From contig NZ_CP019419.1 in NCBI RefSeq assembly GCF_001975665.1, forward strand, positions 3,455,501 to 3,519,500: a stretch of 64,000 bases of DNA, in the 5' to 3' direction. This DNA comes from Polaribacter reichenbachii. GTDB taxonomy: Bacteria; Bacteroidota; Bacteroidia; Flavobacteriales; Flavobacteriaceae. Of this stretch, positions 1 through 64,000 are shown piece by piece (position 1 is the stretch's first letter; the number at the start of each line of letters is the position of its first letter). The notes beneath the pieces were generated by a model, which did no database searches, was not told the origin of the DNA, and was given only the letters and a program-made list of their open reading frames with translations. The translations under genes were made by a program, and so were the position numbers.

Positions 1-563
1 TCATTATAAAAGTTGGAAGCTGAATAGTCAATTTTTGAATCGAAATCAAAAAAACCTCTACTTTTTAAAAGTTTATTATTACTCAAAGAAGTACCCACAA
101 TATCAATTAAAAATTGTTTTTTTAATTTTTTTGACATTTTAGGTTTAATAGAATCAAAGTATACAGTAGTAATAGAATCTTTATTTTTTTGATAATAAAT
201 TTGTTCATAAATATTAGCAAATCCAAGAATTAATGAATAATTAGTAGAAAGTTCTAAAAGCTCTTTTTCAATGATATTTTGGTTTTTTTCTTCAATTAAT
301 GTAGTTATACTATTTTGAAGAAAAAGCTTTGTAGAATAATGATAATCAGGTAGTTTTCCAAAAATGAATCGTTTTAAACCTTCTTTTTTTAATTCATTTT
401 GTTTACGAACTAAAACTTTTCTTAAAGCATCAACATCAATAGTCCCTTTGCCAAAGGTTAATGATTCTAAACCTACAGATAATGAAGGGTCTTGACTTTC
501 TTGAGCAGTATATTTTGTAGTATAACAAAATACAATAACTAGTACTAGTAGAATTTTTTTCAT
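1..563 (-). CDS. Secreted protein of unknown function (3' end outside window)
   Basis: An open frame runs from an ATG at 563 down to the window edge without a stop, giving 187 residues of an incomplete protein. The first about 20 residues (MKKILLVLVIVF, then a small-residue stretch ending TAQ) form a Sec signal peptide, so the product is probably periplasmic or outer-membrane associated. The rest is lysine- and leucine-rich and probably helical, with no motif I recognise. It lies 194 bp downstream of another signal-peptide gene on the same strand and may share its transcript. I cannot assign a family. The reading frame and signal peptide are seen directly; the cellular location is inferred. 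Confidence 0.7.
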   Translation of the reverse strand, partial: MKKILLVLVIVFCYTTKYTAQESQDPSLSVGLESLTFGKGTIDVDALRKVLVRKQNELKKEGLKRFIFGKLPDYHYSTKLFLQNSITTLIEEKNQNIIEKELLELSTNYSLILGFANIYEQIYYQKNKDSITTVYFDSIKPKMSKKLKKQFLIDIVGTSLSNNKLLKSRGFFDFDSKIDYSASNFYN

Positions 564-757
564 GATGATCTTGTTTTAGTTAATATAGTTTACTGATTTA
601 TAAGTGTTTATAAAACTAATACTATAATTAACGACAAAACATACCTACAAATAGGTATTTAACACAATATCAATAAATTACAATTTTATTTTAGAAGAAA
701 ATATGGTTGTTAAAAGAAAAATAATAAAATACCCTAAATTTTAACGTAATGCATAAA

Positions 758-2467
758 TTAATTATTTTTAATATCATATAGCTTAATAGGTATACCTACT
801 CTAATTCTGGCAACAAAGTTGTCTTTCGCATTCCTGCTATATAATGCATTATCATACCCTATATCAATACCAAAAGTTAATCCAGTATCATCATCTGCTT
901 TTGTTTTTCTGAAAATAGGACCTAAAAAAATTGAATAGTTGTTCTTATAAAAAGTATGCTCTGGTTTACTAATTAAGTATCTATGCGCAGCACTCAAATT
1001 TACACCTATGGATTTCTTTTTACCAAAATAATAGGCTGTATAAAAATTGAATGCACCAAACTTTAAATTCTTTTTAATACTATCAAATGCTCCTAGAACA
1101 TCATCCTGTGCCTCTTCGTCAATATAATCTTTAATTAAAAACAGTCCTGTAGAATTAGAACTATCTATATGAGGTGTACCACTAATCAGGTTGCTGTTTA
1201 AAAAGGAACCAGAATTATATTGTAGACCCGCTTTTAGATACCATACTCCTCTAGTTTTATTACTTGTATAATTATAATTAATATCTACAGCAACTTTTAA
1301 TTTATTAATACCTGTTTTTGTTGCTTCATATGCATCAAAAGCCTCTTTAACATCACTGTTTATATTTTCTTTAGCTTCAGAAAAACCAAATGTATTATTA
1401 TTTAATGCTGTATTTAAATCTAGCCAATGAAAAGAATAACCCGTATTTTTTATATGTTTGTCATCGTAAACTGCTGCTACTTTTTTTATTTCACTTTTTA
1501 GTTTTGTATCTTTTTTAAATTCAAATATTTTAGCTATTTTTTGCAATATTCCAACTTTTTCAATAGTATTTAATTCATTTTTTTCTGACCAAAACTCTTT
1601 TAATAAAAGTGATATGATTTTGTCGTTATTATTGTTTTCTGTATTTGTATAGGTTGCAAATTTAAGATTAACCTCATTTTTTGTCTCTTCTGAGCTTTTT
1701 TCGTTATTTTCTTTTTGAATTTGAGTTTGTACAGGCTTTTTTAAGCTTTTATTACCTTCTAATTCTTTGTAAAAAGTTTCGTTTTTTTCTAAAATTTTTA
1801 GGTAAGCAATTAAAAGCTCTTTTTTGTCTTTATACTCTTTTATCTGTGGATAATTCTTTAATTGTACATACTTACTTCTAATTTCTTGGTAATTTTTTAA
1901 ACTATAATTTACAGTTAGATCTTTTAAAATACTGTCTCTTATGTAAATTTCTCTAAGCACAAGGTTGTAATCTAGTTTAGGAATATTTTCATTAGTTAAA
2001 GTACTACCTCCTACTTTCCAAATAAATCCTAAATTACCACCAATACTACTTTTCCAAGCATCTCTTGCATATAAATTAAATATACCACTACCACCAACCG
2101 AATTGATACCTGCTTTTAAAAATAGTTGGTTTCTACTTTTACCACTTAAATGAAAATAAGAATTTATAGAAACTGTTGTACCTTCTTTATTTTGTGAAAT
2201 ACCAAAAGCAGATGCATTATCTACTAAATCTGAATTGCTAAATATTATTTGATTAAAAGCTTTTGTAAGGCGTTTGTTTTGCAGTATAGGTTCTATTATT
2301 TGAGTCTTTTTTTTGGAGTCATTATCAACCATCTCAGTGCTAGTAGTATATTTATCTAAAACATCTTTTAATTTTGTTTCAAATACTTTTTCTTTTTCAA
2401 TTGTAGATGTTTGTGCATTTAAAAGTATATAACTAAATAAACACAGTAAAAGAAATGTTTTTTTCAT
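758..2467 (-). CDS. Secreted, possibly outer-membrane protein of unknown function
   Basis: 569 residues from the ATG at 2467. An upstream in-frame TTG would add seven residues before the signal peptide, so the ATG is preferred. Residues 1 to about 19 (MKKTFLLLCLFSYILLNAQ) are a signal peptide. The N-terminal third has glycine-rich alternating segments, the middle is Lys/Glu/Asn-rich and probably helical, and the last about 170 residues contain amphipathic stretches (YYFGKKKSIGVNLSAAHRYL, FGIDIGYDN) ending in an aromatic/charged tail. That pattern suggests an outer-membrane beta-barrel or a barrel-like surface protein. I do not recognise the family. It precedes the other secreted gene on the same strand, so the two may act together; that is inference. 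Confidence 0.75.
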   Translation of the reverse strand: MKKTFLLLCLFSYILLNAQTSTIEKEKVFETKLKDVLDKYTTSTEMVDNDSKKKTQIIEPILQNKRLTKAFNQIIFSNSDLVDNASAFGISQNKEGTTVSINSYFHLSGKSRNQLFLKAGINSVGGSGIFNLYARDAWKSSIGGNLGFIWKVGGSTLTNENIPKLDYNLVLREIYIRDSILKDLTVNYSLKNYQEIRSKYVQLKNYPQIKEYKDKKELLIAYLKILEKNETFYKELEGNKSLKKPVQTQIQKENNEKSSEETKNEVNLKFATYTNTENNNNDKIISLLLKEFWSEKNELNTIEKVGILQKIAKIFEFKKDTKLKSEIKKVAAVYDDKHIKNTGYSFHWLDLNTALNNNTFGFSEAKENINSDVKEAFDAYEATKTGINKLKVAVDINYNYTSNKTRGVWYLKAGLQYNSGSFLNSNLISGTPHIDSSNSTGLFLIKDYIDEEAQDDVLGAFDSIKKNLKFGAFNFYTAYYFGKKKSIGVNLSAAHRYLISKPEHTFYKNNYSIFLGPIFRKTKADDDTGLTFGIDIGYDNALYSRNAKDNFVARIRVGIPIKLYDIKNN

Positions 2468-2669
2468 GATAATTAATATTTTGACCAAAATAGCAATAAA
2501 AAATGCTTTAAAAATACCTATTAATAAGTAATTTTAAAGTTAAAGCACTATATCATTGACATTTACTTTTTATACTCTAATTATGATTACACTTACTATT
2601 ATTAGCTAATACAGCATTATATGTTACCCAACATTCGTTTCGTATAAAGCTTGAGGTTTCTCCACTGTA

Positions 2670-2692
2670 CTAACGTTGTGTTAGATACAACG
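2670..2692. repeat. Small perfect inverted repeat in gap
   Basis: AACGTTGT (2670-2677) and ACAACGTT (2685-2692) are perfect complements around a 7-bp loop. An outer pair, ACCCAACATT at 2624-2633 and AACGTTGGGT at 2687-2696, also pairs with one mismatch. It lies in the 637-bp gene-free gap 2468-3104, which otherwise holds the two dispersed repeats listed below. The ACAACG core resembles the ends of the inverted-repeat element at 5953-6142. No gene was seen in this gap. Confidence 0.45.
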
Positions 2693-2715
2693 TTGGGTGG
2701 GGTAAAGAGTTTTGA

Positions 2716-2909
2716 GTTTTCTGCCTACGCAGGAATGACAATACTAGATGTTTATTAGGTGGGATTTCTCCGTAAAGTCGAAATGACAGGGTTAAATTAA
2801 TATTTGCTATTGAATTCATAAACTATATTACAAAGTTTTTTTTCGAAGCAATCATTTTGTTAGCAATTGGATTAGTAACTCCCAAAAACCGATAGAAAAC
2901 ATAAAAAAA
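2716..2909. repeat. Dispersed repeat A, copy 1
   Basis: About 190 bp closely matching 11872-12067 (same order, a few substitutions and small indels) and partly matching 12367-12450. It contains the block GATTTCTCC-GTAAAGTCGAAATGACAGG, a motif seen as intergenic repeats in many Flavobacteriia (established from general experience of these genomes, not searched here). It carries no convincing ORF. It lies immediately upstream of repeat B copy 1, the same order as copies A2 and B3 near 12 kb. Confidence 0.75.
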
Positions 2910-2957
2910 GAAGAATAAACATCATTTGAATAGGGATTGATTCAAGTCCACTTTGGG

Positions 2958-3026
2958 GTCTTGTTCGGAAAAGGGTTCTTTTTTAAAAATTAAGACCCTA
3001 GCTCACCTAAAGAACCCGAACAAGAC
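2958..3026. repeat. Dispersed repeat B, copy 1 (hairpin ends)
   Basis: GTCTTGTTCGG at 2958-2968 is the perfect reverse complement of CCGAACAAGAC at 3016-3026. The same arms, extended to 14 bp, bracket repeats at 11216-11292 and 12110-12186. The internal sequence has diverged from the other two copies and no decamer array follows it. It may be a palindromic non-autonomous element or a transcription-end structure. Confidence 0.65.
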
Positions 3027-3104
3027 TTACCCCCTAAATAAGCCTTAACTTAAACAAAGATAAAAAATTATAAATTATATAAATTCTTTAGCCCTTAGCT
3101 AAAT

Positions 3105-3560
3105 TTATTTAATAGCAATTGTACTTATATAAGTCCAGATTATAAATAGGATTTGTAAAGGTATTCGAAACCATAAATATGCAAGTCCATTTCCATTAAA
3201 TGTACCTTCTTGGTAGTTTACATTGTTTATAGAAGCATATATATTTGCGGGCAACATTAGCAAAAGAAAAATAATAAGTGCGTACCCAGATAAAACTTTT
3301 AGATTGTGGGTGCATAGCCCTATGGCAAGTAAAATTTCAAAGATTCCTGTTAGGTAAACAAAAAGCGTTTTAAAAGGAATAAATCCAGGTATCATCATAG
3401 ACATTCCTTTTGTAAATACAAAGTGCCCTATTGCTGTAAAAAGAAGCATTACAGCCATTGCAATTCTTGCAGATAAAGCAAAATAGTATTCTTTATATAT
3501 CAACTTAATTATAATTAGTGCTAAGGTAAAAGTTGATAAAAGGATTAATAAAGGTTTCAT
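3105..3560 (-). CDS. DoxX-like small integral membrane protein
   Basis: 151 residues, mostly hydrophobic, with about four transmembrane helices: 1-20, 27-50 with the GHFVFTKG motif, 66-85 and 87-108, plus a C-terminal helix. Length and pattern fit the DoxX/DoxX-like family, membrane proteins linked to quinone or redox functions in some members but with no fixed reaction. It starts 62 bp downstream of a Crp/Fnr-type regulator on the same strand and is probably cotranscribed with it. The family call is by sequence look; the specific function is unknown. Confidence 0.75.
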   Translation of the reverse strand: MKPLLILLSTFTLALIIIKLIYKEYYFALSARIAMAVMLLFTAIGHFVFTKGMSMMIPGFIPFKTLFVYLTGIFEILLAIGLCTHNLKVLSGYALIIFLLLMLPANIYASINNVNYQEGTFNGNGLAYLWFRIPLQILFIIWTYISTIAIK

Positions 3561-3622
3561 ATTTTTCTAAATTATTAAGGTGCAAAGTTTAGAAAAGTAT
3601 GGATAAAAAAAATGAACCCAGG

Positions 3623-4189
3623 TTAAGTAATGCGTTTTCTTATTCTACTTAAAGCTTGTGGTGTTACACCAATATAAGAAGCTATATATTTTAAAGGAAT
3701 TTGTTGTAGTAATTTTGGTCTTTCAGAAAATAAATCGAAATATCTTTCTTCTGCTGTTTTACTTAATAAAGCAAGCTCTCTTTTAGATTTTATTAGAAAC
3801 ATCTTTTCTGCCATTTTACGACCTATAGTATTTCCGTTATCTGTTGTTTTATAGACTTGTTGTAAATCTTTGTAAGAAATTTTCCATAGGGTTGTTTCTG
3901 CTAATGTTTCTATTTGATATTCTGATGGACTTTGCGTGATAAAAGAATCATAGGCAGTGACAAATTCGTTGTTGAATAAAAAACCAAAAGTTAAATCTGC
4001 TGATTCTCTAGGAATGTAAAGCCGAACGATGCCTTTAGTAATAAAAGACAAATAATTTTCCACATTGCCCATTTTTAATATTGTGGTGTTTTTTTTAAGT
4101 TTTACCTCTTGTAGTTTAGAAGAGAAAAATTTCCAGTCAGCATCGTTCATAGGAGAAATATGATCAATAAACTTTCTAATTTCGTTCAT
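3623..4189 (-). CDS. Crp/Fnr-family transcriptional regulator
   Basis: 188 residues from the ATG at 4189. The N-terminal about 120 residues form a cyclic-nucleotide-binding-like beta-roll (TTILKMGNVENYLSFITKG, then VRLYIPRES). The C-terminal part (PLKYIASYIGVTPQALSRIR) is the helix-turn-helix. It lacks the clustered cysteines of true FNR and the full cAMP-binding signature, which is typical of the many small Bacteroidota Crp-like proteins with an unknown effector. It lies just upstream of the DoxX-like gene on the same strand, and such pairs are often regulator and target. The target is inferred from position only. Confidence 0.85.
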   Translation of the reverse strand: MNEIRKFIDHISPMNDADWKFFSSKLQEVKLKKNTTILKMGNVENYLSFITKGIVRLYIPRESADLTFGFLFNNEFVTAYDSFITQSPSEYQIETLAETTLWKISYKDLQQVYKTTDNGNTIGRKMAEKMFLIKSKRELALLSKTAEERYFDLFSERPKLLQQIPLKYIASYIGVTPQALSRIRKRIT

Positions 4190-4332
4190 TTCAGTATTTT
4201 TTAATTTGTGAGGCTAAGATTGTTGTATTGGTTTTGTGTAAATTTAGCAAATCATAACAGATAAAAAGTTTGCTCATATTTTTGTGATTTGTCTTGAACC
4301 AGCAATAAATTATATAAAGTAATGTACTGCGT

Positions 4333-5235
4333 TTATTTCATTTTTGATGTAAATATATTCTTAATTATATCTAATTCTTTTTTGTACTTCAAATCTGTTC
4401 TAGATGCAAAATATAAAGTGTTTTCCGTTTTTACTTTTCCTTCCCAAACTAAATTTATTTCATTTCTTAAGATTTGTTCTTGACATAAAAAATCTGGAAC
4501 TAATGCAAGTCCGTTTCCATTGTTTAAACATCTTATAATAGAAGTAATATTTGGTAAAATGTAGTTGGGTTTAAAAGCAGGTTTCTTGTTAAAATTCTCA
4601 AACCAAAAACGTCTAAAATGTTCCATTTCGTTTGATGAACTATACCAAATATTTTGAAGTAGTTCGTCCTCTAACTTACTTAAATCCTTAGATTTAATGT
4701 GTTTTTGTATTTTAGTTACATTCGTTTTATTTCCTGCTATTAAAACAATTCTTTCTTTTGAAAACGGAATATACTCAACTAATGATTTTTTTTCATTTTG
4801 TTGTTTAGGTGTTATTACTAAATCTAAAATTCCATTGTTTAGATCTTTTATTAAGTCTGTATGAGCTCCAAATCTAGCGACTAGGTCAAAGTCTAGTTTG
4901 GGAATTTCGGGTTCAATAATAAGTTGAAACATTTCAGAACACATTCCAATGTTTAGAGATGGATTTTTTTCTTGCGTTGTTTTTTTAAAATGCTGTTCTG
5001 CTATTTCAAGTTTTTTTAAAGATTCAATAATATATTCGTATAAAAATTTTCCATCCTCTGTTGGAATCATTTTTCTCGAAGTACGTTCAAATAGTTTTTT
5101 GCCAACATAAGCTTCTAGTGCATTTAAATGAACACTAACTCCGGGTTGAGAAGCATATAAAGCAATAGAAGCTTTAGTTAAAGTTCCGTTTTCATATATT
5201 TCCTTAAATGTTCTATACCATTCTAAATTCACCAT
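4333..5235 (-). CDS. LysR-family transcriptional regulator
   Basis: 300 residues from the ATG at 5235; an in-frame TTG three codons upstream is possible but less likely. Residues 1-60 (EWYRTFKEIYENGTLTKASIALYASQPGVSVHLNALE) are the winged HTH of LysR proteins. The rest is the two-lobed periplasmic-binding-like effector domain (NIGMCSEMF, NGLALVPDFL). It is divergent from the mdaB-like quinone reductase gene, the classic arrangement in which a LysR protein controls its neighbour. A TTGTA-N7-TACAA palindrome lies between them. A redox or electrophile signal is plausible but not shown. Confidence 0.9.
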   Translation of the reverse strand: MVNLEWYRTFKEIYENGTLTKASIALYASQPGVSVHLNALEAYVGKKLFERTSRKMIPTEDGKFLYEYIIESLKKLEIAEQHFKKTTQEKNPSLNIGMCSEMFQLIIEPEIPKLDFDLVARFGAHTDLIKDLNNGILDLVITPKQQNEKKSLVEYIPFSKERIVLIAGNKTNVTKIQKHIKSKDLSKLEDELLQNIWYSSSNEMEHFRRFWFENFNKKPAFKPNYILPNITSIIRCLNNGNGLALVPDFLCQEQILRNEINLVWEGKVKTENTLYFASRTDLKYKKELDIIKNIFTSKMK

Positions 5236-5254
5236 AGCTATCAAAATATTAATA

Positions 5255-5306
5255 CAAAGGTATGATTTGTATTATTTTTACAATAATAAATATTACTATA
5301 ATTTTG
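5255..5306. promoter_or_regulatory. Divergent LysR/mdaB promoters with LysR-type operator
   Basis: TTGTA-N7-TACAA at 5267-5283 is a perfect palindrome of the T-N11-A LysR-box type. The rightward -7 element TAATTTTG is at 5299-5306, 22 bp before the mdaB ATG. Leftward, a -7 element TACCTTTG (5262-5255 on the minus strand) lies 18 bp from a TTG (5283-5281) that falls inside the palindrome. Binding there would block or reposition polymerase at the regulator's own promoter, consistent with autoregulation. Promoter consensus is from established Bacteroidota sigma-ABfr work; occupancy is inferred. Confidence 0.6.
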
Positions 5307-5328
5307 TTTTAAATAAAATAAGAGACAA

Positions 5329-5925
5329 ATGAAAAATATATTTATCATTAATGGAGGTCATCCATTTGCACATTCTGGAGGAAGATTTAACGAAACACTT
5401 TTCAATACTACTATTTCATATTTTGATACAAGTGAGGGGTTTGAAGTGAAATTTACCCAAGTGGGCGACAATTATAATGCAAACGAAGAAGTAGAAAAAT
5501 TTAAGTGGGCAGATTTAGTGATTTATCACACGCCAATTTGGTGGTTTCAAATACCTTTTGGATTTAAAAAATATATAGATGAAGTTTTTACGGAAGGTCA
5601 TCAAAATGGAATTTATACAAGTGACGGAAGAAGCAGAAAAAATCCAAACATCAATTACGGGACTGGTGGTTTAATGCACGGAAAAAAATATATACTTACT
5701 ACAAGTTGGAATGCACCTAAAACCGCATTTACTTTAGAAAATGAATTTTTTAATCAAAAAAGTGTAGATGAAGGTGTCATGTTTGGGTTTCACAGAATGA
5801 ATGCTTTTACAGGAATGGAATTATTAGCAAATCATCATTTTCACGATATGGAAAAAAATGCAGATGTTCCTTTTGAGTTGAATAATTACAGTACTTTTTT
5901 AAATGATTTAATGACTAATTTGTAA
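5329..5925 (+). CDS. mdaB: MdaB-like NAD(P)H-dependent quinone oxidoreductase
   Basis: 198 residues with a flavodoxin-like fold. FIINGGHPFAHSGGRFNETL at the N-terminus is the FMN/FAD phosphate loop of the MdaB group. ADLVIYHTPIWWFQIPFGFKKYIDE follows, with GGLMHGKKYILTTSWNAP and GFHRMNAFTGME in the second half. MdaB enzymes make two-electron reductions of quinones using NAD(P)H in the cytosol and protect against redox cycling. Length matches the family. The gene is alone on the plus strand, divergent from a LysR regulator that probably controls it. Confidence 0.88.
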   Translation: MKNIFIINGGHPFAHSGGRFNETLFNTTISYFDTSEGFEVKFTQVGDNYNANEEVEKFKWADLVIYHTPIWWFQIPFGFKKYIDEVFTEGHQNGIYTSDGRSRKNPNINYGTGGLMHGKKYILTTSWNAPKTAFTLENEFFNQKSVDEGVMFGFHRMNAFTGMELLANHHFHDMEKNADVPFELNNYSTFLNDLMTNL

Positions 5926-5952
5926 TTATCTGGTTTCGTTTCGAAATATTTT

Positions 5953-6142
5953 ACAACGGTCTTGTGTATGAAACGTAGCGTATAAATAAACGCTAACTTT
6001 TCGGATTTAGCACGAGCCGAATTTTTAATTTTTATGTTTAATTTTCTTTTCTAAATATTACCAAATTAAAAATTTGGCATACTTTATAAATATACAAAAA
6101 CCTTTCGGAAAGCCTATAATAGCTATGTTTTATACACGTTGT
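5953..6142. repeat. Inverted-repeat element (MITE-like or large hairpin)
   Basis: The outer ends are related: ACAACG-(GTCTT)-GTGTATGAAACGTAGC at 5953-5979 against the reverse complement of 6122-6142, ACAACGTGTATAAAACATAGC. An inner stem pairs 6016-6031 (GCCGAATTTTTAATTT) with 6063-6078 (15 of 16). The whole gene-free stretch 5926-6259 is made of this element and the direct repeat that follows. It carries no ORF. It may be a non-autonomous mobile element or a recombination site; the sequence alone does not decide. Confidence 0.55.
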
Positions 6143-6156
6143 TAGCCACTGGCTTT

Positions 6157-6262
6157 ATTCCGTAAACTTGTTAGCGTTGGCGGTTTAAGCTCTTTTATTT
6201 TTTTGTGCGTTGGCTTTTTAGTGTTTGCAAAAAATAAATGTGCTTGAACCTTGCGATGGCTA
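6157..6262. repeat. Left direct repeat flanking the restriction-modification cassette
   Basis: It shares an ordered set of blocks with 10760-10870: ATTCCGTAA (6157 and 10760), AAGCTCTTT starting exactly 30 bp later in both (6187 and 10790), then AAATGTGCTTGA (6236 and 10825) and TTGGCTTTT. The repeat ends inside the stop region of the 70-aa gene. GTTAGCCAC at 6141-6149 is also the reverse complement of GTGGCTAAC at 10861-10869. Direct repeats at both borders of an accessory operon suggest it was inserted as a unit. Confidence 0.6.
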
Positions 6263-6472
6263 ATTCTTTCTTGACAAATGTTGTTTTACTTCTTTTATTG
6301 AAATTGACCACCTCAAATCATCAAATCCCATTTCATCAAGTTGAACTATTAAAGTATTCATCTTTTCATTTATATCAATTACTTGCCAATATAAATCGTG
6401 ATTTGATTGAGATGGTGTTGATTCAAAATAGACTTCATCACCAATATTGATGTCAATTATTTTATACTTCAT
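6260..6472 (-). CDS. Small protein cotranscribed with the restriction-modification gene
   Basis: 70 residues, acidic to neutral (KYKIIDINIGDEVYFEST at the N-terminus). The pattern of a short strand, IGDEVYF, a loop, then VIDINEKMNTLIVQLDE suggests a small beta-barrel of SH3/KOW type; that is inferred from pattern only. Its ATG overlaps the TGA of the large restriction-modification gene by four bases (ATGA), so the two are translationally coupled. That coupling is the main reason to accept it as real. Possible roles include an accessory to, or modulator of, the enzyme. I do not recognise a named family. Confidence 0.6.
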   Translation of the reverse strand: MKYKIIDINIGDEVYFESTPSQSNHDLYWQVIDINEKMNTLIVQLDEMGFDDLRWSISIKEVKQHLSRKN

Positions 6473-9400
6473 TTTTGCAAATATTTAATAATTATTTCTT
6501 CTTTACTTTTTTTGATTCCATCAATTATAGATTGAGCCTTATTGATTTTAGTTTCATATATTTTGAATTCTTTGTTATATGCTTTTTGTGTATTCAAATC
6601 TTCAGGCACAGGTATCTTAATTGCCTTCATTTTTGTTGCATTTATATTTGCTTGATTAATTGATTTAGAAGCTTTTGATTTTGCAATAGTTTGAAAGTTA
6701 TTTGAATTCATTATATAATTGATATATTCAGGATATGCTTTTTTTACATTAACTTTTATTCTTATCAAGTATGAAGCAAAACAATATTCACCTTTTAAAT
6801 TAAATAAACCCGTTTTACCAACGTGTTCAATTGAGTTGGTACGATTAAAAAGTATGTCACCACTTTCTAATTTGTATTTTTTGAATTCTTCTTTAGTAAT
6901 ATCAACGTGTTTCATTTCGCCATTGTCATACATATAGCCGTTAATTATTTCATTCATCCTAAAAATTTTGTAACCAATATCTTTAGTGTTCATTCCTTCG
7001 TTAATGCCATAATCTGTATCAATGCTTATTTGTTCTATTGTTTTTAATGGTAAATCAGAGTTATATATTTTGTGGTACAATTCATTTCTGCTTGTGCTTT
7101 CTTTTTCTATTATCTCTTGTGCTTTTTTGAATTCTAAATCTAATTGATCACATTCTATTACAATTTTACTTTGAATTTTTGGTGATGGTACAGGTATTTT
7201 ATATTGTTTCAAATATTTGTAATGTCTTTCATATTTGGGACTATTTACTCTAATTAAATTTGTGTAATGAAAAACATATTTAGTTAGTAAATCATTTTCA
7301 AATTTCATTAATTGCGTGCCATCAGCTCCTCTTATAAAATCAAAATCAATAAGTTTAAATGTGAATGAATGATCACCAAAAACTATTAATGGAAAATCTG
7401 ATATAGGTTCAGGATTATCAGAATATCCTGAAATCAATTTATAAGATTCTTGAGTAATAACTGGATATTTACCTTTACTTTTTATTTCGTTTTTATCAAT
7501 TTTGGTTTTATTTCCAATGACATCCTTCAATAGATTTTCTATTCTGTCATAAGGATGTTTATCGAATACATACTCTGTGTATAATTTTTCACCAATAAGA
7601 GAAATTGATTTATTAAAGTCTGGTCTTGAAAAATCTAGCATTTTTTCTAATGAGACTTTTGAAAGATGTTCTTCTAATTCAATTGGAATTTCAAAGTTTT
7701 CTCCTTTAAAATTTTGTGAAATCAGATAATTTATTTTCTCCTTATTGTTTTTATCTTTAGGATCATATAAAGGGGTTTCTATGTTGTTTAGATTAAAAAG
7801 ATTACTTAAGACTCTTTTATCTTCTTCTTCTAAAGTAACGTTTCCATCATCATCATCTTTATCTTCCTCTATTAAGTCTTCTAATTTAATTCCACCTAAA
7901 TATTTAATCCCTTCATTTCCTTTTTTTGCACTCCAGTCATACCCCAAAAATTCTTTAATCTTGGAAGTTGTTGTAGGGCTTTTTAAAACTAATACTTTTT
8001 GCGGATTTAAACTTGCTAGAACAAAATAGTATATTTTGTCCTTTTCAGCTTCTACTATGTAAGAGAGAAAACGTTTTTGAATTTCAAGCTCCTGTTCAGC
8101 TAAAAGTGATTCTTTTCTTTTTGGTATAATTCGCTTTACTATTGCTTTAATTTGAACTTGTGTTCTTGCCTTTTTATTAGCCTTTAAAATCCGTTTTATT
8201 TCTATTTCTGTTTTAGCTGACAATCCTCTTATCTTTTTTGAAAAAGATTTTTTTAGATTTATAATATCTGACCATTTATCAAAATCCTTTCTGTATTCAA
8301 TAAAAAGCTCTGTTTCTAAAAGTGAATTATTAGGTTTGTTTAATAATAGCGTTTGATAATCTGCAAACTCTATTTCTTGAAGGTCACAATATTTTATAAT
8401 TAAATGTTCATCTTTAAAAACACCTTCTTTTGTTTTATCACCTTTAAACCAGTCATTAACTCTGTTTTTATAATGTTCAGCAGGTGCTGGGTTCTCATTC
8501 TTTCGTCTGATAAATAAAGTGGCTGTATTAGTACCAGTTTTTCCGAATGTGCCACTACCAAATTCTGCGATAGCTATAATATCGAAGTATTTTAATAATA
8601 TTTCTCTGGCAGATACATAAACATTTGTAGTTTTTGATGTGCTTTTTGCACTTCCTTTGGTAAGATTAGGTAATGGATAAATTATCCCAGCAACACCACC
8701 AGGCTTTAATAGTTGTTTAGCTTTTTCAATGAAAAATGCTTCTATACTATTATTATTGGGATAACTTTTTTCAGAGATTGTATTAGTTAGATTATATTTC
8801 TTTCGATCTATCTCCGAAAGTGTTTCCAAGTAACCCTTCACACTGTAAGGTGGATTGGCAACCAGAACAGAGTATTCATTATCATTTATTTTCGGTAATT
8901 CAGCAAGTGCATCACCATATACAATATTTATATCATCCTGTCCATACATAAAGGATGATACTTTTGCTACTTTTGAAAGTCTGTATTCTTTTTCAATACC
9001 AACAATAGATTCATAATATTTTTCAATTTCAGTTTCTTTATGTTGTTTTACGATAGGCTTTATTTCGTGAGCGTATTCATTTAGGAAATGTCCTGCACCA
9101 CAAGCATAATCAATAACTTTTGGGATATTTTCATTGTCTTTTATTATACTTTCAAGAGGTAAAGATTTAAGAATAAATTTAACAATTGGCATAGGTGTGA
9201 AAAACTGACCTTCTGATTGTTTTACACCTTGATCTAGAAAGCCTTCAAACATATCTCCTAAAAATTGATGTTCTTCATCAGTATCTTTAAGTTTAATGTC
9301 TTGTAGCATTTTTACTATTTTAAGTAAAACACCAGCATTTTGATAAAAAAGTTTTTCATTGTGAACATCAATAAATGCAAAATCATTATTTGTAAAGAAT

Positions 9401-10479
9401 TTCAGTTCTCTAAAATATTTTTTTATTGTTTCCTTTGTTGCATCAGGGTCATTTTTAAAAAAACGGAAAGCTTGATCTATTGCTTCGTTGTCAATATATG
9501 TTACATCTTCACCAAGAAACCTTTTCATTCCTTCTTGATACAACTTTTGTAAACGGTCTTGTAAATCAAAGAAGTTATCATAATTTATTCCTTTCCAGTA
9601 AAATTTTAATTCATCTGGGTTGTTGGTTTCATCAACAATTTTGCAGAGAAATAAGTTTACTAGTTTGTCAAAAGCATTTTCACGTCCAGAAACATTATGT
9701 TGTCTTAAAATAGTAGCGAATTGATGGTATTTTCCTTGAATATCATTACTACTTATAGTACTTAAATCTTTAATGGAATATTTAGTCTTCCCAATATTAT
9801 AGGCAGGAATATCTTCTTCAAAGATTCCCATTGTAGCGAAGTCTTGAGCGTAAGTTTGCTTCCAAGCAAGAAAGATATCTTCTTTGTTTTTTTGTTTAGC
9901 GTCAAAAAAGGAAAGTAATTCTTTTCCTTCATTTTCTTTCAAATAAGACTCATTGTCTTTAAGAGTAATTAGATTATATCGAGATATTATTTTGTTATCA
10001 ATAAAGCCAGAAGCATACAAGCATAAAAATTGTGTTTCTCTTTTATTTGTTAGATAGCGAAATAATTGATCTCCATCTAGTTCTGTTTTTTTCCAATGTA
10101 GATCAAATTCTTTACCAAAAGTTTTACATTCGATAATCAATAGAACCTTATTATTGTTGTCTTTTACGACTACATCTGCCTTTCCTCCTCCATCTTCCTT
10201 TTTAATTTTTCCGTAACGTTGTTCTAATTCTAAATGGTCTGCTTTATATCCTTTTTTTAATAGATTATGCACACATTCGAATACAACGAAATTTTCAGAA
10301 TGATGAAAATTAGTTGTTGTTTCATCACCTTTTTTAATTTCTTTTGGAAAAATTAATTTTTTATTCTTAAAATCGACTTTAAGGATTGCTCCATTTTCAA
10401 ATTTTTTAGAATATATTTTCTTATTCTGTTTGAATTCCAGTTGTTTTAAAACGGTTTCAAAATTTTTAATATCGATCAT
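6469..10479 (-). CDS. Single-polypeptide restriction-modification-specificity enzyme (type IIG-like)
   Basis: 1336 residues containing all three activities. Residues 60-130 hold a PD-(D/E)xK nuclease (D102, E117-C-K119) resembling the type I HsdR N-terminal domain, with no helicase motifs after it. Residues about 380-700 are an N6-adenine methyltransferase: EGQFFTP at 423-429, SAM motif DYACGAGHF at 457-464, catalytic NPPY at 542-545. The last about 400 residues contain two type-I-like target-recognition modules, each ending in an IPVP strand before a coiled coil (KIPVPSPKIQSKIV and KIPVPEDLNTQKAY). It should methylate adenine and cut near a bipartite site. It lies between an XRE controller and a 70-aa gene, both with 4-bp overlaps. 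Confidence 0.9.
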   Translation of the reverse strand: MIDIKNFETVLKQLEFKQNKKIYSKKFENGAILKVDFKNKKLIFPKEIKKGDETTTNFHHSENFVVFECVHNLLKKGYKADHLELEQRYGKIKKEDGGGKADVVVKDNNNKVLLIIECKTFGKEFDLHWKKTELDGDQLFRYLTNKRETQFLCLYASGFIDNKIISRYNLITLKDNESYLKENEGKELLSFFDAKQKNKEDIFLAWKQTYAQDFATMGIFEEDIPAYNIGKTKYSIKDLSTISSNDIQGKYHQFATILRQHNVSGRENAFDKLVNLFLCKIVDETNNPDELKFYWKGINYDNFFDLQDRLQKLYQEGMKRFLGEDVTYIDNEAIDQAFRFFKNDPDATKETIKKYFRELKFFTNNDFAFIDVHNEKLFYQNAGVLLKIVKMLQDIKLKDTDEEHQFLGDMFEGFLDQGVKQSEGQFFTPMPIVKFILKSLPLESIIKDNENIPKVIDYACGAGHFLNEYAHEIKPIVKQHKETEIEKYYESIVGIEKEYRLSKVAKVSSFMYGQDDINIVYGDALAELPKINDNEYSVLVANPPYSVKGYLETLSEIDRKKYNLTNTISEKSYPNNNSIEAFFIEKAKQLLKPGGVAGIIYPLPNLTKGSAKSTSKTTNVYVSAREILLKYFDIIAIAEFGSGTFGKTGTNTATLFIRRKNENPAPAEHYKNRVNDWFKGDKTKEGVFKDEHLIIKYCDLQEIEFADYQTLLLNKPNNSLLETELFIEYRKDFDKWSDIINLKKSFSKKIRGLSAKTEIEIKRILKANKKARTQVQIKAIVKRIIPKRKESLLAEQELEIQKRFLSYIVEAEKDKIYYFVLASLNPQKVLVLKSPTTTSKIKEFLGYDWSAKKGNEGIKYLGGIKLEDLIEEDKDDDDGNVTLEEEDKRVLSNLFNLNNIETPLYDPKDKNNKEKINYLISQNFKGENFEIPIELEEHLSKVSLEKMLDFSRPDFNKSISLIGEKLYTEYVFDKHPYDRIENLLKDVIGNKTKIDKNEIKSKGKYPVITQESYKLISGYSDNPEPISDFPLIVFGDHSFTFKLIDFDFIRGADGTQLMKFENDLLTKYVFHYTNLIRVNSPKYERHYKYLKQYKIPVPSPKIQSKIVIECDQLDLEFKKAQEIIEKESTSRNELYHKIYNSDLPLKTIEQISIDTDYGINEGMNTKDIGYKIFRMNEIINGYMYDNGEMKHVDITKEEFKKYKLESGDILFNRTNSIEHVGKTGLFNLKGEYCFASYLIRIKVNVKKAYPEYINYIMNSNNFQTIAKSKASKSINQANINATKMKAIKIPVPEDLNTQKAYNKEFKIYETKINKAQSIIDGIKKSKEEIIIKYLQK

Positions 10480-10682
10480 TTATTAGAATTAGTATTTCTT
10501 TCAATTAGTAAATCCTTGACTTCTACATTTAGAATTTCTGCAATCTTATATAAGTCTTCTAAACTCGGTTGTCTTTTATTTTGAGCATAAGAGTGTACCA
10601 TATTGTAACTCTTTCCCAACTTTTCAGCCAACCAGATTTGTTTAATTCCTTTCAGTTCTAAAACCTCTTTTATTCGGTTCAT
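10476..10682 (-). CDS. XRE/Cro-type HTH regulator, probable controller protein
   Basis: 68 residues, almost entirely one helix-turn-helix of the Cro/C1 type (IKQIWLAEKLGKSYNMVHSYAQNKRQPSLEDLYKIAEIL). Size and position match the controller (C) proteins of restriction-modification operons, which delay nuclease expression after entry into a new host. The stop overlaps the ATG of the restriction-modification gene by four bases, so one mRNA encodes both. No C-box palindrome was obvious upstream. A role as a plain autorepressor is equally possible. Confidence 0.8.
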   Translation of the reverse strand: MNRIKEVLELKGIKQIWLAEKLGKSYNMVHSYAQNKRQPSLEDLYKIAEILNVEVKDLLIERNTNSNK

Positions 10683-10759
10683 TTTGAATTTTTTTTAATT
10701 CAGTCCACTAAAGTAAATAACATTTTCAATATACTCACTAAATGAGTATTAAAATTATC

Positions 10760-10870
10760 ATTCCGTAAGAGTGAGAAGTGGGAAAAGGCAAGCTCTTTTT
10801 ATTTTTTGAGGCACGAAAAAAATGAAATGTGCTTGACTGCGCGTTGGCTTTTCAGAGCTTGTGGCTAACT
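10760..10870. repeat. Right direct repeat flanking the restriction-modification cassette
   Basis: Partner of 6157-6262: the same blocks occur in the same order, with identical 30-bp spacing between ATTCCGTAA and AAGCTC. It lies 78 bp upstream of the XRE start. The rest of the gap 10683-11166 shows no gene; it is AT-rich with long T runs around 10960. Confidence 0.6.
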
Positions 10871-11166
10871 AGTTCATAAACACAACTTATATAAGTTTAT
10901 CCCTCTTTTTTAGTGGAATATACCTATACTATTTAATTTATTATTTGTGTTTAGACCTGTTTTTTTTTTGATAAATATAAACTTTAGTTTTTTAATGTCA
11001 AACTTAACAGGCTAGTTTTTATTAATAAGTAAAAATTATCCTATACTTCCCTAGTTTGTTTTTTAAGGCATAATTAGTTGTAATTACAGGCTTTTTTAGT
11101 GTTTAGTTTGGTTTTATAGTTAAGTTACCTTGTAAATTTCATTTAAAAATCAAGCAAATAGCATAA

Positions 11167-11306
11167 AAACACCACAAAAAAACCACCTTTCTATAGGTTT
11201 TGCTCCAGTTTGCTTCGAGTCTTGTTCGGAAAAGCATCTATTTTTAAAAAATACACCCAACCCTCACCCGAAGGAAACCCGAACAAGACTCGAACAAAAC
11301 CCCCTA
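11167..11306. repeat. Dispersed repeat B, copy 2
   Basis: Nearly identical to 12063-12201 over about 135 bp, from the CTTTCTATA-GGTTTTGCTCC block through CAAAACCCCCTA. Perfect 14-bp inverted arms, CGAGTCTTGTTCGG at 11216-11229 and CCGAACAAGACTCG at 11279-11292, bracket a 49-bp centre. It is followed 14 bp later by the 19-unit decamer array. Copy 3 is likewise followed by decamers, so hairpin plus array looks like one composite unit. Confidence 0.8.
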
Positions 11307-11320
11307 AAATCAAGAAAATA

Positions 11321-11510
11321 GGGTCATTGAGGGTCAGTTGGGGTCAGTTGGGGTCAGTTAGGGTCAGTTGGGGTCAGTTAGGGTCAATTAGAGTCAGTTA
11401 GGGTCAGTTAGGGTCAATTAGGGTCAATTAGGGTCAGTTGGGGTCAGATAGGGTCAAATAGGGTCAATTAGGGTCAATTGAGGTCAAATAGGGTCAATTG
11501 GGGTCATGTG
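11321..11510. repeat. Tandem decamer array, 19 x 10 bp (GGGTCANNNN)
   Basis: Exactly 19 consecutive 10-bp units with no indel. The first six bases are GGGTCA in 17 units, GAGTCA in one (11391) and AGGTCA in one (11481). The last four vary (mainly GTTG, GTTA, ATTA, AATA, ATTG). The array ends at 11510, one base before the -33 TTG of a promoter for the DUF6266 gene. A 10-bp period keeps every GGGTCA on nearly the same helical face. This could be a protein-binding array or a slippage-prone minisatellite. Confidence 0.9.
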
Positions 11511-11511
11511 C

Positions 11512-11542
11512 TTGGTTTTTAAAAAATTAGCTTTTAAATTTG
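11512..11542 (+). promoter_or_regulatory. Bacteroidota-type promoter of the DUF6266 gene
   Basis: TTG at 11512-11514, a 20-bp spacer, then TAAATTTG at 11535-11542, a full match to the Bacteroidota -33/-7 consensus (TTTG or TTG, about 19-21 bp, TAnnTTTG). Transcription would start near 11549, about 22 bp before the ATG at 11571. The decamer array abuts the -33 element. Confidence 0.65.
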
Positions 11543-11570
11543 GACATATTAATTTTAAAACCATTCAATT

Positions 11571-11861
11571 ATGGTAACATTCGAAAAAGGAATCCTTGGT
11601 GGATTTTCTGGAAAAGTAGGTAACGTAGTAGGCTCTCGATGGAGAGGTAAAAACATCATGCGTAGTTTACCCCAACGTGGTAAATACACTCCAACTACAA
11701 AACAAGAGGAACAACGTTTAAAGTTTAAAACCCTAATCTCGTTCTTGAGCCCTATTGTAGATATCCTAAGTCAGTATTTTGGGAGTCCGCAGGGCGATAA
11801 ATCGAGATCTAACTTGGCTACCTCCTATCATCTTAAAAATTTAGTTTTAAGTTTTGAGTAA
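11571..11861 (+). pseudogene. Truncated DUF6266 family gene
   Basis: 96 residues beginning MVTFEKGILGGFSGKVGNVV and containing GSRWRGKNIMRSLP, YFGSPQGDKSRSNLATSYH. These match the N-terminal half of DUF6266 proteins of Bacteroidota, which are normally about 200 residues (family knowledge from memory, not searched). Homology stops at NLATSYHLKNLVLS. Ten bases after the stop codon the sequence becomes repeat A copy 2, so the 3' half was probably lost at that junction. The family has no known function. The promoter and start are intact, so a short protein could still be made. It is the only gene tied to the decamer array. Confidence 0.75.
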
Positions 11862-11871
11862 TGAATAATAG

Positions 11872-12067
11872 GTTTTCTGACTGAGCAGTAATGATAATAC
11901 TGGATGTTTATTGGGTGAGATTTCTCCGCAAAGTCGAAATGACAGGGTTAAATTAATATTTGCTATTGAATTCATAAACTTTATTACAAAGATTTTTTTC
12001 GAAGCAATCATTTCGTTAGCAATTGGATTAGTAACTCCCAAAAACCGATAAAAAACATAAAAAAACC
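11872..12067. repeat. Dispersed repeat A, copy 2
   Basis: About 195 bp matching 2716-2909 with scattered differences, from GTTTTCTG through CCCAAAAACCGATA. It directly follows the truncated DUF6266 frame and runs into repeat B copy 3. A 94-codon minus-strand frame over it (12131-11847) is an artefact of the repeats. The stretch 11862-12569 holds only repeats. Confidence 0.8.
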
Positions 12068-12201
12068 ACAAATAAAACACCTTTCTATAAGTTTTGCTCC
12101 AGTTTGCTTCGAGTCTTGTTCGGAAAAGCATCTATTTTTAAAAAATACACCCAACCCTCACCCGAAGGAAACCCGAACAAGACTCGAACAAAACCCCCTA
12201 T
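12063..12201. repeat. Dispersed repeat B, copy 3
   Basis: Nearly identical to 11167-11306, with the same perfect 14-bp arms: CGAGTCTTGTTCGG at 12110-12123 and CCGAACAAGACTCG at 12173-12186. It is followed 13 bp later by a short GTGTCA decamer array. A + B lie in the same order and orientation as at 2716-3026. Confidence 0.8.
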
Positions 12202-12214
12202 AATCGCGCTTTTG

Positions 12215-12268
12215 GTGTCAACTAGTGTCAGGTAGTGTCATATGGTGTCAAATAGAGTCATTTGGTGT
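12215..12268. repeat. Short tandem decamer array (GTGTCANNNN)
   Basis: Units begin at 12215, 12225, 12235, 12245, 12255 and a degenerate one at 12265. The first six bases are GTGTCA four times, then GAGTCA and GTGTTA. The period and the TCA core are those of the 11321 array, but the second base is T rather than G. It occupies the same position relative to repeat B. No promoter or ORF follows directly. Confidence 0.75.
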
Positions 12269-12366
12269 TACTATTTTTTTGCTTTTTGTGGAGTAGGTTT
12301 TGGGTTTGATGTATGATATATAGTGCTGATTGTTTGATGTTTAGAATATAGATTATTAGATTATAA

Positions 12367-12450
12367 GTTTTCTATTTGCGTAGAGAATATAGTATTGGAT
12401 GTTTGTTGATTGAGATTTCTCCATAAAGTCGAAATGACAGGCTTGGATTA
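12367..12450. repeat. Dispersed repeat A, partial copy 3
   Basis: It matches the first half of repeat A (GTTTTCT, then GGATGTTTGTTGATTGAGATTTCTCC-TAAAGTCGAAATGACAGG in segments). It is followed at about 12495-12530 by GATTGCTACGTTGTAAC-CTCCTCGCAATGA, another typical flavobacterial intergenic repeat. Both lie downstream of the metallo-hydrolase gene and may be transcribed as its 3' end. Confidence 0.6.
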
Positions 12451-12569
12451 TTACCTCTTTTTGGCTAAACAATCTTGCTGTTTGAAGTTTGAGATTGCTA
12501 CGTTGTAACCTCCTCGCAATGAAGGGTGTTCATACTATGACAGGTATCATCAAAATAACGTTATAATTA

Positions 12570-13703
12570 CTACCACCAAGCACTACTACTCACCTCTTTT
12601 ATATCATCAATAAAAAATACTTCACCAATTTTTGGAGTTCTGATGTTTACCTTTAATTCCTTTGCTTTTTTGGTAACCCGTTCTATAGGATCTGTCCAAG
12701 TGTGCATTGCCAATTTAAATGCACCCCAATGAATGGGCATCATTTGTTGGGCTTTAAGATCGATACTGGCTTGTACGGTTTCTTCTGGAAACATGTGTAT
12801 CTCTGGCCACATTTTATTGTACTGACCACATTCTATCATGGCAAAATCAAAAGGACCGTATTTATCACCTATCAATTTAAAATGATTGGCATAACCACTA
12901 TCTCCGCTAAAAAAGTAATTTTCGGTATCTGATTGAATTACCCAAGAACTCCATAAGGTTTTGGTTCGGTCTGTTAAACCTCTACCCGAAAAGTGCTGTG
13001 CAGGTGTACAAACAAAATTTAAATCGGCAAAGGCTACTTCTTGCCACCAATCTAATTCTGTTATTTGCGTTTTTGGTATGCCCCAAGCTTCTAAATGCAC
13101 GCCCACGCCTAAGGGTGTATAGAAATGCTTTACTTTGTTTTTTAAGGCTTTTACAGAACCATAATCTAAATGATCGTAATGATCATGAGAAATTAAAACT
13201 GCATCGATTTGTGGCAGTTTTTCTATAGCAATGGGTAATTCTTTACTAAAACGTGCACTCCCTAATTGTTCTAAAGGTGCTGGTACTTTACCAAACATCG
13301 GGTCTATTAATACCGTTTTATTGTTAATTTGCAATAAAAAAGTAGAATGCCCAAACCATACAAAACGCGTTGGCCCTTTATAGTTGGCAATATTTAGAGA
13401 ATCTATTTTAGTTACCTCTATATTTTCTTTGGGTATGGTGTTGGGTTGCCCTTTAAAATAGCCTATTAAACTTGTAGTCATATCTTTTAGGCTCATGTCT
13501 AATTTTACGGCATTGGTATTTACAAACTTACCGTCTTTATAATTTTTAGAGGTTTTATATAAAGCTTGTTGCTCTTTGGATGCTTTGCCCCCAAACTGCG
13601 GACTTAAATTTACAAATAGCACAACAATTAATACAAAAACAAGTAGCATTGCGATAATAGTATAGGTCATTCTTTTTAAAAATTTCTTAATGTGATGTTT
13701 CAT
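12570..13703 (-). CDS. Membrane-anchored MBL-fold metallo-hydrolase (UlaG/NAPE-PLD-like)
   Basis: 377 residues from the ATG at 13703; a TTG five codons upstream is less likely. Residues 13-32 are a transmembrane anchor. The metallo-beta-lactamase signature H173-D-H175-Y-D177-H178 follows FVWFGHSTFLLQ, and further metal ligands are likely in TPAQHFSGRG and FSGDSGYANHF and in the MPIHWGAFKLAMH segment. The overall layout resembles NAPE-PLD-like/UlaG-like hydrolases acting on phosphodiester or ester lipids at the membrane. It is the last gene of a kefF-kefC-MBL run, 27 bp after the antiporter. The substrate is unknown. Confidence 0.8.
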   Translation of the reverse strand: MKHHIKKFLKRMTYTIIAMLLVFVLIVVLFVNLSPQFGGKASKEQQALYKTSKNYKDGKFVNTNAVKLDMSLKDMTTSLIGYFKGQPNTIPKENIEVTKIDSLNIANYKGPTRFVWFGHSTFLLQINNKTVLIDPMFGKVPAPLEQLGSARFSKELPIAIEKLPQIDAVLISHDHYDHLDYGSVKALKNKVKHFYTPLGVGVHLEAWGIPKTQITELDWWQEVAFADLNFVCTPAQHFSGRGLTDRTKTLWSSWVIQSDTENYFFSGDSGYANHFKLIGDKYGPFDFAMIECGQYNKMWPEIHMFPEETVQASIDLKAQQMMPIHWGAFKLAMHTWTDPIERVTKKAKELKVNIRTPKIGEVFFIDDIKEVSSSAWW

Positions 13704-13730
13704 TGTTCTGGTTTCCAATCTTAAAGCTGA

Positions 13731-15626
13731 TTACAACGTATAAGATTTGGATTTTTTTAAGGTTTTTCTGATGTGTTCGCTATCCCAATGTTTATCAAAA
13801 TCGACCACACCCCGTTTAAAGTCTTCATTTAAAAACTCCTCTTGTTGTTTTAGCTCTTCTCTAGCTTTAAAAATATAACTTTCGCCTCTATTGGGTTCTT
13901 GTGCCAAACGTCTTAAACTGTCTTCGTCGTACTTTTTAAAATTCTGAATCTGCCTGTTTAAAGTATATTTACGAAACCCCATTTTACTTAACACATCTCT
14001 AGCCAATAGTAAAGAAGTATCTAAAGATTCTCTATAAATATTGGTATGCCCTAAGTTTAACAACTCATAGGCATCGTATCTATTTTTAGTACGAATCATT
14101 AATTCTACATGCGGATATTTTTCTTTTACCAATTTACTAATGGCTTTAGAAACCCCTATTTTATTGGTAGCACAAATTACTATTTTAGCCTCTGCAATTC
14201 CTGCAGATTCTAGTAAATCGGTTCTGGTGGCATCTCCATAATAGACTTCAAAACCCATCTTTCTTAAAAAATCTACACGATTCGAATCGTGATCTAGAAT
14301 GGTAGCTTCTACTCCATGCGATCTTAAAAAACGCCCAATAGTACTCCCAAAATGACCAAAACCTACTAAAATGATCTTTTGTGATTTTGCAATATGATCC
14401 ATAGGCCTTTGTACAGATTCTTTGGTACCCATTCTAGGCAAAATTACTCGCTCGTTGACGATAGATATAATTGGCGTTAACGACATGGATAATGCTGTAA
14501 TTACCAACAACATGTCCATTTGTTCTTGTTCTAAAATATTTAATCCGAAGGCAAAAGAAAGCAATACAAAGGCAAACTCCCCTATTTGTGCCAAGCCAAA
14601 GGTTAGTAATAATCGTTGATCTAGTTTTAACTTAAACACCACCCCTGTAATGTACAATACCAATGCTTTAATTACAATAATAGCCACTAAAACACCACCA
14701 ATCATAAAAGGACTTTTGGCAATAACTATAAAATTAATCGAAGCCCCAACTGCCATAAAAAAGAGCCCTAATAATAAATTTTTAAAAGGTTCTAAGGTAC
14801 TTTCTAGTTCGTGTTTAAACTCACTGTTCGATAAAACCACACCTCCTAAAAAGGCACCTAAAGCCGGACTAATACCTACAAACTCCATTAAAAATGAAAT
14901 ACCAAAAACAATTAAAAAAGCAGCTGCAATAAGCAATTCTCGCACCCCTGTTTTTGCCACTTTACGCAGCATAGGTACAATTAAAAATCTACCTGCCACA
15001 ATGATAATAACTACGGATAAAATAATGGCCAAAGTTTGGAACCCCATGGGTAAATTCTGAATTAAACTCACAGAATTGCTATGGGCATCTGCGCTTGTAT
15101 TATGCTCTGGATTTGCCAATAATGGGATAAAACCCAACATAAAGATGACAATGATATCTTGAAACAATAAGATAGAAAATGCTGATGTACCAAAGGTGGT
15201 ATCCATTAAGCCTTTTTCTTTAATGGTTTGCATGGCAATGGCTGTAGAGGATAAAGCAACTGCCATAGCAATGACTAATGCCACTTTAAACTCAAACCCT
15301 AAAAGTGTAAATAAGATGTAAGCAACCAACATGGTACCCCCAACCTGTATGCCTCCCATACCTAGAATGGTTTTACGCATGTTCCAGAAGTTCTTCGGTT
15401 CTATTTCTAAGCCAATTAAAAACAGCATCATGACCACACCAAATTCGGCAAAGTGTAAAATATCATCACCCTCTTCGCCAATAAAACCAAAAACATAAGG
15501 GCCAATTAAAACCCCTGCTAGTAAATAACCAATAACCGAACTTAGGCCTAGTTTTTTGGCTATGGAAACGCAAAGAATTGCACCCGCTAAAAACATAATG
15601 GCTTCGAAAAGTAAACTCCCTGTCAT
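13731..15626 (-). CDS. kefC: Monovalent cation:proton antiporter of the CPA2/KefB-KefC family
   Basis: 631 residues. The N-terminal about 390 residues form 12 or so transmembrane helices of the Na+/H+ exchanger fold (AFLGGVVLSNSEFKHELE is a CPA2 hallmark). Residues about 410-530 are a TrkA-N/RCK nucleotide-binding domain starting KIILVGFGHFGSTIGRFL, followed by a charged tail. Kef systems release K+ in exchange for H+ on electrophile stress, acidifying the cytosol. The gene begins 3 bp after a KefF-like flavoprotein, the known partner needed for full activity in E. coli. The symbol is tentative, since KefB and KefC cannot be told apart here. Confidence 0.88.
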   Translation of the reverse strand: MTGSLLFEAIMFLAGAILCVSIAKKLGLSSVIGYLLAGVLIGPYVFGFIGEEGDDILHFAEFGVVMMLFLIGLEIEPKNFWNMRKTILGMGGIQVGGTMLVAYILFTLLGFEFKVALVIAMAVALSSTAIAMQTIKEKGLMDTTFGTSAFSILLFQDIIVIFMLGFIPLLANPEHNTSADAHSNSVSLIQNLPMGFQTLAIILSVVIIIVAGRFLIVPMLRKVAKTGVRELLIAAAFLIVFGISFLMEFVGISPALGAFLGGVVLSNSEFKHELESTLEPFKNLLLGLFFMAVGASINFIVIAKSPFMIGGVLVAIIVIKALVLYITGVVFKLKLDQRLLLTFGLAQIGEFAFVLLSFAFGLNILEQEQMDMLLVITALSMSLTPIISIVNERVILPRMGTKESVQRPMDHIAKSQKIILVGFGHFGSTIGRFLRSHGVEATILDHDSNRVDFLRKMGFEVYYGDATRTDLLESAGIAEAKIVICATNKIGVSKAISKLVKEKYPHVELMIRTKNRYDAYELLNLGHTNIYRESLDTSLLLARDVLSKMGFRKYTLNRQIQNFKKYDEDSLRRLAQEPNRGESYIFKAREELKQQEEFLNEDFKRGVVDFDKHWDSEHIRKTLKKSKSYTL

Positions 15627-15629
15627 AAT

Positions 15630-16226
15630 TTATATGGTATTAAGTTGTGAAACATCATTTAAAAAAGAAACTTGGTCAAAATCATCTAACGTTACATTGC
15701 TCTGTAATAAATCGATGGCCTTACCATATTTAATTTTAGATTGCTCTAAAATATCATCTGTTAATCGATGCGTACCCATTACTGCAAAAGGCGGAAAATA
15801 AGTCATATTACACAAATTTGCAGTTTGCTCAAAAGGCCTTAAAAACTGCCTAACTGTAAAACTGTTAATACCAGCAGAACAATACATGGCTTTAGAAGCC
15901 CCAGTAGTAATGGCGTTTAAACATATTTTACCCTCTAAGGCTTTCCCTTCTGGACCATAAGCCCAGTTGAACTCTAGTACCATATCTATCCATTGTTTTA
16001 ATAAAGGCGGACAGCTGTACCAATAAAAAGGATGATGCCAAATGATGATATCATGTTGTTGTAGCAGTTCTTTTTCTGCTTTTACATCGATATGAAAATC
16101 GTGGTATTGCTCGTACAAATCGTGTATGGTAACATTTTGTTTACCTCTAATATGTTCTATTAAAGCCGTGTTTACTTTCGATTTTTCGTACTTAGGATGT
16201 GCAAATAATACAAGTATTTTTTTCAT
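15630..16226 (-). CDS. kefF: KefF-like NAD(P)H:quinone oxidoreductase, antiporter partner
   Basis: 198 residues with a flavodoxin-like fold: VLFAHPKYEKSKVNTALIEH (FMN loop), HDIIIWHHPFYWYSCPPLLKQWIDMVLE and the AYGPEGKALEGK segment typical of the KefF/YwrO/YheR group. It is a cytosolic FMN enzyme that reduces quinones and, in E. coli, binds and activates KefC. The 3-bp gap to the antiporter gene supports that partnership here. It is probably first in the operon; nothing diagnostic of regulation was seen in the 250-bp upstream gap. Confidence 0.85.
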   Translation of the reverse strand: MKKILVLFAHPKYEKSKVNTALIEHIRGKQNVTIHDLYEQYHDFHIDVKAEKELLQQHDIIIWHHPFYWYSCPPLLKQWIDMVLEFNWAYGPEGKALEGKICLNAITTGASKAMYCSAGINSFTVRQFLRPFEQTANLCNMTYFPPFAVMGTHRLTDDILEQSKIKYGKAIDLLQSNVTLDDFDQVSFLNDVSQLNTI

Positions 16227-16396
16227 ATGGTTGTTGATCTGCTTAGTTGTAAATGTAGCCTTTAAACTCTTAAACTACTATTATTATTTGAGCTTCGAAA
16301 ATTATGAAATAAATTTTAGTAAAAATTGTTTATCCGATAGTAAAACTGCAGGTTATTTATAGCATTAAGCATACCAAAAGAAGCTGTTAAATTAAA

Positions 16397-16463
16397 AGAG
16401 GTTTGAATATAAAATATCCAAACCTCTCAACCTAAACCTGAGTCTCTCAAACTCCTCAGGTTT
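16397..16463 (-). terminator. Tandem hairpins ending the RND efflux operon
   Basis: Stem 1: AAACCTGAG 16434-16442 pairs with CTCAGGTTT 16455-16463. Stem 2: AGAGGTTTGAATAT 16397-16410 pairs with ATATCCAAACCTCT 16414-16427 (13 of 14, 3-nt loop), and on the minus strand is followed by TTTTAATTT. The first hairpin begins 13 bp after the stop of the outer-membrane factor gene. Confidence 0.7.
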
Positions 16464-16475
16464 GCTTTTATATGG

Positions 16476-17891
16476 TTATTTTAATCCACCACCAAGGGCT
16501 TCATATAGATCTACAATAGCAGTTAACTGTTGCAATTTGCTATCAATCACATTTAACTCAGCACTTAAAGCGCTTTGTCTTGCCGTTAATAAATCTAAAT
16601 AATTGGCATACCCATTTTTAAGTAATTCTTCTGAATTGGCTTCTGCTGCTCTTAGAGCTTGAACTTCGTTTTTTCTAAACTCAAATTTCTTTACCTCAGC
16701 TTCGTAAGCAAACAAAGCATTCGAAACTTCGTTACCTGCAGTTAATAAGGTTTTCTTAAAGTTTAACAATGCTGTTTCTTGATTTGCAAGTGCCACTTCT
16801 TTTTGTGTTTTTAACTTTCTTTGATTAAAAATAGGTTGTGTAATTCCGCCAACTATGGTTGCAAAAAGAGAGTTTGTATCGAATAAATCATCAATATCTA
16901 AACTCTCCAAACCACCAGAAGCGGTTAACGTTAACGACGGATAAAAACTACTATTGGCAACGTTTGTTAATTGAAAAGACTGAATTAAGCCAAACTCTGC
17001 AGCCATAACATCGGGTCTGTTTCTAAGTAAGGTAGTAGGTACACCCAATACAATTTCTTGTGTTATTTTTTGACTATCCAAAGAAGTTCGTTCAAAATTT
17101 TGAGGCGTTTTACCCAATAAAATACTCAATGTATTTTCTGTTTTAAAAATAGCCGTTTCAATATCTACCTGTAAAGCCAAAGCACTGTTGTATTGTGCAA
17201 TATTTTGATCTACAGCCACCTGAGTAACTTGACCAGCTTCTTTTAAGGCTTTAATGGTTTCTACTCCGCTTTTACGTGTTGCAATGGTTTCTTTAGTTAC
17301 CAATAGTTGGGCATCTAAAGCCAATAAATTATAATAAGTATTGGCAATACTAGCTATTAATTGTGTTTTTACAGCCTGATGACCAGCAACATTTTGTAAA
17401 TACGAAGCTTGTGTAGCTTTTACATTACTTTTTATTTTACCCCAAATATCGGCTTCCCAAGAAAGATTTGCAGTAACATCATAAGTATCTATTCCGCCAC
17501 TAAAAAGAGCTCCAAACTGACTGTTTTCTGATAATTCTTGATGTGTTGCATTAGCGCCAATACTTGCAGATGGCAAATACCCTGCTTTACCTTGTTTTGC
17601 ATACGCCTCTGCTACAATCATTTGTTGAATGGCAATACGCACATCCATATTATTTTGTAAGCCCTCTGCAATATAGTTTTGCAAATACTGGTCTGTAAAT
17701 AAATCTTGCCAAGAAACATCTGCCAAAGATGTACTATCTGTTGGCAAATTTTCTGTTCTGTATAAATTCTCGGTTTCGCTAAGTGCTGGTCTTGAGTACT
17801 CCTTTGCTGAAAAACAACTTTGTAGTACTAGTGCCATAATTACTAAAACGGTTCCTTTTGTAAGGTGATTATTTTTTAAATTAAGTTTCAT
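16476..17891 (-). CDS. RND efflux outer-membrane factor (OprM/NodT family lipoprotein)
   Basis: 471 residues from the ATG at 17891; an in-frame TTG at 17906 would overlap the permease stop. A lipoprotein signal ends at LQSC with C26 as the lipidation site. Two repeats of the TolC-type OEP domain follow (NNMDVRIAIQQMIVAEAYAKQGKAGYLPS, later ALLNFKKTLLTAGNEVSNALFAYE and LLTARQSALSAELNVIDSK). It should form the trimeric outer-membrane duct. The gene is third in the pump operon, 4 bp after the permease. GYLP and the coiled-coil pattern are seen directly; the cargo is not known. Confidence 0.92.
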   Translation of the reverse strand: MKLNLKNNHLTKGTVLVIMALVLQSCFSAKEYSRPALSETENLYRTENLPTDSTSLADVSWQDLFTDQYLQNYIAEGLQNNMDVRIAIQQMIVAEAYAKQGKAGYLPSASIGANATHQELSENSQFGALFSGGIDTYDVTANLSWEADIWGKIKSNVKATQASYLQNVAGHQAVKTQLIASIANTYYNLLALDAQLLVTKETIATRKSGVETIKALKEAGQVTQVAVDQNIAQYNSALALQVDIETAIFKTENTLSILLGKTPQNFERTSLDSQKITQEIVLGVPTTLLRNRPDVMAAEFGLIQSFQLTNVANSSFYPSLTLTASGGLESLDIDDLFDTNSLFATIVGGITQPIFNQRKLKTQKEVALANQETALLNFKKTLLTAGNEVSNALFAYEAEVKKFEFRKNEVQALRAAEANSEELLKNGYANYLDLLTARQSALSAELNVIDSKLQQLTAIVDLYEALGGGLK

Positions 17892-17895
17892 CTTT

Positions 17896-20800
17896 TTAAG
17901 CTTCAATTGTTTGTACTGTAGGTTTACCAGAAACTTTTTCTTGTAACCATTGGAATAAAATAAATAGGATAGGAATTACAAAGACCCCTAAAATGGTACC
18001 AATTAACATACCTCCTGCAGCACCAGTACCAATAGAATTGTTACCTTCTGAACCTACACCTTTTGCTAATGCTAATGGCATTAATCCTAAAATAAAGGCA
18101 AAAGAAGTCATTAAAATTGGTCTTAAACGTGCTTTAGCGCCGTCTATAGCTGCGTTAACAATACTCTCTCCTGCTTTTCTTCTTGCTAAGGCAAACTCAA
18201 CAATTAAAATGGCATTTTTGGCCAATAAACCAATTAGCATAATTAAGGCAATTTGGAAATAGATATTGTTTTCTAAGCCTAAGAACTTTGTACTAATGTA
18301 CGCCCCAAATACCCCAAATGGCAATGATAAAACTACTGCAAATGGTAATAAGTAACTCTCGTATTGTGCACTTAATAAGAAGTACACAAACAGAATACTT
18401 AAAATAAAGATAAAGGTTGTTTGGTTCCCTGCATTAACCTCTTCACGTGTTAAACCAGAATAGGCTACAGTATAATTACTTGGTAATTTTGCCACCTCTT
18501 CTTCAATTACTCTAATGGCATCACCTGTACTAAAACCATCGTTAGTAGCCCCAGAAATCATTGTTGAGTTGAATAAGTTAAAACGAGTTACGGACTGAGG
18601 CCCATACACTCTTTTTAAGGTTACAAACTGTGTAATTGGTGTCATTTCTCCTGATGCTGTACGCACATACATGCTATTTAAAGCACTTGCATCTGCTCTA
18701 TCTTCTGGTAAAGCCTGAATGTACACTCTAAACTGTTTCCCAAATTTTGAAAAGTCTGATGCGTAAATTCCACCAATATACCCTTGTAAAGTCGCAAAGA
18801 TACTGGTTACAGAAACCCCTTTTTCTTTGGCTAAAGGCACATTTACTTCCATTTCGTACTGCGGATAATTGGTATTGAATGAAGATGTAGCATATTTAAT
18901 TTCTGGATGACTCATTAAGGCCATTTGGAAATCTTTATTAGCTTTGTCTAAATCTGTAAACTCCCCTCCGAATTTATCTAACAAATTGATTTCAAAACCT
19001 GAAGAATTACCAAAACCACGAATACTTGGTGGTGAAAAGAAAATGATATTTGCTTCTGGAATAGTTGCTGCAATACCAAATAATTTACCAGTAATGGCTT
19101 GTGCAGAAAGTGAAGGATCTGTTCTGTCTGCCCAATCTTCTAATTTAATAATACCAAAACCAAAGTTACTACCAGCACCACTTATTAAACTACTCCCTTT
19201 AATAAAGTTAACTGCATTAATACCTTCTATATTTTGTATTTTTTGATATAAAGTTTTAGATACAGCATCTGTTCTATCTAAAGAAGCCCCTGGTGGCAAC
19301 TCTATATTTGCAAAGATTATTCCCCTATCTTCATTCGGTACAAAACCTGTTGGAGTTGTGGTTGATGCCCAGTAAATTCCTACTCCTGCAATTATCAATA
19401 ATAACACAGAAACAAATTTTCTTTTGTATAAAAACTCTAAGGATTTTCCATATCTGTGGATGGTTGCATTGAATCCTCTATTAAATAACGTGTAAAAACG
19501 TTTTAATGGACTTTTACCTTTTAATTCCTCATCATTTTTATGCTCTTTTAATAATAAAGCACATAAAGCCGGACTTAAGGTTAAGGCATTTACTGCAGAA
19601 ATTAGAATGGCAATAATTAAGGTAACTCCGAATTGCTCATAAAAAACCCCTGTTGGCCCAGTAATAAAGGTAACCGGAATAAATACAGCCGCCATTACTA
19701 ATGTAATTGAGATAATAGCACCAGAAATTTCGTTCATTGCAGTTAAGGTTGCTTTTTTAGGATTATGTTCCCCATCATCCATTTTAGCGTGAACCGCTTC
19801 TACTACCACAATGGCATCATCTACCACAATTCCGATTGCGAGTACTAAGGCAAAAAGCGTTAATAAGTTAATTGAATATCCGAAGACATTTAAGAAAAAG
19901 AACGTACCAATAATCGATACAGGTACTGCAATTGCTGGTATTAATGTAGATCTAAAATCTTGTAAGAAAATAAAAACCACTAAGAATACCAATAAGAACG
20001 CCTCTAATAAAGTAGTGATTACCTTATCAATCGAAGCATTTAAGAACAAACTTGTATCATAAGGTACAAAGATGTTTAACCCTTCTGGTAAATCTGCCTT
20101 TACCTCTTCTAAAGTCAGTTTTATGTTTTCAATAATTTCTTGTGCATTAGAACCTTTGGTTTGAAAAATACCCATAAAAACTGCAGGATTCCCTTTACTC
20201 ATTGCATTGGCTGCATAAGACTGTGCATCTAACTCAATCGTTGCCACATCTTTTAAACGTAAGAATTCGCCATTACCCAAAGCTTTAATTACAATATCAC
20301 TGTATTGTGCTTCGTCTTTAAAACGACCACTGTAGGTTAAGGTGTATGAAAAAGATTCCCCATTATTTTGCCCTAAAGAACCTGCAGCAGCCTCTAAGTT
20401 TTGTTCTGCTAAAGCCGCAGAAATATCTGAAGGAATTAAACCATAAGAAGCTAATTTTTCTGGATTTAACCAAATACGCATTGCATAATCTTGTTGCGAG
20501 AATACACTTACGTCTCCTACACCACTAATACGTTGCATTGCAGGAATCACGTTAATTTTTAAGTAATTCTGAATAAAAGTAGCGTCGTAATTTTCGCTTT
20601 CAGAATACATTGAAATAAACATTAATGCACTGGTTTCTTGTTTTTGTGTAGTTACCCCAGTTTGAGTTACCTCTGCAGGTAATAAAGGCGTTGCTCTAGC
20701 TACACGATTTTGTACATTAACAGCTGCAATATCTGCATCCATTTCTTGGTTAAAGTAAACCGTAATTTCTGCAGCACCTGTGTTTGATGCTGTAGAAGTA

Positions 20801-21033
20801 ATGTAGGTCATACCCTCTACACCATTAATTTGCTCTTCTATAGGTATAATTACACTCTCTAAAACGGTTTCTGCGTTGGCTCCTGTATAATTGGCGGTTA
20901 CCTTAATGGTTGGAGGTGCAATATCTGGGTATTCCTCTACTGGTAAGCTAGTTATACTTATTATCCCTAGTAAAACTATGATAATAGATATTACTGTCGA
21001 AAGAACGGGTCTTTCAATAAATGTTTTTAACAT
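17896..21033 (-). CDS. RND multidrug efflux permease (HAE1/AcrB type)
   Basis: 1045 residues, normal for AcrB homologues. It begins MLKTFIERPVLSTVISIIIV, has the two large periplasmic loops and twelve predicted transmembrane helices, and carries the proton-relay pair in AIGIVVDDAIVVVE (TM4). FIFLQDFRSTLIPAIAVPVS and the C-terminal LLAKNAILIVEFA with RLRPILMTS are family signatures. It is a proton-driven inner-membrane pump for drugs, detergents or bile-like compounds. It lies between the adaptor and outer-membrane factor genes. The AcrB-like subclass rather than the metal-pumping CusA subclass is inferred from the general sequence look. Confidence 0.95.
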   Translation of the reverse strand: MLKTFIERPVLSTVISIIIVLLGIISITSLPVEEYPDIAPPTIKVTANYTGANAETVLESVIIPIEEQINGVEGMTYITSTASNTGAAEITVYFNQEMDADIAAVNVQNRVARATPLLPAEVTQTGVTTQKQETSALMFISMYSESENYDATFIQNYLKINVIPAMQRISGVGDVSVFSQQDYAMRIWLNPEKLASYGLIPSDISAALAEQNLEAAAGSLGQNNGESFSYTLTYSGRFKDEAQYSDIVIKALGNGEFLRLKDVATIELDAQSYAANAMSKGNPAVFMGIFQTKGSNAQEIIENIKLTLEEVKADLPEGLNIFVPYDTSLFLNASIDKVITTLLEAFLLVFLVVFIFLQDFRSTLIPAIAVPVSIIGTFFFLNVFGYSINLLTLFALVLAIGIVVDDAIVVVEAVHAKMDDGEHNPKKATLTAMNEISGAIISITLVMAAVFIPVTFITGPTGVFYEQFGVTLIIAILISAVNALTLSPALCALLLKEHKNDEELKGKSPLKRFYTLFNRGFNATIHRYGKSLEFLYKRKFVSVLLLIIAGVGIYWASTTTPTGFVPNEDRGIIFANIELPPGASLDRTDAVSKTLYQKIQNIEGINAVNFIKGSSLISGAGSNFGFGIIKLEDWADRTDPSLSAQAITGKLFGIAATIPEANIIFFSPPSIRGFGNSSGFEINLLDKFGGEFTDLDKANKDFQMALMSHPEIKYATSSFNTNYPQYEMEVNVPLAKEKGVSVTSIFATLQGYIGGIYASDFSKFGKQFRVYIQALPEDRADASALNSMYVRTASGEMTPITQFVTLKRVYGPQSVTRFNLFNSTMISGATNDGFSTGDAIRVIEEEVAKLPSNYTVAYSGLTREEVNAGNQTTFIFILSILFVYFLLSAQYESYLLPFAVVLSLPFGVFGAYISTKFLGLENNIYFQIALIMLIGLLAKNAILIVEFALARRKAGESIVNAAIDGAKARLRPILMTSFAFILGLMPLALAKGVGSEGNNSIGTGAAGGMLIGTILGVFVIPILFILFQWLQEKVSGKPTVQTIEA

Positions 21034-21055
21034 GATTGATATGTGTTAGGTTTGT

Positions 21056-22186
21056 CTAGTTTCTAAATAAGGTAGCTACTTGTGTTGTGGCCTCTTTAAA
21101 TGAAGTTTCTTGTGGCGCAATTACCATTCCGTTTCTTAATTTTCCAACTCCGGAAACGATAATTTTATCGTTGGTTGTAATTCCTGATTCTACTACATAA
21201 AGGTTATCTACAGTACCTTTTACCTGTAAAATGGCAGTTTCTACTTTATTCCCTTCTACTAGTTTAAAAATCATAATATTACCTTGTTGCTCAAAAGTTG
21301 CGCTTTGAGGTACTACAATGGCATTTGTATACTCAATTGGTATACGAACAGTACCACTATTACCATTCGTTAAAATTTCGTTTGGATTATCGAAAGCCGC
21401 TCTAATCTTAATAGTACCTGTATTTTGGTTGATTTGACCTGTGCTGGTTTGAATGCGTCCTTTTTCTGAATACACTTTACCATTGGCTAAAATCAGGCTT
21501 AAGTCTGGAGAGTTTTTAATACGTTCTGCTTTGTTTTGTCCTTCAGATCTTTGTAAATGATTGATGTATTGCGCCTCATTAAAACTAAAGAAAGCATATA
21601 CTTGACTGATATTACTTACAGTTGTTAAAGGAGTAACATCATTAGAACTTATTAAAGTACCTTCTCTAAAATTAATAGCCCCCACATAACCGTCTATAGG
21701 ACTTTTGATTGTTGCATAACCTATACTTGCAGTAACACTGCTGTAATTCGCTTTGGCCTGTGCTAAATTTGCTTTGGCTGTTTCTAACTGCACAGCACTA
21801 ATAATGTTTTTCTCTACTAAAGGGATTAACTTATTTACCTCTACTTGCGCTACATTTACGCTAGCTTTAGCTGCGTCTGCCTCTTGACTTAAAGATTGTG
21901 TTTCTAATTTAAAAAGTAATTGCCCTTTACGTACTTTTTGACCTTCGTCTACATATACTTTTTCTATATAACCCGATGTTTTTGCTCTTACATCACTATT
22001 TACAATTCCTTCTATGGTTGCAGGATAATCTGTATAACCAGTTACAGTTTGTGCTTCTAATTGCGTTACAGGAAATGGTAATACTGGTGCTGCTGCCATA
22101 GCTTGTTTTTGTTCAGTTTTGGCACAACTTACAATCATTAAAAATACGCTTAATGATAATATGGTATAAATACTATTGTGTTTCAT
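21056..22186 (-). CDS. RND efflux periplasmic adaptor subunit (AcrA type lipoprotein)
   Basis: 376 residues from the ATG at 22186; a TTG at 22210 would overlap the regulator's 3' end by 11 bp and delay the signal peptide. The lipoprotein signal ends at MIVSC with C21. Then come the lipoyl half-motif (ANTSGYIEKVYVDEGQKVRKG-like, read as KTSGYIEKVYVDEG), a helical hairpin (ADAAKASVNVAQVEVNKL), the second lipoyl half (IDGYVGAINFREGTLIS) and a beta-barrel domain. It links the inner-membrane pump to the outer-membrane duct. It lies 13 bp after the GbsR/MarR regulator stop and 22 bp before the permease. Confidence 0.93.
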   Translation of the reverse strand: MKHNSIYTILSLSVFLMIVSCAKTEQKQAMAAAPVLPFPVTQLEAQTVTGYTDYPATIEGIVNSDVRAKTSGYIEKVYVDEGQKVRKGQLLFKLETQSLSQEADAAKASVNVAQVEVNKLIPLVEKNIISAVQLETAKANLAQAKANYSSVTASIGYATIKSPIDGYVGAINFREGTLISSNDVTPLTTVSNISQVYAFFSFNEAQYINHLQRSEGQNKAERIKNSPDLSLILANGKVYSEKGRIQTSTGQINQNTGTIKIRAAFDNPNEILTNGNSGTVRIPIEYTNAIVVPQSATFEQQGNIMIFKLVEGNKVETAILQVKGTVDNLYVVESGITTNDKIIVSGVGKLRNGMVIAPQETSFKEATTQVATLFRN

Positions 22187-22199
22187 TGTTGTTATTTGT

Positions 22200-22694
22200 T
22201 TAAATTTCAAATTTGTTGCTTGTTAATTTTACTCTAAGTTCTTTGATGGATGTTGTTGCACCATCTAGAAACTTTATATAATCGTTATGAAAGTTTAAAT
22301 CAAACTTTTCATCTGTTTTATTGGTGTTAATACTATGCTTGTATGCTTTAATTTCTAGGTGTAATTCTCTTACAATTTCCCATTCGTTAATCAGTTCATC
22401 TATATGTTTAACTACTGAATCTTTATTAATGACGAAGTACTTTTTACGATCGCCTGTTTTGGTATAATATTCTACCTTATTTAAATTCTGTAGATGACTT
22501 AGATGCGTTGAAATGGTACTTTTACTGGCACATAAAATAGTTACCAACTCATCGAATGTAGTTCCTTTTTTACCTGTAAGAATAATGTAAGACATGATAC
22601 GAGCAGCAACTGGAGCCAACTGCTCTCTGTTCTCTAAATGCACACCTAGCTTTTCTACCAAGCGCATTTTTTCTTTACAAATATCTTCTTTCAT
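22200..22694 (-). CDS. GbsR/MarR-family repressor of the efflux operon
   Basis: 164 residues. Residues about 10-100 are a winged HTH of the GbsR type (APVAARIMSYIILTGKKGTTFDELVTILCASKSTISTHLSHLQ, then a basic wing YYTKTGDRKKYF). A C-terminal helical part (INEWEIVRELHLEIKAYK) probably dimerises. It is first in the four-gene pump operon, 13 bp before the adaptor ATG, so it very likely represses its own operon. An 8-bp perfect palindrome at 22769-22790 sits in the promoter and is the likely operator. The inducer is unknown; it may be a pump substrate. Confidence 0.88.
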   Translation of the reverse strand: MKEDICKEKMRLVEKLGVHLENREQLAPVAARIMSYIILTGKKGTTFDELVTILCASKSTISTHLSHLQNLNKVEYYTKTGDRKKYFVINKDSVVKHIDELINEWEIVRELHLEIKAYKHSINTNKTDEKFDLNFHNDYIKFLDGATTSIKELRVKLTSNKFEI

Positions 22695-22754
22695 CTTTTT
22701 TGTTTTAACTTACTGCTTTGAACATCTATTATTCAATTACAGTATTATTCTTTG

Positions 22755-22790
22755 CAAATATACACAGTTAGTTCGGAACAAACCGAACTA
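22755..22790 (-). promoter_or_regulatory. Efflux-operon promoter and palindromic operator
   Basis: TAGTTCGG (22769-22776) and CCGAACTA (22783-22790) form a perfect 8-bp inverted repeat with a 6-bp spacer. Just downstream on the minus strand is a -7 element TATATTTG (22762-22755). The palindrome would lie between -33 and -7, so a bound GbsR/MarR dimer would exclude polymerase. A TTTG inside the palindrome (22782-22779) is only 16 bp from the -7 element, so the exact -33 is uncertain. Confidence 0.6.
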
Positions 22791-22818
22791 AACGAAGTTA
22801 AAAAGATGTTAAATAAAA

Positions 22819-22840
22819 AAAACAGGTAAATACCTGTTTT
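22819..22840 (-). terminator. Rho-independent terminator after the SDR gene
   Basis: AAAACAGGTA at 22819-22828 pairs perfectly with TACCTGTTTT at 22831-22840 around a 2-nt loop. On the minus strand the stem is followed by TTTATTT, completing a strong U tract. It lies 47 bp after the SDR stop codon. Confidence 0.8.
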
Positions 22841-22887
22841 AGTGATTATTAAAAATAATTAATTATCAATTGAAAATCAATAACTAA

Positions 22888-23697
22888 CTATTTGTTAACG
22901 ATTTCTGAAGTAATCTCTAGTAAAGTATCAATTTTAGTCTCATCATAAGCATCTGGATGAGCTGGTGAAAAGCGGCCAATTGTTTCGCCTTTATCATTAT
23001 CGAAATATTTACCTGTGGCGTCTTTATATACATCAGAAGTAGCTAAATCGTATAAGATATTTACCCCTTTTTCTGCAGGAGACCAATGTTGCCCATAGGC
23101 TTCTTTTGCCATTTTGGTATTTAATAAAGAACCAGGATTTACTGCTATGGTTGTTATATTTGGATGTTGTTTTGCAAAATGGAAGCTCCACATGGTTAAC
23201 GCCAATTTACTTTGTGCATATGCATCGCTTGCGTTAATAGCCACATCACCTGTTAAAATACCTTTTTTTACTGAAGATTGAGCTGCAGAGCTTAAATTGA
23301 CAATTCGTGTTGCAGTTCCTTTTTCTAAAACGGGTACTATGTTTTCGGTTAAAATATAAGGCGCTAAATAATTTACTGCCATTCTGATATCTAATCCGTC
23401 TTTTGTTTTTACAGCTGCTGTTTTAAAGATTCCTGCATTGTTGATTAGAATATCTAAACTTGGCACTTCGTTTTTAATTTGTATCGCCAATTGTTTAACT
23501 GCGTTTAAATCAGAAAAATCAGAGATAAAACCTTTTATATTCGGGTTATTAGAAGCCTCTTTAATTTCGGCAACTACCTTATTTACTTTAGCTTCACTTC
23601 TACCATTTAAATAAACTGTATTTCCTTCTTTTGCTAATTTTAAAGCGGTTAATTTACCTATTCCGTCTGTACTTCCTGTAATTAGTATATGTTTCAT
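22888..23697 (-). CDS. Short-chain dehydrogenase/reductase (SDR)
   Basis: 269 residues with a Rossmann fold. TGSTDGIG at 7-14 binds the NAD(P) pyrophosphate, NNAG is at 86-89, the catalytic serine lies in NLSSAAQ (about 136-137), and Y160-xxx-K164 is the active-site pair. NGR at 31-33 favours NADP(H). The C-terminal region (SPAEKGVNILYDLATS, GKYFDNDKG) resembles the retinol-dehydrogenase/WW-oxidoreductase-like subgroup. The substrate cannot be told from sequence. It follows the 2OG-oxygenase gene on the same strand, but a strong terminator hairpin separates them. Confidence 0.88.
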   Translation of the reverse strand: MKHILITGSTDGIGKLTALKLAKEGNTVYLNGRSEAKVNKVVAEIKEASNNPNIKGFISDFSDLNAVKQLAIQIKNEVPSLDILINNAGIFKTAAVKTKDGLDIRMAVNYLAPYILTENIVPVLEKGTATRIVNLSSAAQSSVKKGILTGDVAINASDAYAQSKLALTMWSFHFAKQHPNITTIAVNPGSLLNTKMAKEAYGQHWSPAEKGVNILYDLATSDVYKDATGKYFDNDKGETIGRFSPAHPDAYDETKIDTLLEITSEIVNK

Positions 23698-23728
23698 TTT
23701 TTTTGACTTTAGATTGATTCAAATTAAA

Positions 23729-23757
23729 TTATTGGCAGAAGTATATTCTGCCAATAA
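23729..23757 (-). terminator. Terminator hairpin after the 2OG-Fe(II) oxygenase gene
   Basis: TTATTGGCAGAA at 23729-23740 pairs perfectly with TTCTGCCAATAA at 23746-23757 over a 5-nt loop. On the minus strand TTTAATTTG follows. It starts 13 bp after the oxygenase stop and precedes the SDR start by 31 bp, so the SDR may have its own promoter or depend on readthrough. Confidence 0.7.
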
Positions 23758-23770
23758 TTGTTATCCTTTT

Positions 23771-24733
23771 TTAAAACGGAGCAATGGTATCTTTAGGACC
23801 ATTAGGTAAACTCCAACGTTGGCGAGCGGTAACGCTTTTCAATGCAACATCTTTGATGGTGTCATTACTACTATTTCCATAGCTACTAGCTCCTCCTCTT
23901 GGTATTTGCATGCGATCTCCATACAACCAAACCACTAAATTATTACGTTGTCCGCTAGTAATTGGGTGAGTAGCGTGTGGCACATTTCCTGTATGAATTA
24001 TTGCTTTACCTGGCTCAAAAATAGTTTGTACAACTTTACCTGTGGTTCTGTTATGAAAATCTACTTCTGACCCTGTAAATTTTTCATCAGGCAAATTGAT
24101 ATTGATATTTAAAGTGGCAGCTGATGCATCTGTATGCGCATGTAAATCTTTGTCTTTATCTGGATTGTACTGAATAGAAAAACCAAACGTTTGGTTATCA
24201 TACCCATAAGTACCCAATAACAAGCGTGCAATAGGGCGCATATAACGATTCATAATATCGTTGTAAAAAGCCTGAAAACTCGGTGCTGCAAAGTATCCTT
24301 CAGAGCGTGGATCTAACATCATTCCATAACGATTTAATTGTATACCATAAGGTGCTCGTTTAGGAATTTGAGCATTAACTACTTCTTCTAAATAATTACG
24401 AAATGCTGCTAAACGTTCAACATCGAAAAATTGAGCAGAATACACACCAGGAATAATTTCTTGCCATAAATCTGCCACTGCTGTTTCTTTCTCTGGGTTT
24501 GTCCAAGCTTCATTTATTGCTTTTCTTAATTTTGGATCTAATAATGTTTCATCAGGAATTAATAAATTATCTTTATTTTGAATTTCCCATTCTGCCCAAG
24601 CCTCTTCTAACAACTTTCTGTTGTTATTCCAAAATTGAGAAACAGAAAGATCGCGTTTTAACGAAGCTTCACGAGTTGGCTGTGTCAATGCACGTGCTTC
24701 TTCTAGTGCATTTGTATTTGTTGTTGTTTTCAT
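23771..24733 (-). CDS. 2-oxoglutarate/Fe(II)-dependent oxygenase
   Basis: 320 residues. The iron-binding facial triad is visible: H200-T-D202 within LHAHTDASAATLNININL, and H253 in GKAIIHTGNVPHATHPITSGQR, with R263 ten residues later to bind 2-oxoglutarate. That matches the prolyl-4-hydroxylase/PKHD-like double-stranded beta-helix. The N-terminal about 90 residues are helical and unassigned. Such enzymes hydroxylate protein side chains or small molecules in the cytosol; the substrate here is unknown. It stands alone between an AraC regulator and the SDR, both on the same strand. Confidence 0.8.
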   Translation of the reverse strand: MKTTTNTNALEEARALTQPTREASLKRDLSVSQFWNNNRKLLEEAWAEWEIQNKDNLLIPDETLLDPKLRKAINEAWTNPEKETAVADLWQEIIPGVYSAQFFDVERLAAFRNYLEEVVNAQIPKRAPYGIQLNRYGMMLDPRSEGYFAAPSFQAFYNDIMNRYMRPIARLLLGTYGYDNQTFGFSIQYNPDKDKDLHAHTDASAATLNININLPDEKFTGSEVDFHNRTTGKVVQTIFEPGKAIIHTGNVPHATHPITSGQRNNLVVWLYGDRMQIPRGGASSYGNSSNDTIKDVALKSVTARQRWSLPNGPKDTIAPF

Positions 24734-24895
24734 AATATGATTGTTTTTGTTAAAAATTACTATTACAGTATATTTTATTTTTTATAACTATTTGTTCGTC
24801 TTAATAATCTAACAACAAAGGTATTTAGACACACAAACTTAAAAAGAGTAAAAAACAAAGGCCTTTTAGTAAAAAAAGAGGTAAATAGTAATTTA

Positions 24896-25759
24896 TTAGG
24901 AAATGCTTGCCTTATAAGCACTAATAGTCATCCCTTTATAACTTTGAAAAGTTTTGTTTAGATGACTAGAATCTGTAAAACCTAGTTCTGCTGCAATTTC
25001 TGTATATTGTAAATCAGTATATTTTAAACGGGTTTCTACTAGTTTTAATTTATAGTTGATAATGTATTTCTTTAAAGATACTTCTGTATGCTTTTTAAAA
25101 TACTCACTAATATAATTGTCTGCCATGTAAAATTCTTCTGCTAAACTTTTAGTAGACAACAACTCTGCATTATAAATATTAGAATGAATATAGTTGATGA
25201 TTTGCTGAATCTTAGATGATTTTAATTCTTTTACAGTATTAGTAGTATTGGTATACTGTATGTTTCTGGCAATTAAATGTAAAATTACAGACAATGAATT
25301 TTGAATGATAAAAATATCGAAAGATTGTTTATTTAAATATTCTATAGCCACCATATTTACCAAAGCCACTAAATGTGCTCTGTCTGCATCTGTTTCGAAT
25401 TGCATTTCTCGAAGTTCGTGACTTTCGCTATTTAAAATTTCTTCGATTTTACGAAACCAGTCATTTACAGGTAGGTTTACATTTTGGGAACTTGTATTTC
25501 TAAAAAAACTTTTTAAAAACTTTATGGCTACTGTAGAAGTTGTGGTATCTGGATTTACGATATAAATATCATCAGGAATAAAGACAAAAACGCTATTTGG
25601 TGTATAGTTTACTGTTTTACCATTTATTTTTATGGTACCTGTGCCTTTTTCGAAATACACGATTTCAAAAAAACGAATGGTGGTATATTTACAAAACTCA
25701 AAAAAAGTTTGGTTTTTGTATTGTTGAATTACAATATTTTCGATTATTGTTCTTGGCAT
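24896..25759 (-). CDS. AraC-family transcriptional regulator
   Basis: 287 residues from the ATG at 25759. The N-terminal cupin-like sensing domain (IVYFEKGTGTIKINGKTVNYTPNSVFVFIPDD) is followed by two C-terminal HTH motifs (ELLSTKSLAEEFYMADNYISEYFKKHTEVSLKKYI and TEIAAELGFTDSSHLNKTFQSYKGMTISAY read in pieces), the AraC/XylS signature. The order and length are typical. It lies upstream of the 2OG oxygenase on the same strand, with a 162-bp gap, and may regulate it or the nearby oxidoreductases. No operator was identified. Confidence 0.88.
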   Translation of the reverse strand: MPRTIIENIVIQQYKNQTFFEFCKYTTIRFFEIVYFEKGTGTIKINGKTVNYTPNSVFVFIPDDIYIVNPDTTTSTVAIKFLKSFFRNTSSQNVNLPVNDWFRKIEEILNSESHELREMQFETDADRAHLVALVNMVAIEYLNKQSFDIFIIQNSLSVILHLIARNIQYTNTTNTVKELKSSKIQQIINYIHSNIYNAELLSTKSLAEEFYMADNYISEYFKKHTEVSLKKYIINYKLKLVETRLKYTDLQYTEIAAELGFTDSSHLNKTFQSYKGMTISAYKASIS

Positions 25760-25800
25760 AATATCCTTTTAAAAGAGACCTGAAAATTTATAAAAATAGA

Positions 25801-25818
25801 AGCCACAAATCTGTGGCT
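25801..25818 (-). terminator. Terminator after the DUF4437 gene
   Basis: AGCCACA at 25801-25807 pairs with TGTGGCT at 25812-25818 over a 4-nt loop. The minus strand continues TTCTATTTTTAT. It lies 27 bp after the ancestral stop at 25846, and about 165 bp after the premature TAG. That spacing supports the longer frame as the original gene. Confidence 0.65.
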
Positions 25819-25845
25819 CTTACTCTTTTTATTAGTAAAATACAA

Positions 25846-26679
25846 TTACTCTACCAAAAAAACACCATTACTTCTTATGTAAATAACAGTTTCTTTTTCT
25901 GTTATTATTTTTGATGTAGCATTTTCTTCAGCACCAAAATAAGAACCTGGTTCTAAAACATTTTTATCTCCTTTTTTAGAAAACTAATGTATAATTTTTC
26001 CTGAAATAACAACCGCTCTAAAGTTTTTACTTAAGTTTTTAATGCTTCCGTTAAAACCTGCTGGTAATTTTAAAAGTGTTGCTCGCAATTGATTTTCTTG
26101 GTGATTCCCCCATAAAAAAGCAGTTTGTACATTACTTTTTTTTGCAACCCATTCCATATCCTTAGCATTTAACCAAACTAAATTCGTTTTGTCTACATTA
26201 ACGGGTCTTTCTCCATTATCAAAAGCTTCTGATGTTGGTTTTACTAAATAAGGCCCTTCTTGAATATCTAAAAAAGCCATATTTTCATTATCATCTGCAG
26301 CTGTAATATGTGCTTCACCTGCTGGTTGTTGCCAATAAGAACCTGCTGGTAACCATTGTTTTTCTGCTTTTTCATCATCATTATGCAACAATCCTTTTAT
26401 AACTACACCACGATAGGTAATGTTATGAATATGAGGTGGTGAAGAAAATCCTTTGTTGAATTTTACTAAAAATCCTGCTGGTTCGTTTTTAGTTCTGTCT
26501 CCCCAAAGTTTCCCTGCAGCAGGGCTTTTATCGCCACGAAGTGGATTTAACCAACCCCACTCTATGTTGTCTGCGGTTACTACTTCGTTTTTAGATTTTG
26601 CAGCATCTGTTGTTGGTGTTTGTGCGTTTACAAAAACGGTAACGATAAATGCAAATATGAATACTATTTCTTTTTTCAT
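25846..26679 (-). pseudogene. DUF4437 cupin-like secreted protein, split by an in-frame TAG
   Basis: The frame from ATG 26679 encodes 231 residues to a TAG at 25986-25984, then continues in the same frame for 46 codons (FSKKGDKNVLEPGSYFGAEE and on to GVFLVE) before TAA at 25846. A signal peptide (MKKEIVFIFAFIVTVFVNAQ) leads two cupin repeats: GFLVKFNKGFSSPPHIHNITYR with a histidine pair, and ATLLKLPAGFNGSIKNLSKNFRAVVISG. The lost tail LEPGSYFGAE completes the second cupin, matching LPAGSYWQQPAGE in the first. A single change from TAT or TAC (Tyr) to TAG would explain the break. It lies 26 bp after a nitroreductase gene. Substrate unknown. Confidence 0.75.
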
Positions 26680-26705
26680 AACTCTAGATTATGTTTTAAA
26701 TAAGT

Positions 26706-27365
26706 TTATATTTCAGTAAATAATTCGTGCTCTGATAATCTAGATTTAGGCGTTTTTTCTGTAGAATTAAAATCAGATTCTGCTCTATAACCTAAAGAAA
26801 CTGCTACTAAAGCGGAGTAACCTTTTTCTCTTAATCCGAATTCTTCGTCTAAAGCTTTTACATCAATTCCTTCCATTGGTGTAGCATCGATTCCTAAACT
26901 TGCCACCCCTAATAAAAAGCTACCAATGTTTAAATAAACTTGTTTTTCCATCCAATGTTGTAAATCTTTTAAATCGTATTTATGAATGCCTGCAAATGTT
27001 TTTACAGCACCTAAAAATCCGTTTTTAATATCTTCATTAGGAAACCTACCATCTTTATCTTCTGTATCTGCAATATGTTGATAATATGCATCATCTGCAT
27101 CTGTTTTTACACAAAATAATACCACAGCAGCAGCATTGATAACTTTAGGTTTGTTAAAACTAAAAAAACCTTGCGTACCTTTTGCTATTCTTTCTTTACC
27201 TTCTGTAGTTTCTGCAACTATAAAATGCCAAGGTTGTAAGTTTACACTAGAAGGACTCATTCTTAATAAGTTTTTAACCTCTGCCATATCTGCATCAGAT
27301 ATTTTTTTACTTGGGTTAAATTCTTTGGTTGTGTACCTCCAGTTTAATGTTTCTTTTAAATTCAT
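26706..27365 (-). CDS. nfsB: Oxygen-insensitive NAD(P)H nitroreductase (NfsB family)
   Basis: 219 residues. The FMN-binding RYTTKEFNPSKKI near the N-terminus, SPSSVNLQPWHFIV at about 36-50, and GVASLGIDATPMEGID with KGYSALVAVSLGYR at the C-terminus are the hallmarks of the NfsB/dihydropteridine-reductase group. It is a cytosolic dimeric flavoenzyme reducing nitro compounds and quinones. Expressed divergently from an HxlR regulator across a 235-bp gap with three matching palindromes, it is probably induced by electrophiles. The DUF4437 gene follows 26 bp downstream on the same mRNA. Confidence 0.88.
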   Translation of the reverse strand: MNLKETLNWRYTTKEFNPSKKISDADMAEVKNLLRMSPSSVNLQPWHFIVAETTEGKERIAKGTQGFFSFNKPKVINAAAVVLFCVKTDADDAYYQHIADTEDKDGRFPNEDIKNGFLGAVKTFAGIHKYDLKDLQHWMEKQVYLNIGSFLLGVASLGIDATPMEGIDVKALDEEFGLREKGYSALVAVSLGYRAESDFNSTEKTPKSRLSEHELFTEI

Positions 27366-27386
27366 TTTTATCTGTTTAATATTATA

Positions 27387-27570
27387 CTATCATTTTTATA
27401 GTGACAAAAATATAGATAGTATTCAATCCTCACAATAACTATCAAAAAGGATAGTATAAAAAATCAATAAAAAATAGCAATCAAATAACTGATATACTGT
27501 ATTTTAAATGAAATGTTAAATTAACTATAAAAAGTATAGTTGTATAATTTATGATAGTACATTATCTTTG
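27387..27570. promoter_or_regulatory. Divergent nfsB/hxlR promoters with three HxlR-type operators
   Basis: Three palindromes share ACTAT...ATAGT halves: ACTAT-N7-ATAGT at 27387-27403, ACTATC-N6-GATAGT at 27438-27455 and AACTATA-N5-TATAGTT at 27523-27541. The leftward promoter has TTG at 27435-27433, a 19-bp spacer and TATTTTTG at 27413-27406; two palindromes flank it. The rightward promoter has TTG at 27540-27542, a 20-bp spacer and TATCTTTG at 27563-27570; the third palindrome overlaps its -33. This geometry fits repression of both genes by HxlR. Confidence 0.65.
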
Positions 27571-27600
27571 TAAATAAATAAAATTTTTAATACTCTAATT

Positions 27601-27942
27601 ATGTATAAATTAAATGGAAAAGAATACCCATGTTGCGCTAGTTTAACAATGGGATTTATTGGTGGAAAGTGGAAAACGGTTATTTTATATCATTTAAGAA
27701 AAGACACGCTTAGATATAATGAATTAAGAAAACAAATACCTACTGTAACCGAACGTACTTTAAGCTTACAGCTAAAAACACTAGAAGAAGATGGCTTAAT
27801 TAAACGAAAAGTATATACCTCTAAACCACCTTTAAAAGTGGAATATTCTTTAACCGATTTTGGAAAAACATTAGTACCTGTAGTGCAAGCTATTGCTGAT
27901 TGGGGTGTAGCAACTGTGCAAGAAAAAGGTGAAATTTTGTAA
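27601..27942 (+). CDS. HxlR-family transcriptional regulator (redox-sensing type)
   Basis: 113 residues, the usual size. A winged HTH covers LRYNELRKQIPTVTERTLSLQLKTLEEDGLIKRKVY, ending in the wing PPLKVEYSLTDFGKTLVPVV. Cysteines 11 and 12 near the N-terminus (EYPCCASLTMGFIGGKWK) are placed like the sensing Cys of YodB and HypR, which respond to quinones or disulfide stress. It is divergent from the nitroreductase, the typical target of such regulators. The redox role is inferred by family analogy. Confidence 0.9.
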   Translation: MYKLNGKEYPCCASLTMGFIGGKWKTVILYHLRKDTLRYNELRKQIPTVTERTLSLQLKTLEEDGLIKRKVYTSKPPLKVEYSLTDFGKTLVPVVQAIADWGVATVQEKGEIL

Positions 27943-28094
27943 TAAAAAATTAAACTACCATTTCCATTTTTTAAGATTCTCTAATTAATGAACTATCTAA
28001 AACAATGGTTACATCTATGAGACTATCTTCAATTTTATTGTATTGATTGACTAAAGTTAACCAAAAAATCTTTACATCAATTTAGAAAAAACAA

Positions 28095-29141
28095 TTAATT
28101 ATTACTTTTCCTAAAGGATGAAGGTGTAGCACCAACAAATTTTTTAAAAGCTGTATTAAAAGAAGATAAACTGCTAAAACCAGCATCAAATGCAATGGAA
28201 GCAATGGTTAAATTATCATTTTTTGAATCATTCAAAAGATTTTTTGCAACCTCAATTCTATAAGAGTTTATAAAATCGTTAAAGTTCTTTTGCGCATATT
28301 GATTAATAATTTCTGAAGTTTTCTGAGTGGTTACCCCTATTAATTTACTTAAACTAGTTAAAGAAACATCAGCATTTAAATACATTTTATTGGCAATCAC
28401 CAAATTAGAAATTTCTTTAAATAATATAGCATTTTCATTTACTTTAAAAACCTCTCCATCAATATCAGTAATTTTTAGTAAATATGCTTTATAACTTAAA
28501 AAATAAATAACAATAGAATACATTATTGGACCTATAATATAAGGAACAGCATCTTCTATAATATTTAAGAAATACGAAACCCAAATTACTACAAAACCTA
28601 TCACTAAAAAGGTTAACCAATCTAAAATTGCTTTTTGAGATTTGGTTTGTAAACTATTGTTTAATTGATATTTTAGACGCAATACAATTTTAATAGCAAT
28701 AAAAATATAAGTTGCAAAATGCAGATAAATAAAAATTATAATACTACCAAAAACAATAACAGTTGTAGGATTATTTATATCATTTTTATCCGCAAAGAAA
28801 CTTGCGATAAATATCATTACAAAAGGCAATAATTCTACTAAATACTGCTTGCTTAATTTAAAATTAGGATTAGTCATAACTAACATATATCCTCTTAAAA
28901 AAGGACCAATCAATAAGAGTAATGCCAAACCAATAATTATAAATGTGGGCTCTAAATTATCTCCAAAATTTAGCATTATTGATTTGCCAATTCTAAAAGC
29001 CATAAAAAAAAGTATCAACCCTAATAAATAGTTTGATACCTTTTTTTTCTTTTTAAATAGAAATAAATGTATGGCAAATAGAATACCGTGTAAAAGTCCT
29101 ACACTGCTTAAGATGATTAAAAGTATATCTATAAATTCCAA
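28095..29141 (-). CDS. Membrane-bound AraC-type regulator (7TM plus HTH)
   Basis: 348 residues from a TTG at 29141. The codon before it is TAA in frame, and the next ATG is at residue 47, inside the second membrane helix, so TTG is the only start that keeps the first helix. Residues 4-225 have about seven transmembrane segments. Residues 255-345 carry the AraC double HTH (VSLTSLSKLIGVTTQKTSEIINQY, then IASIAFDAGFSSLSSFNTAFKKFVGATPSSF). This 7TM-AraC architecture is common in Flavobacteriia and implies signal sensing at the membrane. The ligand is unknown. The DJ-1-like gene ends 22 bp upstream and is probably cotranscribed. Confidence 0.85.
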   Translation of the reverse strand: MEFIDILLIILSSVGLLHGILFAIHLFLFKKKKKVSNYLLGLILFFMAFRIGKSIMLNFGDNLEPTFIIIGLALLLLIGPFLRGYMLVMTNPNFKLSKQYLVELLPFVMIFIASFFADKNDINNPTTVIVFGSIIIFIYLHFATYIFIAIKIVLRLKYQLNNSLQTKSQKAILDWLTFLVIGFVVIWVSYFLNIIEDAVPYIIGPIMYSIVIYFLSYKAYLLKITDIDGEVFKVNENAILFKEISNLVIANKMYLNADVSLTSLSKLIGVTTQKTSEIINQYAQKNFNDFINSYRIEVAKNLLNDSKNDNLTIASIAFDAGFSSLSSFNTAFKKFVGATPSSFRKSNN

Positions 29142-29163
29142 TTATTCTTTATTCCAAATTTAA

Positions 29164-30270
29164 TTATTTTTTCTCTATTTTAGAATCGCAACTTTTAGTA
29201 AATGAAAGTAAATTTAAAATATTGAAAAAATCGCCAATCTCTACTTTCATTACTGAAACAATTGTATGTTGTGCTAATAACATTCTGTCTATGGATTTGT
29301 TTTCTAAATTTATCATATTTTCGATAGCATTTTTTGCTTTCTGTTTGCCCTCTTTACTATAAATGGATAAAACTTTAATTGCATTTTCTTCTGCAGTTAC
29401 CATTCTTTTCTTTGGTGTATTACCAAGTTGTTCTATCATTTTTTCTGCTAAAGCCCAAGTAGACCAAGGATTTTGACCTGTAATTAAGTTTTTATCTTGA
29501 CTTATTTGTTCTAAATACATTTCGCCTTTATTAAAATTAGCACCTTGTTCAGTTAGTTTTTCTTGTAATAAAAATGGAAAAATAGATTTTGCATCAGGAA
29601 TTAAAAGTAACTCCTCTTCATTTGTAAAACCACTTACAGACTTATTTTCTAACAAATGATTACCATTTGTCAACCTTACATTTACCAAAGCTGCAGGGCC
29701 ATGACAAACAGCACCAATTACTTTATTTGATTCGTAATACTCTTTTACAATATTTTGAATTGATTTATCATTAGGAAAATCGAACATTGCACCTTTACCA
29801 CCAACAAAATAAATAGCATCGTAATTGTCTGCAATTACATCTTTCATTGCTATGGTATTATTTGTTTTTTGTTGGGCAATTTTATCATTTAAAAAAGCAA
29901 AATCATACGCGCCCATATCATCATTATCGATAATAACTCTAGGTTTACCACCTAAAGTGCTTGCAACATCTACTTGATAACCATTGGCTTTAAATACATA
30001 ATATGCTCTTGATAATTCAGTTAATTCATAACCTGTTTTTTTGCCTGTAGTTCCTATGGTTTTTGTACTGGTAACCACTGCTAAAATTTTTCCTTTTTTG
30101 GGTAAAACGTTTTCTGATAAATAAGGTAAATCTTTAACTGTGGTATTTTCTATATTTAGATTCGTAGATGGTAATAAACTCACAAACCAAAAACCAAAAC
30201 ATACTAATATTACTAAAAGTGATAACAAAAAAAGTAAAACCTTTTTTACAATTGGGTATTTTTTAAACAT
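29164..30270 (-). CDS. Membrane-anchored DJ-1/PfpI-family protein
   Basis: 368 residues. One transmembrane anchor at about 10-30 is followed by a DJ-1/PfpI domain (residues about 60-290): ILAVVTSTKTIG, the acidic residue in ELTELSRAYYVF and the nucleophile C189-H190 in VIGAVCHGPAALVN. The sequence GGKGAMFDF before it fits the Hsp31-like subgroup (chaperone/glyoxalase III-type). A helical C-terminal about 80 residues is unusual for the family and unassigned. It is upstream of the 7TM-AraC gene on the same strand. Enzyme activity is not assured. Confidence 0.8.
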   Translation of the reverse strand: MFKKYPIVKKVLLFLLSLLVILVCFGFWFVSLLPSTNLNIENTTVKDLPYLSENVLPKKGKILAVVTSTKTIGTTGKKTGYELTELSRAYYVFKANGYQVDVASTLGGKPRVIIDNDDMGAYDFAFLNDKIAQQKTNNTIAMKDVIADNYDAIYFVGGKGAMFDFPNDKSIQNIVKEYYESNKVIGAVCHGPAALVNVRLTNGNHLLENKSVSGFTNEEELLLIPDAKSIFPFLLQEKLTEQGANFNKGEMYLEQISQDKNLITGQNPWSTWALAEKMIEQLGNTPKKRMVTAEENAIKVLSIYSKEGKQKAKNAIENMINLENKSIDRMLLAQHTIVSVMKVEIGDFFNILNLLSFTKSCDSKIEKK

Positions 30271-30426
30271 AACTTTTCATTTTAATTATTTGGCTAAATA
30301 ATGTGGTTTTTATTATAAAACCTGATGAAATGATAATTCAGTCAGTGTAAAAATTATTTAATTATCCTTAAAAATGGAATAAATAACTAAAAATATCTTT
30401 TCCTAACTTTAAAATTATAAAAACAC

Positions 30427-32964
30427 TTAAACCTCTTTTCTTAAAACTTCTAAAGGCGGACTTTGTAAAACCGATTTTAAATTACTTAACCCAATAATTA
30501 CCACTAAAACTGTGATGCCTGGCAGAAAAACCAAAAACGGAATTGCAGATGGCACAAAAGGTTCTTTAAACAATAATGTAGCTAATAATTGGCTACCAAC
30601 TAAAGACAATAAAATACCTGTTAAGCTCCCCAACAAGCCTAAATACATATATTCTAAAGCTGTGATTTGTAAAATCTGCTTACTTTTAGCACCTAATGTT
30701 CTTAATAAAACACTTTCTTTTATGCGTTGATATTTACTGTTTCTCACAGAACCTATCAAGACAATAAAGCCAGTTAGAATGCTAAAAAATGCCATAAAAT
30801 TGATAATCCAAGAAATTTTATCTAGAATATCTTCTACAATGGTAAACACTTGGCGTAAATCTAAAATGGTAATATTTGGAAAGTTTTTTACTAAATCTCG
30901 TTGTAAATCTGCTGAACTCTCTTCATCTGCTGCATAGGTTGTCATTACATTAAATTGTGGTGCTTTTTCTAAAACACCTGCAGGAAAAAGAATTAAAAAG
31001 TTTACTTGCATACTACTCCAATCTACTTTTCTAATACTACCTACTTTTGTGTTCATCAAAACACCCTGAATGTTAAAAGTAACTTTATCACCGAGTTTTA
31101 ATTTGGCATCTCTTGCAATACTTTCTGATATGGAAATTGGTACAGGTTGCTCACCCTTAAAATTACCAGTAAACTCACCTTCTAATAGTTCTTCAGTTTC
31201 CACTAAATGATCTCTATACGTAACTCTAAATTCTCGATTTAACATCCATCTACGCATTTTAACAGTCGTATCTTTTCTAATTTCGTTGGCTAATTTGCCA
31301 CGAATACTGTGCATACGCATTGTAATAATTGGTATGTTATCAATTACCTCTAAACCCTTACTTTCAAAATTCTGTATCAATGCTTTTTCTTGAGAACTTT
31401 GCACATCCATCAAAATAATATTCGCATCCGTCTTTTTGTTTTCTATGGATGTTTTTGCCAATAAAATATCCTTAGTAAAATACAACGTACTAATTAAAAA
31501 AGTACCCAAACCAATGGCTACAACTAACACCATTGTTTGATTATTAGGTCTGAATAAATTCAGTAAACTTTGTCTGCTTATAAAACCCCAAGAACTAGGA
31601 AAAAACTTTTTAATTAGATTGATAAATACATTAGAAACTCCTGCAACAATTGCAAAAGTGATGAAAATCCCGATGGTAAATAGCAATCCATTTAAAGCAC
31701 TTTTTAACATCCAAAAGGAAAATAAAAAGATAAATAATAGAATGGCTAAAATTACTAATATTCTTGCTTTTTTAGGTTTCTGCTGATTTTCTTCTTGTCC
31801 TCTTAAAACTTCTAAGGGCGAAACATACCAAGTACCTAACAAAGGCAATAAGGCAAATAAAACCGACATTAAAATACCAAGAATAATCCCCATTAAAATA
31901 GGTTGAACAGAGATAGAAACTTCTACACTAAATGGTAAAAACTCTTGTAAAATATAAGGAAATAGAAATTGTAAGCCAATACCAATTGCTGCACCAACGA
32001 TACCTCCTATTAATCCAATTCCTAAAATTTGAATCATATAAATAAAGAAAGATTGTTTTCTAGAAGCACCCAAACACTTTAAAACAGCTACGTTTTTTAA
32101 TTTTTCTTTAATGTAAATATGTACAGAACTTGCAATACCAATACAACCTAATAAAAGTGCAATAAAGGCTACAAGATTTAAAAAACGACCAACATTATCA
32201 TATCTTCTACCTAGATTTCTACTGGTGCTCGTGTGTGTATCTAAATCAGCATTTTCATCATCTAAAATAGGATCTATTGTTTTGTCTAACAGATCTAAAT
32301 CCATTTCTGGAGCTTTAAAAAAGTATTGATATTCTGTTCTACTGCCTAATTGTAGCAATTCCGTTTTTTCTAAAAGTCGATAAGGAATTAACACAGATGG
32401 TGCTATAGAAGATGAAATAGCTGTACTACCAGGAATCGATTTTAAAGCACCCATAATTGGAAAAGAAACTTTACCTAGTTTTATAGAATCTCCAACAGCT
32501 AAATTAAATTGTAATAATAAAGTTGCATCAACTAAAGCACCACCTAATTCTTGATAGGTTTTACCCGCATTTACTGGGGATGTAGTTAATTCACCATAAA
32601 AAGGAAAATCACCTTGTAAAGCTCTTACTTTAACTAATTTAGTTCCGTCTTTTTCTGGAAAAGCTGCCATAGAAACAAAATTGACTTCAGAAGCATCTGC
32701 GCCTAAAGAATCGATTATTTTCTGTACTTTTTCTGATGGTTTTTTTCTGCTATCAATAATAAAATCGGCACCCATTAAAGATTTGGATTGCTTTTTAATA
32801 TTGTCTTTTAAATTTTCGCTAAACAACTGAATAGAAACCACAGCTGCAATACCTAAAATGATAGATGCCATAAACAGCATTAACCTAGAAAGACTGGCTT
32901 TACCATCTCTCCATGCCATTTTTAATAACCAATTGAAACCTGCTTTAGATTGATTTTTGCTCAT
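30427..32964 (-). CDS. ABC transporter permease of the YbbP/FtsX type
   Basis: 845 residues. An N-terminal transmembrane helix (LMLFMASIILGIAAVVSIQL) and a long periplasmic MacB-like loop are followed by a first FtsX domain with three helices (VAFIALLLGCIGIASSVHIYIKEK, LKCLGASRKQSFFIYMIQILG). A second half repeats the pattern (VLLRTLGAKSKQILQITALEYMYLG). This is the 8-10-helix YbbP architecture. Its ATG overlaps the ATPase TAA by one base. It probably moves a lipid or lipoprotein-like substrate out of the inner membrane; the substrate is unknown. Confidence 0.88.
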   Translation of the reverse strand: MSKNQSKAGFNWLLKMAWRDGKASLSRLMLFMASIILGIAAVVSIQLFSENLKDNIKKQSKSLMGADFIIDSRKKPSEKVQKIIDSLGADASEVNFVSMAAFPEKDGTKLVKVRALQGDFPFYGELTTSPVNAGKTYQELGGALVDATLLLQFNLAVGDSIKLGKVSFPIMGALKSIPGSTAISSSIAPSVLIPYRLLEKTELLQLGSRTEYQYFFKAPEMDLDLLDKTIDPILDDENADLDTHTSTSRNLGRRYDNVGRFLNLVAFIALLLGCIGIASSVHIYIKEKLKNVAVLKCLGASRKQSFFIYMIQILGIGLIGGIVGAAIGIGLQFLFPYILQEFLPFSVEVSISVQPILMGIILGILMSVLFALLPLLGTWYVSPLEVLRGQEENQQKPKKARILVILAILLFIFLFSFWMLKSALNGLLFTIGIFITFAIVAGVSNVFINLIKKFFPSSWGFISRQSLLNLFRPNNQTMVLVVAIGLGTFLISTLYFTKDILLAKTSIENKKTDANIILMDVQSSQEKALIQNFESKGLEVIDNIPIITMRMHSIRGKLANEIRKDTTVKMRRWMLNREFRVTYRDHLVETEELLEGEFTGNFKGEQPVPISISESIARDAKLKLGDKVTFNIQGVLMNTKVGSIRKVDWSSMQVNFLILFPAGVLEKAPQFNVMTTYAADEESSADLQRDLVKNFPNITILDLRQVFTIVEDILDKISWIINFMAFFSILTGFIVLIGSVRNSKYQRIKESVLLRTLGAKSKQILQITALEYMYLGLLGSLTGILLSLVGSQLLATLLFKEPFVPSAIPFLVFLPGITVLVVIIGLSNLKSVLQSPPLEVLRKEV

Positions 32965-33653
32965 TAAACTACAACTGTTTTTTCATTAGATACAATCTTA
33001 CCACCTCTTAAGCGTAAAATTTGTTGGGTTCGGTTTGCCAAATCTAAATCGTGTGTAATGATTACTAAAGTTGTACCAGCTTCTTTGTTTAATTCAAACA
33101 ACAATTGAATTACTTTTTCGCCAGTTTCTTCGTCTAAATTACCAGTTGGTTCATCTGCAAATAAAATGGCAGGTTTGTTAGAAAAAGCTCTTGCCAAAGC
33201 AACTCTTTGTTGCTCACCACCAGATAATTGCGTTGGGTAATGATGCAATCTATCACCCAAACCTACTTTTGTTAAAAGTTCAATTCCTGTTTTTGAAGCA
33301 TTTTTATCGCCTTGTAATTCTAAAGGAACAATTACATTTTCTAAAGCTGTTAAAGTGGGTAATAATTGAAAGTTCTGAAAAATAAAACCTACATTTTTAT
33401 TACGCAAAGCTGCTCGTTCATCTTCATTTAAATCGTGTAAAGCAGTACCACATAATTCTACTGTACCTGCTGTAGGATAATCTAAACCAGCACATAAACC
33501 TAACAGTGTGGTTTTTCCACTACCAGAAGGCCCTACAATAGAAAAAACACTTCCTTTTTCTACTGAAAAAGAAATATTGTTCAATACTGTTAATTGTTTA
33601 GAACCACTTGTATATGTCTTCTCTAAATCATTAATCTTTAATATCTTTGACAT
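32964..33653 (-). CDS. ABC transporter ATPase of the YbbA/LolD type
   Basis: 229 residues. Walker A GPSGSGKT at 41-48, the signature LSGGEQQR at 143-150, Walker B ILFADEPT at 163-170 and the switch histidine in LVIITHDLDLANR. This compact form is that of the LolD/MacB/YbbA group that powers FtsX-type permeases by mechanotransmission. It is translationally coupled to the permease (TAATG). It starts 27 bp from the divergent TesA-like gene, the same gene order as ybbA-ybbP/tesA in E. coli. Confidence 0.92.
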   Translation of the reverse strand: MSKILKINDLEKTYTSGSKQLTVLNNISFSVEKGSVFSIVGPSGSGKTTLLGLCAGLDYPTAGTVELCGTALHDLNEDERAALRNKNVGFIFQNFQLLPTLTALENVIVPLELQGDKNASKTGIELLTKVGLGDRLHHYPTQLSGGEQQRVALARAFSNKPAILFADEPTGNLDEETGEKVIQLLFELNKEAGTTLVIITHDLDLANRTQQILRLRGGKIVSNEKTVVV

Positions 33654-33680
33654 TATTTATTTTTAACTTTATATTAAAAT

Positions 33681-34421
33681 ATGCTGAAACTGAAAAATAA
33701 TCATTTGTTAAAGAATAGCAACAATCAAAGCCGTACAATTTTCTTAAAATTCTGTTATTTTTCTTTAGCATTACTGCTATTTTCTTGTAAATCTGATGCT
33801 CCTAAATCAGATAATACATCAAAAACAATTGAAACTGAAACAAAAACTACTGTTGTAGCAACTACCTCTAAAAGAGTCGTTTTTTTTGGTGATAGTTTAA
33901 CTGCGGGTTATGGTTTAGATGATGTAGAAAATGCTTTTCCTGGTTTTATTCAACAGAAAATAGATAGTTTAGGGTTGAAATACATAGTTGTTAATTCTGG
34001 AATTAGTGGAGAAACAACTTCTGGTGGAAAAAACAGAATTGATTGGGTTTTGAATCAGAAACCTGATGTTTTTATTTTAGAATTAGGTGCCAATGATGGT
34101 TTGCGAGGTGTAAATTTATCAGAAACAAAAAACAATTTACAGTTTATAGTAGATGCTGTAAAAACAAAATATCCAGACACCAAAATTGTTTTAGCTGGTA
34201 TGCAAATTCCGCCAAATATGGGACAAGATTATACTTCTGAATTTAAAAACATTTTCCCTGATTTGGCCAAAAAGAATAACTTAACCTTAGTTCCATTTTT
34301 ACTAGAAAATGTTGGTGGTATTCCTTCTTTAAATCAATCTGATGGAATTCACCCTACAAAAGAAGGTCATAAAATTTTGGCCAGCAATGTTTGGGAAGTT
34401 TTATTACCTGTTTTAAAATAA
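33681..34421 (+). CDS. tesA: TesA-like GDSL lysophospholipase/arylesterase (lipoprotein)
   Basis: 246 residues. A lipoprotein signal ends in LLLFSC with C36. The SGNH-hydrolase blocks are visible: GDSLTAGYG (S72), the oxyanion G in VNSGISGETT, GANDGLRG (N138) and DGIHP (D221, H224). It should be a periplasmic lipoprotein with esterase, thioesterase or lysophospholipase activity. It diverges from the YbbA/YbbP exporter genes as in Proteobacteria, so the three may act on the same substrate. The region between the starts is only 27 bp and must hold overlapping signals. Confidence 0.9.
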   Translation: MLKLKNNHLLKNSNNQSRTIFLKFCYFSLALLLFSCKSDAPKSDNTSKTIETETKTTVVATTSKRVVFFGDSLTAGYGLDDVENAFPGFIQQKIDSLGLKYIVVNSGISGETTSGGKNRIDWVLNQKPDVFILELGANDGLRGVNLSETKNNLQFIVDAVKTKYPDTKIVLAGMQIPPNMGQDYTSEFKNIFPDLAKKNNLTLVPFLLENVGGIPSLNQSDGIHPTKEGHKILASNVWEVLLPVLK

Positions 34422-34422
34422 T

Positions 34423-35019
34423 TTATTTTGCACGTCTTTTTAAGAACTTATTTTTAATTGTTGGTATTCTGATGATAAAACCTAAACCAACAATAATTGC
34501 ATAAATTAAATAGGTTTTTTCTAGAATTGCAATGTGTAATAAACTTAAAAAGATGGCTAAATAGGCATAAGATTGTAGTTTTTTCCAGTTCTTTTTAAGT
34601 TTTTTCATTGATTTTCTGTTGGATGTAAAAAACAAAGGAATCAATATTAAAACTGCAATAAAACCTGCTATATAGTTTACTTGAGTAAAGGTTTCTAAAA
34701 ATCCATCTGCCCAAATAAAAATGATAAAATGTAGAAAACTCCAAACTCCGGTTGCAATTCCCATTGCTTGCCTTACATATAAATTGGTTACACCAAATAA
34801 TATAAAAAACGGAGTACAAGTTAGTACTGCTGTCATCCATCTTATGGCAAATTCACCAGAAATATGGTACAACATACTCACTGCTTTTTCTCCTTTTGTG
34901 CTTGCTATACCTTCTGTAATTGCAGTGCTTAGCATATTAGAAAGTGGTAATACTGGTAATGTTGCTAAAATGGCTACAATGATCCATCCATAATTATTTT
35001 TGATAAACTTCATATTCAT
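34423..35019 (-). CDS. Ferric-reductase-like haem membrane protein (MsrQ/YedZ type)
   Basis: 198 residues with six transmembrane helices. Histidines H52 (LYHISGE), H97 (FLHFII) and H162 (LLHIAIL) on separate helices are in the places used to ligate b-type haem in MsrQ. MsrQ passes quinone electrons to MsrP, which repairs oxidised methionines in the periplasm. No msrP is adjacent here, so the partner lies elsewhere or differs. The gene converges on tesA with 1 bp between stops and is alone in its unit. Confidence 0.8.
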   Translation of the reverse strand: MNMKFIKNNYGWIIVAILATLPVLPLSNMLSTAITEGIASTKGEKAVSMLYHISGEFAIRWMTAVLTCTPFFILFGVTNLYVRQAMGIATGVWSFLHFIIFIWADGFLETFTQVNYIAGFIAVLILIPLFFTSNRKSMKKLKKNWKKLQSYAYLAIFLSLLHIAILEKTYLIYAIIVGLGFIIRIPTIKNKFLKRRAK

Positions 35020-35153
35020 CAGACTTGTAATTAAGTTATTTTTTGTTTTTTATTTTGTACCAAACTTTTTAGTTTTATATGATATTATTACTATTTATTA
35101 TCAATTTATGCTATTAAATTTGTACCTATTATAGTGTTATAAATTTCTTATTG

Positions 35154-35348
35154 TTAATGTTTTTTCAACGCTTCTAACTCTTTTTCTAATTGCGCTGCTT
35201 TGTCTTTAAATTTTTGCATTGCTTTTTTTAATTGCCCTACTTTTTTAAAAACTTCATCATCTTGAACAGCTGTATACGTTACAACACCTTCTTTTTCTTT
35301 TATTTTTGATTTACTGCCACAAGTTGGGCAAATTGCTATTTGACTCAT
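35154..35348 (-). CDS. Small zinc-ribbon/coiled-coil protein
   Basis: 64 residues. CPTCGSKSK near the N-terminus supplies a single CxxC, half of a zinc ribbon, so metal binding would need a dimer. From residue 30 on it is a charged helix (KKVGQLKKAMQKFKDKAAQLEKELEALK) predicted as coiled coil, which could provide that dimer. It begins 4 bp after the methyltransferase stop and is likely cotranscribed. Function unknown. It looks real because of its clean ATG, its order in the operon and its non-random composition. Confidence 0.6.
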   Translation of the reverse strand: MSQIAICPTCGSKSKIKEKEGVVTYTAVQDDEVFKKVGQLKKAMQKFKDKAAQLEKELEALKKH

Positions 35349-35352
35349 TTTC

Positions 35353-35982
35353 TTATTTTTTTAAAGTTATTAATACCGCTTTTCCATCGTGTTTTGATTC
35401 GAAATCGTATTTACCTGTTTTTGCGATTGTTTTTAGAAAATCTTTAGGTTCAGACATATCAGCATTATCAACATAAATAATAGTATTACTATTAAAATTA
35501 TACGCTAACATTTGAAATAATGGTAAGTACAAGTCTTTCCATCCATCTAAAAAAAGCAAATCTATATTTCCATTAAAATTTCTTAAGGTTTCTAAAGCAT
35601 CTCCAATTCTAACATCAATCAAATCGTAAACCCCGGCATTTTTAAAATTTTCTATCGCTCTTTTTGCTTTAGATTCTATTAATTCTGTAGTTATAATATT
35701 TCCATTTGTTTCAAGTACACCTTGTGCTAAAAATAATGTTGATATGCCAAAAGAAGTACCAAATTCAACAACGTTTTTAATATCATTATTAATGATGATT
35801 TCTTTTAACTCTTCACCTTGTAATTTAGATATTGATAAATATGCGTTTTTAAAATCTGCTGGTTTAAAAGGTCTAATAATTCCTTTTGTGATACCAGTAA
35901 TCATTTTAAAATAATCGTTTTTAGCATCTTTAAAAAGCTGCTCTAATATATTTTCTATGTTTTGTTGTTCTATAATCTTCAT
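35353..35982 (-). CDS. Class I SAM-dependent methyltransferase (O-methyltransferase-like)
   Basis: 209 residues. The SAM-binding glycine loop lies in VVEFGTSFGISTLFLAQGV, followed by an acidic strand end (NIITTELIESKAKRAIENFK) and IDLLFLDGWKDLYLPLFQML, which resembles motif IV of catechol-O-methyltransferase-like enzymes. Substrate and product are unknown. The 64-aa zinc-ribbon gene follows within 4 bp. No neighbouring pathway points to a role. Confidence 0.8.
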   Translation of the reverse strand: MKIIEQQNIENILEQLFKDAKNDYFKMITGITKGIIRPFKPADFKNAYLSISKLQGEELKEIIINNDIKNVVEFGTSFGISTLFLAQGVLETNGNIITTELIESKAKRAIENFKNAGVYDLIDVRIGDALETLRNFNGNIDLLFLDGWKDLYLPLFQMLAYNFNSNTIIYVDNADMSEPKDFLKTIAKTGKYDFESKHDGKAVLITLKK

Positions 35983-36057
35983 AGTTATTTAACCTTTAAA
36001 AGAGGAACACCAGTTTTTAAGATATTCCTCTTTATTATGAATTACTAATAAATTTTC

Positions 36058-36930
36058 TTAAAACTTACCATTAGTATTTTTCCATTCTGATTTTACAGGA
36101 ATAGTAGAAATAACATCCCAATGCTCAACAATTAATCCGTTTTCAATTCTAAATAAATCGTAATAAGCAGTGTGATCTCCTTTACCAAATTTACCTTCAC
36201 ATATGGTTAATACAAAGTTTCCTTGACCTAAAACTTTATGTAATTTGGTGTATTCCATTACTAAACCATTTTCTGCAAAATATTTCATTGCTACACCAAA
36301 ACCTTCTAAACCATCTGCAACAGCAGGATTGTGTTGAATGTATTTTTTAGGGTTGATGTAATTAGTTACTTGATCCATTTTATGATTTAACAACACATTT
36401 TCGATAAAGCCTCTTGCTATTTTTTTGTTTGCCTCAGTTTTATCTAAATCTGTTATTACTGTAGTACCATCAAATTGAGTTCTACCACTTGGATTTGGTT
36501 TTTGAACCTCTAATAAATTATCCCAATGTTCTACAATTAAACCATTTTCGAAACGAAAAACATCGAAACCTGCTTTAGGGCCAAAAAAGTCATATTCTGT
36601 ATGTGTAAAAACATAATCTCCATCTTGAAAAGCACGAATTACATTTGCTTTAAATCCGCCTTCTGGTGCGTGATGCATTACAGCTCCAAAACCTGCTAAA
36701 CCATCTTCAACTGCTAAATTATGCTGAATGTATTTTTTTGGATTGATGTAAGAAATTGGTTTTTGATCGCCAGTATTAAAGCTATTTAATAAAGCCACCA
36801 CTTTATCTTTGTTTGATAGTTTTGTAGATTCAGATTTAAGATCTGCAATTGCTTTTGTTGATTTACTACTTGAACAACTTACAGCAATAGAACTAGTAAT
36901 TATTAATGTTATAAATTTTAATTTCATCAT
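36058..36930 (-). CDS. Lipoprotein with two SnoaL-like (NTF2-fold) domains
   Basis: 290 residues; two adjacent ATGs leave the start uncertain by one codon. A lipoprotein signal (LIITSSIAVSCSSSK) is followed by an internal duplication. Both halves contain YINPKKYIQHN (about 62-72 and 192-202), DGL-GFG and a closing GLIVEHWD. The fold is that of SnoaL polyketide cyclases and related small-molecule binding or isomerase proteins, predicted periplasmic here. It lies just downstream of an AraC regulator on the same strand, which may control it. No catalytic role can be assigned. Confidence 0.8.
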   Translation of the reverse strand: MMKLKFITLIITSSIAVSCSSSKSTKAIADLKSESTKLSNKDKVVALLNSFNTGDQKPISYINPKKYIQHNLAVEDGLAGFGAVMHHAPEGGFKANVIRAFQDGDYVFTHTEYDFFGPKAGFDVFRFENGLIVEHWDNLLEVQKPNPSGRTQFDGTTVITDLDKTEANKKIARGFIENVLLNHKMDQVTNYINPKKYIQHNPAVADGLEGFGVAMKYFAENGLVMEYTKLHKVLGQGNFVLTICEGKFGKGDHTAYYDLFRIENGLIVEHWDVISTIPVKSEWKNTNGKF

Positions 36931-37044
36931 TTGTAATTTTATAAGTTAAATTAATTTGTACTGCAAAATTATAGCAATACCAAAGTGATTTGATTATCAA
37001 AATGATGACAAAAACAGTAAAAGTATAACCAAAATAATTATTAC

Positions 37045-37920
37045 CTAATTCTTTTGTCTAAATTTAAATGGTGTGATTTTAGCGTTTTTCTTAAAAAACT
37101 TAATCATATTTGCAGGTTCTTCAAAACCCGTTTTATAACTAATTTCTTTTATTGATAAGGATGTAGAAAGTAAATATCTTTTTATTTCTGTAGTTACAAA
37201 ATCGTCTATAAAAGCTTTTACAGTTTTGCTAGTTAACTGTTTAACAACATCGTTCAAAAATTTATATGAAACAAACAATTTATCAGCATAAAACCTAGAA
37301 CTTCTTGTTTTTACATATTCTTTTTCAAGTAAATTTTTAAATTGATTAAAAACATCTAACCAACGATTTTTAATGTTTTTTTCTGATAATTGCTCTTTTA
37401 TTCTTTCTGATTTTAATAAAAAAATATGCAGATAAGAACGTAACATTTCATTTTTAGCAAAATCATTTTCTTGCTGATATTCTGAATATAGATTTTGCAC
37501 AATATTTATAAAATTATTTTCTAAACTTTCATCTATTTCTAAAACTGGTGTTTCTAAATGGTAATTATATAACCTATTTAAATTAACACTCTTAGACAAA
37601 AAGTAGTTTTGTTCTAAAAAATCGCTATTTAAAATAATAGCAAAACCAGCTGTTTCTTTAAAGTTTTCAGTAAAATGATGCACCTGATTTTTTGCAATGA
37701 ATAAGATGTCTCCCTTTTTAAGATTATAAAACTTAAAATCTACAAAGTGATCATAATTTCCTTCAGTAATTACAAGAATAATGTAAAACTGAATTTTATG
37801 TGGTAAAAAAGGATTGTGATTGTTGGTTTTGGTTAGTTTTTGATGCATTTCATCAAAAGTCATTACTTCAATGTCTAATTTTATACTTGAATTATATGCA
37901 ACTTTTGGTAATGTATTCAT
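37045..37920 (-). CDS. AraC-family transcriptional regulator
   Basis: 291 residues from the ATG at 37920; a longer TTG-initiated form from 37974 is possible but adds no known domain. The N-terminal cupin-like domain (YIILVITEGNYDHFVDFKFYNLKKGDILFIAKNQVHHF) precedes an AraC double HTH (SRFYADKLFVSYKFLNDVVKQL, then IKEISYKTGFEEPANMIKFFKKNAKITPFKFR). It is upstream of the SnoaL lipoprotein gene on the same strand with a 114-bp gap. Regulator and target is the simplest reading, by position only. Confidence 0.85.
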   Translation of the reverse strand: MNTLPKVAYNSSIKLDIEVMTFDEMHQKLTKTNNHNPFLPHKIQFYIILVITEGNYDHFVDFKFYNLKKGDILFIAKNQVHHFTENFKETAGFAIILNSDFLEQNYFLSKSVNLNRLYNYHLETPVLEIDESLENNFINIVQNLYSEYQQENDFAKNEMLRSYLHIFLLKSERIKEQLSEKNIKNRWLDVFNQFKNLLEKEYVKTRSSRFYADKLFVSYKFLNDVVKQLTSKTVKAFIDDFVTTEIKRYLLSTSLSIKEISYKTGFEEPANMIKFFKKNAKITPFKFRQKN

Positions 37921-38234
37921 CAACTGTGAAATTATAAAATTTTGATTTAAAAAACCTCTAAAATAAAAAAACAACCTTAGTTTCTAAAAGTTGTTACTTA
38001 TTTATAATTTGTAATTTTATTAAGCTTCACTATTTTTTAGAAATTTTTGGTATTTCTTTTTGCTTCTATTTTTCCAAGTTATTTCACCTAACTGACCAAT
38101 AATTTTAATAAAATTTTATATCAATAACATAGAACCATCAGCGTGTATTTATCTTTTTTAAGGTTGTTCACATAACATTTCTTTTGCTAGATGTATACCA
38201 TAATCTAATGTTATTCTCTTAAAAAACCTCTACA

Positions 38235-38333
38235 TCAATAATATACCGAGTTAAAAAATTTATCATTAAAAGAAACTTTAATTACATCTTTATGGAAAAT
38301 TTTAGCACCACAAAGTGTGTCTTTAAAATCCAT
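38235..38333 (-). pseudogene. Possible remnant of a glycosyltransferase family 2 gene
   Basis: The 786-bp gap 37921-38706 has no intact gene. Within it the minus strand encodes a 32-residue stretch, MDFKDTLCGAKIFHKDVIKV and on, ended by TGA. The DTLCG-K-F motif resembles the acceptor-loop region of DPM1-like family 2 glycosyltransferases. Stops in all frames surround it. A 25-codon hydrophobic plus-strand frame at 38556-38633 in the same gap has no supporting context. The call is tentative and rests on one short motif. Confidence 0.25.
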
Positions 38334-38470
38334 TTTAAGATTTTTTTAATAATAAAATTTACAGAAATACTAATAATTTTTCTTGGAAATTCTTTTGGTA
38401 ATATTTACACCCATTCTGCTAATTAGATATTTTTACAAAGCTAAAAGTTACTAATAAAACCTTTGTAACC

Positions 38471-38505
38471 AAGATAAGACTAAAGCAAAAAACTTTAGTC
38501 TATCT
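38471..38505. terminator. Long hairpin downstream of the LytTR response-regulator gene
   Basis: AAGATAAGACTAAAG (38471-38485) pairs with CTTTAGTCTATCTT (38492-38505) with a single bulge. No clear U tract follows on the minus strand. It sits about 200 bp after the response-regulator stop and may end that transcript or stabilise its 3' end. Confidence 0.4.
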
Positions 38506-38706
38506 TCAATAAAATTAGGGATTTTATTTTAGGGGTTGGCTATTGGGGAAAAATTATGAGTAATCATTTTTATTTAGCAATACCAATAGTATTTTTCGTG
38601 GTTATTTTAACTACCACAAAAATAGACAATTAACAAAGATTAAATCAGGGTTTTCGCTATTTGGATTTTAACTATAGATAAAAAGAAGTAAAGTTTAGAT
38701 GAGTTT

Positions 38707-39408
38707 CTAAAGTAAATCTAAACGTTTCATTAATTCTGGTCTTTTAGACCTACTTATGGGTATTACTTCTTTTTTAATTAAAACACTATTATCTTCGATA
38801 TCAATAATTTTCTTGATATTAATAACATAAGAACGATGCACTTTTAAGAAGAGAGATTCTGGTAATTTTTCTTCTATCTTTTTTAAGGTAGAATGTACAA
38901 TATAATTTTTATCTTCTGTTTTAATTTGTATATAATCTCCTTTAGCTTCTACTAAATAAATAGAAGGTAAATCAATTTTAATAAGACGTCTATTAATGTT
39001 TACATAAAAATCATTAGAAACATCGTTTGTTTTTTTACTTGTAGAAATTGTTTGTATTCTTTTGTTTTCTGCTTTTGTTATTGCCTTTTTAAAACGGGAT
39101 GGCTCAATTGGTTTTAGCAAATAATCAACAATAAAATCGTACTCAAAAGCTTGTAAAGCAAAATTAGGATCTGAAGTTGTTAGTATAATTTTAGGCGGAT
39201 TTTTCAAAGATTTTATAAAATCTAAACCACTAAAATCTGGCATATGAATATCTAAAAATATTAAATCTACCGAATTTTCGTTTAAAAATTTTATGGCTTG
39301 TATTGCATTCGAAAAATCATCAACAATATCTAAATTATTAAATTCTGTACAGAGCGATTTTATAATTTCTCTGGCCATTTTTTCATCATCAACAATTATA
39401 CATTTCAT
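38707..39408 (-). CDS. LytTR-type response regulator
   Basis: 233 residues. The receiver domain has the acidic pair D7/D8, phosphoacceptor D53 (LIFLDIHMPDFSG) and the conserved lysine in YLLKPI. Residues about 135-230 are a LytTR DNA-binding domain (IYLVEAKGDYIQIKTEDKNY, FLKVHRSYVINIKKI). LytTR proteins bind pairs of direct repeats about 21 bp apart, and three such repeats lie upstream of this operon at 42277-42328. It is 112 bp downstream of the histidine kinase gene, its likely partner. Confidence 0.9.
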   Translation of the reverse strand: MKCIIVDDEKMAREIIKSLCTEFNNLDIVDDFSNAIQAIKFLNENSVDLIFLDIHMPDFSGLDFIKSLKNPPKIILTTSDPNFALQAFEYDFIVDYLLKPIEPSRFKKAITKAENKRIQTISTSKKTNDVSNDFYVNINRRLIKIDLPSIYLVEAKGDYIQIKTEDKNYIVHSTLKKIEEKLPESLFLKVHRSYVINIKKIIDIEDNSVLIKKEVIPISRSKRPELMKRLDLL

Positions 39409-39520
39409 AGAATATAATTTTTGTAATAAAATTATAGTTTTTTAATGACTAATACTATTATTTTGTAAAATATTATTTTTATTGATAAAGATTTATCGGT
39501 TTAAATAAAGAATTAAAAAC

Positions 39521-41248
39521 CTAATCTTCAGATTTTTTAATGGTAAAATAAAAAGTTGTTCCTTTATCAATTTCAGATTCTACCCAAACTTCTCCTTTGT
39601 AAATATCTACAATTTTTTTAACAATAGATAAACCAATTCCTGTTGAATCATCAGAAATTTTTAAAGATTGAAAAATCTTAAATATTTTATCATGATGCCT
39701 TTTTTCAATACCAATTCCGTTATCTATTACAGAAAATTTATAGAAATGTTCTTGCTCTTCAAAATCTATATTTATGTATGCATTTGGCTTATTACTAAAT
39801 TTAATAGCATTACCAATTAAATTTTGAAATAATTGCTCGAATTTAGTGCTGTCTCCATTTACAATTGGTAATTTATTTACAATATTTATAGAAATATTAT
39901 CTGGCACATACATAATATGTATGAGTTTTTTCACCAAATTATCTAAATCAATCTCTTGTTTATCTTTAGCATTAGAATTGATACTAGAAAACCTTAAAAT
40001 GTCTGTAATTAAGTTTTCCATTTTTTCTAAAGTCAGATCAATATTGTCAAAATTTTGAAGACTAATTTCATCAAATTTGTCTTCATTATCCATTTTAATC
40101 CAAGTTGATAAAGCAGAAATACTTCTTAATGGCGATTTTAAATCATGAGATACAATATGAGCATATTCTTTTAACTCATCATTACTTCTTCTTAATTCTG
40201 CGACCAAGTCTTTGTTATGCTGCTCTACTTTAATACGTTCTCTTAAATTAATGGCACTTTTTAATTGTAATGAAACTATATTGGCAATATTTTCTATTGT
40301 TTTTTTGTGTTCTGCAGTAAAGTAGTTTTTATGTTCGTGTTCAGCATCAATAATACCAATAACTTCTCCATTGCTTATAATAGGAACTGTAATTTCTGAT
40401 GATCTAATTTTATCATCAGAAATATATCTTTTGTCTTTAGAAGTATCATCAATAATTTCTGATATACCAGTTAAAGCTACACTACCAGAAATACCTTTAC
40501 CTAAAGGTATAATACCATTATTATAAGCATTATTACTATCATTTACTTTTTCGCCAAATGCTGCAATTTGCTCTAAAGTATTATTATCTCTATTTACCAA
40601 ATAAAGCACACAATCGTTGTTGCCTAAATAATTTGCAATATTGCTAGTTATTTCCCAAGCAATTTCATTTATATTTTCTTTACCTAAAACCGATTTGGCT
40701 GTATTGTTTACCAAATCTATAACCAATTGTTCTTCTCTTTGTTTGGTTACATCTCTAACAATACCTTGTGCAGCAATGGGCATATTATTTTTATCGTAAA
40801 TAATACTGGCATTAATGTTTACCCACTTTATTTCATTATTTTTTGATGTAACTCTTGCGCTAAAATTAGAAAACTTACCTTTTTTCTTCAATTCTAAAAA
40901 AGAATTCATTGCATAGGTATAATCTTCCTCAAAAATAAGGTCTAATATATTAGCTTCTGTTTCTGTAGGGTCTAAACCAAAAAGTTGTTCTGCAACATCG
41001 TTCATTTTGAGTACATTACCTTGAATACCTATAACTAAATAGGCATCGTTAATATTCTCAAAAACTCCTTTTAGTTCAGATTTTTTTTCATCAAGTAAAC
41101 TTTCTAATTTTTTATTTACTTCTTTAAGTTGTAAAGAAGTATTGTATAAAGTTAAAGATTTTTCTTCAAGAATTTTTTCGGCTTGCTTTCTTGCAGTTTT
41201 TTGCCTTAAAAGTGCTCTTTCTAATATGTCAATTTTTTCTTGACTCAT
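39521..41248 (-). CDS. PAS-GAF sensor histidine kinase
   Basis: 575 residues, soluble. Residues 1-58 are a coiled coil, about 60-172 a PAS/PAC domain (IVRDVTKQRE), about 175-335 a GAF domain, then a signalling helix and HisKA with H368 in HIVSHDLKSPLRSIS. HATPase_c follows with the N box NLIGNAIKFSN (N480) and G1/G2 boxes (DNGIGIEKRHHDKIF, GIGLSIVKKI). No transmembrane segment is present. Its ATG overlaps the H-NOX TAA by one base. Such coupling suggests that the haem protein controls kinase output. Confidence 0.92.
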   Translation of the reverse strand: MSQEKIDILERALLRQKTARKQAEKILEEKSLTLYNTSLQLKEVNKKLESLLDEKKSELKGVFENINDAYLVIGIQGNVLKMNDVAEQLFGLDPTETEANILDLIFEEDYTYAMNSFLELKKKGKFSNFSARVTSKNNEIKWVNINASIIYDKNNMPIAAQGIVRDVTKQREEQLVIDLVNNTAKSVLGKENINEIAWEITSNIANYLGNNDCVLYLVNRDNNTLEQIAAFGEKVNDSNNAYNNGIIPLGKGISGSVALTGISEIIDDTSKDKRYISDDKIRSSEITVPIISNGEVIGIIDAEHEHKNYFTAEHKKTIENIANIVSLQLKSAINLRERIKVEQHNKDLVAELRRSNDELKEYAHIVSHDLKSPLRSISALSTWIKMDNEDKFDEISLQNFDNIDLTLEKMENLITDILRFSSINSNAKDKQEIDLDNLVKKLIHIMYVPDNISINIVNKLPIVNGDSTKFEQLFQNLIGNAIKFSNKPNAYINIDFEEQEHFYKFSVIDNGIGIEKRHHDKIFKIFQSLKISDDSTGIGLSIVKKIVDIYKGEVWVESEIDKGTTFYFTIKKSED

Positions 41249-41787
41249 TAATTTTTTGTAATTAGAAAACGTACTTCTGTGCCATCAGATTTAATTTTTT
41301 CTAGAACAATTTTTGCAGAACTATTGAAATGCTGAAATGTTTTGTTCATTAAACCTAATCCAAAATGATGCATTGCCCTACTCGATTTATAAATCATAGT
41401 TAGTGAATTTTCTGTTTTATTTTCAACTATAAAAATAGGCAATTCTGCATCTGGATATATTTTTCTAACCTCTATATGAATATGATTTTCTATAGATGAT
41501 AACATTTCTATAGGGTCTTTATATGTGGCTAAAAGACCAGGATAACTTGTTTCAATTACACTGAAAAAGTGTTCGGCATATACCAATAATAAGTCATCTA
41601 TAGAAATACCAGTATTTGCGCTTAAATGTTGCAATAGCTGTAACATTTCTGAAAAACTATAGGTACCAATTGAGGTGTAAATTCCGTTTGATTTTAAATC
41701 TGATGATGAAATAATTCTATCTACCATTTCTAAACCAAACTTATCTTCTACTAATTCTAAAAATTCTGTAAAAACTATACCTTTCAT
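41248..41787 (-). CDS. H-NOX haem nitric-oxide/oxygen sensor protein
   Basis: 179 residues. All signature residues of the HNOB family are present at the right spacing: proximal haem ligand H104 in ENHIHIEVRKIYPDAELP, P117 thirteen residues later, and Y133-x-S135-x-R137 (YKSSR), which grips the haem propionates. It binds haem and senses NO, possibly O2. It has no output domain and must act on a partner. The histidine kinase begins at its stop codon and a CheY-like regulator precedes it by 3 bp, so a complex of these proteins is likely. Confidence 0.93.
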   Translation of the reverse strand: MKGIVFTEFLELVEDKFGLEMVDRIISSSDLKSNGIYTSIGTYSFSEMLQLLQHLSANTGISIDDLLLVYAEHFFSVIETSYPGLLATYKDPIEMLSSIENHIHIEVRKIYPDAELPIFIVENKTENSLTMIYKSSRAMHHFGLGLMNKTFQHFNSSAKIVLEKIKSDGTEVRFLITKN

Positions 41788-41790
41788 AAC

Positions 41791-42201
41791 CTATAATTTT
41801 AAAAATTCATTAAAATTCCAATAATTCATAATTGTTTTTATCTTTAACTCATAGTCCTCAAACTTTAATGGTTTTAAAATATAACCAGCTATACCGAGTG
41901 CATAACATTCTGAAATATCATCATTATTACTAGATGTTGTTAATATAATTACAGGAATATGTCTTAAATTTTCTTTTTGTTTTATAATTGTTAAAAACTC
42001 TATACCATTCATATCTGGCATATTCAAATCTAACAATATCATATCTGGCACATCTACATCTACACATTCTAAAGCCTCGAACCCATTGCCAGCAATGGTT
42101 AAAACGTAGTTTTGAAGTTCTTTCGAAATAGACCTTTTGAGTTTAATTACTTCTATTTGATTATCCTCAACCAATAAAATTTTTAATTTACTCTTATGCA
42201 T
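41791..42201 (-). CDS. Stand-alone CheY-like response regulator
   Basis: 136 residues, a receiver domain only. E12/D13 (LLVEDNQIE), phosphoacceptor D58 (MILLDLNMPDMNG), TTSSN and the lysine in GYILKPLKF are all present. With no output domain it may compete for phosphate or relay it to another protein. It is the first gene of the RR-HNOX-HK-LytTR run, 3 bp before the H-NOX gene. A promoter and three phased direct repeats lie upstream. Confidence 0.9.
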   Translation of the reverse strand: MHKSKLKILLVEDNQIEVIKLKRSISKELQNYVLTIAGNGFEALECVDVDVPDMILLDLNMPDMNGIEFLTIIKQKENLRHIPVIILTTSSNNDDISECYALGIAGYILKPLKFEDYELKIKTIMNYWNFNEFLKL

Positions 42202-42221
42202 ATTAGATAAATTTAATTTAA

Positions 42222-42328
42222 CGAAAATACTTTATTTTTCTATAATAGCAATTTTCATCAGTTAAATATCTAACTAGTATCGATTAAAATAAATTATGTA
42301 TCGATTAATATTAATTAAGTGTCGATAA
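42222..42328 (-). promoter_or_regulatory. NO-signalling operon promoter with three direct repeats at 21-bp phase
   Basis: The minus strand has TTG (42251-42249), a 19-bp spacer and TATTTTCG (42229-42222), close to the Bacteroidota consensus. Upstream, GTATCGATTAA at 42277-42287 and 42298-42308, and GTGTCGATAAG at 42319-42329, recur every 21 bp, two helical turns. LytTR regulators classically bind direct repeats at this period upstream of the promoter. The operon's own LytTR protein is the obvious candidate for binding; that is inference. Confidence 0.55.
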
Positions 42329-42347
42329 GTACAAATAAAAAAACTAC

Positions 42348-43049
42348 CTAATGGCATTCTATAAAAGTGCTGTCTGTAATTTCTAAAACTGGTGATGGAG
42401 AAATATAGGGAATGCCCAAACCTAAGCCTCTAATAATAAAAAAAACACCAATAAATATAACTAAAATTGGGATAACTTTTTGAATTTTATTTCTAAAACT
42501 AATTTTTGTGAAATTACCTAAATAAACAAAAGCTGTCATAAGAGGAATTGTACCTAGGCCAAATAAGAACATATATAAGCTACCTAAAAAAGCATTAGAA
42601 GTTGCTATAGCTCCTAACAAAGCCATATAAACCAAGCCACAAGGCAAAAATCCGTTTAAAAAACCAATGGTAAAAAAAGTATCATTTCCTTTCTTTTTTA
42701 ATTCTTTACCTAGAGCACTTTTTATTTTTAAAATAATAGTACTTATCTTTTTTGATAAGGATAATTTATGAGAAATTTTAGGAAAAATAATGGTTAAAAT
42801 CATTAAAACTCCTATAATTATTGAAAGTTGCTGTTGAAAGCCAAATAAGTAAAAACCTTTGCCTAAAAAACCAAATAACAAACCAATTAAACTGTAAGTA
42901 AACAATCTACCTAAGTGATAACTTACAATTTGAAAAAAACCTTTTACTGGTTTTTGTCTATCTACAGGTAACATAAATGCAATTGGGCCACACATACCTA
43001 TGCAGTGAAAACTACCCAATAAACCAAATATGATTGCAGATAATAGCAT
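42348..43049 (-). CDS. TauE/SafE-UreH-like membrane protein of the cbb3 assembly cluster
   Basis: 233 residues with about six transmembrane helices. The N-terminal FGLLGSFHCIGMCGPIAF and internal GFLNGFLPCGLVYMAL, each with a cysteine, are the signature of the sulfite-exporter TauE/SafE (UreH/DsbD-like) family found next to ccoGHS in many bacteria. A role in copper or thiol handling for oxidase assembly is suspected for these homologues. It overlaps the FixH gene by one base and is last in the oxidase operon. Confidence 0.85.
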   Translation of the reverse strand: MLLSAIIFGLLGSFHCIGMCGPIAFMLPVDRQKPVKGFFQIVSYHLGRLFTYSLIGLLFGFLGKGFYLFGFQQQLSIIIGVLMILTIIFPKISHKLSLSKKISTIILKIKSALGKELKKKGNDTFFTIGFLNGFLPCGLVYMALLGAIATSNAFLGSLYMFLFGLGTIPLMTAFVYLGNFTKISFRNKIQKVIPILVIFIGVFFIIRGLGLGIPYISPSPVLEITDSTFIECH

Positions 43050-43495
43050 TAATAGACAATTTCTTGTTTTAGTAAATAATCTGTATTTTTATAGCTCCAA
43101 TGAATGGTAATGTTCCAACGACCATCTAATAAACGTTGTTCAGGCACGAGCAAATATGTTTTAGAAATTGAAATAGGTATTTCAAAATCTAATTGTTTAT
43201 TAGATGGTCTATATAGGAACACTTTTCCTTTTATTTCTTTTGGTTGATAATCTTCTGGAAATTTTATTAATAACCCTTTATTATCTCTCTGTATTTTTAC
43301 TTTTTCTTCTAAATTAACTGCATTTTGTGTAGCGTCAATTTCTTGCTGATAATTTAACTCTGCTTGATAATATTTATCTGTTACTAAATCGTGACTATAT
43401 GCATGATCTGTACTCATTGTAATTACAAAATACATGATAAAAGCTATGAAAGCGATAATCGTTATTACAATACCTGTTCCCCAATTAAATTTCAT
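43049..43495 (-). CDS. ccoH: FixH/CcoH family cbb3 oxidase assembly protein
   Basis: 148 residues. One N-terminal transmembrane helix (TGIVITIIAFIAFIMYFVI) is followed by a periplasmic domain with the family feature DHAYSHDLVTDKYYQAELNYQQEIDA. CcoH assists maturation of the cbb3 oxidase. It lies between ccoG (105 bp upstream) and the TauE-like gene, with which it overlaps by one base. The low sequence conservation of the family makes the call depend partly on context. Confidence 0.88.
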   Translation of the reverse strand: MKFNWGTGIVITIIAFIAFIMYFVITMSTDHAYSHDLVTDKYYQAELNYQQEIDATQNAVNLEEKVKIQRDNKGLLIKFPEDYQPKEIKGKVFLYRPSNKQLDFEIPISISKTYLLVPEQRLLDGRWNITIHWSYKNTDYLLKQEIVY

Positions 43496-43600
43496 AATCT
43501 TTTATTTTTAAATTCTTTTTTAAGATATATTGTTAAAATTAAAATGATAGATTTTACTCATTTTTATTACTCCTAAGTTTCAACTTTATGAGTTATCAAT

Positions 43601-45022
43601 TTACCTATAACTTCTTGGCCCTAGAAAATTTGTATCTGTTGTTTCTATTAATTTATCGCCACTAAAAACACCAATTTCAATATCTATATTATCGTCTTTT
43701 AAGACGGATGCATTTAGTTCTATAAATAAAGTACCTTCGGCTAAACCTTGTTTTGGCACTACAAAATTATGATTAGAAACCAATTTTATTTCGCCTTTAT
43801 GAGATAAAATTTTATAACTAACATCCTCTATATCTTTTGTGGTTTTATTAATTACCTTGTATGTATACACATTACTGATAATATTATTTTCTTTGTGTTC
43901 GTATAGTTGACCTGGCAACCTTAAAATAGTAGCTTCTACATTATTTCTTAAAAATAACATTCCCACTAAAATACCCACTAAAATGAATAAAACTGCTGAA
44001 TAACCTTTTATTCTTGCACTAAACTGAAAAGGCTTATTCTCTGCAATATTTTCTTCGCTTGCGTACCTAATTAAACCTTTAGGTAAATTGATGCTTTCCA
44101 TAATATGGTCGCACTCATCGATACAAGCTGTACAGTTTACACATTCTAATTGTGTACCGTTTCTAATATCGATATTTGTTGGACAAACAACCACACATTG
44201 TTTACAATCGATACAATCTCCTTTACCTAAAGCTTCTCTATCTTCGTTTTTCTTAAATTTAGATCGACCTTGTTCTCTTTCTCCTCGTTTATAATCGTAA
44301 GCAACATTAATGGTTTTATTGTCTAATAAAACACCTTGCAACCTACCATAAGGACAAGCTATAATACAAACTTGTTCTCTAAACCAAGCGAAAATAAAAT
44401 AGAAAACTCCAGTAAAAATTAATAAAGATATTAATGTACTAACATTATCTAAAGGATTACCAGTTATGTAACTAATTACGGTATCTCCGCCAATTAAATA
44501 AGCTAAAAAAACATTGGCAATTATAAAAGAAATTACAAAAAACAAAAACCATTTTAGTACTCTTTTTCTAATTTTTTCAGCATTCCAAGGTTGTTTTTCT
44601 AAACGGATTTGTTTTCCTCTATCACCATCAATCCAATACTCTATTTTTCTAAAAACCATTTCCATAAAAATGGTTTGAGGGCAAATCCATCCGCAGAACA
44701 AGCGGCCAAAAACTACTGTAAATAATATTACAAATACAACACCAGTAATCATTGAAATTACTAGAAGATGAAAATCTTGTGGCCAAAAAGGAAATCCGAA
44801 GATATTAAAACGACGTTCTAAAACATTAAATAGTAAAAACTGATTGCCATTTATTTTGATAAAAGGTGCCAATAATAAGAACGCTAATAAAAAGTAACTT
44901 ACATAACTTCTGTATTTATAAAACTTTCCACTAGGTTTTTTCGGAAAAACCCAAGAACGCTTTCCTTCTTCGTTTATAGTACCAATACTATCTCTAAATT
45001 GTTCGTTCTTTGGCTCTTCCAT
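43601..45022 (-). CDS. ccoG: Cytochrome c oxidase accessory protein CcoG
   Basis: 473 residues. Membrane helices alternate with GRLFCGWICPQTIFMEMVFR and EQVCIIACPYGRLQGVLLD. Two 4Fe-4S clusters are indicated by CIDCKQCVVVCPTNIDIRNG and ECVNCTACIDECD. A C-terminal immunoglobulin-like domain faces the periplasm. CcoG reduces Cu(II) for cbb3 assembly. A 17-bp hairpin (CTATCAA-TTT-TTGATAG, 45056-45072) lies in the 136-bp gap before its start and might tune expression relative to ccoP. Confidence 0.95.
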   Translation of the reverse strand: MEEPKNEQFRDSIGTINEEGKRSWVFPKKPSGKFYKYRSYVSYFLLAFLLLAPFIKINGNQFLLFNVLERRFNIFGFPFWPQDFHLLVISMITGVVFVILFTVVFGRLFCGWICPQTIFMEMVFRKIEYWIDGDRGKQIRLEKQPWNAEKIRKRVLKWFLFFVISFIIANVFLAYLIGGDTVISYITGNPLDNVSTLISLLIFTGVFYFIFAWFREQVCIIACPYGRLQGVLLDNKTINVAYDYKRGEREQGRSKFKKNEDREALGKGDCIDCKQCVVVCPTNIDIRNGTQLECVNCTACIDECDHIMESINLPKGLIRYASEENIAENKPFQFSARIKGYSAVLFILVGILVGMLFLRNNVEATILRLPGQLYEHKENNIISNVYTYKVINKTTKDIEDVSYKILSHKGEIKLVSNHNFVVPKQGLAEGTLFIELNASVLKDDNIDIEIGVFSGDKLIETTDTNFLGPRSYR

Positions 45023-45158
45023 TCTAACTATTACTAACGCTCTTTTACTTTTTATCTATCAATTTTTGATAGGTTTCTTATCATATTTTAATTTTTAAAA
45101 ATGAAAATCAGAATAGATTACAATCTGAATATGAAGATTAAAAATTATTATTTACTAA

Positions 45159-46016
45159 CTATTCTCCTTCCCAAATTTCACCTTGTGGCGCTTTTGGTTT
45201 TGCGGGTGTTGTTCCTTGAAGAGATAGCACATAACTTGCAACTTTAGCAATATCTTCTGCTTTTATTGTTTTGTTCCAAGCAATCATACCTTTACCATCT
45301 CTACCACCTTTAGAAACTGTGTTAAAAACGTTTTTAATTCCGCCTCCAAGAATCCAATATTCATCTGTTAAATTAGGTCCAATAGAGCCTCCACCATCAG
45401 CTAAGTGACAAGAAGCACAGTTTAAATTAAATACAGCTTTACCTCTTTTTAAATCTTTTTCATCTGTTAAAAGCTCTAAATTTGCCACATCAAAAACATC
45501 TGGAGACGTTGCTTTGTACATATCTATTTCCATTCTAGCTTCTGCAACTGCTTTTTGGTATTCCATTTCTGGAGTATCGCCACCCATAATATGAAAACGT
45601 ACCAAATAAACCACTGCAAATATAATTGTGGCATAGAACATGTACACCCACCACGGCGGTAGTGAATTGTCTAATTCTTTAATTCCGTCGTAATTATGAT
45701 CTAAAATAATTTCTTCTTCTTGTTCTATTGCTTTTGCTTTAGTCCAAGATTTTATTAGCTTTTTTATCCAAAGATTTGGTTCTTCTGGTACAATACCATC
45801 TTTTTCGTTTTGTAATTCTTTAGCTTTTGTAATTGCTAAAACATTTACATATTCTTTTAAAACCAAGACTAAAATAAAACCGATTAAAGCCAACCAAACT
45901 AATGGATTTTCTAAAAAATTTAGTGGCTTTTCATAAGCCATAAAAGACTTTAGAAGTGCAAAAAATGTAATTATTACAAATAATATATAAACTGTAGATT
46001 GAATCTTTTTTCTCAT
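45159..46016 (-). CDS. ccoP: cbb3 oxidase subunit III, CcoP (mono-haem)
   Basis: 285 residues. Two transmembrane segments are visible: about 8-25 plus 37-60, and 122-142 with the CcoP signature NSLPPWWVYMFYATI, followed by a periplasmic cytochrome c domain with C200-ASC203-H204 and a likely axial Met near GMIAWNKT. Only one CxxCH is present, where the proteobacterial CcoP has two, which is common in Bacteroidota. It carries electrons to the catalytic subunit. It is 12 bp after ccoQ. Confidence 0.93.
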   Translation of the reverse strand: MRKKIQSTVYILFVIITFFALLKSFMAYEKPLNFLENPLVWLALIGFILVLVLKEYVNVLAITKAKELQNEKDGIVPEEPNLWIKKLIKSWTKAKAIEQEEEIILDHNYDGIKELDNSLPPWWVYMFYATIIFAVVYLVRFHIMGGDTPEMEYQKAVAEARMEIDMYKATSPDVFDVANLELLTDEKDLKRGKAVFNLNCASCHLADGGGSIGPNLTDEYWILGGGIKNVFNTVSKGGRDGKGMIAWNKTIKAEDIAKVASYVLSLQGTTPAKPKAPQGEIWEGE

Positions 46017-46028
46017 TTCAATTGTTTT

Positions 46029-46196
46029 TTAGTGATCTAAAGGGATGTTACTTACCTTGTTTATATATTCTTTTTTTGCTGTAAAAACCCACCAAAATAA
46101 GGCTACAAAAAAAGTAAAGAAGATAATTAAGGATATTAATGGATATATTTCTATACCAGTAATACTTTCCATATGGTTTTTTACAAATTTTAGCAT
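46029..46196 (-). CDS. ccoQ: cbb3 oxidase small subunit CcoQ/FixQ
   Basis: 55 residues from the ATG at 46196: a short N-terminus, one transmembrane helix (ISLIIFFTFFVALFWWVF-like segment) and a charged tail (TAKKEYINKVSNIPLDH). Size, topology and position between ccoNO (4 bp upstream) and ccoP (12 bp downstream) are those of CcoQ, which stabilises the complex. It is short and easily missed, but its place in the operon makes it secure. Confidence 0.85.
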   Translation of the reverse strand: MLKFVKNHMESITGIEIYPLISLIIFFTFFVALFWWVFTAKKEYINKVSNIPLDH

Positions 46197-46200
46197 AATC

Positions 46201-48396
46201 TTATTTTTTAGAAATTTGTTGTTCGTCTTTTACTTTAATATCTGTACCTAATCTTTGTAGATAAGCAATAAGAGCAACAATTTCTCTATCTTTCATTTCT
46301 ACAAATTCTTGTCCATTATCTTTTGCATATTTTTTGTCTGCTTCATAAGTTTTAGCAAAATCAGGATCTTGATATAAATTCTCTTCAATCAATTTTCCTT
46401 GTGCATCCATTAAAGCTTGTGCATTTTCAATTTCTTCATCAGTATAAGGAACACCTAATGTAACCATAGCTTTCATTTTACCTTCTGTAGATGATTTATC
46501 TAGCTCACTATGCACCAACCATTTATAAGATGGCATAATAGAACCTGGTGATGTACTTTGTGGATCATACATATGGTTTAAGTGCCAGCTATCTGAATAT
46601 TTTGCACCTATTCTATGTAAATCTGGCCCTGTACGTTTAGAACCCCATAAAAATGGATGATCGTAAACATATTCACCTGCTTTAGAATACTCACCATAAC
46701 GTTCTACTTCACTTCTAAAAGGGCGAATCATTTGTGAATGACAACCCACACAACCTTCTCGTATATAAAGATCTCTACCTTCTAATTCTAATGGCGAATA
46801 TGGTTTTACACTACTAATTGTTGGTATATTAGACTTTACTAATAAAGTTGGTATTATCTGTACAACACCACCAATTAATATGGCAATTGTTGCATAAATT
46901 GTTAATTTAATTGGTTTTCTTTCTAACCAAGTGTGGTAACCTTCTCCTTTAGTTCTGTACTTAGATACTTTAGTTAACGCTGCAGCTTCTGCTAATTCGT
47001 CTTCTACTCCACTACCTTGTTTAACAGTTTTTACAACATTATACAACATAACAATTGCACCAATTATAAACATTGTACCACCAATAGCACGCATCCAATA
47101 CATTGGTATAATTTCATTTACAGTTTCTAAGAAGTTACCGTAAGTTAAAGAACCATCAGGATTAAATTGTTTCCACATAGAAGCTTGTACAAAACCTGCT
47201 ACATACATTGGTAATGCATATAAAATGATACCTAAAGTTCCTATCCAGAAATGGAAGTTCGCTAACTTTGTTGAGAATAAAGTCGTCTTAAACATTCTAG
47301 GTATTAACCAATACAACATACCAAATGTTAAGAAACCATTCCAAGCTAAAGCACCAACGTGTACGTGAGCAATAATCCAATCAGAAAAGTGAGCAATTGC
47401 ATTTACATTTTTAAGAGATAACATTGGCCCCTCAAAAGTTGCCATACCATAACCAGTAATTGCGACAACCATAAATTTTAAAACAGGATCTGTTCTTACT
47501 TTATCCCAAGCACCTCTTAATGTTAATAATCCGTTTATCATACCACCCCAAGATGGCGCAATTAACATTACAGAAAAAGCAACCCCTAAATTCTGAGCCC
47601 AGTTTGGTAATGCTGTATATAATAAGTGGTGAGGTCCTGCCCAAATGTAAATAAAGATTAAAGACCAAAAATGCACGATAGATAATCGATAAGAATAAAC
47701 AGGTCTGTTTGCTGCTTTAGGTACAAAATAATACATTAAACCTAAAAATGGAGTAGTTAAGAAAAATGCAACTGCATTATGACCATACCACCATTGTACT
47801 AAGGCATCTTGCACACCTGCGTAAACAGAGTAACTTTTAAATAAACTTACTGGTAATTCTAAACTATTAAAAATATGTAAAACTGCAACTGTTACAAAAG
47901 TTCCTAAATAGAACCAAATAGCAACATATAAATGACGTTGTCTTCTTTGTAAAATTGTCCAAATCATATTTACACCAAAAGCGACCCAAACTAAAGCGAT
48001 AGCAATATCTATTGGCCACTCTAATTCTGCATATTCTTTTGATGTTGAATAACCTAATGGTAATGTAATGGCTGCAGCAACAATAATAGATTGCCATCCC
48101 CAGAAATTAAAATTACTTAAAAAGTTACTTGCCATTCTGGCTTTTAATAACCTTTGTAGAGAGTAATAAACCCCAGCAAATATTGCATTACCAACAAAAG
48201 CAAAAATTACAGCATTAGTATGTAATGGTCTTAAACGACCAAAACTTAACCAAGAAATTCCTTCTGTTAAATTTGGGAATAAAAACATAAAGGCCAAAAG
48301 TAAACCTACACTAAAACCCACTATACCCCACAGAAGTGTAGCGTAGATAAACTTCTTGACGATCTTGTTGTCATAATAGAATTGTTGCATTTCCAT
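46201..48396 (-). CDS. ccoNO: Fused cbb3 oxidase subunits I and II (CcoN-CcoO)
   Basis: 731 residues. Residues 1 to about 460 are CcoN with about 12 helices: H59 (RPLHTNAV) for the low-spin haem, H206 (WYGHNAV) and H256/H257 (AGPHHLLY) for CuB, and H344/H346 (HVHVGALAWNG) for the haems. Residues about 500-731 are CcoO: one anchor helix (TIAILIGGVVQIIPTLL) and a periplasmic cytochrome c with C549-VGC552-H553 followed by SQMIRPFRSEVERYGEYS. The fusion is the usual state in Bacteroidota. It is the catalytic core of a high-affinity terminal oxidase that reduces O2 and pumps protons. Confidence 0.96.
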   Translation of the reverse strand: MEMQQFYYDNKIVKKFIYATLLWGIVGFSVGLLLAFMFLFPNLTEGISWLSFGRLRPLHTNAVIFAFVGNAIFAGVYYSLQRLLKARMASNFLSNFNFWGWQSIIVAAAITLPLGYSTSKEYAELEWPIDIAIALVWVAFGVNMIWTILQRRQRHLYVAIWFYLGTFVTVAVLHIFNSLELPVSLFKSYSVYAGVQDALVQWWYGHNAVAFFLTTPFLGLMYYFVPKAANRPVYSYRLSIVHFWSLIFIYIWAGPHHLLYTALPNWAQNLGVAFSVMLIAPSWGGMINGLLTLRGAWDKVRTDPVLKFMVVAITGYGMATFEGPMLSLKNVNAIAHFSDWIIAHVHVGALAWNGFLTFGMLYWLIPRMFKTTLFSTKLANFHFWIGTLGIILYALPMYVAGFVQASMWKQFNPDGSLTYGNFLETVNEIIPMYWMRAIGGTMFIIGAIVMLYNVVKTVKQGSGVEDELAEAAALTKVSKYRTKGEGYHTWLERKPIKLTIYATIAILIGGVVQIIPTLLVKSNIPTISSVKPYSPLELEGRDLYIREGCVGCHSQMIRPFRSEVERYGEYSKAGEYVYDHPFLWGSKRTGPDLHRIGAKYSDSWHLNHMYDPQSTSPGSIMPSYKWLVHSELDKSSTEGKMKAMVTLGVPYTDEEIENAQALMDAQGKLIEENLYQDPDFAKTYEADKKYAKDNGQEFVEMKDREIVALIAYLQRLGTDIKVKDEQQISKK

Positions 48397-48426
48397 AAAT
48401 TGTTCTTTAAAGTCTAATTAATTTTT

Positions 48427-48585
48427 TTATTGTTTTTCTTTTACAAGCTCATCATCAAACAGCATTCTAACTGAAGGTGTATATGAATCATCATACTGAC
48501 CTTTTTTAACTGAATAAATAAATGCGATAAAGAATACAATTGCCACTAAAATACTTAGTGCTAGTAGTAGGTATATTACGCTCAT
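48427..48585 (-). CDS. ccoS: cbb3 oxidase assembly protein CcoS
   Basis: 52 residues from the ATG at 48585. A transmembrane helix (YLLLALSILVAIVFFIAFIYSV) is followed by KKGQYDDSYTPSVRMLFDDE, the typical CcoS pattern of a GQYDD-like segment after the helix. CcoS is needed for cofactor insertion into CcoN. It is first in the oxidase operon, 30 bp before ccoNO, with an FNR-like promoter just upstream. Confidence 0.88.
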   Translation of the reverse strand: MSVIYLLLALSILVAIVFFIAFIYSVKKGQYDDSYTPSVRMLFDDELVKEKQ

Positions 48586-48608
48586 ATCTTGCCTGATAAT
48601 TGATATGA

Positions 48609-48651
48609 CAAAAATAGTTTTGTGTATTTTTTTAAAATATGACTTTTATCA
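48609..48651 (-). promoter_or_regulatory. FNR-like box and promoter of the cbb3 oxidase operon
   Basis: TGAC-TTTT-ATCA at 48640-48651 resembles the FNR half-sites TTGAT-N4-ATCAA. On the minus strand a -7 element TATTTTTG (48616-48609) follows. The box centre lies 29 bp above the start of the -7 element, near -41.5, the class II activation position. Exactly 27 bp separate the box from the TTTG, the same as at ccoI. Confidence 0.65.
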
Positions 48652-48670
48652 TATTCCTTTTTTTTTCACA

Positions 48671-48709
48671 AAAAAAAACATCATACCAACTAGGTATGAT
48701 GTTTTTTTT
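48671..48709 (-). terminator. Strong terminator of the ccoI-deoC-deoD-hemN operon
   Basis: AAAAAAAACATCATACC (48671-48687) pairs perfectly over 17 bp with GGTATGATGTTTTTTTT (48693-48709) around AACTA. It is bounded by A and T runs on both sides, so it can work in both directions. It lies between the hemN/small-ORF end and the FNR-like oxidase promoter, insulating the two. Confidence 0.85.
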
Positions 48710-48750
48710 GTTTTTAAAATTACATTCTATTTAGAAAGCTAAATGCCTAT

Positions 48751-48870
48751 CTAAATTGAGCCAAAAATAAATGTGATGCTTAAGATAAAGATGGATACTT
48801 TTACTAGTGCACCAGATAATTTTCGAAGTAAAATTAAAGTTCTTAGGTAATCTATTCGGTTACTTTTCAT
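48751..48870 (-). CDS. Putative small membrane protein downstream of hemN
   Basis: 39 residues from the ATG at 48870 to TAG at 48751: a basic N-terminus (MKSNRIDYLRTLILLRKL) and one hydrophobic helix (GALVKVSIFILSITFIFGSI). It begins 72 bp after the hemN stop and ends 42 bp before the terminator stem, so it would be the last gene of the operon. Small single-helix proteins often accompany respiratory complexes. Nothing but frame, composition and position supports it. The 357-bp gap 48586-48942 otherwise holds only the promoter and terminator. Confidence 0.35.
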   Translation of the reverse strand: MKSNRIDYLRTLILLRKLSGALVKVSIFILSITFIFGSI

Positions 48871-48942
48871 TGTGGGGGAATTTTAAGTTGATATAAATTT
48901 AAGAATTTTAAACTTTACAACAAAACAAATGCCCCTCTTTTT

Positions 48943-50310
48943 TTAAATTGTCATAGAAAATAACTTTCCCTTAACCTTTTGTTTAAATAGTTTTTTGTCA
49001 AAAGCCATACAAATATTACGTACAAATGGCCTTGCTTTTTGCGGTACAGTTATAGAATTATCGTTAATAATTACTAATCCATCTTTTTCTAAAGGCGCCA
49101 ATAATTCTAAATGTTCTTGTATATTTTCTATTTTTATAGATTCATCTTGCCAAGAAGTATAAAAATTACACATAATATTTAAGATGTGCTTTCTGATTAT
49201 TTCATCTTCATTTGATAAAATATGACCTCGAAAAACCGGAATTTCTCCAGCATTTACAATTTCTTGATACTCTTTTACTGTTTTTACATTTTGTGCAAAT
49301 CCGTACCAAGAATCAGAAATGGCAGACATCCCTAAACCAATCATTAACTGAGTTTTGTTTGATGTATACCCCATAAAATTTCGATGCAACGTTTTATTTA
49401 TTGTGGCTTTGTATAAACTATCTGTCTTTAATGCAAAATGATCCATACCAATTTCTTCATAACCTAAATCAGTAAAAAGTTGTTTCCCAATTTCATAAAG
49501 CTGTCTTTTTTCATCGTCTTTTGGTAAATCATTTTCGTTAAAACCTCTTTGCCCAACACCTTTTACCCAAGGCACGTGTGCATAGCTGTAAAAAGAAATT
49601 CTATCTGGCTGTAATTCTTTGGTTTTATTTATGGTATAAATTACATTTTCTTTTGTTTGATGTGGTAAACCGAAAATTAAATCGTGACTAACAGAAGTGT
49701 ATCCAATTTCTCTTGCCCAATTTGTAACTTGAGCTACAGCTTCAAAAGGTTGTACTCTATGAATTGCCTTTTGTACTTTTTCGTTATAATCTTGCACACC
49801 AAAACTTACTCTTGTAAAACCACAATTGTATAAAGTTTTTAATTGCGCTTTAGTTGTGTTGCTTGGATGCCCTTCAAAACTAAATTCGGCTTCAGAGTGT
49901 TTTTCTGAGTTTGCGAAAATTCCGTCTAATAAATACTCTAAATTTTCTTCTGAAAAAAAAGTTGGAGTTCCTCCTCCTAAATGCAATTCTTTAACAATTG
50001 GTACTTCATTTAACAAATCGACATACAATTGCCATTCCTTTAAAACAGCATTTATATAATCTTCTTCTACTTCGTGTCTTTTGGTAATGTGTTTATGACA
50101 AGCACAAAACGTGCATAAACTCTCGCAAAATGGCAAATGAATGTATAAACTAATACCTTCTTTTTGATTACTTTCTACAAATGATTTTTTAAAACTGTTA
50201 ATCCATTTTTGTTTTGTGAAACTATTCTCATCCCAAAAAGGCACAGTAGGATAACTTGTATATCTTGGCCCAGGAATGTTATATTTTTGAATTAAAGATT
50301 TTGTTTTCAT
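48943..50310 (-). CDS. hemN: Oxygen-independent coproporphyrinogen III oxidase
   Basis: 455 residues. The radical-SAM cluster motif is C62-x3-C66-x2-C69 plus C71 (HLPFCESLCTFCACHK). LHLGGGTPTFF and the HemN-specific TSYPTVPFWDE near the N-terminus, with a C-terminal HemN domain, complete the match. It converts coproporphyrinogen III to protoporphyrinogen IX without O2 and so supplies haem under low oxygen. It is 5 bp after deoD in the ccoI operon and would be induced with the oxidase by the same FNR-type signal. Confidence 0.95.
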   Translation of the reverse strand: MKTKSLIQKYNIPGPRYTSYPTVPFWDENSFTKQKWINSFKKSFVESNQKEGISLYIHLPFCESLCTFCACHKHITKRHEVEEDYINAVLKEWQLYVDLLNEVPIVKELHLGGGTPTFFSEENLEYLLDGIFANSEKHSEAEFSFEGHPSNTTKAQLKTLYNCGFTRVSFGVQDYNEKVQKAIHRVQPFEAVAQVTNWAREIGYTSVSHDLIFGLPHQTKENVIYTINKTKELQPDRISFYSYAHVPWVKGVGQRGFNENDLPKDDEKRQLYEIGKQLFTDLGYEEIGMDHFALKTDSLYKATINKTLHRNFMGYTSNKTQLMIGLGMSAISDSWYGFAQNVKTVKEYQEIVNAGEIPVFRGHILSNEDEIIRKHILNIMCNFYTSWQDESIKIENIQEHLELLAPLEKDGLVIINDNSITVPQKARPFVRNICMAFDKKLFKQKVKGKLFSMTI

Positions 50311-50315
50311 AGTAT

Positions 50316-51014
50316 TTATGTAAGTTCTATTGCAATTTCTATCATCTCATTAAAAGTATGTTCTCTTTCTTCTGCTGTGGTTCTTTCTTTAGTTACCAAG
50401 CTATCCGAAATTGTTAAAATTGAGAGTGCATTTACATTATGTTTTGCTGCAACTGTGTATAAACCAGAAGTTTCCATTTCTACGCATAAAATTCCGTAAT
50501 CTGCCCATTTTTTATAACTCTCAAAATCATCAGCATAAAACTCATCAGAACTTAAAACACCACCTGCTTTTACAGGTATATTTTTTTTATCAGCAATTTC
50601 TATAGCTTTTTTAAATAATTTAAAACTTGCTGTTGGCGCAAAATCTGCACCATTAAAACGAATTGTATTTAACCCAGAATTTGTTGAGGCAGACATTGCA
50701 ATTACAATATCTCTAATTGCAACTTCTTTTTGATAAGAACCTGCAGAACCCACTCTAATTAAATTTTTAACACCATAATCATTGATTAATTCGTGTGTAT
50801 AAATTAATGTTGATGGTATCCCCATTCCTGTACCTTGTACCGAGATTTTTTTGCCATTATAAGTACCTGTAAAACCTAACATACCACGAACATCATTGTA
50901 CAAAAAAACATCATCTAAAAAAGTATCTGCAATCCATTTTGCTCTTAAAGGATCTCCCGGTAACAAAACTGTTTCTGCTATTTCTCCTTTTTTTGCTCCT
51001 ATGTGTACACTCAT
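50316..51014 (-). CDS. deoD: Purine-nucleoside phosphorylase (DeoD type)
   Basis: 232 residues. [42 protein letters not shown] and the active-site [15 protein letters not shown] with SDSL are DeoD hallmarks. It cleaves purine nucleosides with phosphate to base and ribose-1-phosphate in the cytosol. It sits between deoC (1 bp upstream) and hemN (5 bp downstream). A salvage pair inside a respiratory operon is unusual. Confidence 0.94.
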
Positions 51015-51015
51015 A

Positions 51016-51681
51016 TTAATATGTATTTTTATCTGATGTTCCTTTGGTAACCAATAAAACTCCAGAAGAAGTTCCTAAACGAGTTGCACCTAACTCAATA
51101 TATTTTTCTGCGATTTCTATGCTTTTAATTCCGCCAGAAGCTTTAATCTGTGCTTTATCTTTTACAACTGATTTCATTAATTCTACATGTTCTAATGTTG
51201 CTCCGTTTGTACCAAAACCAGTAGAAGTTTTTACAAAATCTGCACCTGCGTTTACCGCCAATTCGCAAGCTTTTTCTATTTGATTATTGGTTAAATAACA
51301 GGTTTCTAAAATTACTTTTAAAACATTATTACCAATTGCTTCTTTAATTTCTTGAATTTCATTCTGTACATATTCGAATTCATTGTTTAGCAATTTACCT
51401 ACATTTAAAACCATATCAATTTCTGATGCTCCATTTTCTATAGAGTTTTTAGCTTCAAAAACTTTAGCTTTGGTAGTCATTGCTCCTAGAGGAAAACCAA
51501 TTACAGCAGCAATTTTAACATCTGTATTCTTTAAATTTTGCTGCACTACATCTACATAACAGCCATTTACACAAACTGCATAAAAATTATACTGTTTTGC
51601 TTCTTCACAAGTTTTGATAATTTCATTTTTTGTGGCTGTAGCTTTTAATAATGTATGATCTATATATTTATTTATTTGCAT
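51016..51681 (-). CDS. deoC: Deoxyribose-phosphate aldolase
   Basis: 221 residues. [11 protein letters not shown], the catalytic D89 region ([11 protein letters not shown]), the Schiff-base lysine K151 in [15 protein letters not shown] and KASGGIKS identify DeoC. It splits deoxyribose-5-phosphate to acetaldehyde and glyceraldehyde-3-phosphate. Its start overlaps the copper-ATPase 3' end by 14 bp, so translation is coupled. With deoD it forms the core of deoxynucleoside catabolism. Confidence 0.95.
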
Positions 51682-54061
51682 GACTTTTATTTAATTTTTT
51701 TCCTAATATATTCGTAGAAATAGTTGTAAAAATCACAATGCTTATTGAGCTTAAAGGCATTAATATTGCTGCAATTACTGGCATTAACTGACCCGAAATG
51801 GCAAAATATAAGCCAACAACATTGTAACAAAGCGATAATACAAAACAGTATTTTATTATGGTTATCGCTTTTTTAGATGCTTTAAAGAAAGCTTCTATTT
51901 TATGAAATTGAGAAGCATCTAAAATAGCATCGCAAGCAGGTGAAAATACATTTATATTCTCTGATAAAGCAATACCTACATCACTTTGTGCTAGAGCTCC
52001 TGCATCATTTAAACCATCACCAATCATTGCTACTTTTTTTAATGATTTTTGTTGTGCTTTAACTACCTCTAATTTATCATTTGGTTTTTGATTGAACAAA
52101 AAAGTAGTCTCTTTTGGTAAAAAATCGGTTAAATATTTCTTTTCTCCTTCATTATCTCCAGAAACAACAGCCAAATCATAATTCTTTTTAAATGTATTAA
52201 AAATTGATTTTACACCACTTCTATAATTGTTTTTAAATGTAAACTTCCCTTTATAAAGATCATTAAAATTAATGTGAACAGAAGTATCAAAAGTTGCTAT
52301 TTTATCTTCGCTGTTTAAAAAAGAAGCTGAACCTAATTTAAGCTTATTGTCTTGATATTTACTCTCAATACCTTTACCCAAAAACTCATTATAATCATCT
52401 AATTCTAAAGCTTCTATATCATCAAAAGAATTATATAAGGTTCTACTTAAAGGATGATTAGAAGCTCTTAAGCTGCTTTTTAAAATCCTTTTTTCTTGCT
52501 GATTTAAAGCAATTCCATCATAAGAAATTGTGCTTTCTTTGTTGGTAGTTAATGTACCAGTTTTATCAAAAATTATTGAATCTATACTTGCTAATTGCTC
52601 AATTACAGTTGCGTTTTTTAAATAGAATTTTTGCTTACCAAAAATGCGTAATAAATTACCTAAAGTAAAAGGTGCTGCCAAAGCAATTGCACAAGGACAA
52701 GCAATAATTAGCACAGCTGTAAATACATTTAATGCTTTGCTTGCATCAAAAAACAACCAAAAAGCTGTTGAAATAAATGCAATTGATAAAACAATAATCG
52801 TAAAATTTTTACTGATTTTATCTGTTAAGGTTTTAAAAGAAGATGTTTTATCATTCTTAAAAACATCATTACTCCACAATTGTGTTAAATAACTTTGCGA
52901 AACAGAAGACAAAACTTCCATTTCTAAAATGCCTGATAATTGCTTACCACCAGCAAATAATTTATCTCCAGATTTTTTAGCAACAGGTTCTGCTTCACCC
53001 GTTACAAAACTGTAATCTATTTGTGCATTTCCGTTGATTAAAATTCCGTCTACGGGTATTAATTCTTGATTTCTAATTAAGAGTCTATCTCCCTTTTCAA
53101 CATCATAAATTTGTACGTTTTCTTCTTTTTTGTTTGATAAAATTCTGGTTACAGCAATAGGAAAATACGATTTATAATCACGTTCAAAAGACAAGAAATT
53201 ATAAGTTTTTTGCTGAAAGAATTTACCTAATAATAAAAAGAAAACCAAACCTGTTAAACTATCGAAAAAACCAGTTCCTAAATCGAAAATAATTTCAATA
53301 GAACTTCTTATAAAAAGTACAGAAATACCTAGTGCAATAGGAACATCAATATTTAAAATTTTAGAACGTAATCCTTTAAAAGCAGAAATAAAATAATCGT
53401 TTGCAGCATAAAAAACTACAGGTAAAGAAAACAAAAACATTAACCATCTAAAGATATTTTTATACTTTTCTAACCAAAAACCATCCACCTCAAAATACTC
53501 AGGAAAAGATAAAAACATTACGTTACCAAAGGCAAAACCAGCAATTCCTAGTTTGTAAATTAAACTTCTATCAACCTTCTTTTTACCTGTTTCGTAATCT
53601 TCTAAACTTATGTAAGGTTCATAACCAATTGAGCTTAATAAAAGTACAATTTCTTTAAGTGAAGTTAAATTTGCATTGTAAGAAATTCGAACTGTTTTTT
53701 TAGGAAAATCTACCTGAGATGTACTTATTTTAGAATTTAATTTGTTCAGATTTTCTAAAACCCAAATACAAGAACTACAATGTATATGAGGTATATATAA
53801 GGTTATAATTTGGGTATTATCGTCATTAAATTCTAACAATTTTTCTATGATTTCTTTATTGTCTAAGAAATCATATTTTCCTTGTATTTCAGTTGGAATT
53901 GCACCTGGGTTTTCTTGAAAGTCGTAGTAACAAGTTAAATCATTTTCAGAAAAAATTTCATAAACGGTTTTACAACCATTGCAACAGAAAATTTTATCAT
54001 CAATTTTTATGTCTTCATTTTCACAAGAATCTCCACAATGATAACAATGTGTACTATTCAT
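51668..54061 (-). CDS. ccoI: Copper-exporting P-type ATPase of the CcoI/FixI type
   Basis: 797 residues from the ATG at 54061; an upstream TTG at 54085 overlaps the predicted -7 element and is rejected. An N-terminal cysteine-rich zinc/copper module (C6, C9, C13, C26, C27, C30) precedes one HMA domain with C95-x2-C98 (HCSSCIW). About eight helices surround the actuator TGE (354-356), CPC at 455-457 and the phosphorylated D499 (DKTGTLT), with GDGLNDAGAL near the end. The extra N-terminal module is characteristic of CcoI, which delivers copper for the cbb3 CuB site. It heads the ccoI-deoC-deoD-hemN operon. Confidence 0.93.
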   Translation of the reverse strand: MNSTHCYHCGDSCENEDIKIDDKIFCCNGCKTVYEIFSENDLTCYYDFQENPGAIPTEIQGKYDFLDNKEIIEKLLEFNDDNTQIITLYIPHIHCSSCIWVLENLNKLNSKISTSQVDFPKKTVRISYNANLTSLKEIVLLLSSIGYEPYISLEDYETGKKKVDRSLIYKLGIAGFAFGNVMFLSFPEYFEVDGFWLEKYKNIFRWLMFLFSLPVVFYAANDYFISAFKGLRSKILNIDVPIALGISVLFIRSSIEIIFDLGTGFFDSLTGLVFFLLLGKFFQQKTYNFLSFERDYKSYFPIAVTRILSNKKEENVQIYDVEKGDRLLIRNQELIPVDGILINGNAQIDYSFVTGEAEPVAKKSGDKLFAGGKQLSGILEMEVLSSVSQSYLTQLWSNDVFKNDKTSSFKTLTDKISKNFTIIVLSIAFISTAFWLFFDASKALNVFTAVLIIACPCAIALAAPFTLGNLLRIFGKQKFYLKNATVIEQLASIDSIIFDKTGTLTTNKESTISYDGIALNQQEKRILKSSLRASNHPLSRTLYNSFDDIEALELDDYNEFLGKGIESKYQDNKLKLGSASFLNSEDKIATFDTSVHINFNDLYKGKFTFKNNYRSGVKSIFNTFKKNYDLAVVSGDNEGEKKYLTDFLPKETTFLFNQKPNDKLEVVKAQQKSLKKVAMIGDGLNDAGALAQSDVGIALSENINVFSPACDAILDASQFHKIEAFFKASKKAITIIKYCFVLSLCYNVVGLYFAISGQLMPVIAAILMPLSSISIVIFTTISTNILGKKLNKSHANK

Positions 54062-54082
54062 ATTTACTCTTTTTGCCTGTTG

Positions 54083-54125
54083 CAAATTTCTGATAAGTAT
54101 TGAGTTTAAAATATGATTTTTATCA
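54083..54125 (-). promoter_or_regulatory. FNR-like box in the ccoI / crp-fnr intergenic region
   Basis: TGAT-TTTT-ATCA (54114-54125) is a perfect palindrome of the FNR core. Reading toward ccoI, 27 bp separate it from TTTG (54086-54083) of a degenerate -7 element, the same spacing as at ccoS. Reading toward the regulator gene at 54165, TATCTTG begins only about 9 bp from the box (54135), so occupancy would block that promoter. This predicts activation of ccoI and autorepression of the regulator. Confidence 0.6.
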
Positions 54126-54164
54126 GCTTTTTTTTATCTTGCATCTAGTTTAAAACACTTATTA

Positions 54165-54851
54165 ATGAGTAAATGTGAACAATGTATTGTACGTCAATTT
54201 AATTCTTTAAAACACCTTAATAAAGAAGAATTAATGCGAATGTCTAATTGTAAAACTTCTAAAATTATAAAAAAAGGTGAATCTTTATTTGAAGAAGGAG
54301 AACACATAAATGGAGTTTTTTGTATTAAAGATGGTATTTGTAAGGTTTCTAAAATGAGTGAAAATGGTAAAAACCAGATTATAAACTTAGTAAAAAGAGG
54401 CGATTTAATTGGTGAAAGAAGTTTAATTTCGGATGAAGTTTCTAATTTAAACGCTATTGCATTAAACGATTTAGAAGTTTGTTTTATACCTAAAAAAGAA
54501 ATTATTAGAGACCTAGAAAAAAATCCTGATTTTACTTTTGATGTTTTAAAGACAATGGCTGGTTCTTTGAAAAAAGCAGATAATTTAATTGTAGATATGG
54601 CTCAAAAAACCGTAAAACAACGTTTGGCTGAAACTTTATTAAAACTACAAGAAAAATTTGGAACTACTAAAGAAGGTATTATAAACATTCACTTATCTAG
54701 AGAAGAAATTGCTAATATTATTGGTACAGCAACAGAATCTGCAATTCGTTTATTATCAAACTTAAAAAAGAAAGACATTATAGTTTTTAAAGGTAAAGAC
54801 ATTAAAATTATAAACTATAAAGAACTCGAAAAAATTTCTCACGGCTTTTAA
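54165..54851 (+). CDS. Crp/Fnr-family regulator of the cbb3/haem/copper genes (FNR-like)
   Basis: 228 residues. N-terminal cysteines C4 and C7, then C29, with C106 later, could ligate an iron-sulfur cluster, although the spacing differs from E. coli FNR (20, 23, 29, 122). A beta-roll sensory domain spans about 30-120, then a dimerisation helix and an HTH (LSREEIANIIGTATESAIRLLSNL). The glutamate and arginine that FNR uses to read its half-site are kept in TESAIR, consistent with the TGAY-N4-ATCA boxes found nearby. It diverges from ccoI. Its target set is inferred from those boxes. Confidence 0.87.
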   Translation: MSKCEQCIVRQFNSLKHLNKEELMRMSNCKTSKIIKKGESLFEEGEHINGVFCIKDGICKVSKMSENGKNQIINLVKRGDLIGERSLISDEVSNLNAIALNDLEVCFIPKKEIIRDLEKNPDFTFDVLKTMAGSLKKADNLIVDMAQKTVKQRLAETLLKLQEKFGTTKEGIINIHLSREEIANIIGTATESAIRLLSNLKKKDIIVFKGKDIKIINYKELEKISHGF

Positions 54852-54866
54852 TTATGGTTCTTTTAT

Positions 54867-57149
54867 TTAAAAAGAATACCCAATTGCGAAGTTAAAAACG
54901 GGTTCATCGAATCTAAAATCTAAACGTTCGCCTTCAGGTAAAGAAGGATCATGAAAAGGTGCTGCCAAATCAAAACGAATTACAAAACCTTGTACGTCTA
55001 TTCTTAAACCAAAACCTGCACCCATACCCAATTCATTTATAAAATTAGAGGTAAATTTATCTGTACCATTAAATGTTGGGTTTTCTACTGAATTCCAAAC
55101 ATTACCAGCATCAACAAAAAATGCTCCTTTAAAGAAAGAATAAATAGGAAAACGATATTCTACATTTGCTTCTAAACGAATATTACCTGATCTATCAAAA
55201 AAAGTTGTGCTATTCTCATTGTCAGTACCTGAGTAAGTACCAGGACCTAAAGAACGTGTATTAAAAGCTCGTACACTATAAGGACCTCCAGAAAAATATT
55301 GTTTTACAAATGGAATAACATCAGAATTACCATAAGCCAAACCATAACCTGCAAAAATTCTTGCAGCCAAAGTTTGCTCTTTATTATTCCCAAAATTAAA
55401 ATGATATTTTAAATCTACATCAGCTTTAGCATATTGTGCATATTCTAAACCTAAAAACTCTTTGGGTTGCCCTTCTGTAGTTTTTTTTGCTAATAAACTT
55501 ATAGAATTCCCAGCAACATCTAAAGTAGAATTCATATAAAATTGATGGGTTTTATTTGCTGATAACATTTCGTTATAGGTAAATGAAAATGTTAAACCAG
55601 AAATAAATTGCTGCTCGAAACTTTGTGATAAAAATGGATTATCATCTAAAATCTGTTCGAACTCTGGTGTAGTATTAGAAAGTCTTGTATAATTTACAGA
55701 AATAGGATTAAACTCATAAGTAATGTATTTATTGGCATTCCAAACATAACCAAAAAGTGCAGTTCCAGAAAGTAATGTATACAACTCACTTCGATCTAAA
55801 TAAGTTGCACTTAAACTGGTTTTTGTTTTCGGAATTGAATATTCAAAAAAGTCTTCATTAATAGAAAAAGGCGCAATTACTCTTGGAAAAATTAATTCTG
55901 ATTTTAACTCTAATTCTAAACTACTTAAACCTGCATTATCGCCTGATGAAACTTGTGTTTCATAACCAACACTAGAACTAAGATTTAAGGTTTCTCCACC
56001 ACCAAAAAGATTTCTATTGCTAAAAACCAAACCTAATGTTGGTCCTGCAAAATTATTAGATTTTGTAACTGCTTGTAATTCTGCACGAATTGCACGTTTT
56101 GTTAAGGGCGATAAAAATATGTTGGCTTCTAAAGCTCCTTCATTATCATTGGCTAGCGTATCTATTTCTTTATATTGAATGTTTACATATTTATAAGCAC
56201 CAATTGTAGATAAACGCCTTGCTGTGTTTTTTGATGTATTTGGGTTGTAATATTCACCTTCTTTTAAAGTGATAAAATCGTCTAAATATTTAGGCTTAAA
56301 GAAAACCTCATTTTGATAATAATTTTTATTTTCGAATCGATTGGATTTATTTGTAGTAGAATCTCTTAAATTGTAATTAGGATAAACATTGATGGTTTTA
56401 ATCTTATAAGGAATTATTGCTTTTTCTGGCACATCTTTTTTAAGCTTTAAAAAAAGATCGAATTTTTTATTTTTATATTGATTTGTATCTGCTTCGAAAA
56501 TTAAAAAATTACTATTAAAGTTATAATAACCTTTATTTTTCAGTTCGCTATCTAATCTTTGTCTTTCTAATTTAAAATTACCTAAATCAAAACGCATATT
56601 CTTTTCGAAAGGTGATGTTGTGCTTAACTTTTTAATTTCTCTAAAAATTGGTTTGGTAAAACTATCTACTTTATAATTAGCCATTGTGTAAGGCTCTTTT
56701 ACTTTTAGTTGATATTCTAATGAAGCCCTCTTTTTTGATTCTGTAAAAGAAGAAGTAGCAGCACTATAAAAGAAACCATTGTTTTCTAATCTGTTTAACA
56801 AAATTTCTTCTATTTCTAAATTTTCTACATCAGATTGATAAACAGGTGCTTCACCAAATTGTTTAAATAACCATCTATTGATAAAATTCGTTTTCTCTTT
56901 CTGATTTTTATAATAGTAATACAAACCTAAATGCATCCCTAAAAACTTAGAGTTTGGTTCTGGCCTTAATACTTGAGTTAAGTTTTCTTTTAGCTTGTTT
57001 GGTTGTGCTACTGCAGAATCTGCATCCATTTTAATGGCAGCACCTGTATATAATCTTTTACCTTCTGGTATAAATTTATTAATACTACAAGAGTATAACA
57101 TAAAAGTTACCACTAAAACAAGGATACTATTTTTTAAAAAATTTTTCAA
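54867..57149 (-). CDS. tamA: BamA/TamA-family outer-membrane protein (TamA-like)
   Basis: 760 residues from a TTG at 57149, three bp after the tamB stop. The next ATG would destroy the lipoprotein signal (ILVLVVTFMLYSCSIN, C21), so TTG is required. POTRA-like domains occupy about 80-350, followed by a 16-strand barrel of the Omp85 family with the hallmark FSGGPYSVRAFNTRSLGPGT (the RxF loop-6 variant) and a C-terminal aromatic residue (NFAIGYSF). It works with TamB to insert outer-membrane proteins or move phospholipids. A lipidated N-terminus is usual for Bacteroidota TamA-like proteins. Confidence 0.9.
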   Translation of the reverse strand: MKNFLKNSILVLVVTFMLYSCSINKFIPEGKRLYTGAAIKMDADSAVAQPNKLKENLTQVLRPEPNSKFLGMHLGLYYYYKNQKEKTNFINRWLFKQFGEAPVYQSDVENLEIEEILLNRLENNGFFYSAATSSFTESKKRASLEYQLKVKEPYTMANYKVDSFTKPIFREIKKLSTTSPFEKNMRFDLGNFKLERQRLDSELKNKGYYNFNSNFLIFEADTNQYKNKKFDLFLKLKKDVPEKAIIPYKIKTINVYPNYNLRDSTTNKSNRFENKNYYQNEVFFKPKYLDDFITLKEGEYYNPNTSKNTARRLSTIGAYKYVNIQYKEIDTLANDNEGALEANIFLSPLTKRAIRAELQAVTKSNNFAGPTLGLVFSNRNLFGGGETLNLSSSVGYETQVSSGDNAGLSSLELELKSELIFPRVIAPFSINEDFFEYSIPKTKTSLSATYLDRSELYTLLSGTALFGYVWNANKYITYEFNPISVNYTRLSNTTPEFEQILDDNPFLSQSFEQQFISGLTFSFTYNEMLSANKTHQFYMNSTLDVAGNSISLLAKKTTEGQPKEFLGLEYAQYAKADVDLKYHFNFGNNKEQTLAARIFAGYGLAYGNSDVIPFVKQYFSGGPYSVRAFNTRSLGPGTYSGTDNENSTTFFDRSGNIRLEANVEYRFPIYSFFKGAFFVDAGNVWNSVENPTFNGTDKFTSNFINELGMGAGFGLRIDVQGFVIRFDLAAPFHDPSLPEGERLDFRFDEPVFNFAIGYSF

Positions 57150-57152
57150 TGA

Positions 57153-60100
57153 TTAATTTTTTTTCTTTTCTAAACTATTGTTTGTTTTTTCTTCTTTGTC
57201 ACTAATTTTTTCTTCAGATCGCCTTTTTTCTTTTTTAACTCTATCACTTTCAGCTTTAAAAATGGCACTCCAAAGCGCTCTAAATTCATTAAATTCTTGG
57301 GTAAAAATTAGCGCAATTCCGTTTACAATGGTTTGCCCATCAATTAGGTTTTCGTATTCGCTTTTTCTAAAACCTTTTAGTCTAAATCTACCATCTTCAG
57401 ATAATTTATATTCTAAACTAACATTACCAATTAAAGGAGTTTCTTCTCCTGTTTGGCTGCTACCTTGTATATCTACATCACTACCCACTCTAACAATTAA
57501 ACGTTCGTTGAATAATTTTTTCTGAGCTGTAACCCCTAATTGTGTTCTGTCTGTTGCTGTTGTACCTTGATAATCTGTATAACTATTTAAATCGAAATTT
57601 AATTCTATACCAGAATTTCCTAAAATTTTATCAGAAAAAGCATTTAATTGCCCAGAAACAGCATCATTTAAATTGTCTCTTGCAATTGTTGCAAAACCAC
57701 CAGAACTACCATCACTACCAGAATCTGGATAAAATCTATTTAAAACCAATAAAGAAAAAACTTGTTTATTTAATTCTTCTTCTTGCTCATTAACTTGTTG
57801 TACTCTACCATAAACTTGTCCACTAACAGCACCTTGTTCATCTTCTGGCATATCTAAATTAAAAGATATTTTTGGCTGTAATAAATCACCATCAATATTT
57901 AAGTAGACATAAAATGGTAAAACTTGTTTAAATTTATTTTGAATAGATGCATCTTCATCAGAAATTTGAGCTGCCATTAAAGATGAAGCTGATGTTTCAA
58001 TATTATAAATAGCACTTACATCTAGATTTGCTTCAAAAGGATCTCCAGACCAAGAAACTCGGCCTCCAGGAACTAAATCGAACCTTCTATTTACTAAACT
58101 ATATAAATTTAATTCATAATGGCCATCAGCAATTTCGTAATTACCTGTTAAAGATATTCTACCATTTGGCATCATATTAAAAAGGAATTCTCCTTCTCCA
58201 GAAACGTTAAAATTATCTCCTGTTTCTTCGTCTATAACAACAGTAATTGCAGCATCTTTATTAATTTTTAGTCTTGTAAAAATATCAAAACCTGTAATTG
58301 TTGCCGTTTTTTCTTCGGTTTGCGTAAGAATAGCATTTGGGTTTTCTCTATTTACAAAAACCACTACATCATCTCTATGTTCTACACTTGCATAAGTTGA
58401 TGGTAAAACATAAGTTACATCTGTATCTGATCCTAAAGTTACGTTTGCTGATAGTTTTGGTATTTGTAAATCTCCTGTTAAATCTGCGTTTGCATTAAAT
58501 GTTGCCAAGCCATAAAATGAAGGGTTATCTTTTTTATCAGCATTTATAAGTCTAAAGTTTTTAGCGTTTAATTTTAAATCAAACTTAGGATTGATAAAAC
58601 TTTCTGTTAAAATTTTACCAGATAAAACTAATGCGTTTTTCTTAGCGTCTAAAATGGTAAATTTTGATAAATATAAACCTTCATTATCTAACGTTAATTT
58701 CTCATTCTTTAAAGTAAACTTTGTGTTTAATTTAGTGACATTAAATTCTGCGTTATTAAAATTTATATTTCCATTGTATTCAGGATTAGAAATTGTGCCT
58801 GTAATTTTAAAATCACCATTAAAACTACCACTTGTTTCTTTAATTTCTCCTAAAGAAAGTGTGTTTAAAGCATTCATTTTAAATTCATTTAAGTTGACAT
58901 CTAAATTTAAATTGGCATCATTATTTACAACAACATAATCTCCTATTAAATCTAAATCGATGTCACCTTCTTTTAAGTTGGCTTTAAAATCGTATTTATT
59001 ACCTCCTAAAGATTTTGCATCAATAGAAAATTTACCTAAATCTGTTTTTAATACTTTAAATTTATCTACTTGTAAATCTGCAACAATACCAGTATCATTA
59101 AAAGGTTCTTCTAAAATAAAACTACCATTTAAAATTCCGTTTGCAATTTGTTTATCAGGATTTAGATAGTTTAAAACCTCACTAATTTTAAAGTTTTTAT
59201 AGTTAATGGCAATATGAGTTTTTTCTATATTGGCTGCTTTGTCTGTAATTTCTATGGATTGATTGTCTTTATTTATTTTAAAATTATTAAAACTCAATAA
59301 ATTATTATCGGTTAAAACAAGATTATTATCATTTGCAATATTCCAAGGACTACTATTTAATATTAAATTTTCTGGATCTACAGAAAAAACCAACCTTTCA
59401 CGATTACCAGTAATTTTTGCGCCAACATTCATTAAGGTTTTTCCTTTATCATTACCAACAAATTTTAAATTAAGTTGGTTATTTATTTGTTGACCTGTAA
59501 TGACTGTTTGTGGCACTCTTAGTGGATTTGCTTCAATGCCATTAAAACCTAACTCGAAATTAAAACTTTCTTTATCTGTATTCATTTTAAACGCCAAACT
59601 ATCTAATTCACTTCCATTATAATTTATATGCGGAACAGAAATTTTAGCATCTAATTTTCTTTTTACTTCATTAAAATCTAAAGCAACAGCTATGGTATCT
59701 ATATCTTTTAAATTGACTAAAAACACGTCTTTTATTAAAGATGTTTGTGAAATTTTACTTCTAAATTTAATATTAATAGGATTTACAATTGTGTCTGTAA
59801 GTACTACATCTCTATAAAAATAACTTGAAATATGTTGTTGTAAAGCAGTTGTAAAACTCTGAGGATCTGTGTTAGATTCTAACTCTAAGTTTAACATCTT
59901 ATTCTTTACAGAAACTGCTGTAGTATCTTTATTTGTGAAACCATTTGCTGTAATCTGACCTAATAAATATGTTTTATTATCATAAACAATTACACCGTTT
60001 TTAACTTTAACATCGGTTTTATAATCAGTTGAAGTACCATTAAAATTAGCGTCTATATTCATACTTGTTTTAATGTTTCTGTTCATTAAACCTAAACCAC

Positions 60101-62201
60101 CCAAATCTGCTCCAATAATATTTAAATCAATTTTTGCTTCTGTATTTACAGTATCTAATTCTATAAATGCATTTAAATCGAAATTTAAATTATCATCTTT
60201 ATATTTTGATGTTAGTTCTCCTACTCCATTTTTAAAATCGCCAGTTAAAGCTACATCTTTAATTTTATAATTGTTTAAAGTAAAATCGGTAACAGTTGCC
60301 TTTAAAGAAGCATCTAAATTATTTAGATTATCTCCATTACCAGAAGCATTTATATTTAGACTTAAAGTCCCTAATTGATTATTTTTTAAAAGCTCATTTA
60401 ATTTATAATCTTCAATATTAATTTCTGTATTAAAACTTATAGTTTCTTTAGAGTTGTATTTTCCTTGTAACTCGATTGTACCTTGAGAAGAGTTTAACTT
60501 TAATTTTGTAGCAATATCATTTAAACCACCATTTACATTACCAGCAATTGATATATTTTCTGGTAAATGAATACCTAGTTCATTTTCATTAACAAAATTT
60601 GAAAGATCAGTTTTAGTTGTAGTTACTTTTAATGTAGGTAGATCTAGTTGTAAATCATTAGGATTTGTTGGTTTTAAAACAGTACCATCAACAATAATAT
60701 TTGTATTGCTTCCCCAATTAATTTGACTATTATCTATGTTTATTTTTGATAAATTTCCATTTGCGAAAAGCTTACCTGTAATCGGTTTTTTACTAAGTTC
60801 TTTTATATAAATGTTACTTTTAAAATCGGGTTGAAATTTTAATAAAGGATTTAAGTTTAATTTTAAAGTAGGTAAATTTAAATCTACTTTTACGTTTTCT
60901 GGATTTTCGATAAAGTTTGATAATGAAGCGTAATTCATCTTTAAATTACCAGCAACGTTATTTTTATCAAACTCAAAAAAGAAGTTATTTAAACTCAGTT
61001 TTGTATCAGAAATATTTGCTTTAAACTTTAATTGTTCTAAATTTAAACCAGAACTTTCTTTAAAATTAAAGTTTTCTACATTTAAACTTCCTGCTTTCTT
61101 TTGGTAATTTATGTTATTTGCTAATAAATTAAATTCTGAAACTGAAATTGCATTTGGGTTAAAAACTTTATTTTTAATTTCATTATTATTTACAGCATAA
61201 ATAAAATTATTGTTTTCTAAACGAATATCATTAATATTTACAAATATTTCTGGCCATTCAAACTCAGCGTTTGAAGTATTAGTTGATGTTTGAGTATTTT
61301 CTAGGTTGATGTTAATCTTAGAATTATTTAATGCTAACGAATTAATATCAAAAATTGATTCTTTTAAATTGATTCTTAAAGCATCAGTCTCAAAATCTTT
61401 TAAATCTACATTCGTTGTTAGTTTATTTACTTTATCCTCATAAAAAAGGCTTGTATTTTTTATATTAATTTGGTTCGCAAATAGATTTGGCAAAACAACT
61501 TTTTCTTCAGAAGTCTGTAATAAAACTGGCAATTGAATATATTCAATTTTTGCATCATAAAGGTTTATGTCTTCAGTTTCAAAAACCATATTTTCAACAT
61601 CAATGGTTTCTACAGATGTTTCTAAAGCATCAATTCTAAAGCTACTTTTTATCCCTAAAGGAATATCAGTATAAACAATATCAAAATTATTTAGGTTTAA
61701 ACTACCTACAACAATTTCTGGTGATTTAGTTATTGTATCTGTTTGTACAGTAGTTGGTGCTTTAGTAGTTGGTGTAACAAAAGCATCAATTAAAAATTGA
61801 AAATTATACCCATTAACTGTATCTTTTCTAATGATGTTTGCCTTTAAACCATTCCATTCTACATTATCTACACCTAATTTTGTACCTTTTATTAAACCCC
61901 AAATTGGTAAATTGGCTTTTAAAGATTTAGAATAAACTAAAGTATCTCCTTTTTTATCTTCTAAATACAAACCATCTATGGCTAAACTACCCTTAAAAGT
62001 AATAAAAGCTTTATCAATTTCTACAACTGTATTGGTTTTATCAGATATGTATTTGGTGGCCTCGTTTACAATTATATTTTGCCCCCAAGGACTTCTAATA
62101 AATAAAATAATCAAAAAAAGAAAGGTTAAGAAACCAAGTATAACTCTAAGAGTTCTTCTTAAAAATCGATATTTTCGTTTTTTCTTTTCTTTTGCTGACA
62201 C
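57153..62201 (-). CDS. tamB: Translocation and assembly module protein TamB
   Basis: 1682 residues from a GTG at 62201. An N-terminal anchor (RRTLRVILGFLTFLFLIILF) is followed by a very long repetitive beta-rich body typical of AsmA/TamB bridge proteins. The C-terminal DUF490 region begins about residue 1200, with FEANLDVSAIYNIETSASSL, NLDMPEDEQ, GIELNFDLNSYTD and ERLIVRVGSDVDIQGSSQTG. It spans the periplasm as a hydrophobic groove that passes lipids or nascent barrels to TamA, whose gene follows 3 bp later. A -7 element TATCTTTG (62227-62220) lies 18 bp before the GTG. Confidence 0.93.
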   Translation of the reverse strand: MSAKEKKKRKYRFLRRTLRVILGFLTFLFLIILFIRSPWGQNIIVNEATKYISDKTNTVVEIDKAFITFKGSLAIDGLYLEDKKGDTLVYSKSLKANLPIWGLIKGTKLGVDNVEWNGLKANIIRKDTVNGYNFQFLIDAFVTPTTKAPTTVQTDTITKSPEIVVGSLNLNNFDIVYTDIPLGIKSSFRIDALETSVETIDVENMVFETEDINLYDAKIEYIQLPVLLQTSEEKVVLPNLFANQINIKNTSLFYEDKVNKLTTNVDLKDFETDALRINLKESIFDINSLALNNSKININLENTQTSTNTSNAEFEWPEIFVNINDIRLENNNFIYAVNNNEIKNKVFNPNAISVSEFNLLANNINYQKKAGSLNVENFNFKESSGLNLEQLKFKANISDTKLSLNNFFFEFDKNNVAGNLKMNYASLSNFIENPENVKVDLNLPTLKLNLNPLLKFQPDFKSNIYIKELSKKPITGKLFANGNLSKINIDNSQINWGSNTNIIVDGTVLKPTNPNDLQLDLPTLKVTTTKTDLSNFVNENELGIHLPENISIAGNVNGGLNDIATKLKLNSSQGTIELQGKYNSKETISFNTEINIEDYKLNELLKNNQLGTLSLNINASGNGDNLNNLDASLKATVTDFTLNNYKIKDVALTGDFKNGVGELTSKYKDDNLNFDLNAFIELDTVNTEAKIDLNIIGADLGGLGLMNRNIKTSMNIDANFNGTSTDYKTDVKVKNGVIVYDNKTYLLGQITANGFTNKDTTAVSVKNKMLNLELESNTDPQSFTTALQQHISSYFYRDVVLTDTIVNPINIKFRSKISQTSLIKDVFLVNLKDIDTIAVALDFNEVKRKLDAKISVPHINYNGSELDSLAFKMNTDKESFNFELGFNGIEANPLRVPQTVITGQQINNQLNLKFVGNDKGKTLMNVGAKITGNRERLVFSVDPENLILNSSPWNIANDNNLVLTDNNLLSFNNFKINKDNQSIEITDKAANIEKTHIAINYKNFKISEVLNYLNPDKQIANGILNGSFILEEPFNDTGIVADLQVDKFKVLKTDLGKFSIDAKSLGGNKYDFKANLKEGDIDLDLIGDYVVVNNDANLNLDVNLNEFKMNALNTLSLGEIKETSGSFNGDFKITGTISNPEYNGNINFNNAEFNVTKLNTKFTLKNEKLTLDNEGLYLSKFTILDAKKNALVLSGKILTESFINPKFDLKLNAKNFRLINADKKDNPSFYGLATFNANADLTGDLQIPKLSANVTLGSDTDVTYVLPSTYASVEHRDDVVVFVNRENPNAILTQTEEKTATITGFDIFTRLKINKDAAITVVIDEETGDNFNVSGEGEFLFNMMPNGRISLTGNYEIADGHYELNLYSLVNRRFDLVPGGRVSWSGDPFEANLDVSAIYNIETSASSLMAAQISDEDASIQNKFKQVLPFYVYLNIDGDLLQPKISFNLDMPEDEQGAVSGQVYGRVQQVNEQEEELNKQVFSLLVLNRFYPDSGSDGSSGGFATIARDNLNDAVSGQLNAFSDKILGNSGIELNFDLNSYTDYQGTTATDRTQLGVTAQKKLFNERLIVRVGSDVDIQGSSQTGEETPLIGNVSLEYKLSEDGRFRLKGFRKSEYENLIDGQTIVNGIALIFTQEFNEFRALWSAIFKAESDRVKKEKRRSEEKISDKEEKTNNSLEKKKN

Positions 62202-62219
62202 TCTTCTAAATTTAATTCA

Positions 62220-62227
62220 CAAAGATA
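62220..62227 (-). promoter_or_regulatory. -7 element of the tamB-tamA operon
   Basis: TATCTTTG on the minus strand, 18 bp upstream of the tamB GTG, fully matches TAnnTTTG. No exact TTG occurs at the standard -33 position, so the promoter is only partly supported. It helps place the GTG as the start, since no other start lies between. Confidence 0.45.
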
Positions 62228-62344
62228 TTACAGTAGTGTTTTTTAAATTATCTCATTTGATTTTTTTATTAACTTTTTCGACAACAATATTTTTCTAAAA
62301 AGTTTTAATACATTTGTTAAGAACTTAATATATAGCCCCAACGT

Positions 62345-62995
62345 ATGAAACAAATTATTATTTTTTTACTTTTAATAATAGTAGCAATTATTGGCTATGG
62401 AAAATATAGTCAGTATAAAAGATACAACTCGCCTGAAGTTAATTATGTAAGCGATAAAAAAATTGATAAAACGTATCATAATAAGGAGCTTTTATATAAT
62501 TATTACGCAGCTATTGAAGAGCTAGACAGCTATGTTATGTTACAATGGTCTGCAAATAATATTGATGTTAGAACACCTGAAGATGATAATGAAGAAACTA
62601 AATCTGCCGTAAAAAATTATGCTAAAAAATTAGCTAAAGTTAATTATTATGAAGCTATACTTACGAATTCTACTAAATTAAAAGAGCAAGGATTATCGAA
62701 TAAAGAAATTAAATTTTTAGAAGAAAAAGGAATTGATTTAGATTCTTACACTAAAAAAATAAAGAATTCTAAAATTAAAAGTCTTTATAACTCAAATTTA
62801 AAATTATACAATGGTTCTAAAAATGCTATAATTTACGAAGTACAAAAAGAATTGAATAAAAAAGGACATAAAATTCAAATTGATGGTGTTTACAGAATCG
62901 AAACATTAAATGCAATCAAAAAATTTGAAGAAGAAAATAACCTTTTGGCTGATGGTTTATTAGACGAATTGACAATTGAATTAATGTTTCAATAA
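62345..62995 (+). CDS. Peptidoglycan-binding domain protein with N-terminal membrane anchor
   Basis: 216 residues. Residues 4-19 (IIIFLLLIIVAIIGYG) are a membrane anchor or signal. A lysine-rich helical middle (about 50-160) is followed by a C-terminal PG_binding_1 domain (EVQKELNKKGHKIQIDGVYRIETLNAIKKFEEENNLLADGLLDELTI). It probably tethers something to the cell wall in the periplasm; no catalytic domain is present. It is divergent from tamB with a 143-bp gap and convergent with menE (3 bp). A link to envelope assembly is suggested by position only. Confidence 0.75.
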   Translation: MKQIIIFLLLIIVAIIGYGKYSQYKRYNSPEVNYVSDKKIDKTYHNKELLYNYYAAIEELDSYVMLQWSANNIDVRTPEDDNEETKSAVKNYAKKLAKVNYYEAILTNSTKLKEQGLSNKEIKFLEEKGIDLDSYTKKIKNSKIKSLYNSNLKLYNGSKNAIIYEVQKELNKKGHKIQIDGVYRIETLNAIKKFEEENNLLADGLLDELTIELMFQ

Positions 62996-62998
62996 ATT

Positions 62999-64000
62999 TT
63001 AATTTGATACAATTTGTTGAATTGTTCGTTTTCTTTGAATTTTACCTGTTTCTGTTTCTTTAAAATTATCGATAAAATAAATTTCTTTTGGTTTTTCAAA
63101 TTTTGAAAGTGAGCTATTTTTTAAACTAATTTCTTGCTTATTTCCTTCAATAATTAGAACTAATTTTTCACCTAAAATTTCATCATAAATACCAGTTACA
63201 AAAAAACGATTTGTAATTATTTTAGATAACTTTTCTTCTATTTTCTCTAGATGTAATTTTACGCCACCAGAATTAATTACATTATCAAAACGGCCTAACC
63301 AATTAAAATGTTTATCAGAAATTAGCTGAACAACATCATTCGTAAAAATAATTTCTTCGGATACTTTTGGTGCTTCAATTACCAAACAATTACGTTCATC
63401 CCTATAAATAGTTACGTTTGGTAAAGTTTCGTAATATAGGTTTTCTACTAAATTAGAATTCTGATTTGAAAAATTATTTAGCTTTTTAACAGCAATATGA
63501 GTTATAGTTTCTGTCATTCCGTAAGTTGCAAAAATCTTTGTATTTAAAGCTTGTAATTTGGTTTGCAATGTGTTTGATACTACTCCACCACCAACAATTA
63601 ATTGTTTTATTAAATTTAATTTAGAAAGCGAATTTTCTACCTGTAAAGGTACCATTGCAGAAAAATCATATTCTTTACTGATTTTTTCTAATGGATTTGA
63701 AGTTGATTCTATAACATCTAAATGCCAACCTAAAGTAATGCCTCTTATCAGCATCATTTTACCAGCTATATAAACTATTGGTAAACATAAAAGTGCTTTT
63801 GTGTATTGGGGTAAATTAAAATAATTCCCTGTTGCTTTTGCAGAATTTACCATCAACTCTTTTTTTAGCTGAATTGATTTAGGAGTACCTGTAGAACCCG
63901 AAGTTTTTACAATAATTACTTTTTCATCAGAAAACCAGTTTTGTAAAAACAAATGTATATCATCAGAAACACTTTTAGAAAAGCTCAAAATTTCATCTAC
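62999..64000 (-). CDS. menE: O-succinylbenzoate-CoA ligase-like enzyme, MenE (5' end outside window)
   Basis: The open frame enters at 64000 and ends at 62999 (333 codons visible), so the start lies outside the window. The ANL-superfamily P-loop is KTSGSTGTPKSI, followed by ATYGMTETITHIA (adenylate motif) and the hinge WLGRFDNVINSGGVKLHLEKIEEKL, with the catalytic lysine near TGKIQRKR. Size and motifs fit MenE, which activates o-succinylbenzoate in menaquinone synthesis in the cytosol. Menaquinone is the usual quinone in this phylum and would feed the cbb3 branch encoded nearby. A general acyl-CoA ligase cannot be excluded. Confidence 0.85.
   Translation of the reverse strand, partial: VDEILSFSKSVSDDIHLFLQNWFSDEKVIIVKTSGSTGTPKSIQLKKELMVNSAKATGNYFNLPQYTKALLCLPIVYIAGKMMLIRGITLGWHLDVIESTSNPLEKISKEYDFSAMVPLQVENSLSKLNLIKQLIVGGGVVSNTLQTKLQALNTKIFATYGMTETITHIAVKKLNNFSNQNSNLVENLYYETLPNVTIYRDERNCLVIEAPKVSEEIIFTNDVVQLISDKHFNWLGRFDNVINSGGVKLHLEKIEEKLSKIITNRFFVTGIYDEILGEKLVLIIEGNKQEISLKNSSLSKFEKPKEIYFIDNFKETETGKIQRKRTIQQIVSN

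Follow-up and report, generated by a model that had tools for sequence, protein, structure and literature searches.

In Polaribacter reichenbachii, an array of nineteen phased decamers that ends one base before the promoter of a DUF6266 gene is probably the operator of a small HTH_17-type (BldC/Xis-like) wHTH protein, which would control DUF6266 as a private regulator with unusually long operators. We class such arrays as a putative kind of BldC-type direct-repeat operator. Computation supports the array itself, the locking of its phase to the promoter, the linkage to an HTH gene and the covariation of array and recognition helix.

The window, by which we mean the whole stretch of 64,000 nucleotides of the P. 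reichenbachii genome that was analysed, holds the following features (coordinates are window positions):

2958..3027, plus strand: weak sixth partial copy of the upstream block (79% identity), without array
11196..11306, no strand assigned: upstream block with an AT-rich centre flanked by inverted 11-bp CGAAC-type repeats; five close copies in the genome
11321..11510, plus strand: array of 19 decamers with core GGGTCA (lag-10 identity 0.856), a putative HTH_17 operator
11512..11542, plus strand: promoter with TTG at 11512-11514, a 20-bp spacer and TAAATTTG at 11535-11542
11571..11861, plus strand: truncated DUF6266 ORF of 96 aa (PF19781, 48.5 bits against a cut-off of 23.4, profile positions 2-82 of 198)
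12065..12205, plus strand: second block copy, at 97% identity
12215..12274, plus strand: second array of four GTGTCA units, one GAGTCA and one GTGTTA

The initial annotation had described 19 units of 10 bp without an indel, ending at 11510, and the unit-by-unit coordinates bear this out: the array covers 190 bp in exact 10-bp steps with zero indels, its lag identity over 100 positions peaks at 0.90, versus at most 0.55 in 1000 first-order Markov simulations (10900-11600), and its Tandem Repeats Finder score is 175-236. Of the nineteen GGGTCA sites claimed, all 19 are present as units and carry TCA, while the exact GGGTCA occurs in only 17, the remaining two reading GAGTCA and AGGTCA. The textbook promoter said to follow directly is also located where it had been placed, with a single base between the array and the TTG of the -33 box and the last core 5 bp from that TTG; the flavobacterial sigma-A -7 box is TAnnTTTG according to the available portion of the source (PMC9723704). 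The DUF6266 ORF starts at the ATG at 11571 and passes the PF19781 family cut-off over only part of the profile, and since intact homologues in its DUF6266 subfamily are 213 aa long, the window copy is truncated.

Arrays were then sought before other DUF6266 genes, as the initial annotation had proposed, and many were found. DUF6266 occurs in 16 of 58 genus genomes, 65 of 299 family genomes and 29 of 392 phylum genomes. A scan of named genomes supplied 30 loci, the family search gave 96 places (65 fetched, plus four of P. reichenbachii) and the phylum search 60 places (35 fetched); L139 and L141 (the same sequences as L095 and L093), L099 and loci with less than 240 bp upstream were left out of the period, HTH-linkage, covariation and phase counts. 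Taking a region as periodic when any period from 5 to 25 reached z >= 4.5, we found 72 of 132 DUF6266 upstream regions to be periodic, every one at 9-11 or 20-22 bp (37 at 10, 19 at 11, 8 at 20, 5 at 22, 2 at 21 and 1 at 9), compared to 26 of 286 control regions upstream of other ORFs at the same loci, nine of these at 9-11 or 20-22 bp. Within the DUF6266 subfamily that starts MATFEKGILGGFSGKVG, the order of block, decamer array, promoter and DUF6266 is common, the exceptions being L068 and L083, which show no such layout, and L065, L073, L075 and L078, in which it is weak. The units vary widely among loci (GTGTCA, GGTCA, GGACA, GCAA and others), and the conserved feature is therefore the DNA turn. 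When the CA of the unit is counted from the -33 TTG, it falls in one phase at 32 of 35 countable loci; two further loci are off by one base and keep the phase to the -7 box because their spacer is 19 bp, which leaves L148 as the sole remaining exception. This count started from 133 loci, 83 without a promoter under the strict rule and 14 without an array at z >= 5, so that 36 were kept, one of them without CA; the promoter layout of the window recurs at 35 other loci of this set. The expectation that arrays would not sit at random relative to promoters holds where DUF6266 follows, position and phase being fixed there, yet nine of the 15 sites with exact GTGTCA x3 (35 matches in 10 of the 299 family genomes) are without DUF6266, the other six standing before it.

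These nine sites, eight of which carry the upstream block (G193 is the one without), speak for the array being a satellite-like part of a dispersed repeat, made regular through slippage and copied around the genome without a regulatory role, an explanation we consider unlikely. One block-bearing site (G266:C12) precedes an oxidoreductase-like ORF (by eye). Copies within a genome mostly start near -300 to -357 and end variously (at the array end, in the 5' leader or inside the gene), and these differing right ends also suit a dispersed repeat; two copy pairs have longer common flanks, in G174:C1 and G328 the alignment begins only at about -240 to -250, and the pattern of ends would fit copying or one-sided decay. 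The P. reichenbachii genome holds five close copies of the block (94-100% identity) and one weak copy, four of the close copies preceding four DUF6266 copies (two intact, two truncated) and the fifth being a solo copy. Decamers follow all five, of the GGGTCA type in the window and at L013, the GTGTCA type at L015 and the solo copy, and the GGTCC type at L014; with up to two mismatches allowed, a four-unit pattern matches the genome 32 times, exclusively at four of the five close block copies, and its reversed control zero times. The window and L013 arrays have the same kinds of first and last unit but 19 versus 12 units, and whole decamers have therefore been gained or lost, a difference between paralogous arrays that a satellite would likewise display. 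Against a satellite stand the fixed promoter phase, the persistence of the period while the unit sequence diverges and the covariation of the array with a recognition helix described below. Neither a promoter nor DUF6266 lies behind the second window array (12215-12274).

Several further observations were made around these copies. About 280 bp 5' of the block are nearly identical between the window (10861-11160) and L013 (about 1795-2075), as if a larger piece had been duplicated, and an intergenic repeat is common to 2740-2900 and 11900-12060 of the window, before the weak sixth and the second block copies. Beside the window array lies a large gene (6469-10479) with Methylase_S and methyltransferase-like matches (restriction-modification type), along with a small Xre-like ORF, apparently at about 10490-10680 on the minus strand (by eye), and the intact L013 DUF6266/HTH module (L277 11951-18355) adjoins an apparent type I restriction-modification operon (by eye).

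The GGG runs recurring each 10 bp in the window array and a 16-bp perfect inverted repeat inside the block (11214-11229 and 11279-11294) could point to a nucleic-acid structure such as a G-quadruplex, hairpin or structured RNA, but this is scarcely credible. The G-quadruplex was rejected on the absence of G-runs from the units of most relatives (GTGTCA, GACA, GCAA) and the RNA element on the sole Rfam match, which lies below the gathering score (E 0.43), while the inverted repeat is imperfect at many loci (by eye).

A small HTH protein is the sole frequent neighbour family of DUF6266, found by neighbour clustering at 36 of 43 loci, with the next clusters at five or fewer. A profile search located its gene at 42 loci, including two duplicates, behind DUF6266 and on the other strand; the distance is 76-266 bp in 36 and 442-1206 bp in six. 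HTH_17 (PF12728) matches 20 of 20 members at E <= 0.01, and the scores of two members (39.5 and 33.2) exceed the gathering cut-off of 27. A close HTH gene, defined as one at most 1.3 kb downstream or 0.7 kb upstream, accompanies 37 of 45 loci with 10-bp arrays versus 15 of 87 others (Fisher p 4e-13, the loci not being independent), and outside the seed set 5 of 8 loci with a 10-bp array versus 4 of 74 (p 2e-4). The association has exceptions in both directions, as 15 of the 52 loci with a close HTH gene fall below the 10-bp threshold and 8 of 45 loci with 10-bp arrays have no close HTH gene. Alignments between modules extend at most from about -320 to +1130 relative to the ATG, and members of two locus groups have flanking genes in common, at varying distance. 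All seven of the nine other genomes with exact GTGTCA x3 that have DUF6266 possess a clear HTH member (within 0.9 kb of DUF6266 in six and, in G188, at about 2.5 kb); of the two that lack DUF6266, G328 has only HTH matches of 7e-9 or weaker and G193 has none. P. reichenbachii encodes one clear HTH member, beside L013 and about 50 kb from the window array, and three weaker HTH_17-like matches elsewhere in the genome. No HTH gene of the HTH_17 partner type was found near the window array, and since the DUF6266 gene there is also truncated, the window copy is probably a dispersed, partly decayed paralogue.

We also considered whether the same array controls the HTH gene and rejected this, as 4 of 40 HTH upstream regions are periodic, at 19, 22 and 24 bp and none at 10; at L087 a strong 22-bp tandem repeat lies 5' of the HTH gene. 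Matches of the HTH protein in a defence library (mad1 at E 1.3e-6, PDC-S05 weakly) were read as the common HTH domain, and DUF6266 has zero matches in that library and in PHROGs, where the best match of the HTH protein is an excisionase (E 6.5e-6). A phage or plasmid origin was set aside on zero tblastn matches in phages or plasmids; five viral-contig stretches fit a pattern, with zero confirmed as relatives.

A second DUF6266 subfamily (MGKISQ type) shows no array by eye, with a lag-10 identity of 0.28-0.39 (12 of 13 genus loci read), and at many of its loci a DUF6943 gene precedes DUF6266. DUF6943 lies 5' of MGKISQ-type DUF6266 at L167, L172, L173, L178, L180 and L181, several with excisionase-like HTH genes further upstream, suggesting a mobile element. 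Among distant DUF6266 genes, that of L216 has a regular 11-bp array (CTAACTATATG/A) before it and no HTH_17 gene nearby. A YPKDIQ-like small protein is encoded near the distant genes of L200, L206, L230, L231 and L232, about 235 bp upstream at L230-L232, which have 11-bp arrays; neither of the two such proteins tested had a Pfam match over the cut-off. At seven loci (L200, L224, L226, L227, L230, L231 and L232), a protein of 240-260 aa starting MAKQTG or MARQKG is encoded 3' of DUF6266, with an N-terminus that resembles DUF6266 by eye; a comparable ORF lies near a solo array at L250, and the one such protein tested in Pfam gave zero matches.

At the 40 loci that combine a close HTH gene with an array of z >= 5, we compared the array motif with the recognition helix of the HTH protein (eight residues, SRSTIYRL type), the rest of that protein and DUF6266. 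The array motif is correlated with the recognition helix when DUF6266 and the remainder of the HTH protein are controlled for (partial r 0.55, p 0.0005, n=40), versus 0.05 for the rest of the HTH protein and 0.13 for DUF6266 (each given the others, neither significant), in partial Mantel tests that are optimistic under shared ancestry and for which a window scan and a thinned set served as internal controls. An eight-residue window sliding over the HTH protein reaches its maximum (0.56) exactly at the recognition helix and peaks there again (0.45) when the set is thinned to 19 loci, weaker windows reaching up to 0.35 over the preceding HTH helix. At the level of single residues, Arg occupies helix position 3 at 4 of 4 loci with GACA units, from two genera, versus 1 of 36 others (p 5e-5). 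Arg is found at position 7 in 36 of 40, the loci lacking it being L097 and L221 (GCAA units), L148 (CACAA units) and L073 (degenerate array), and the association of GCAA units with the missing Arg is weak alone (p 0.04). Positions 3 and 7 align with Lys26 and Arg30 of BldC, the residues reported to contact bases in the available portion of the source (PMC5859096). Because the array sequence covaries most strongly with its recognition helix, the small neighbouring HTH protein is the likely binder of the array.

The same data weigh on two other candidate binders. The array might be bound by a general regulator of the host, such as an OmpR/PhoB-type response regulator or a nucleoid protein, with the HTH gene a mere neighbour; this is quite unlikely, since such a regulator would not make the array track the recognition helix of a neighbouring protein, even if the TGTCA direct repeats resemble a pho box and a close HTH_17 gene is missing from 21 of the 26 loci whose arrays have an 11-bp period. 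That DUF6266 binds the array and autoregulates would accord with their linkage and with the first 36 residues of DUF6266, which are highly conserved though modelled as disordered. Autoregulation is nonetheless very improbable, as DUF6266 divergence does not significantly track the array once the HTH protein is accounted for, the best eight-residue DUF6266 window reaches 0.23 (0.33 in the thinned set), and no DNA-binding fold was recognised in a comparison that covered mainly the C-terminal part of DUF6266, which matches fibronectin type III. The DUF6266 model has a low-confidence conserved N-terminus, two helices and a fibronectin-III-like domain.

The HTH protein, the preferred binder, is about 70-100 aa long and little more than one wHTH domain. 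Its AF2 model is a confident wHTH monomer (pLDDT 84) comprising two HTH helices and a wing, and the second helix (residues 42-50) corresponds to the covarying stretch (41-48). The model has the fold of BldC, and BldC on DNA is the best PDB match of the protein (sequence profile E 0.012, Foldseek E 0.044); in VIA-align 6hn7 ranked top and BldC next, with Pukovnik Xis, P2 Cox, RdfS and a lambda Xis filament further down. As described in the available portions of the reports, BldC binds direct repeats of 9 bp in head-to-tail fashion, with two repeats at whiI and four at smeA, and can repress or activate (PMC5859096, PMC6428758). BldC of Streptomyces, as far as those portions go, shares with the system proposed here a small wHTH protein and tandem direct repeats of variable number about one DNA turn apart, but its 9-bp repeats are degenerate and its targets many, whereas the DUF6266 arrays consist of 4-20 near-identical units of exactly 10 bp with one linked gene. 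The excisionase-type wHTH proteins (RdfS, Pukovnik Xis, P2 Cox, lambda Xis) have the HTH_17-like fold in common with the partner protein, and RdfS forms filaments of about one protomer per 10 bp in the available portion of the source (PMC11963761). Such proteins work with an integrase at attachment sites, whereas the integrase linkage expected of a recombination directionality factor is lacking at most DUF6266 loci, a tyrosine-recombinase-like neighbour cluster occurring, by sequence, at only 3 of 43 in the fetched flanks.

Rows of short direct repeats beside a promoter are also found in the ParR/parC and omega-type operators, where they are bound cooperatively by plasmid ribbon-helix-helix proteins; the DUF6266 arrays differ in being chromosomal and paired with a wHTH protein, with no other neighbour at more than 5 of 43 loci. 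Comparison among loci supports the cooperative protein-binding array beside a promoter that the initial annotation had suggested, through the conserved 10-bp period, the promoter-locked phase and the covariation with the recognition helix of a linked wHTH protein.

In the mechanism we propose, for which we infer physical binding, filament formation and DUF6266 expression as the controlled target, the binder of intact modules would be encoded convergently behind DUF6266 and occupy the array cooperatively and directionally, with one protomer per decamer and all protomers on one helix face. Aligned head to tail towards the -33 box, the last protomer would meet RNA polymerase at a fixed phase and set DUF6266 transcription; the window array could be bound by the clear HTH protein only in trans. 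Activation or an on/off switch is slightly favoured, since the whole array is upstream of the core promoter and its last core so close to the TTG; repression is nearly as likely. Activation would fit the position and phase of the array, and repression would fit the BldC precedent at smeA. Slippage in tens would alter the length of a filament and not its phase, which would make the tuning by unit number suggested in the initial annotation plausible; near-identical paralogues differ by whole units.

In the literature searched, outside of which most subscription journals lie, we found no report of such arrays in Bacteroidota and no paper on DUF6266. The BldC sites solved on DNA comprise two and four degenerate repeats in the available portions of the reports (PMC5859096, PMC6428758), and the loci assembled here provide some forty natural pairings of a small wHTH protein with a putative operator of 4-20 similar sites, with specificity changes on both sides. 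Such pairings make direct tests of wHTH specificity, filament cooperativity and operator-length dosage possible, and they also give a first functional handle on DUF6266. The arrays before DUF6266 genes in many marine bacteria suggest a landing strip on which a neighbouring regulator lines up. More tentatively, the DUF6266 genes of Bacteroidota may be controlled by private pairs of a regulator and an operator, the operator being a long scaffold phased by the DNA turn, whose units could drift freely provided that the linked wHTH protein changes its recognition helix accordingly. There might be at least two types, one of 10 bp with HTH_17 and one of 11 bp with another binder, and truncated copies may have spread as ready-made promoter cassettes that land before other genes, such as the oxidoreductase-like ORF in G266.
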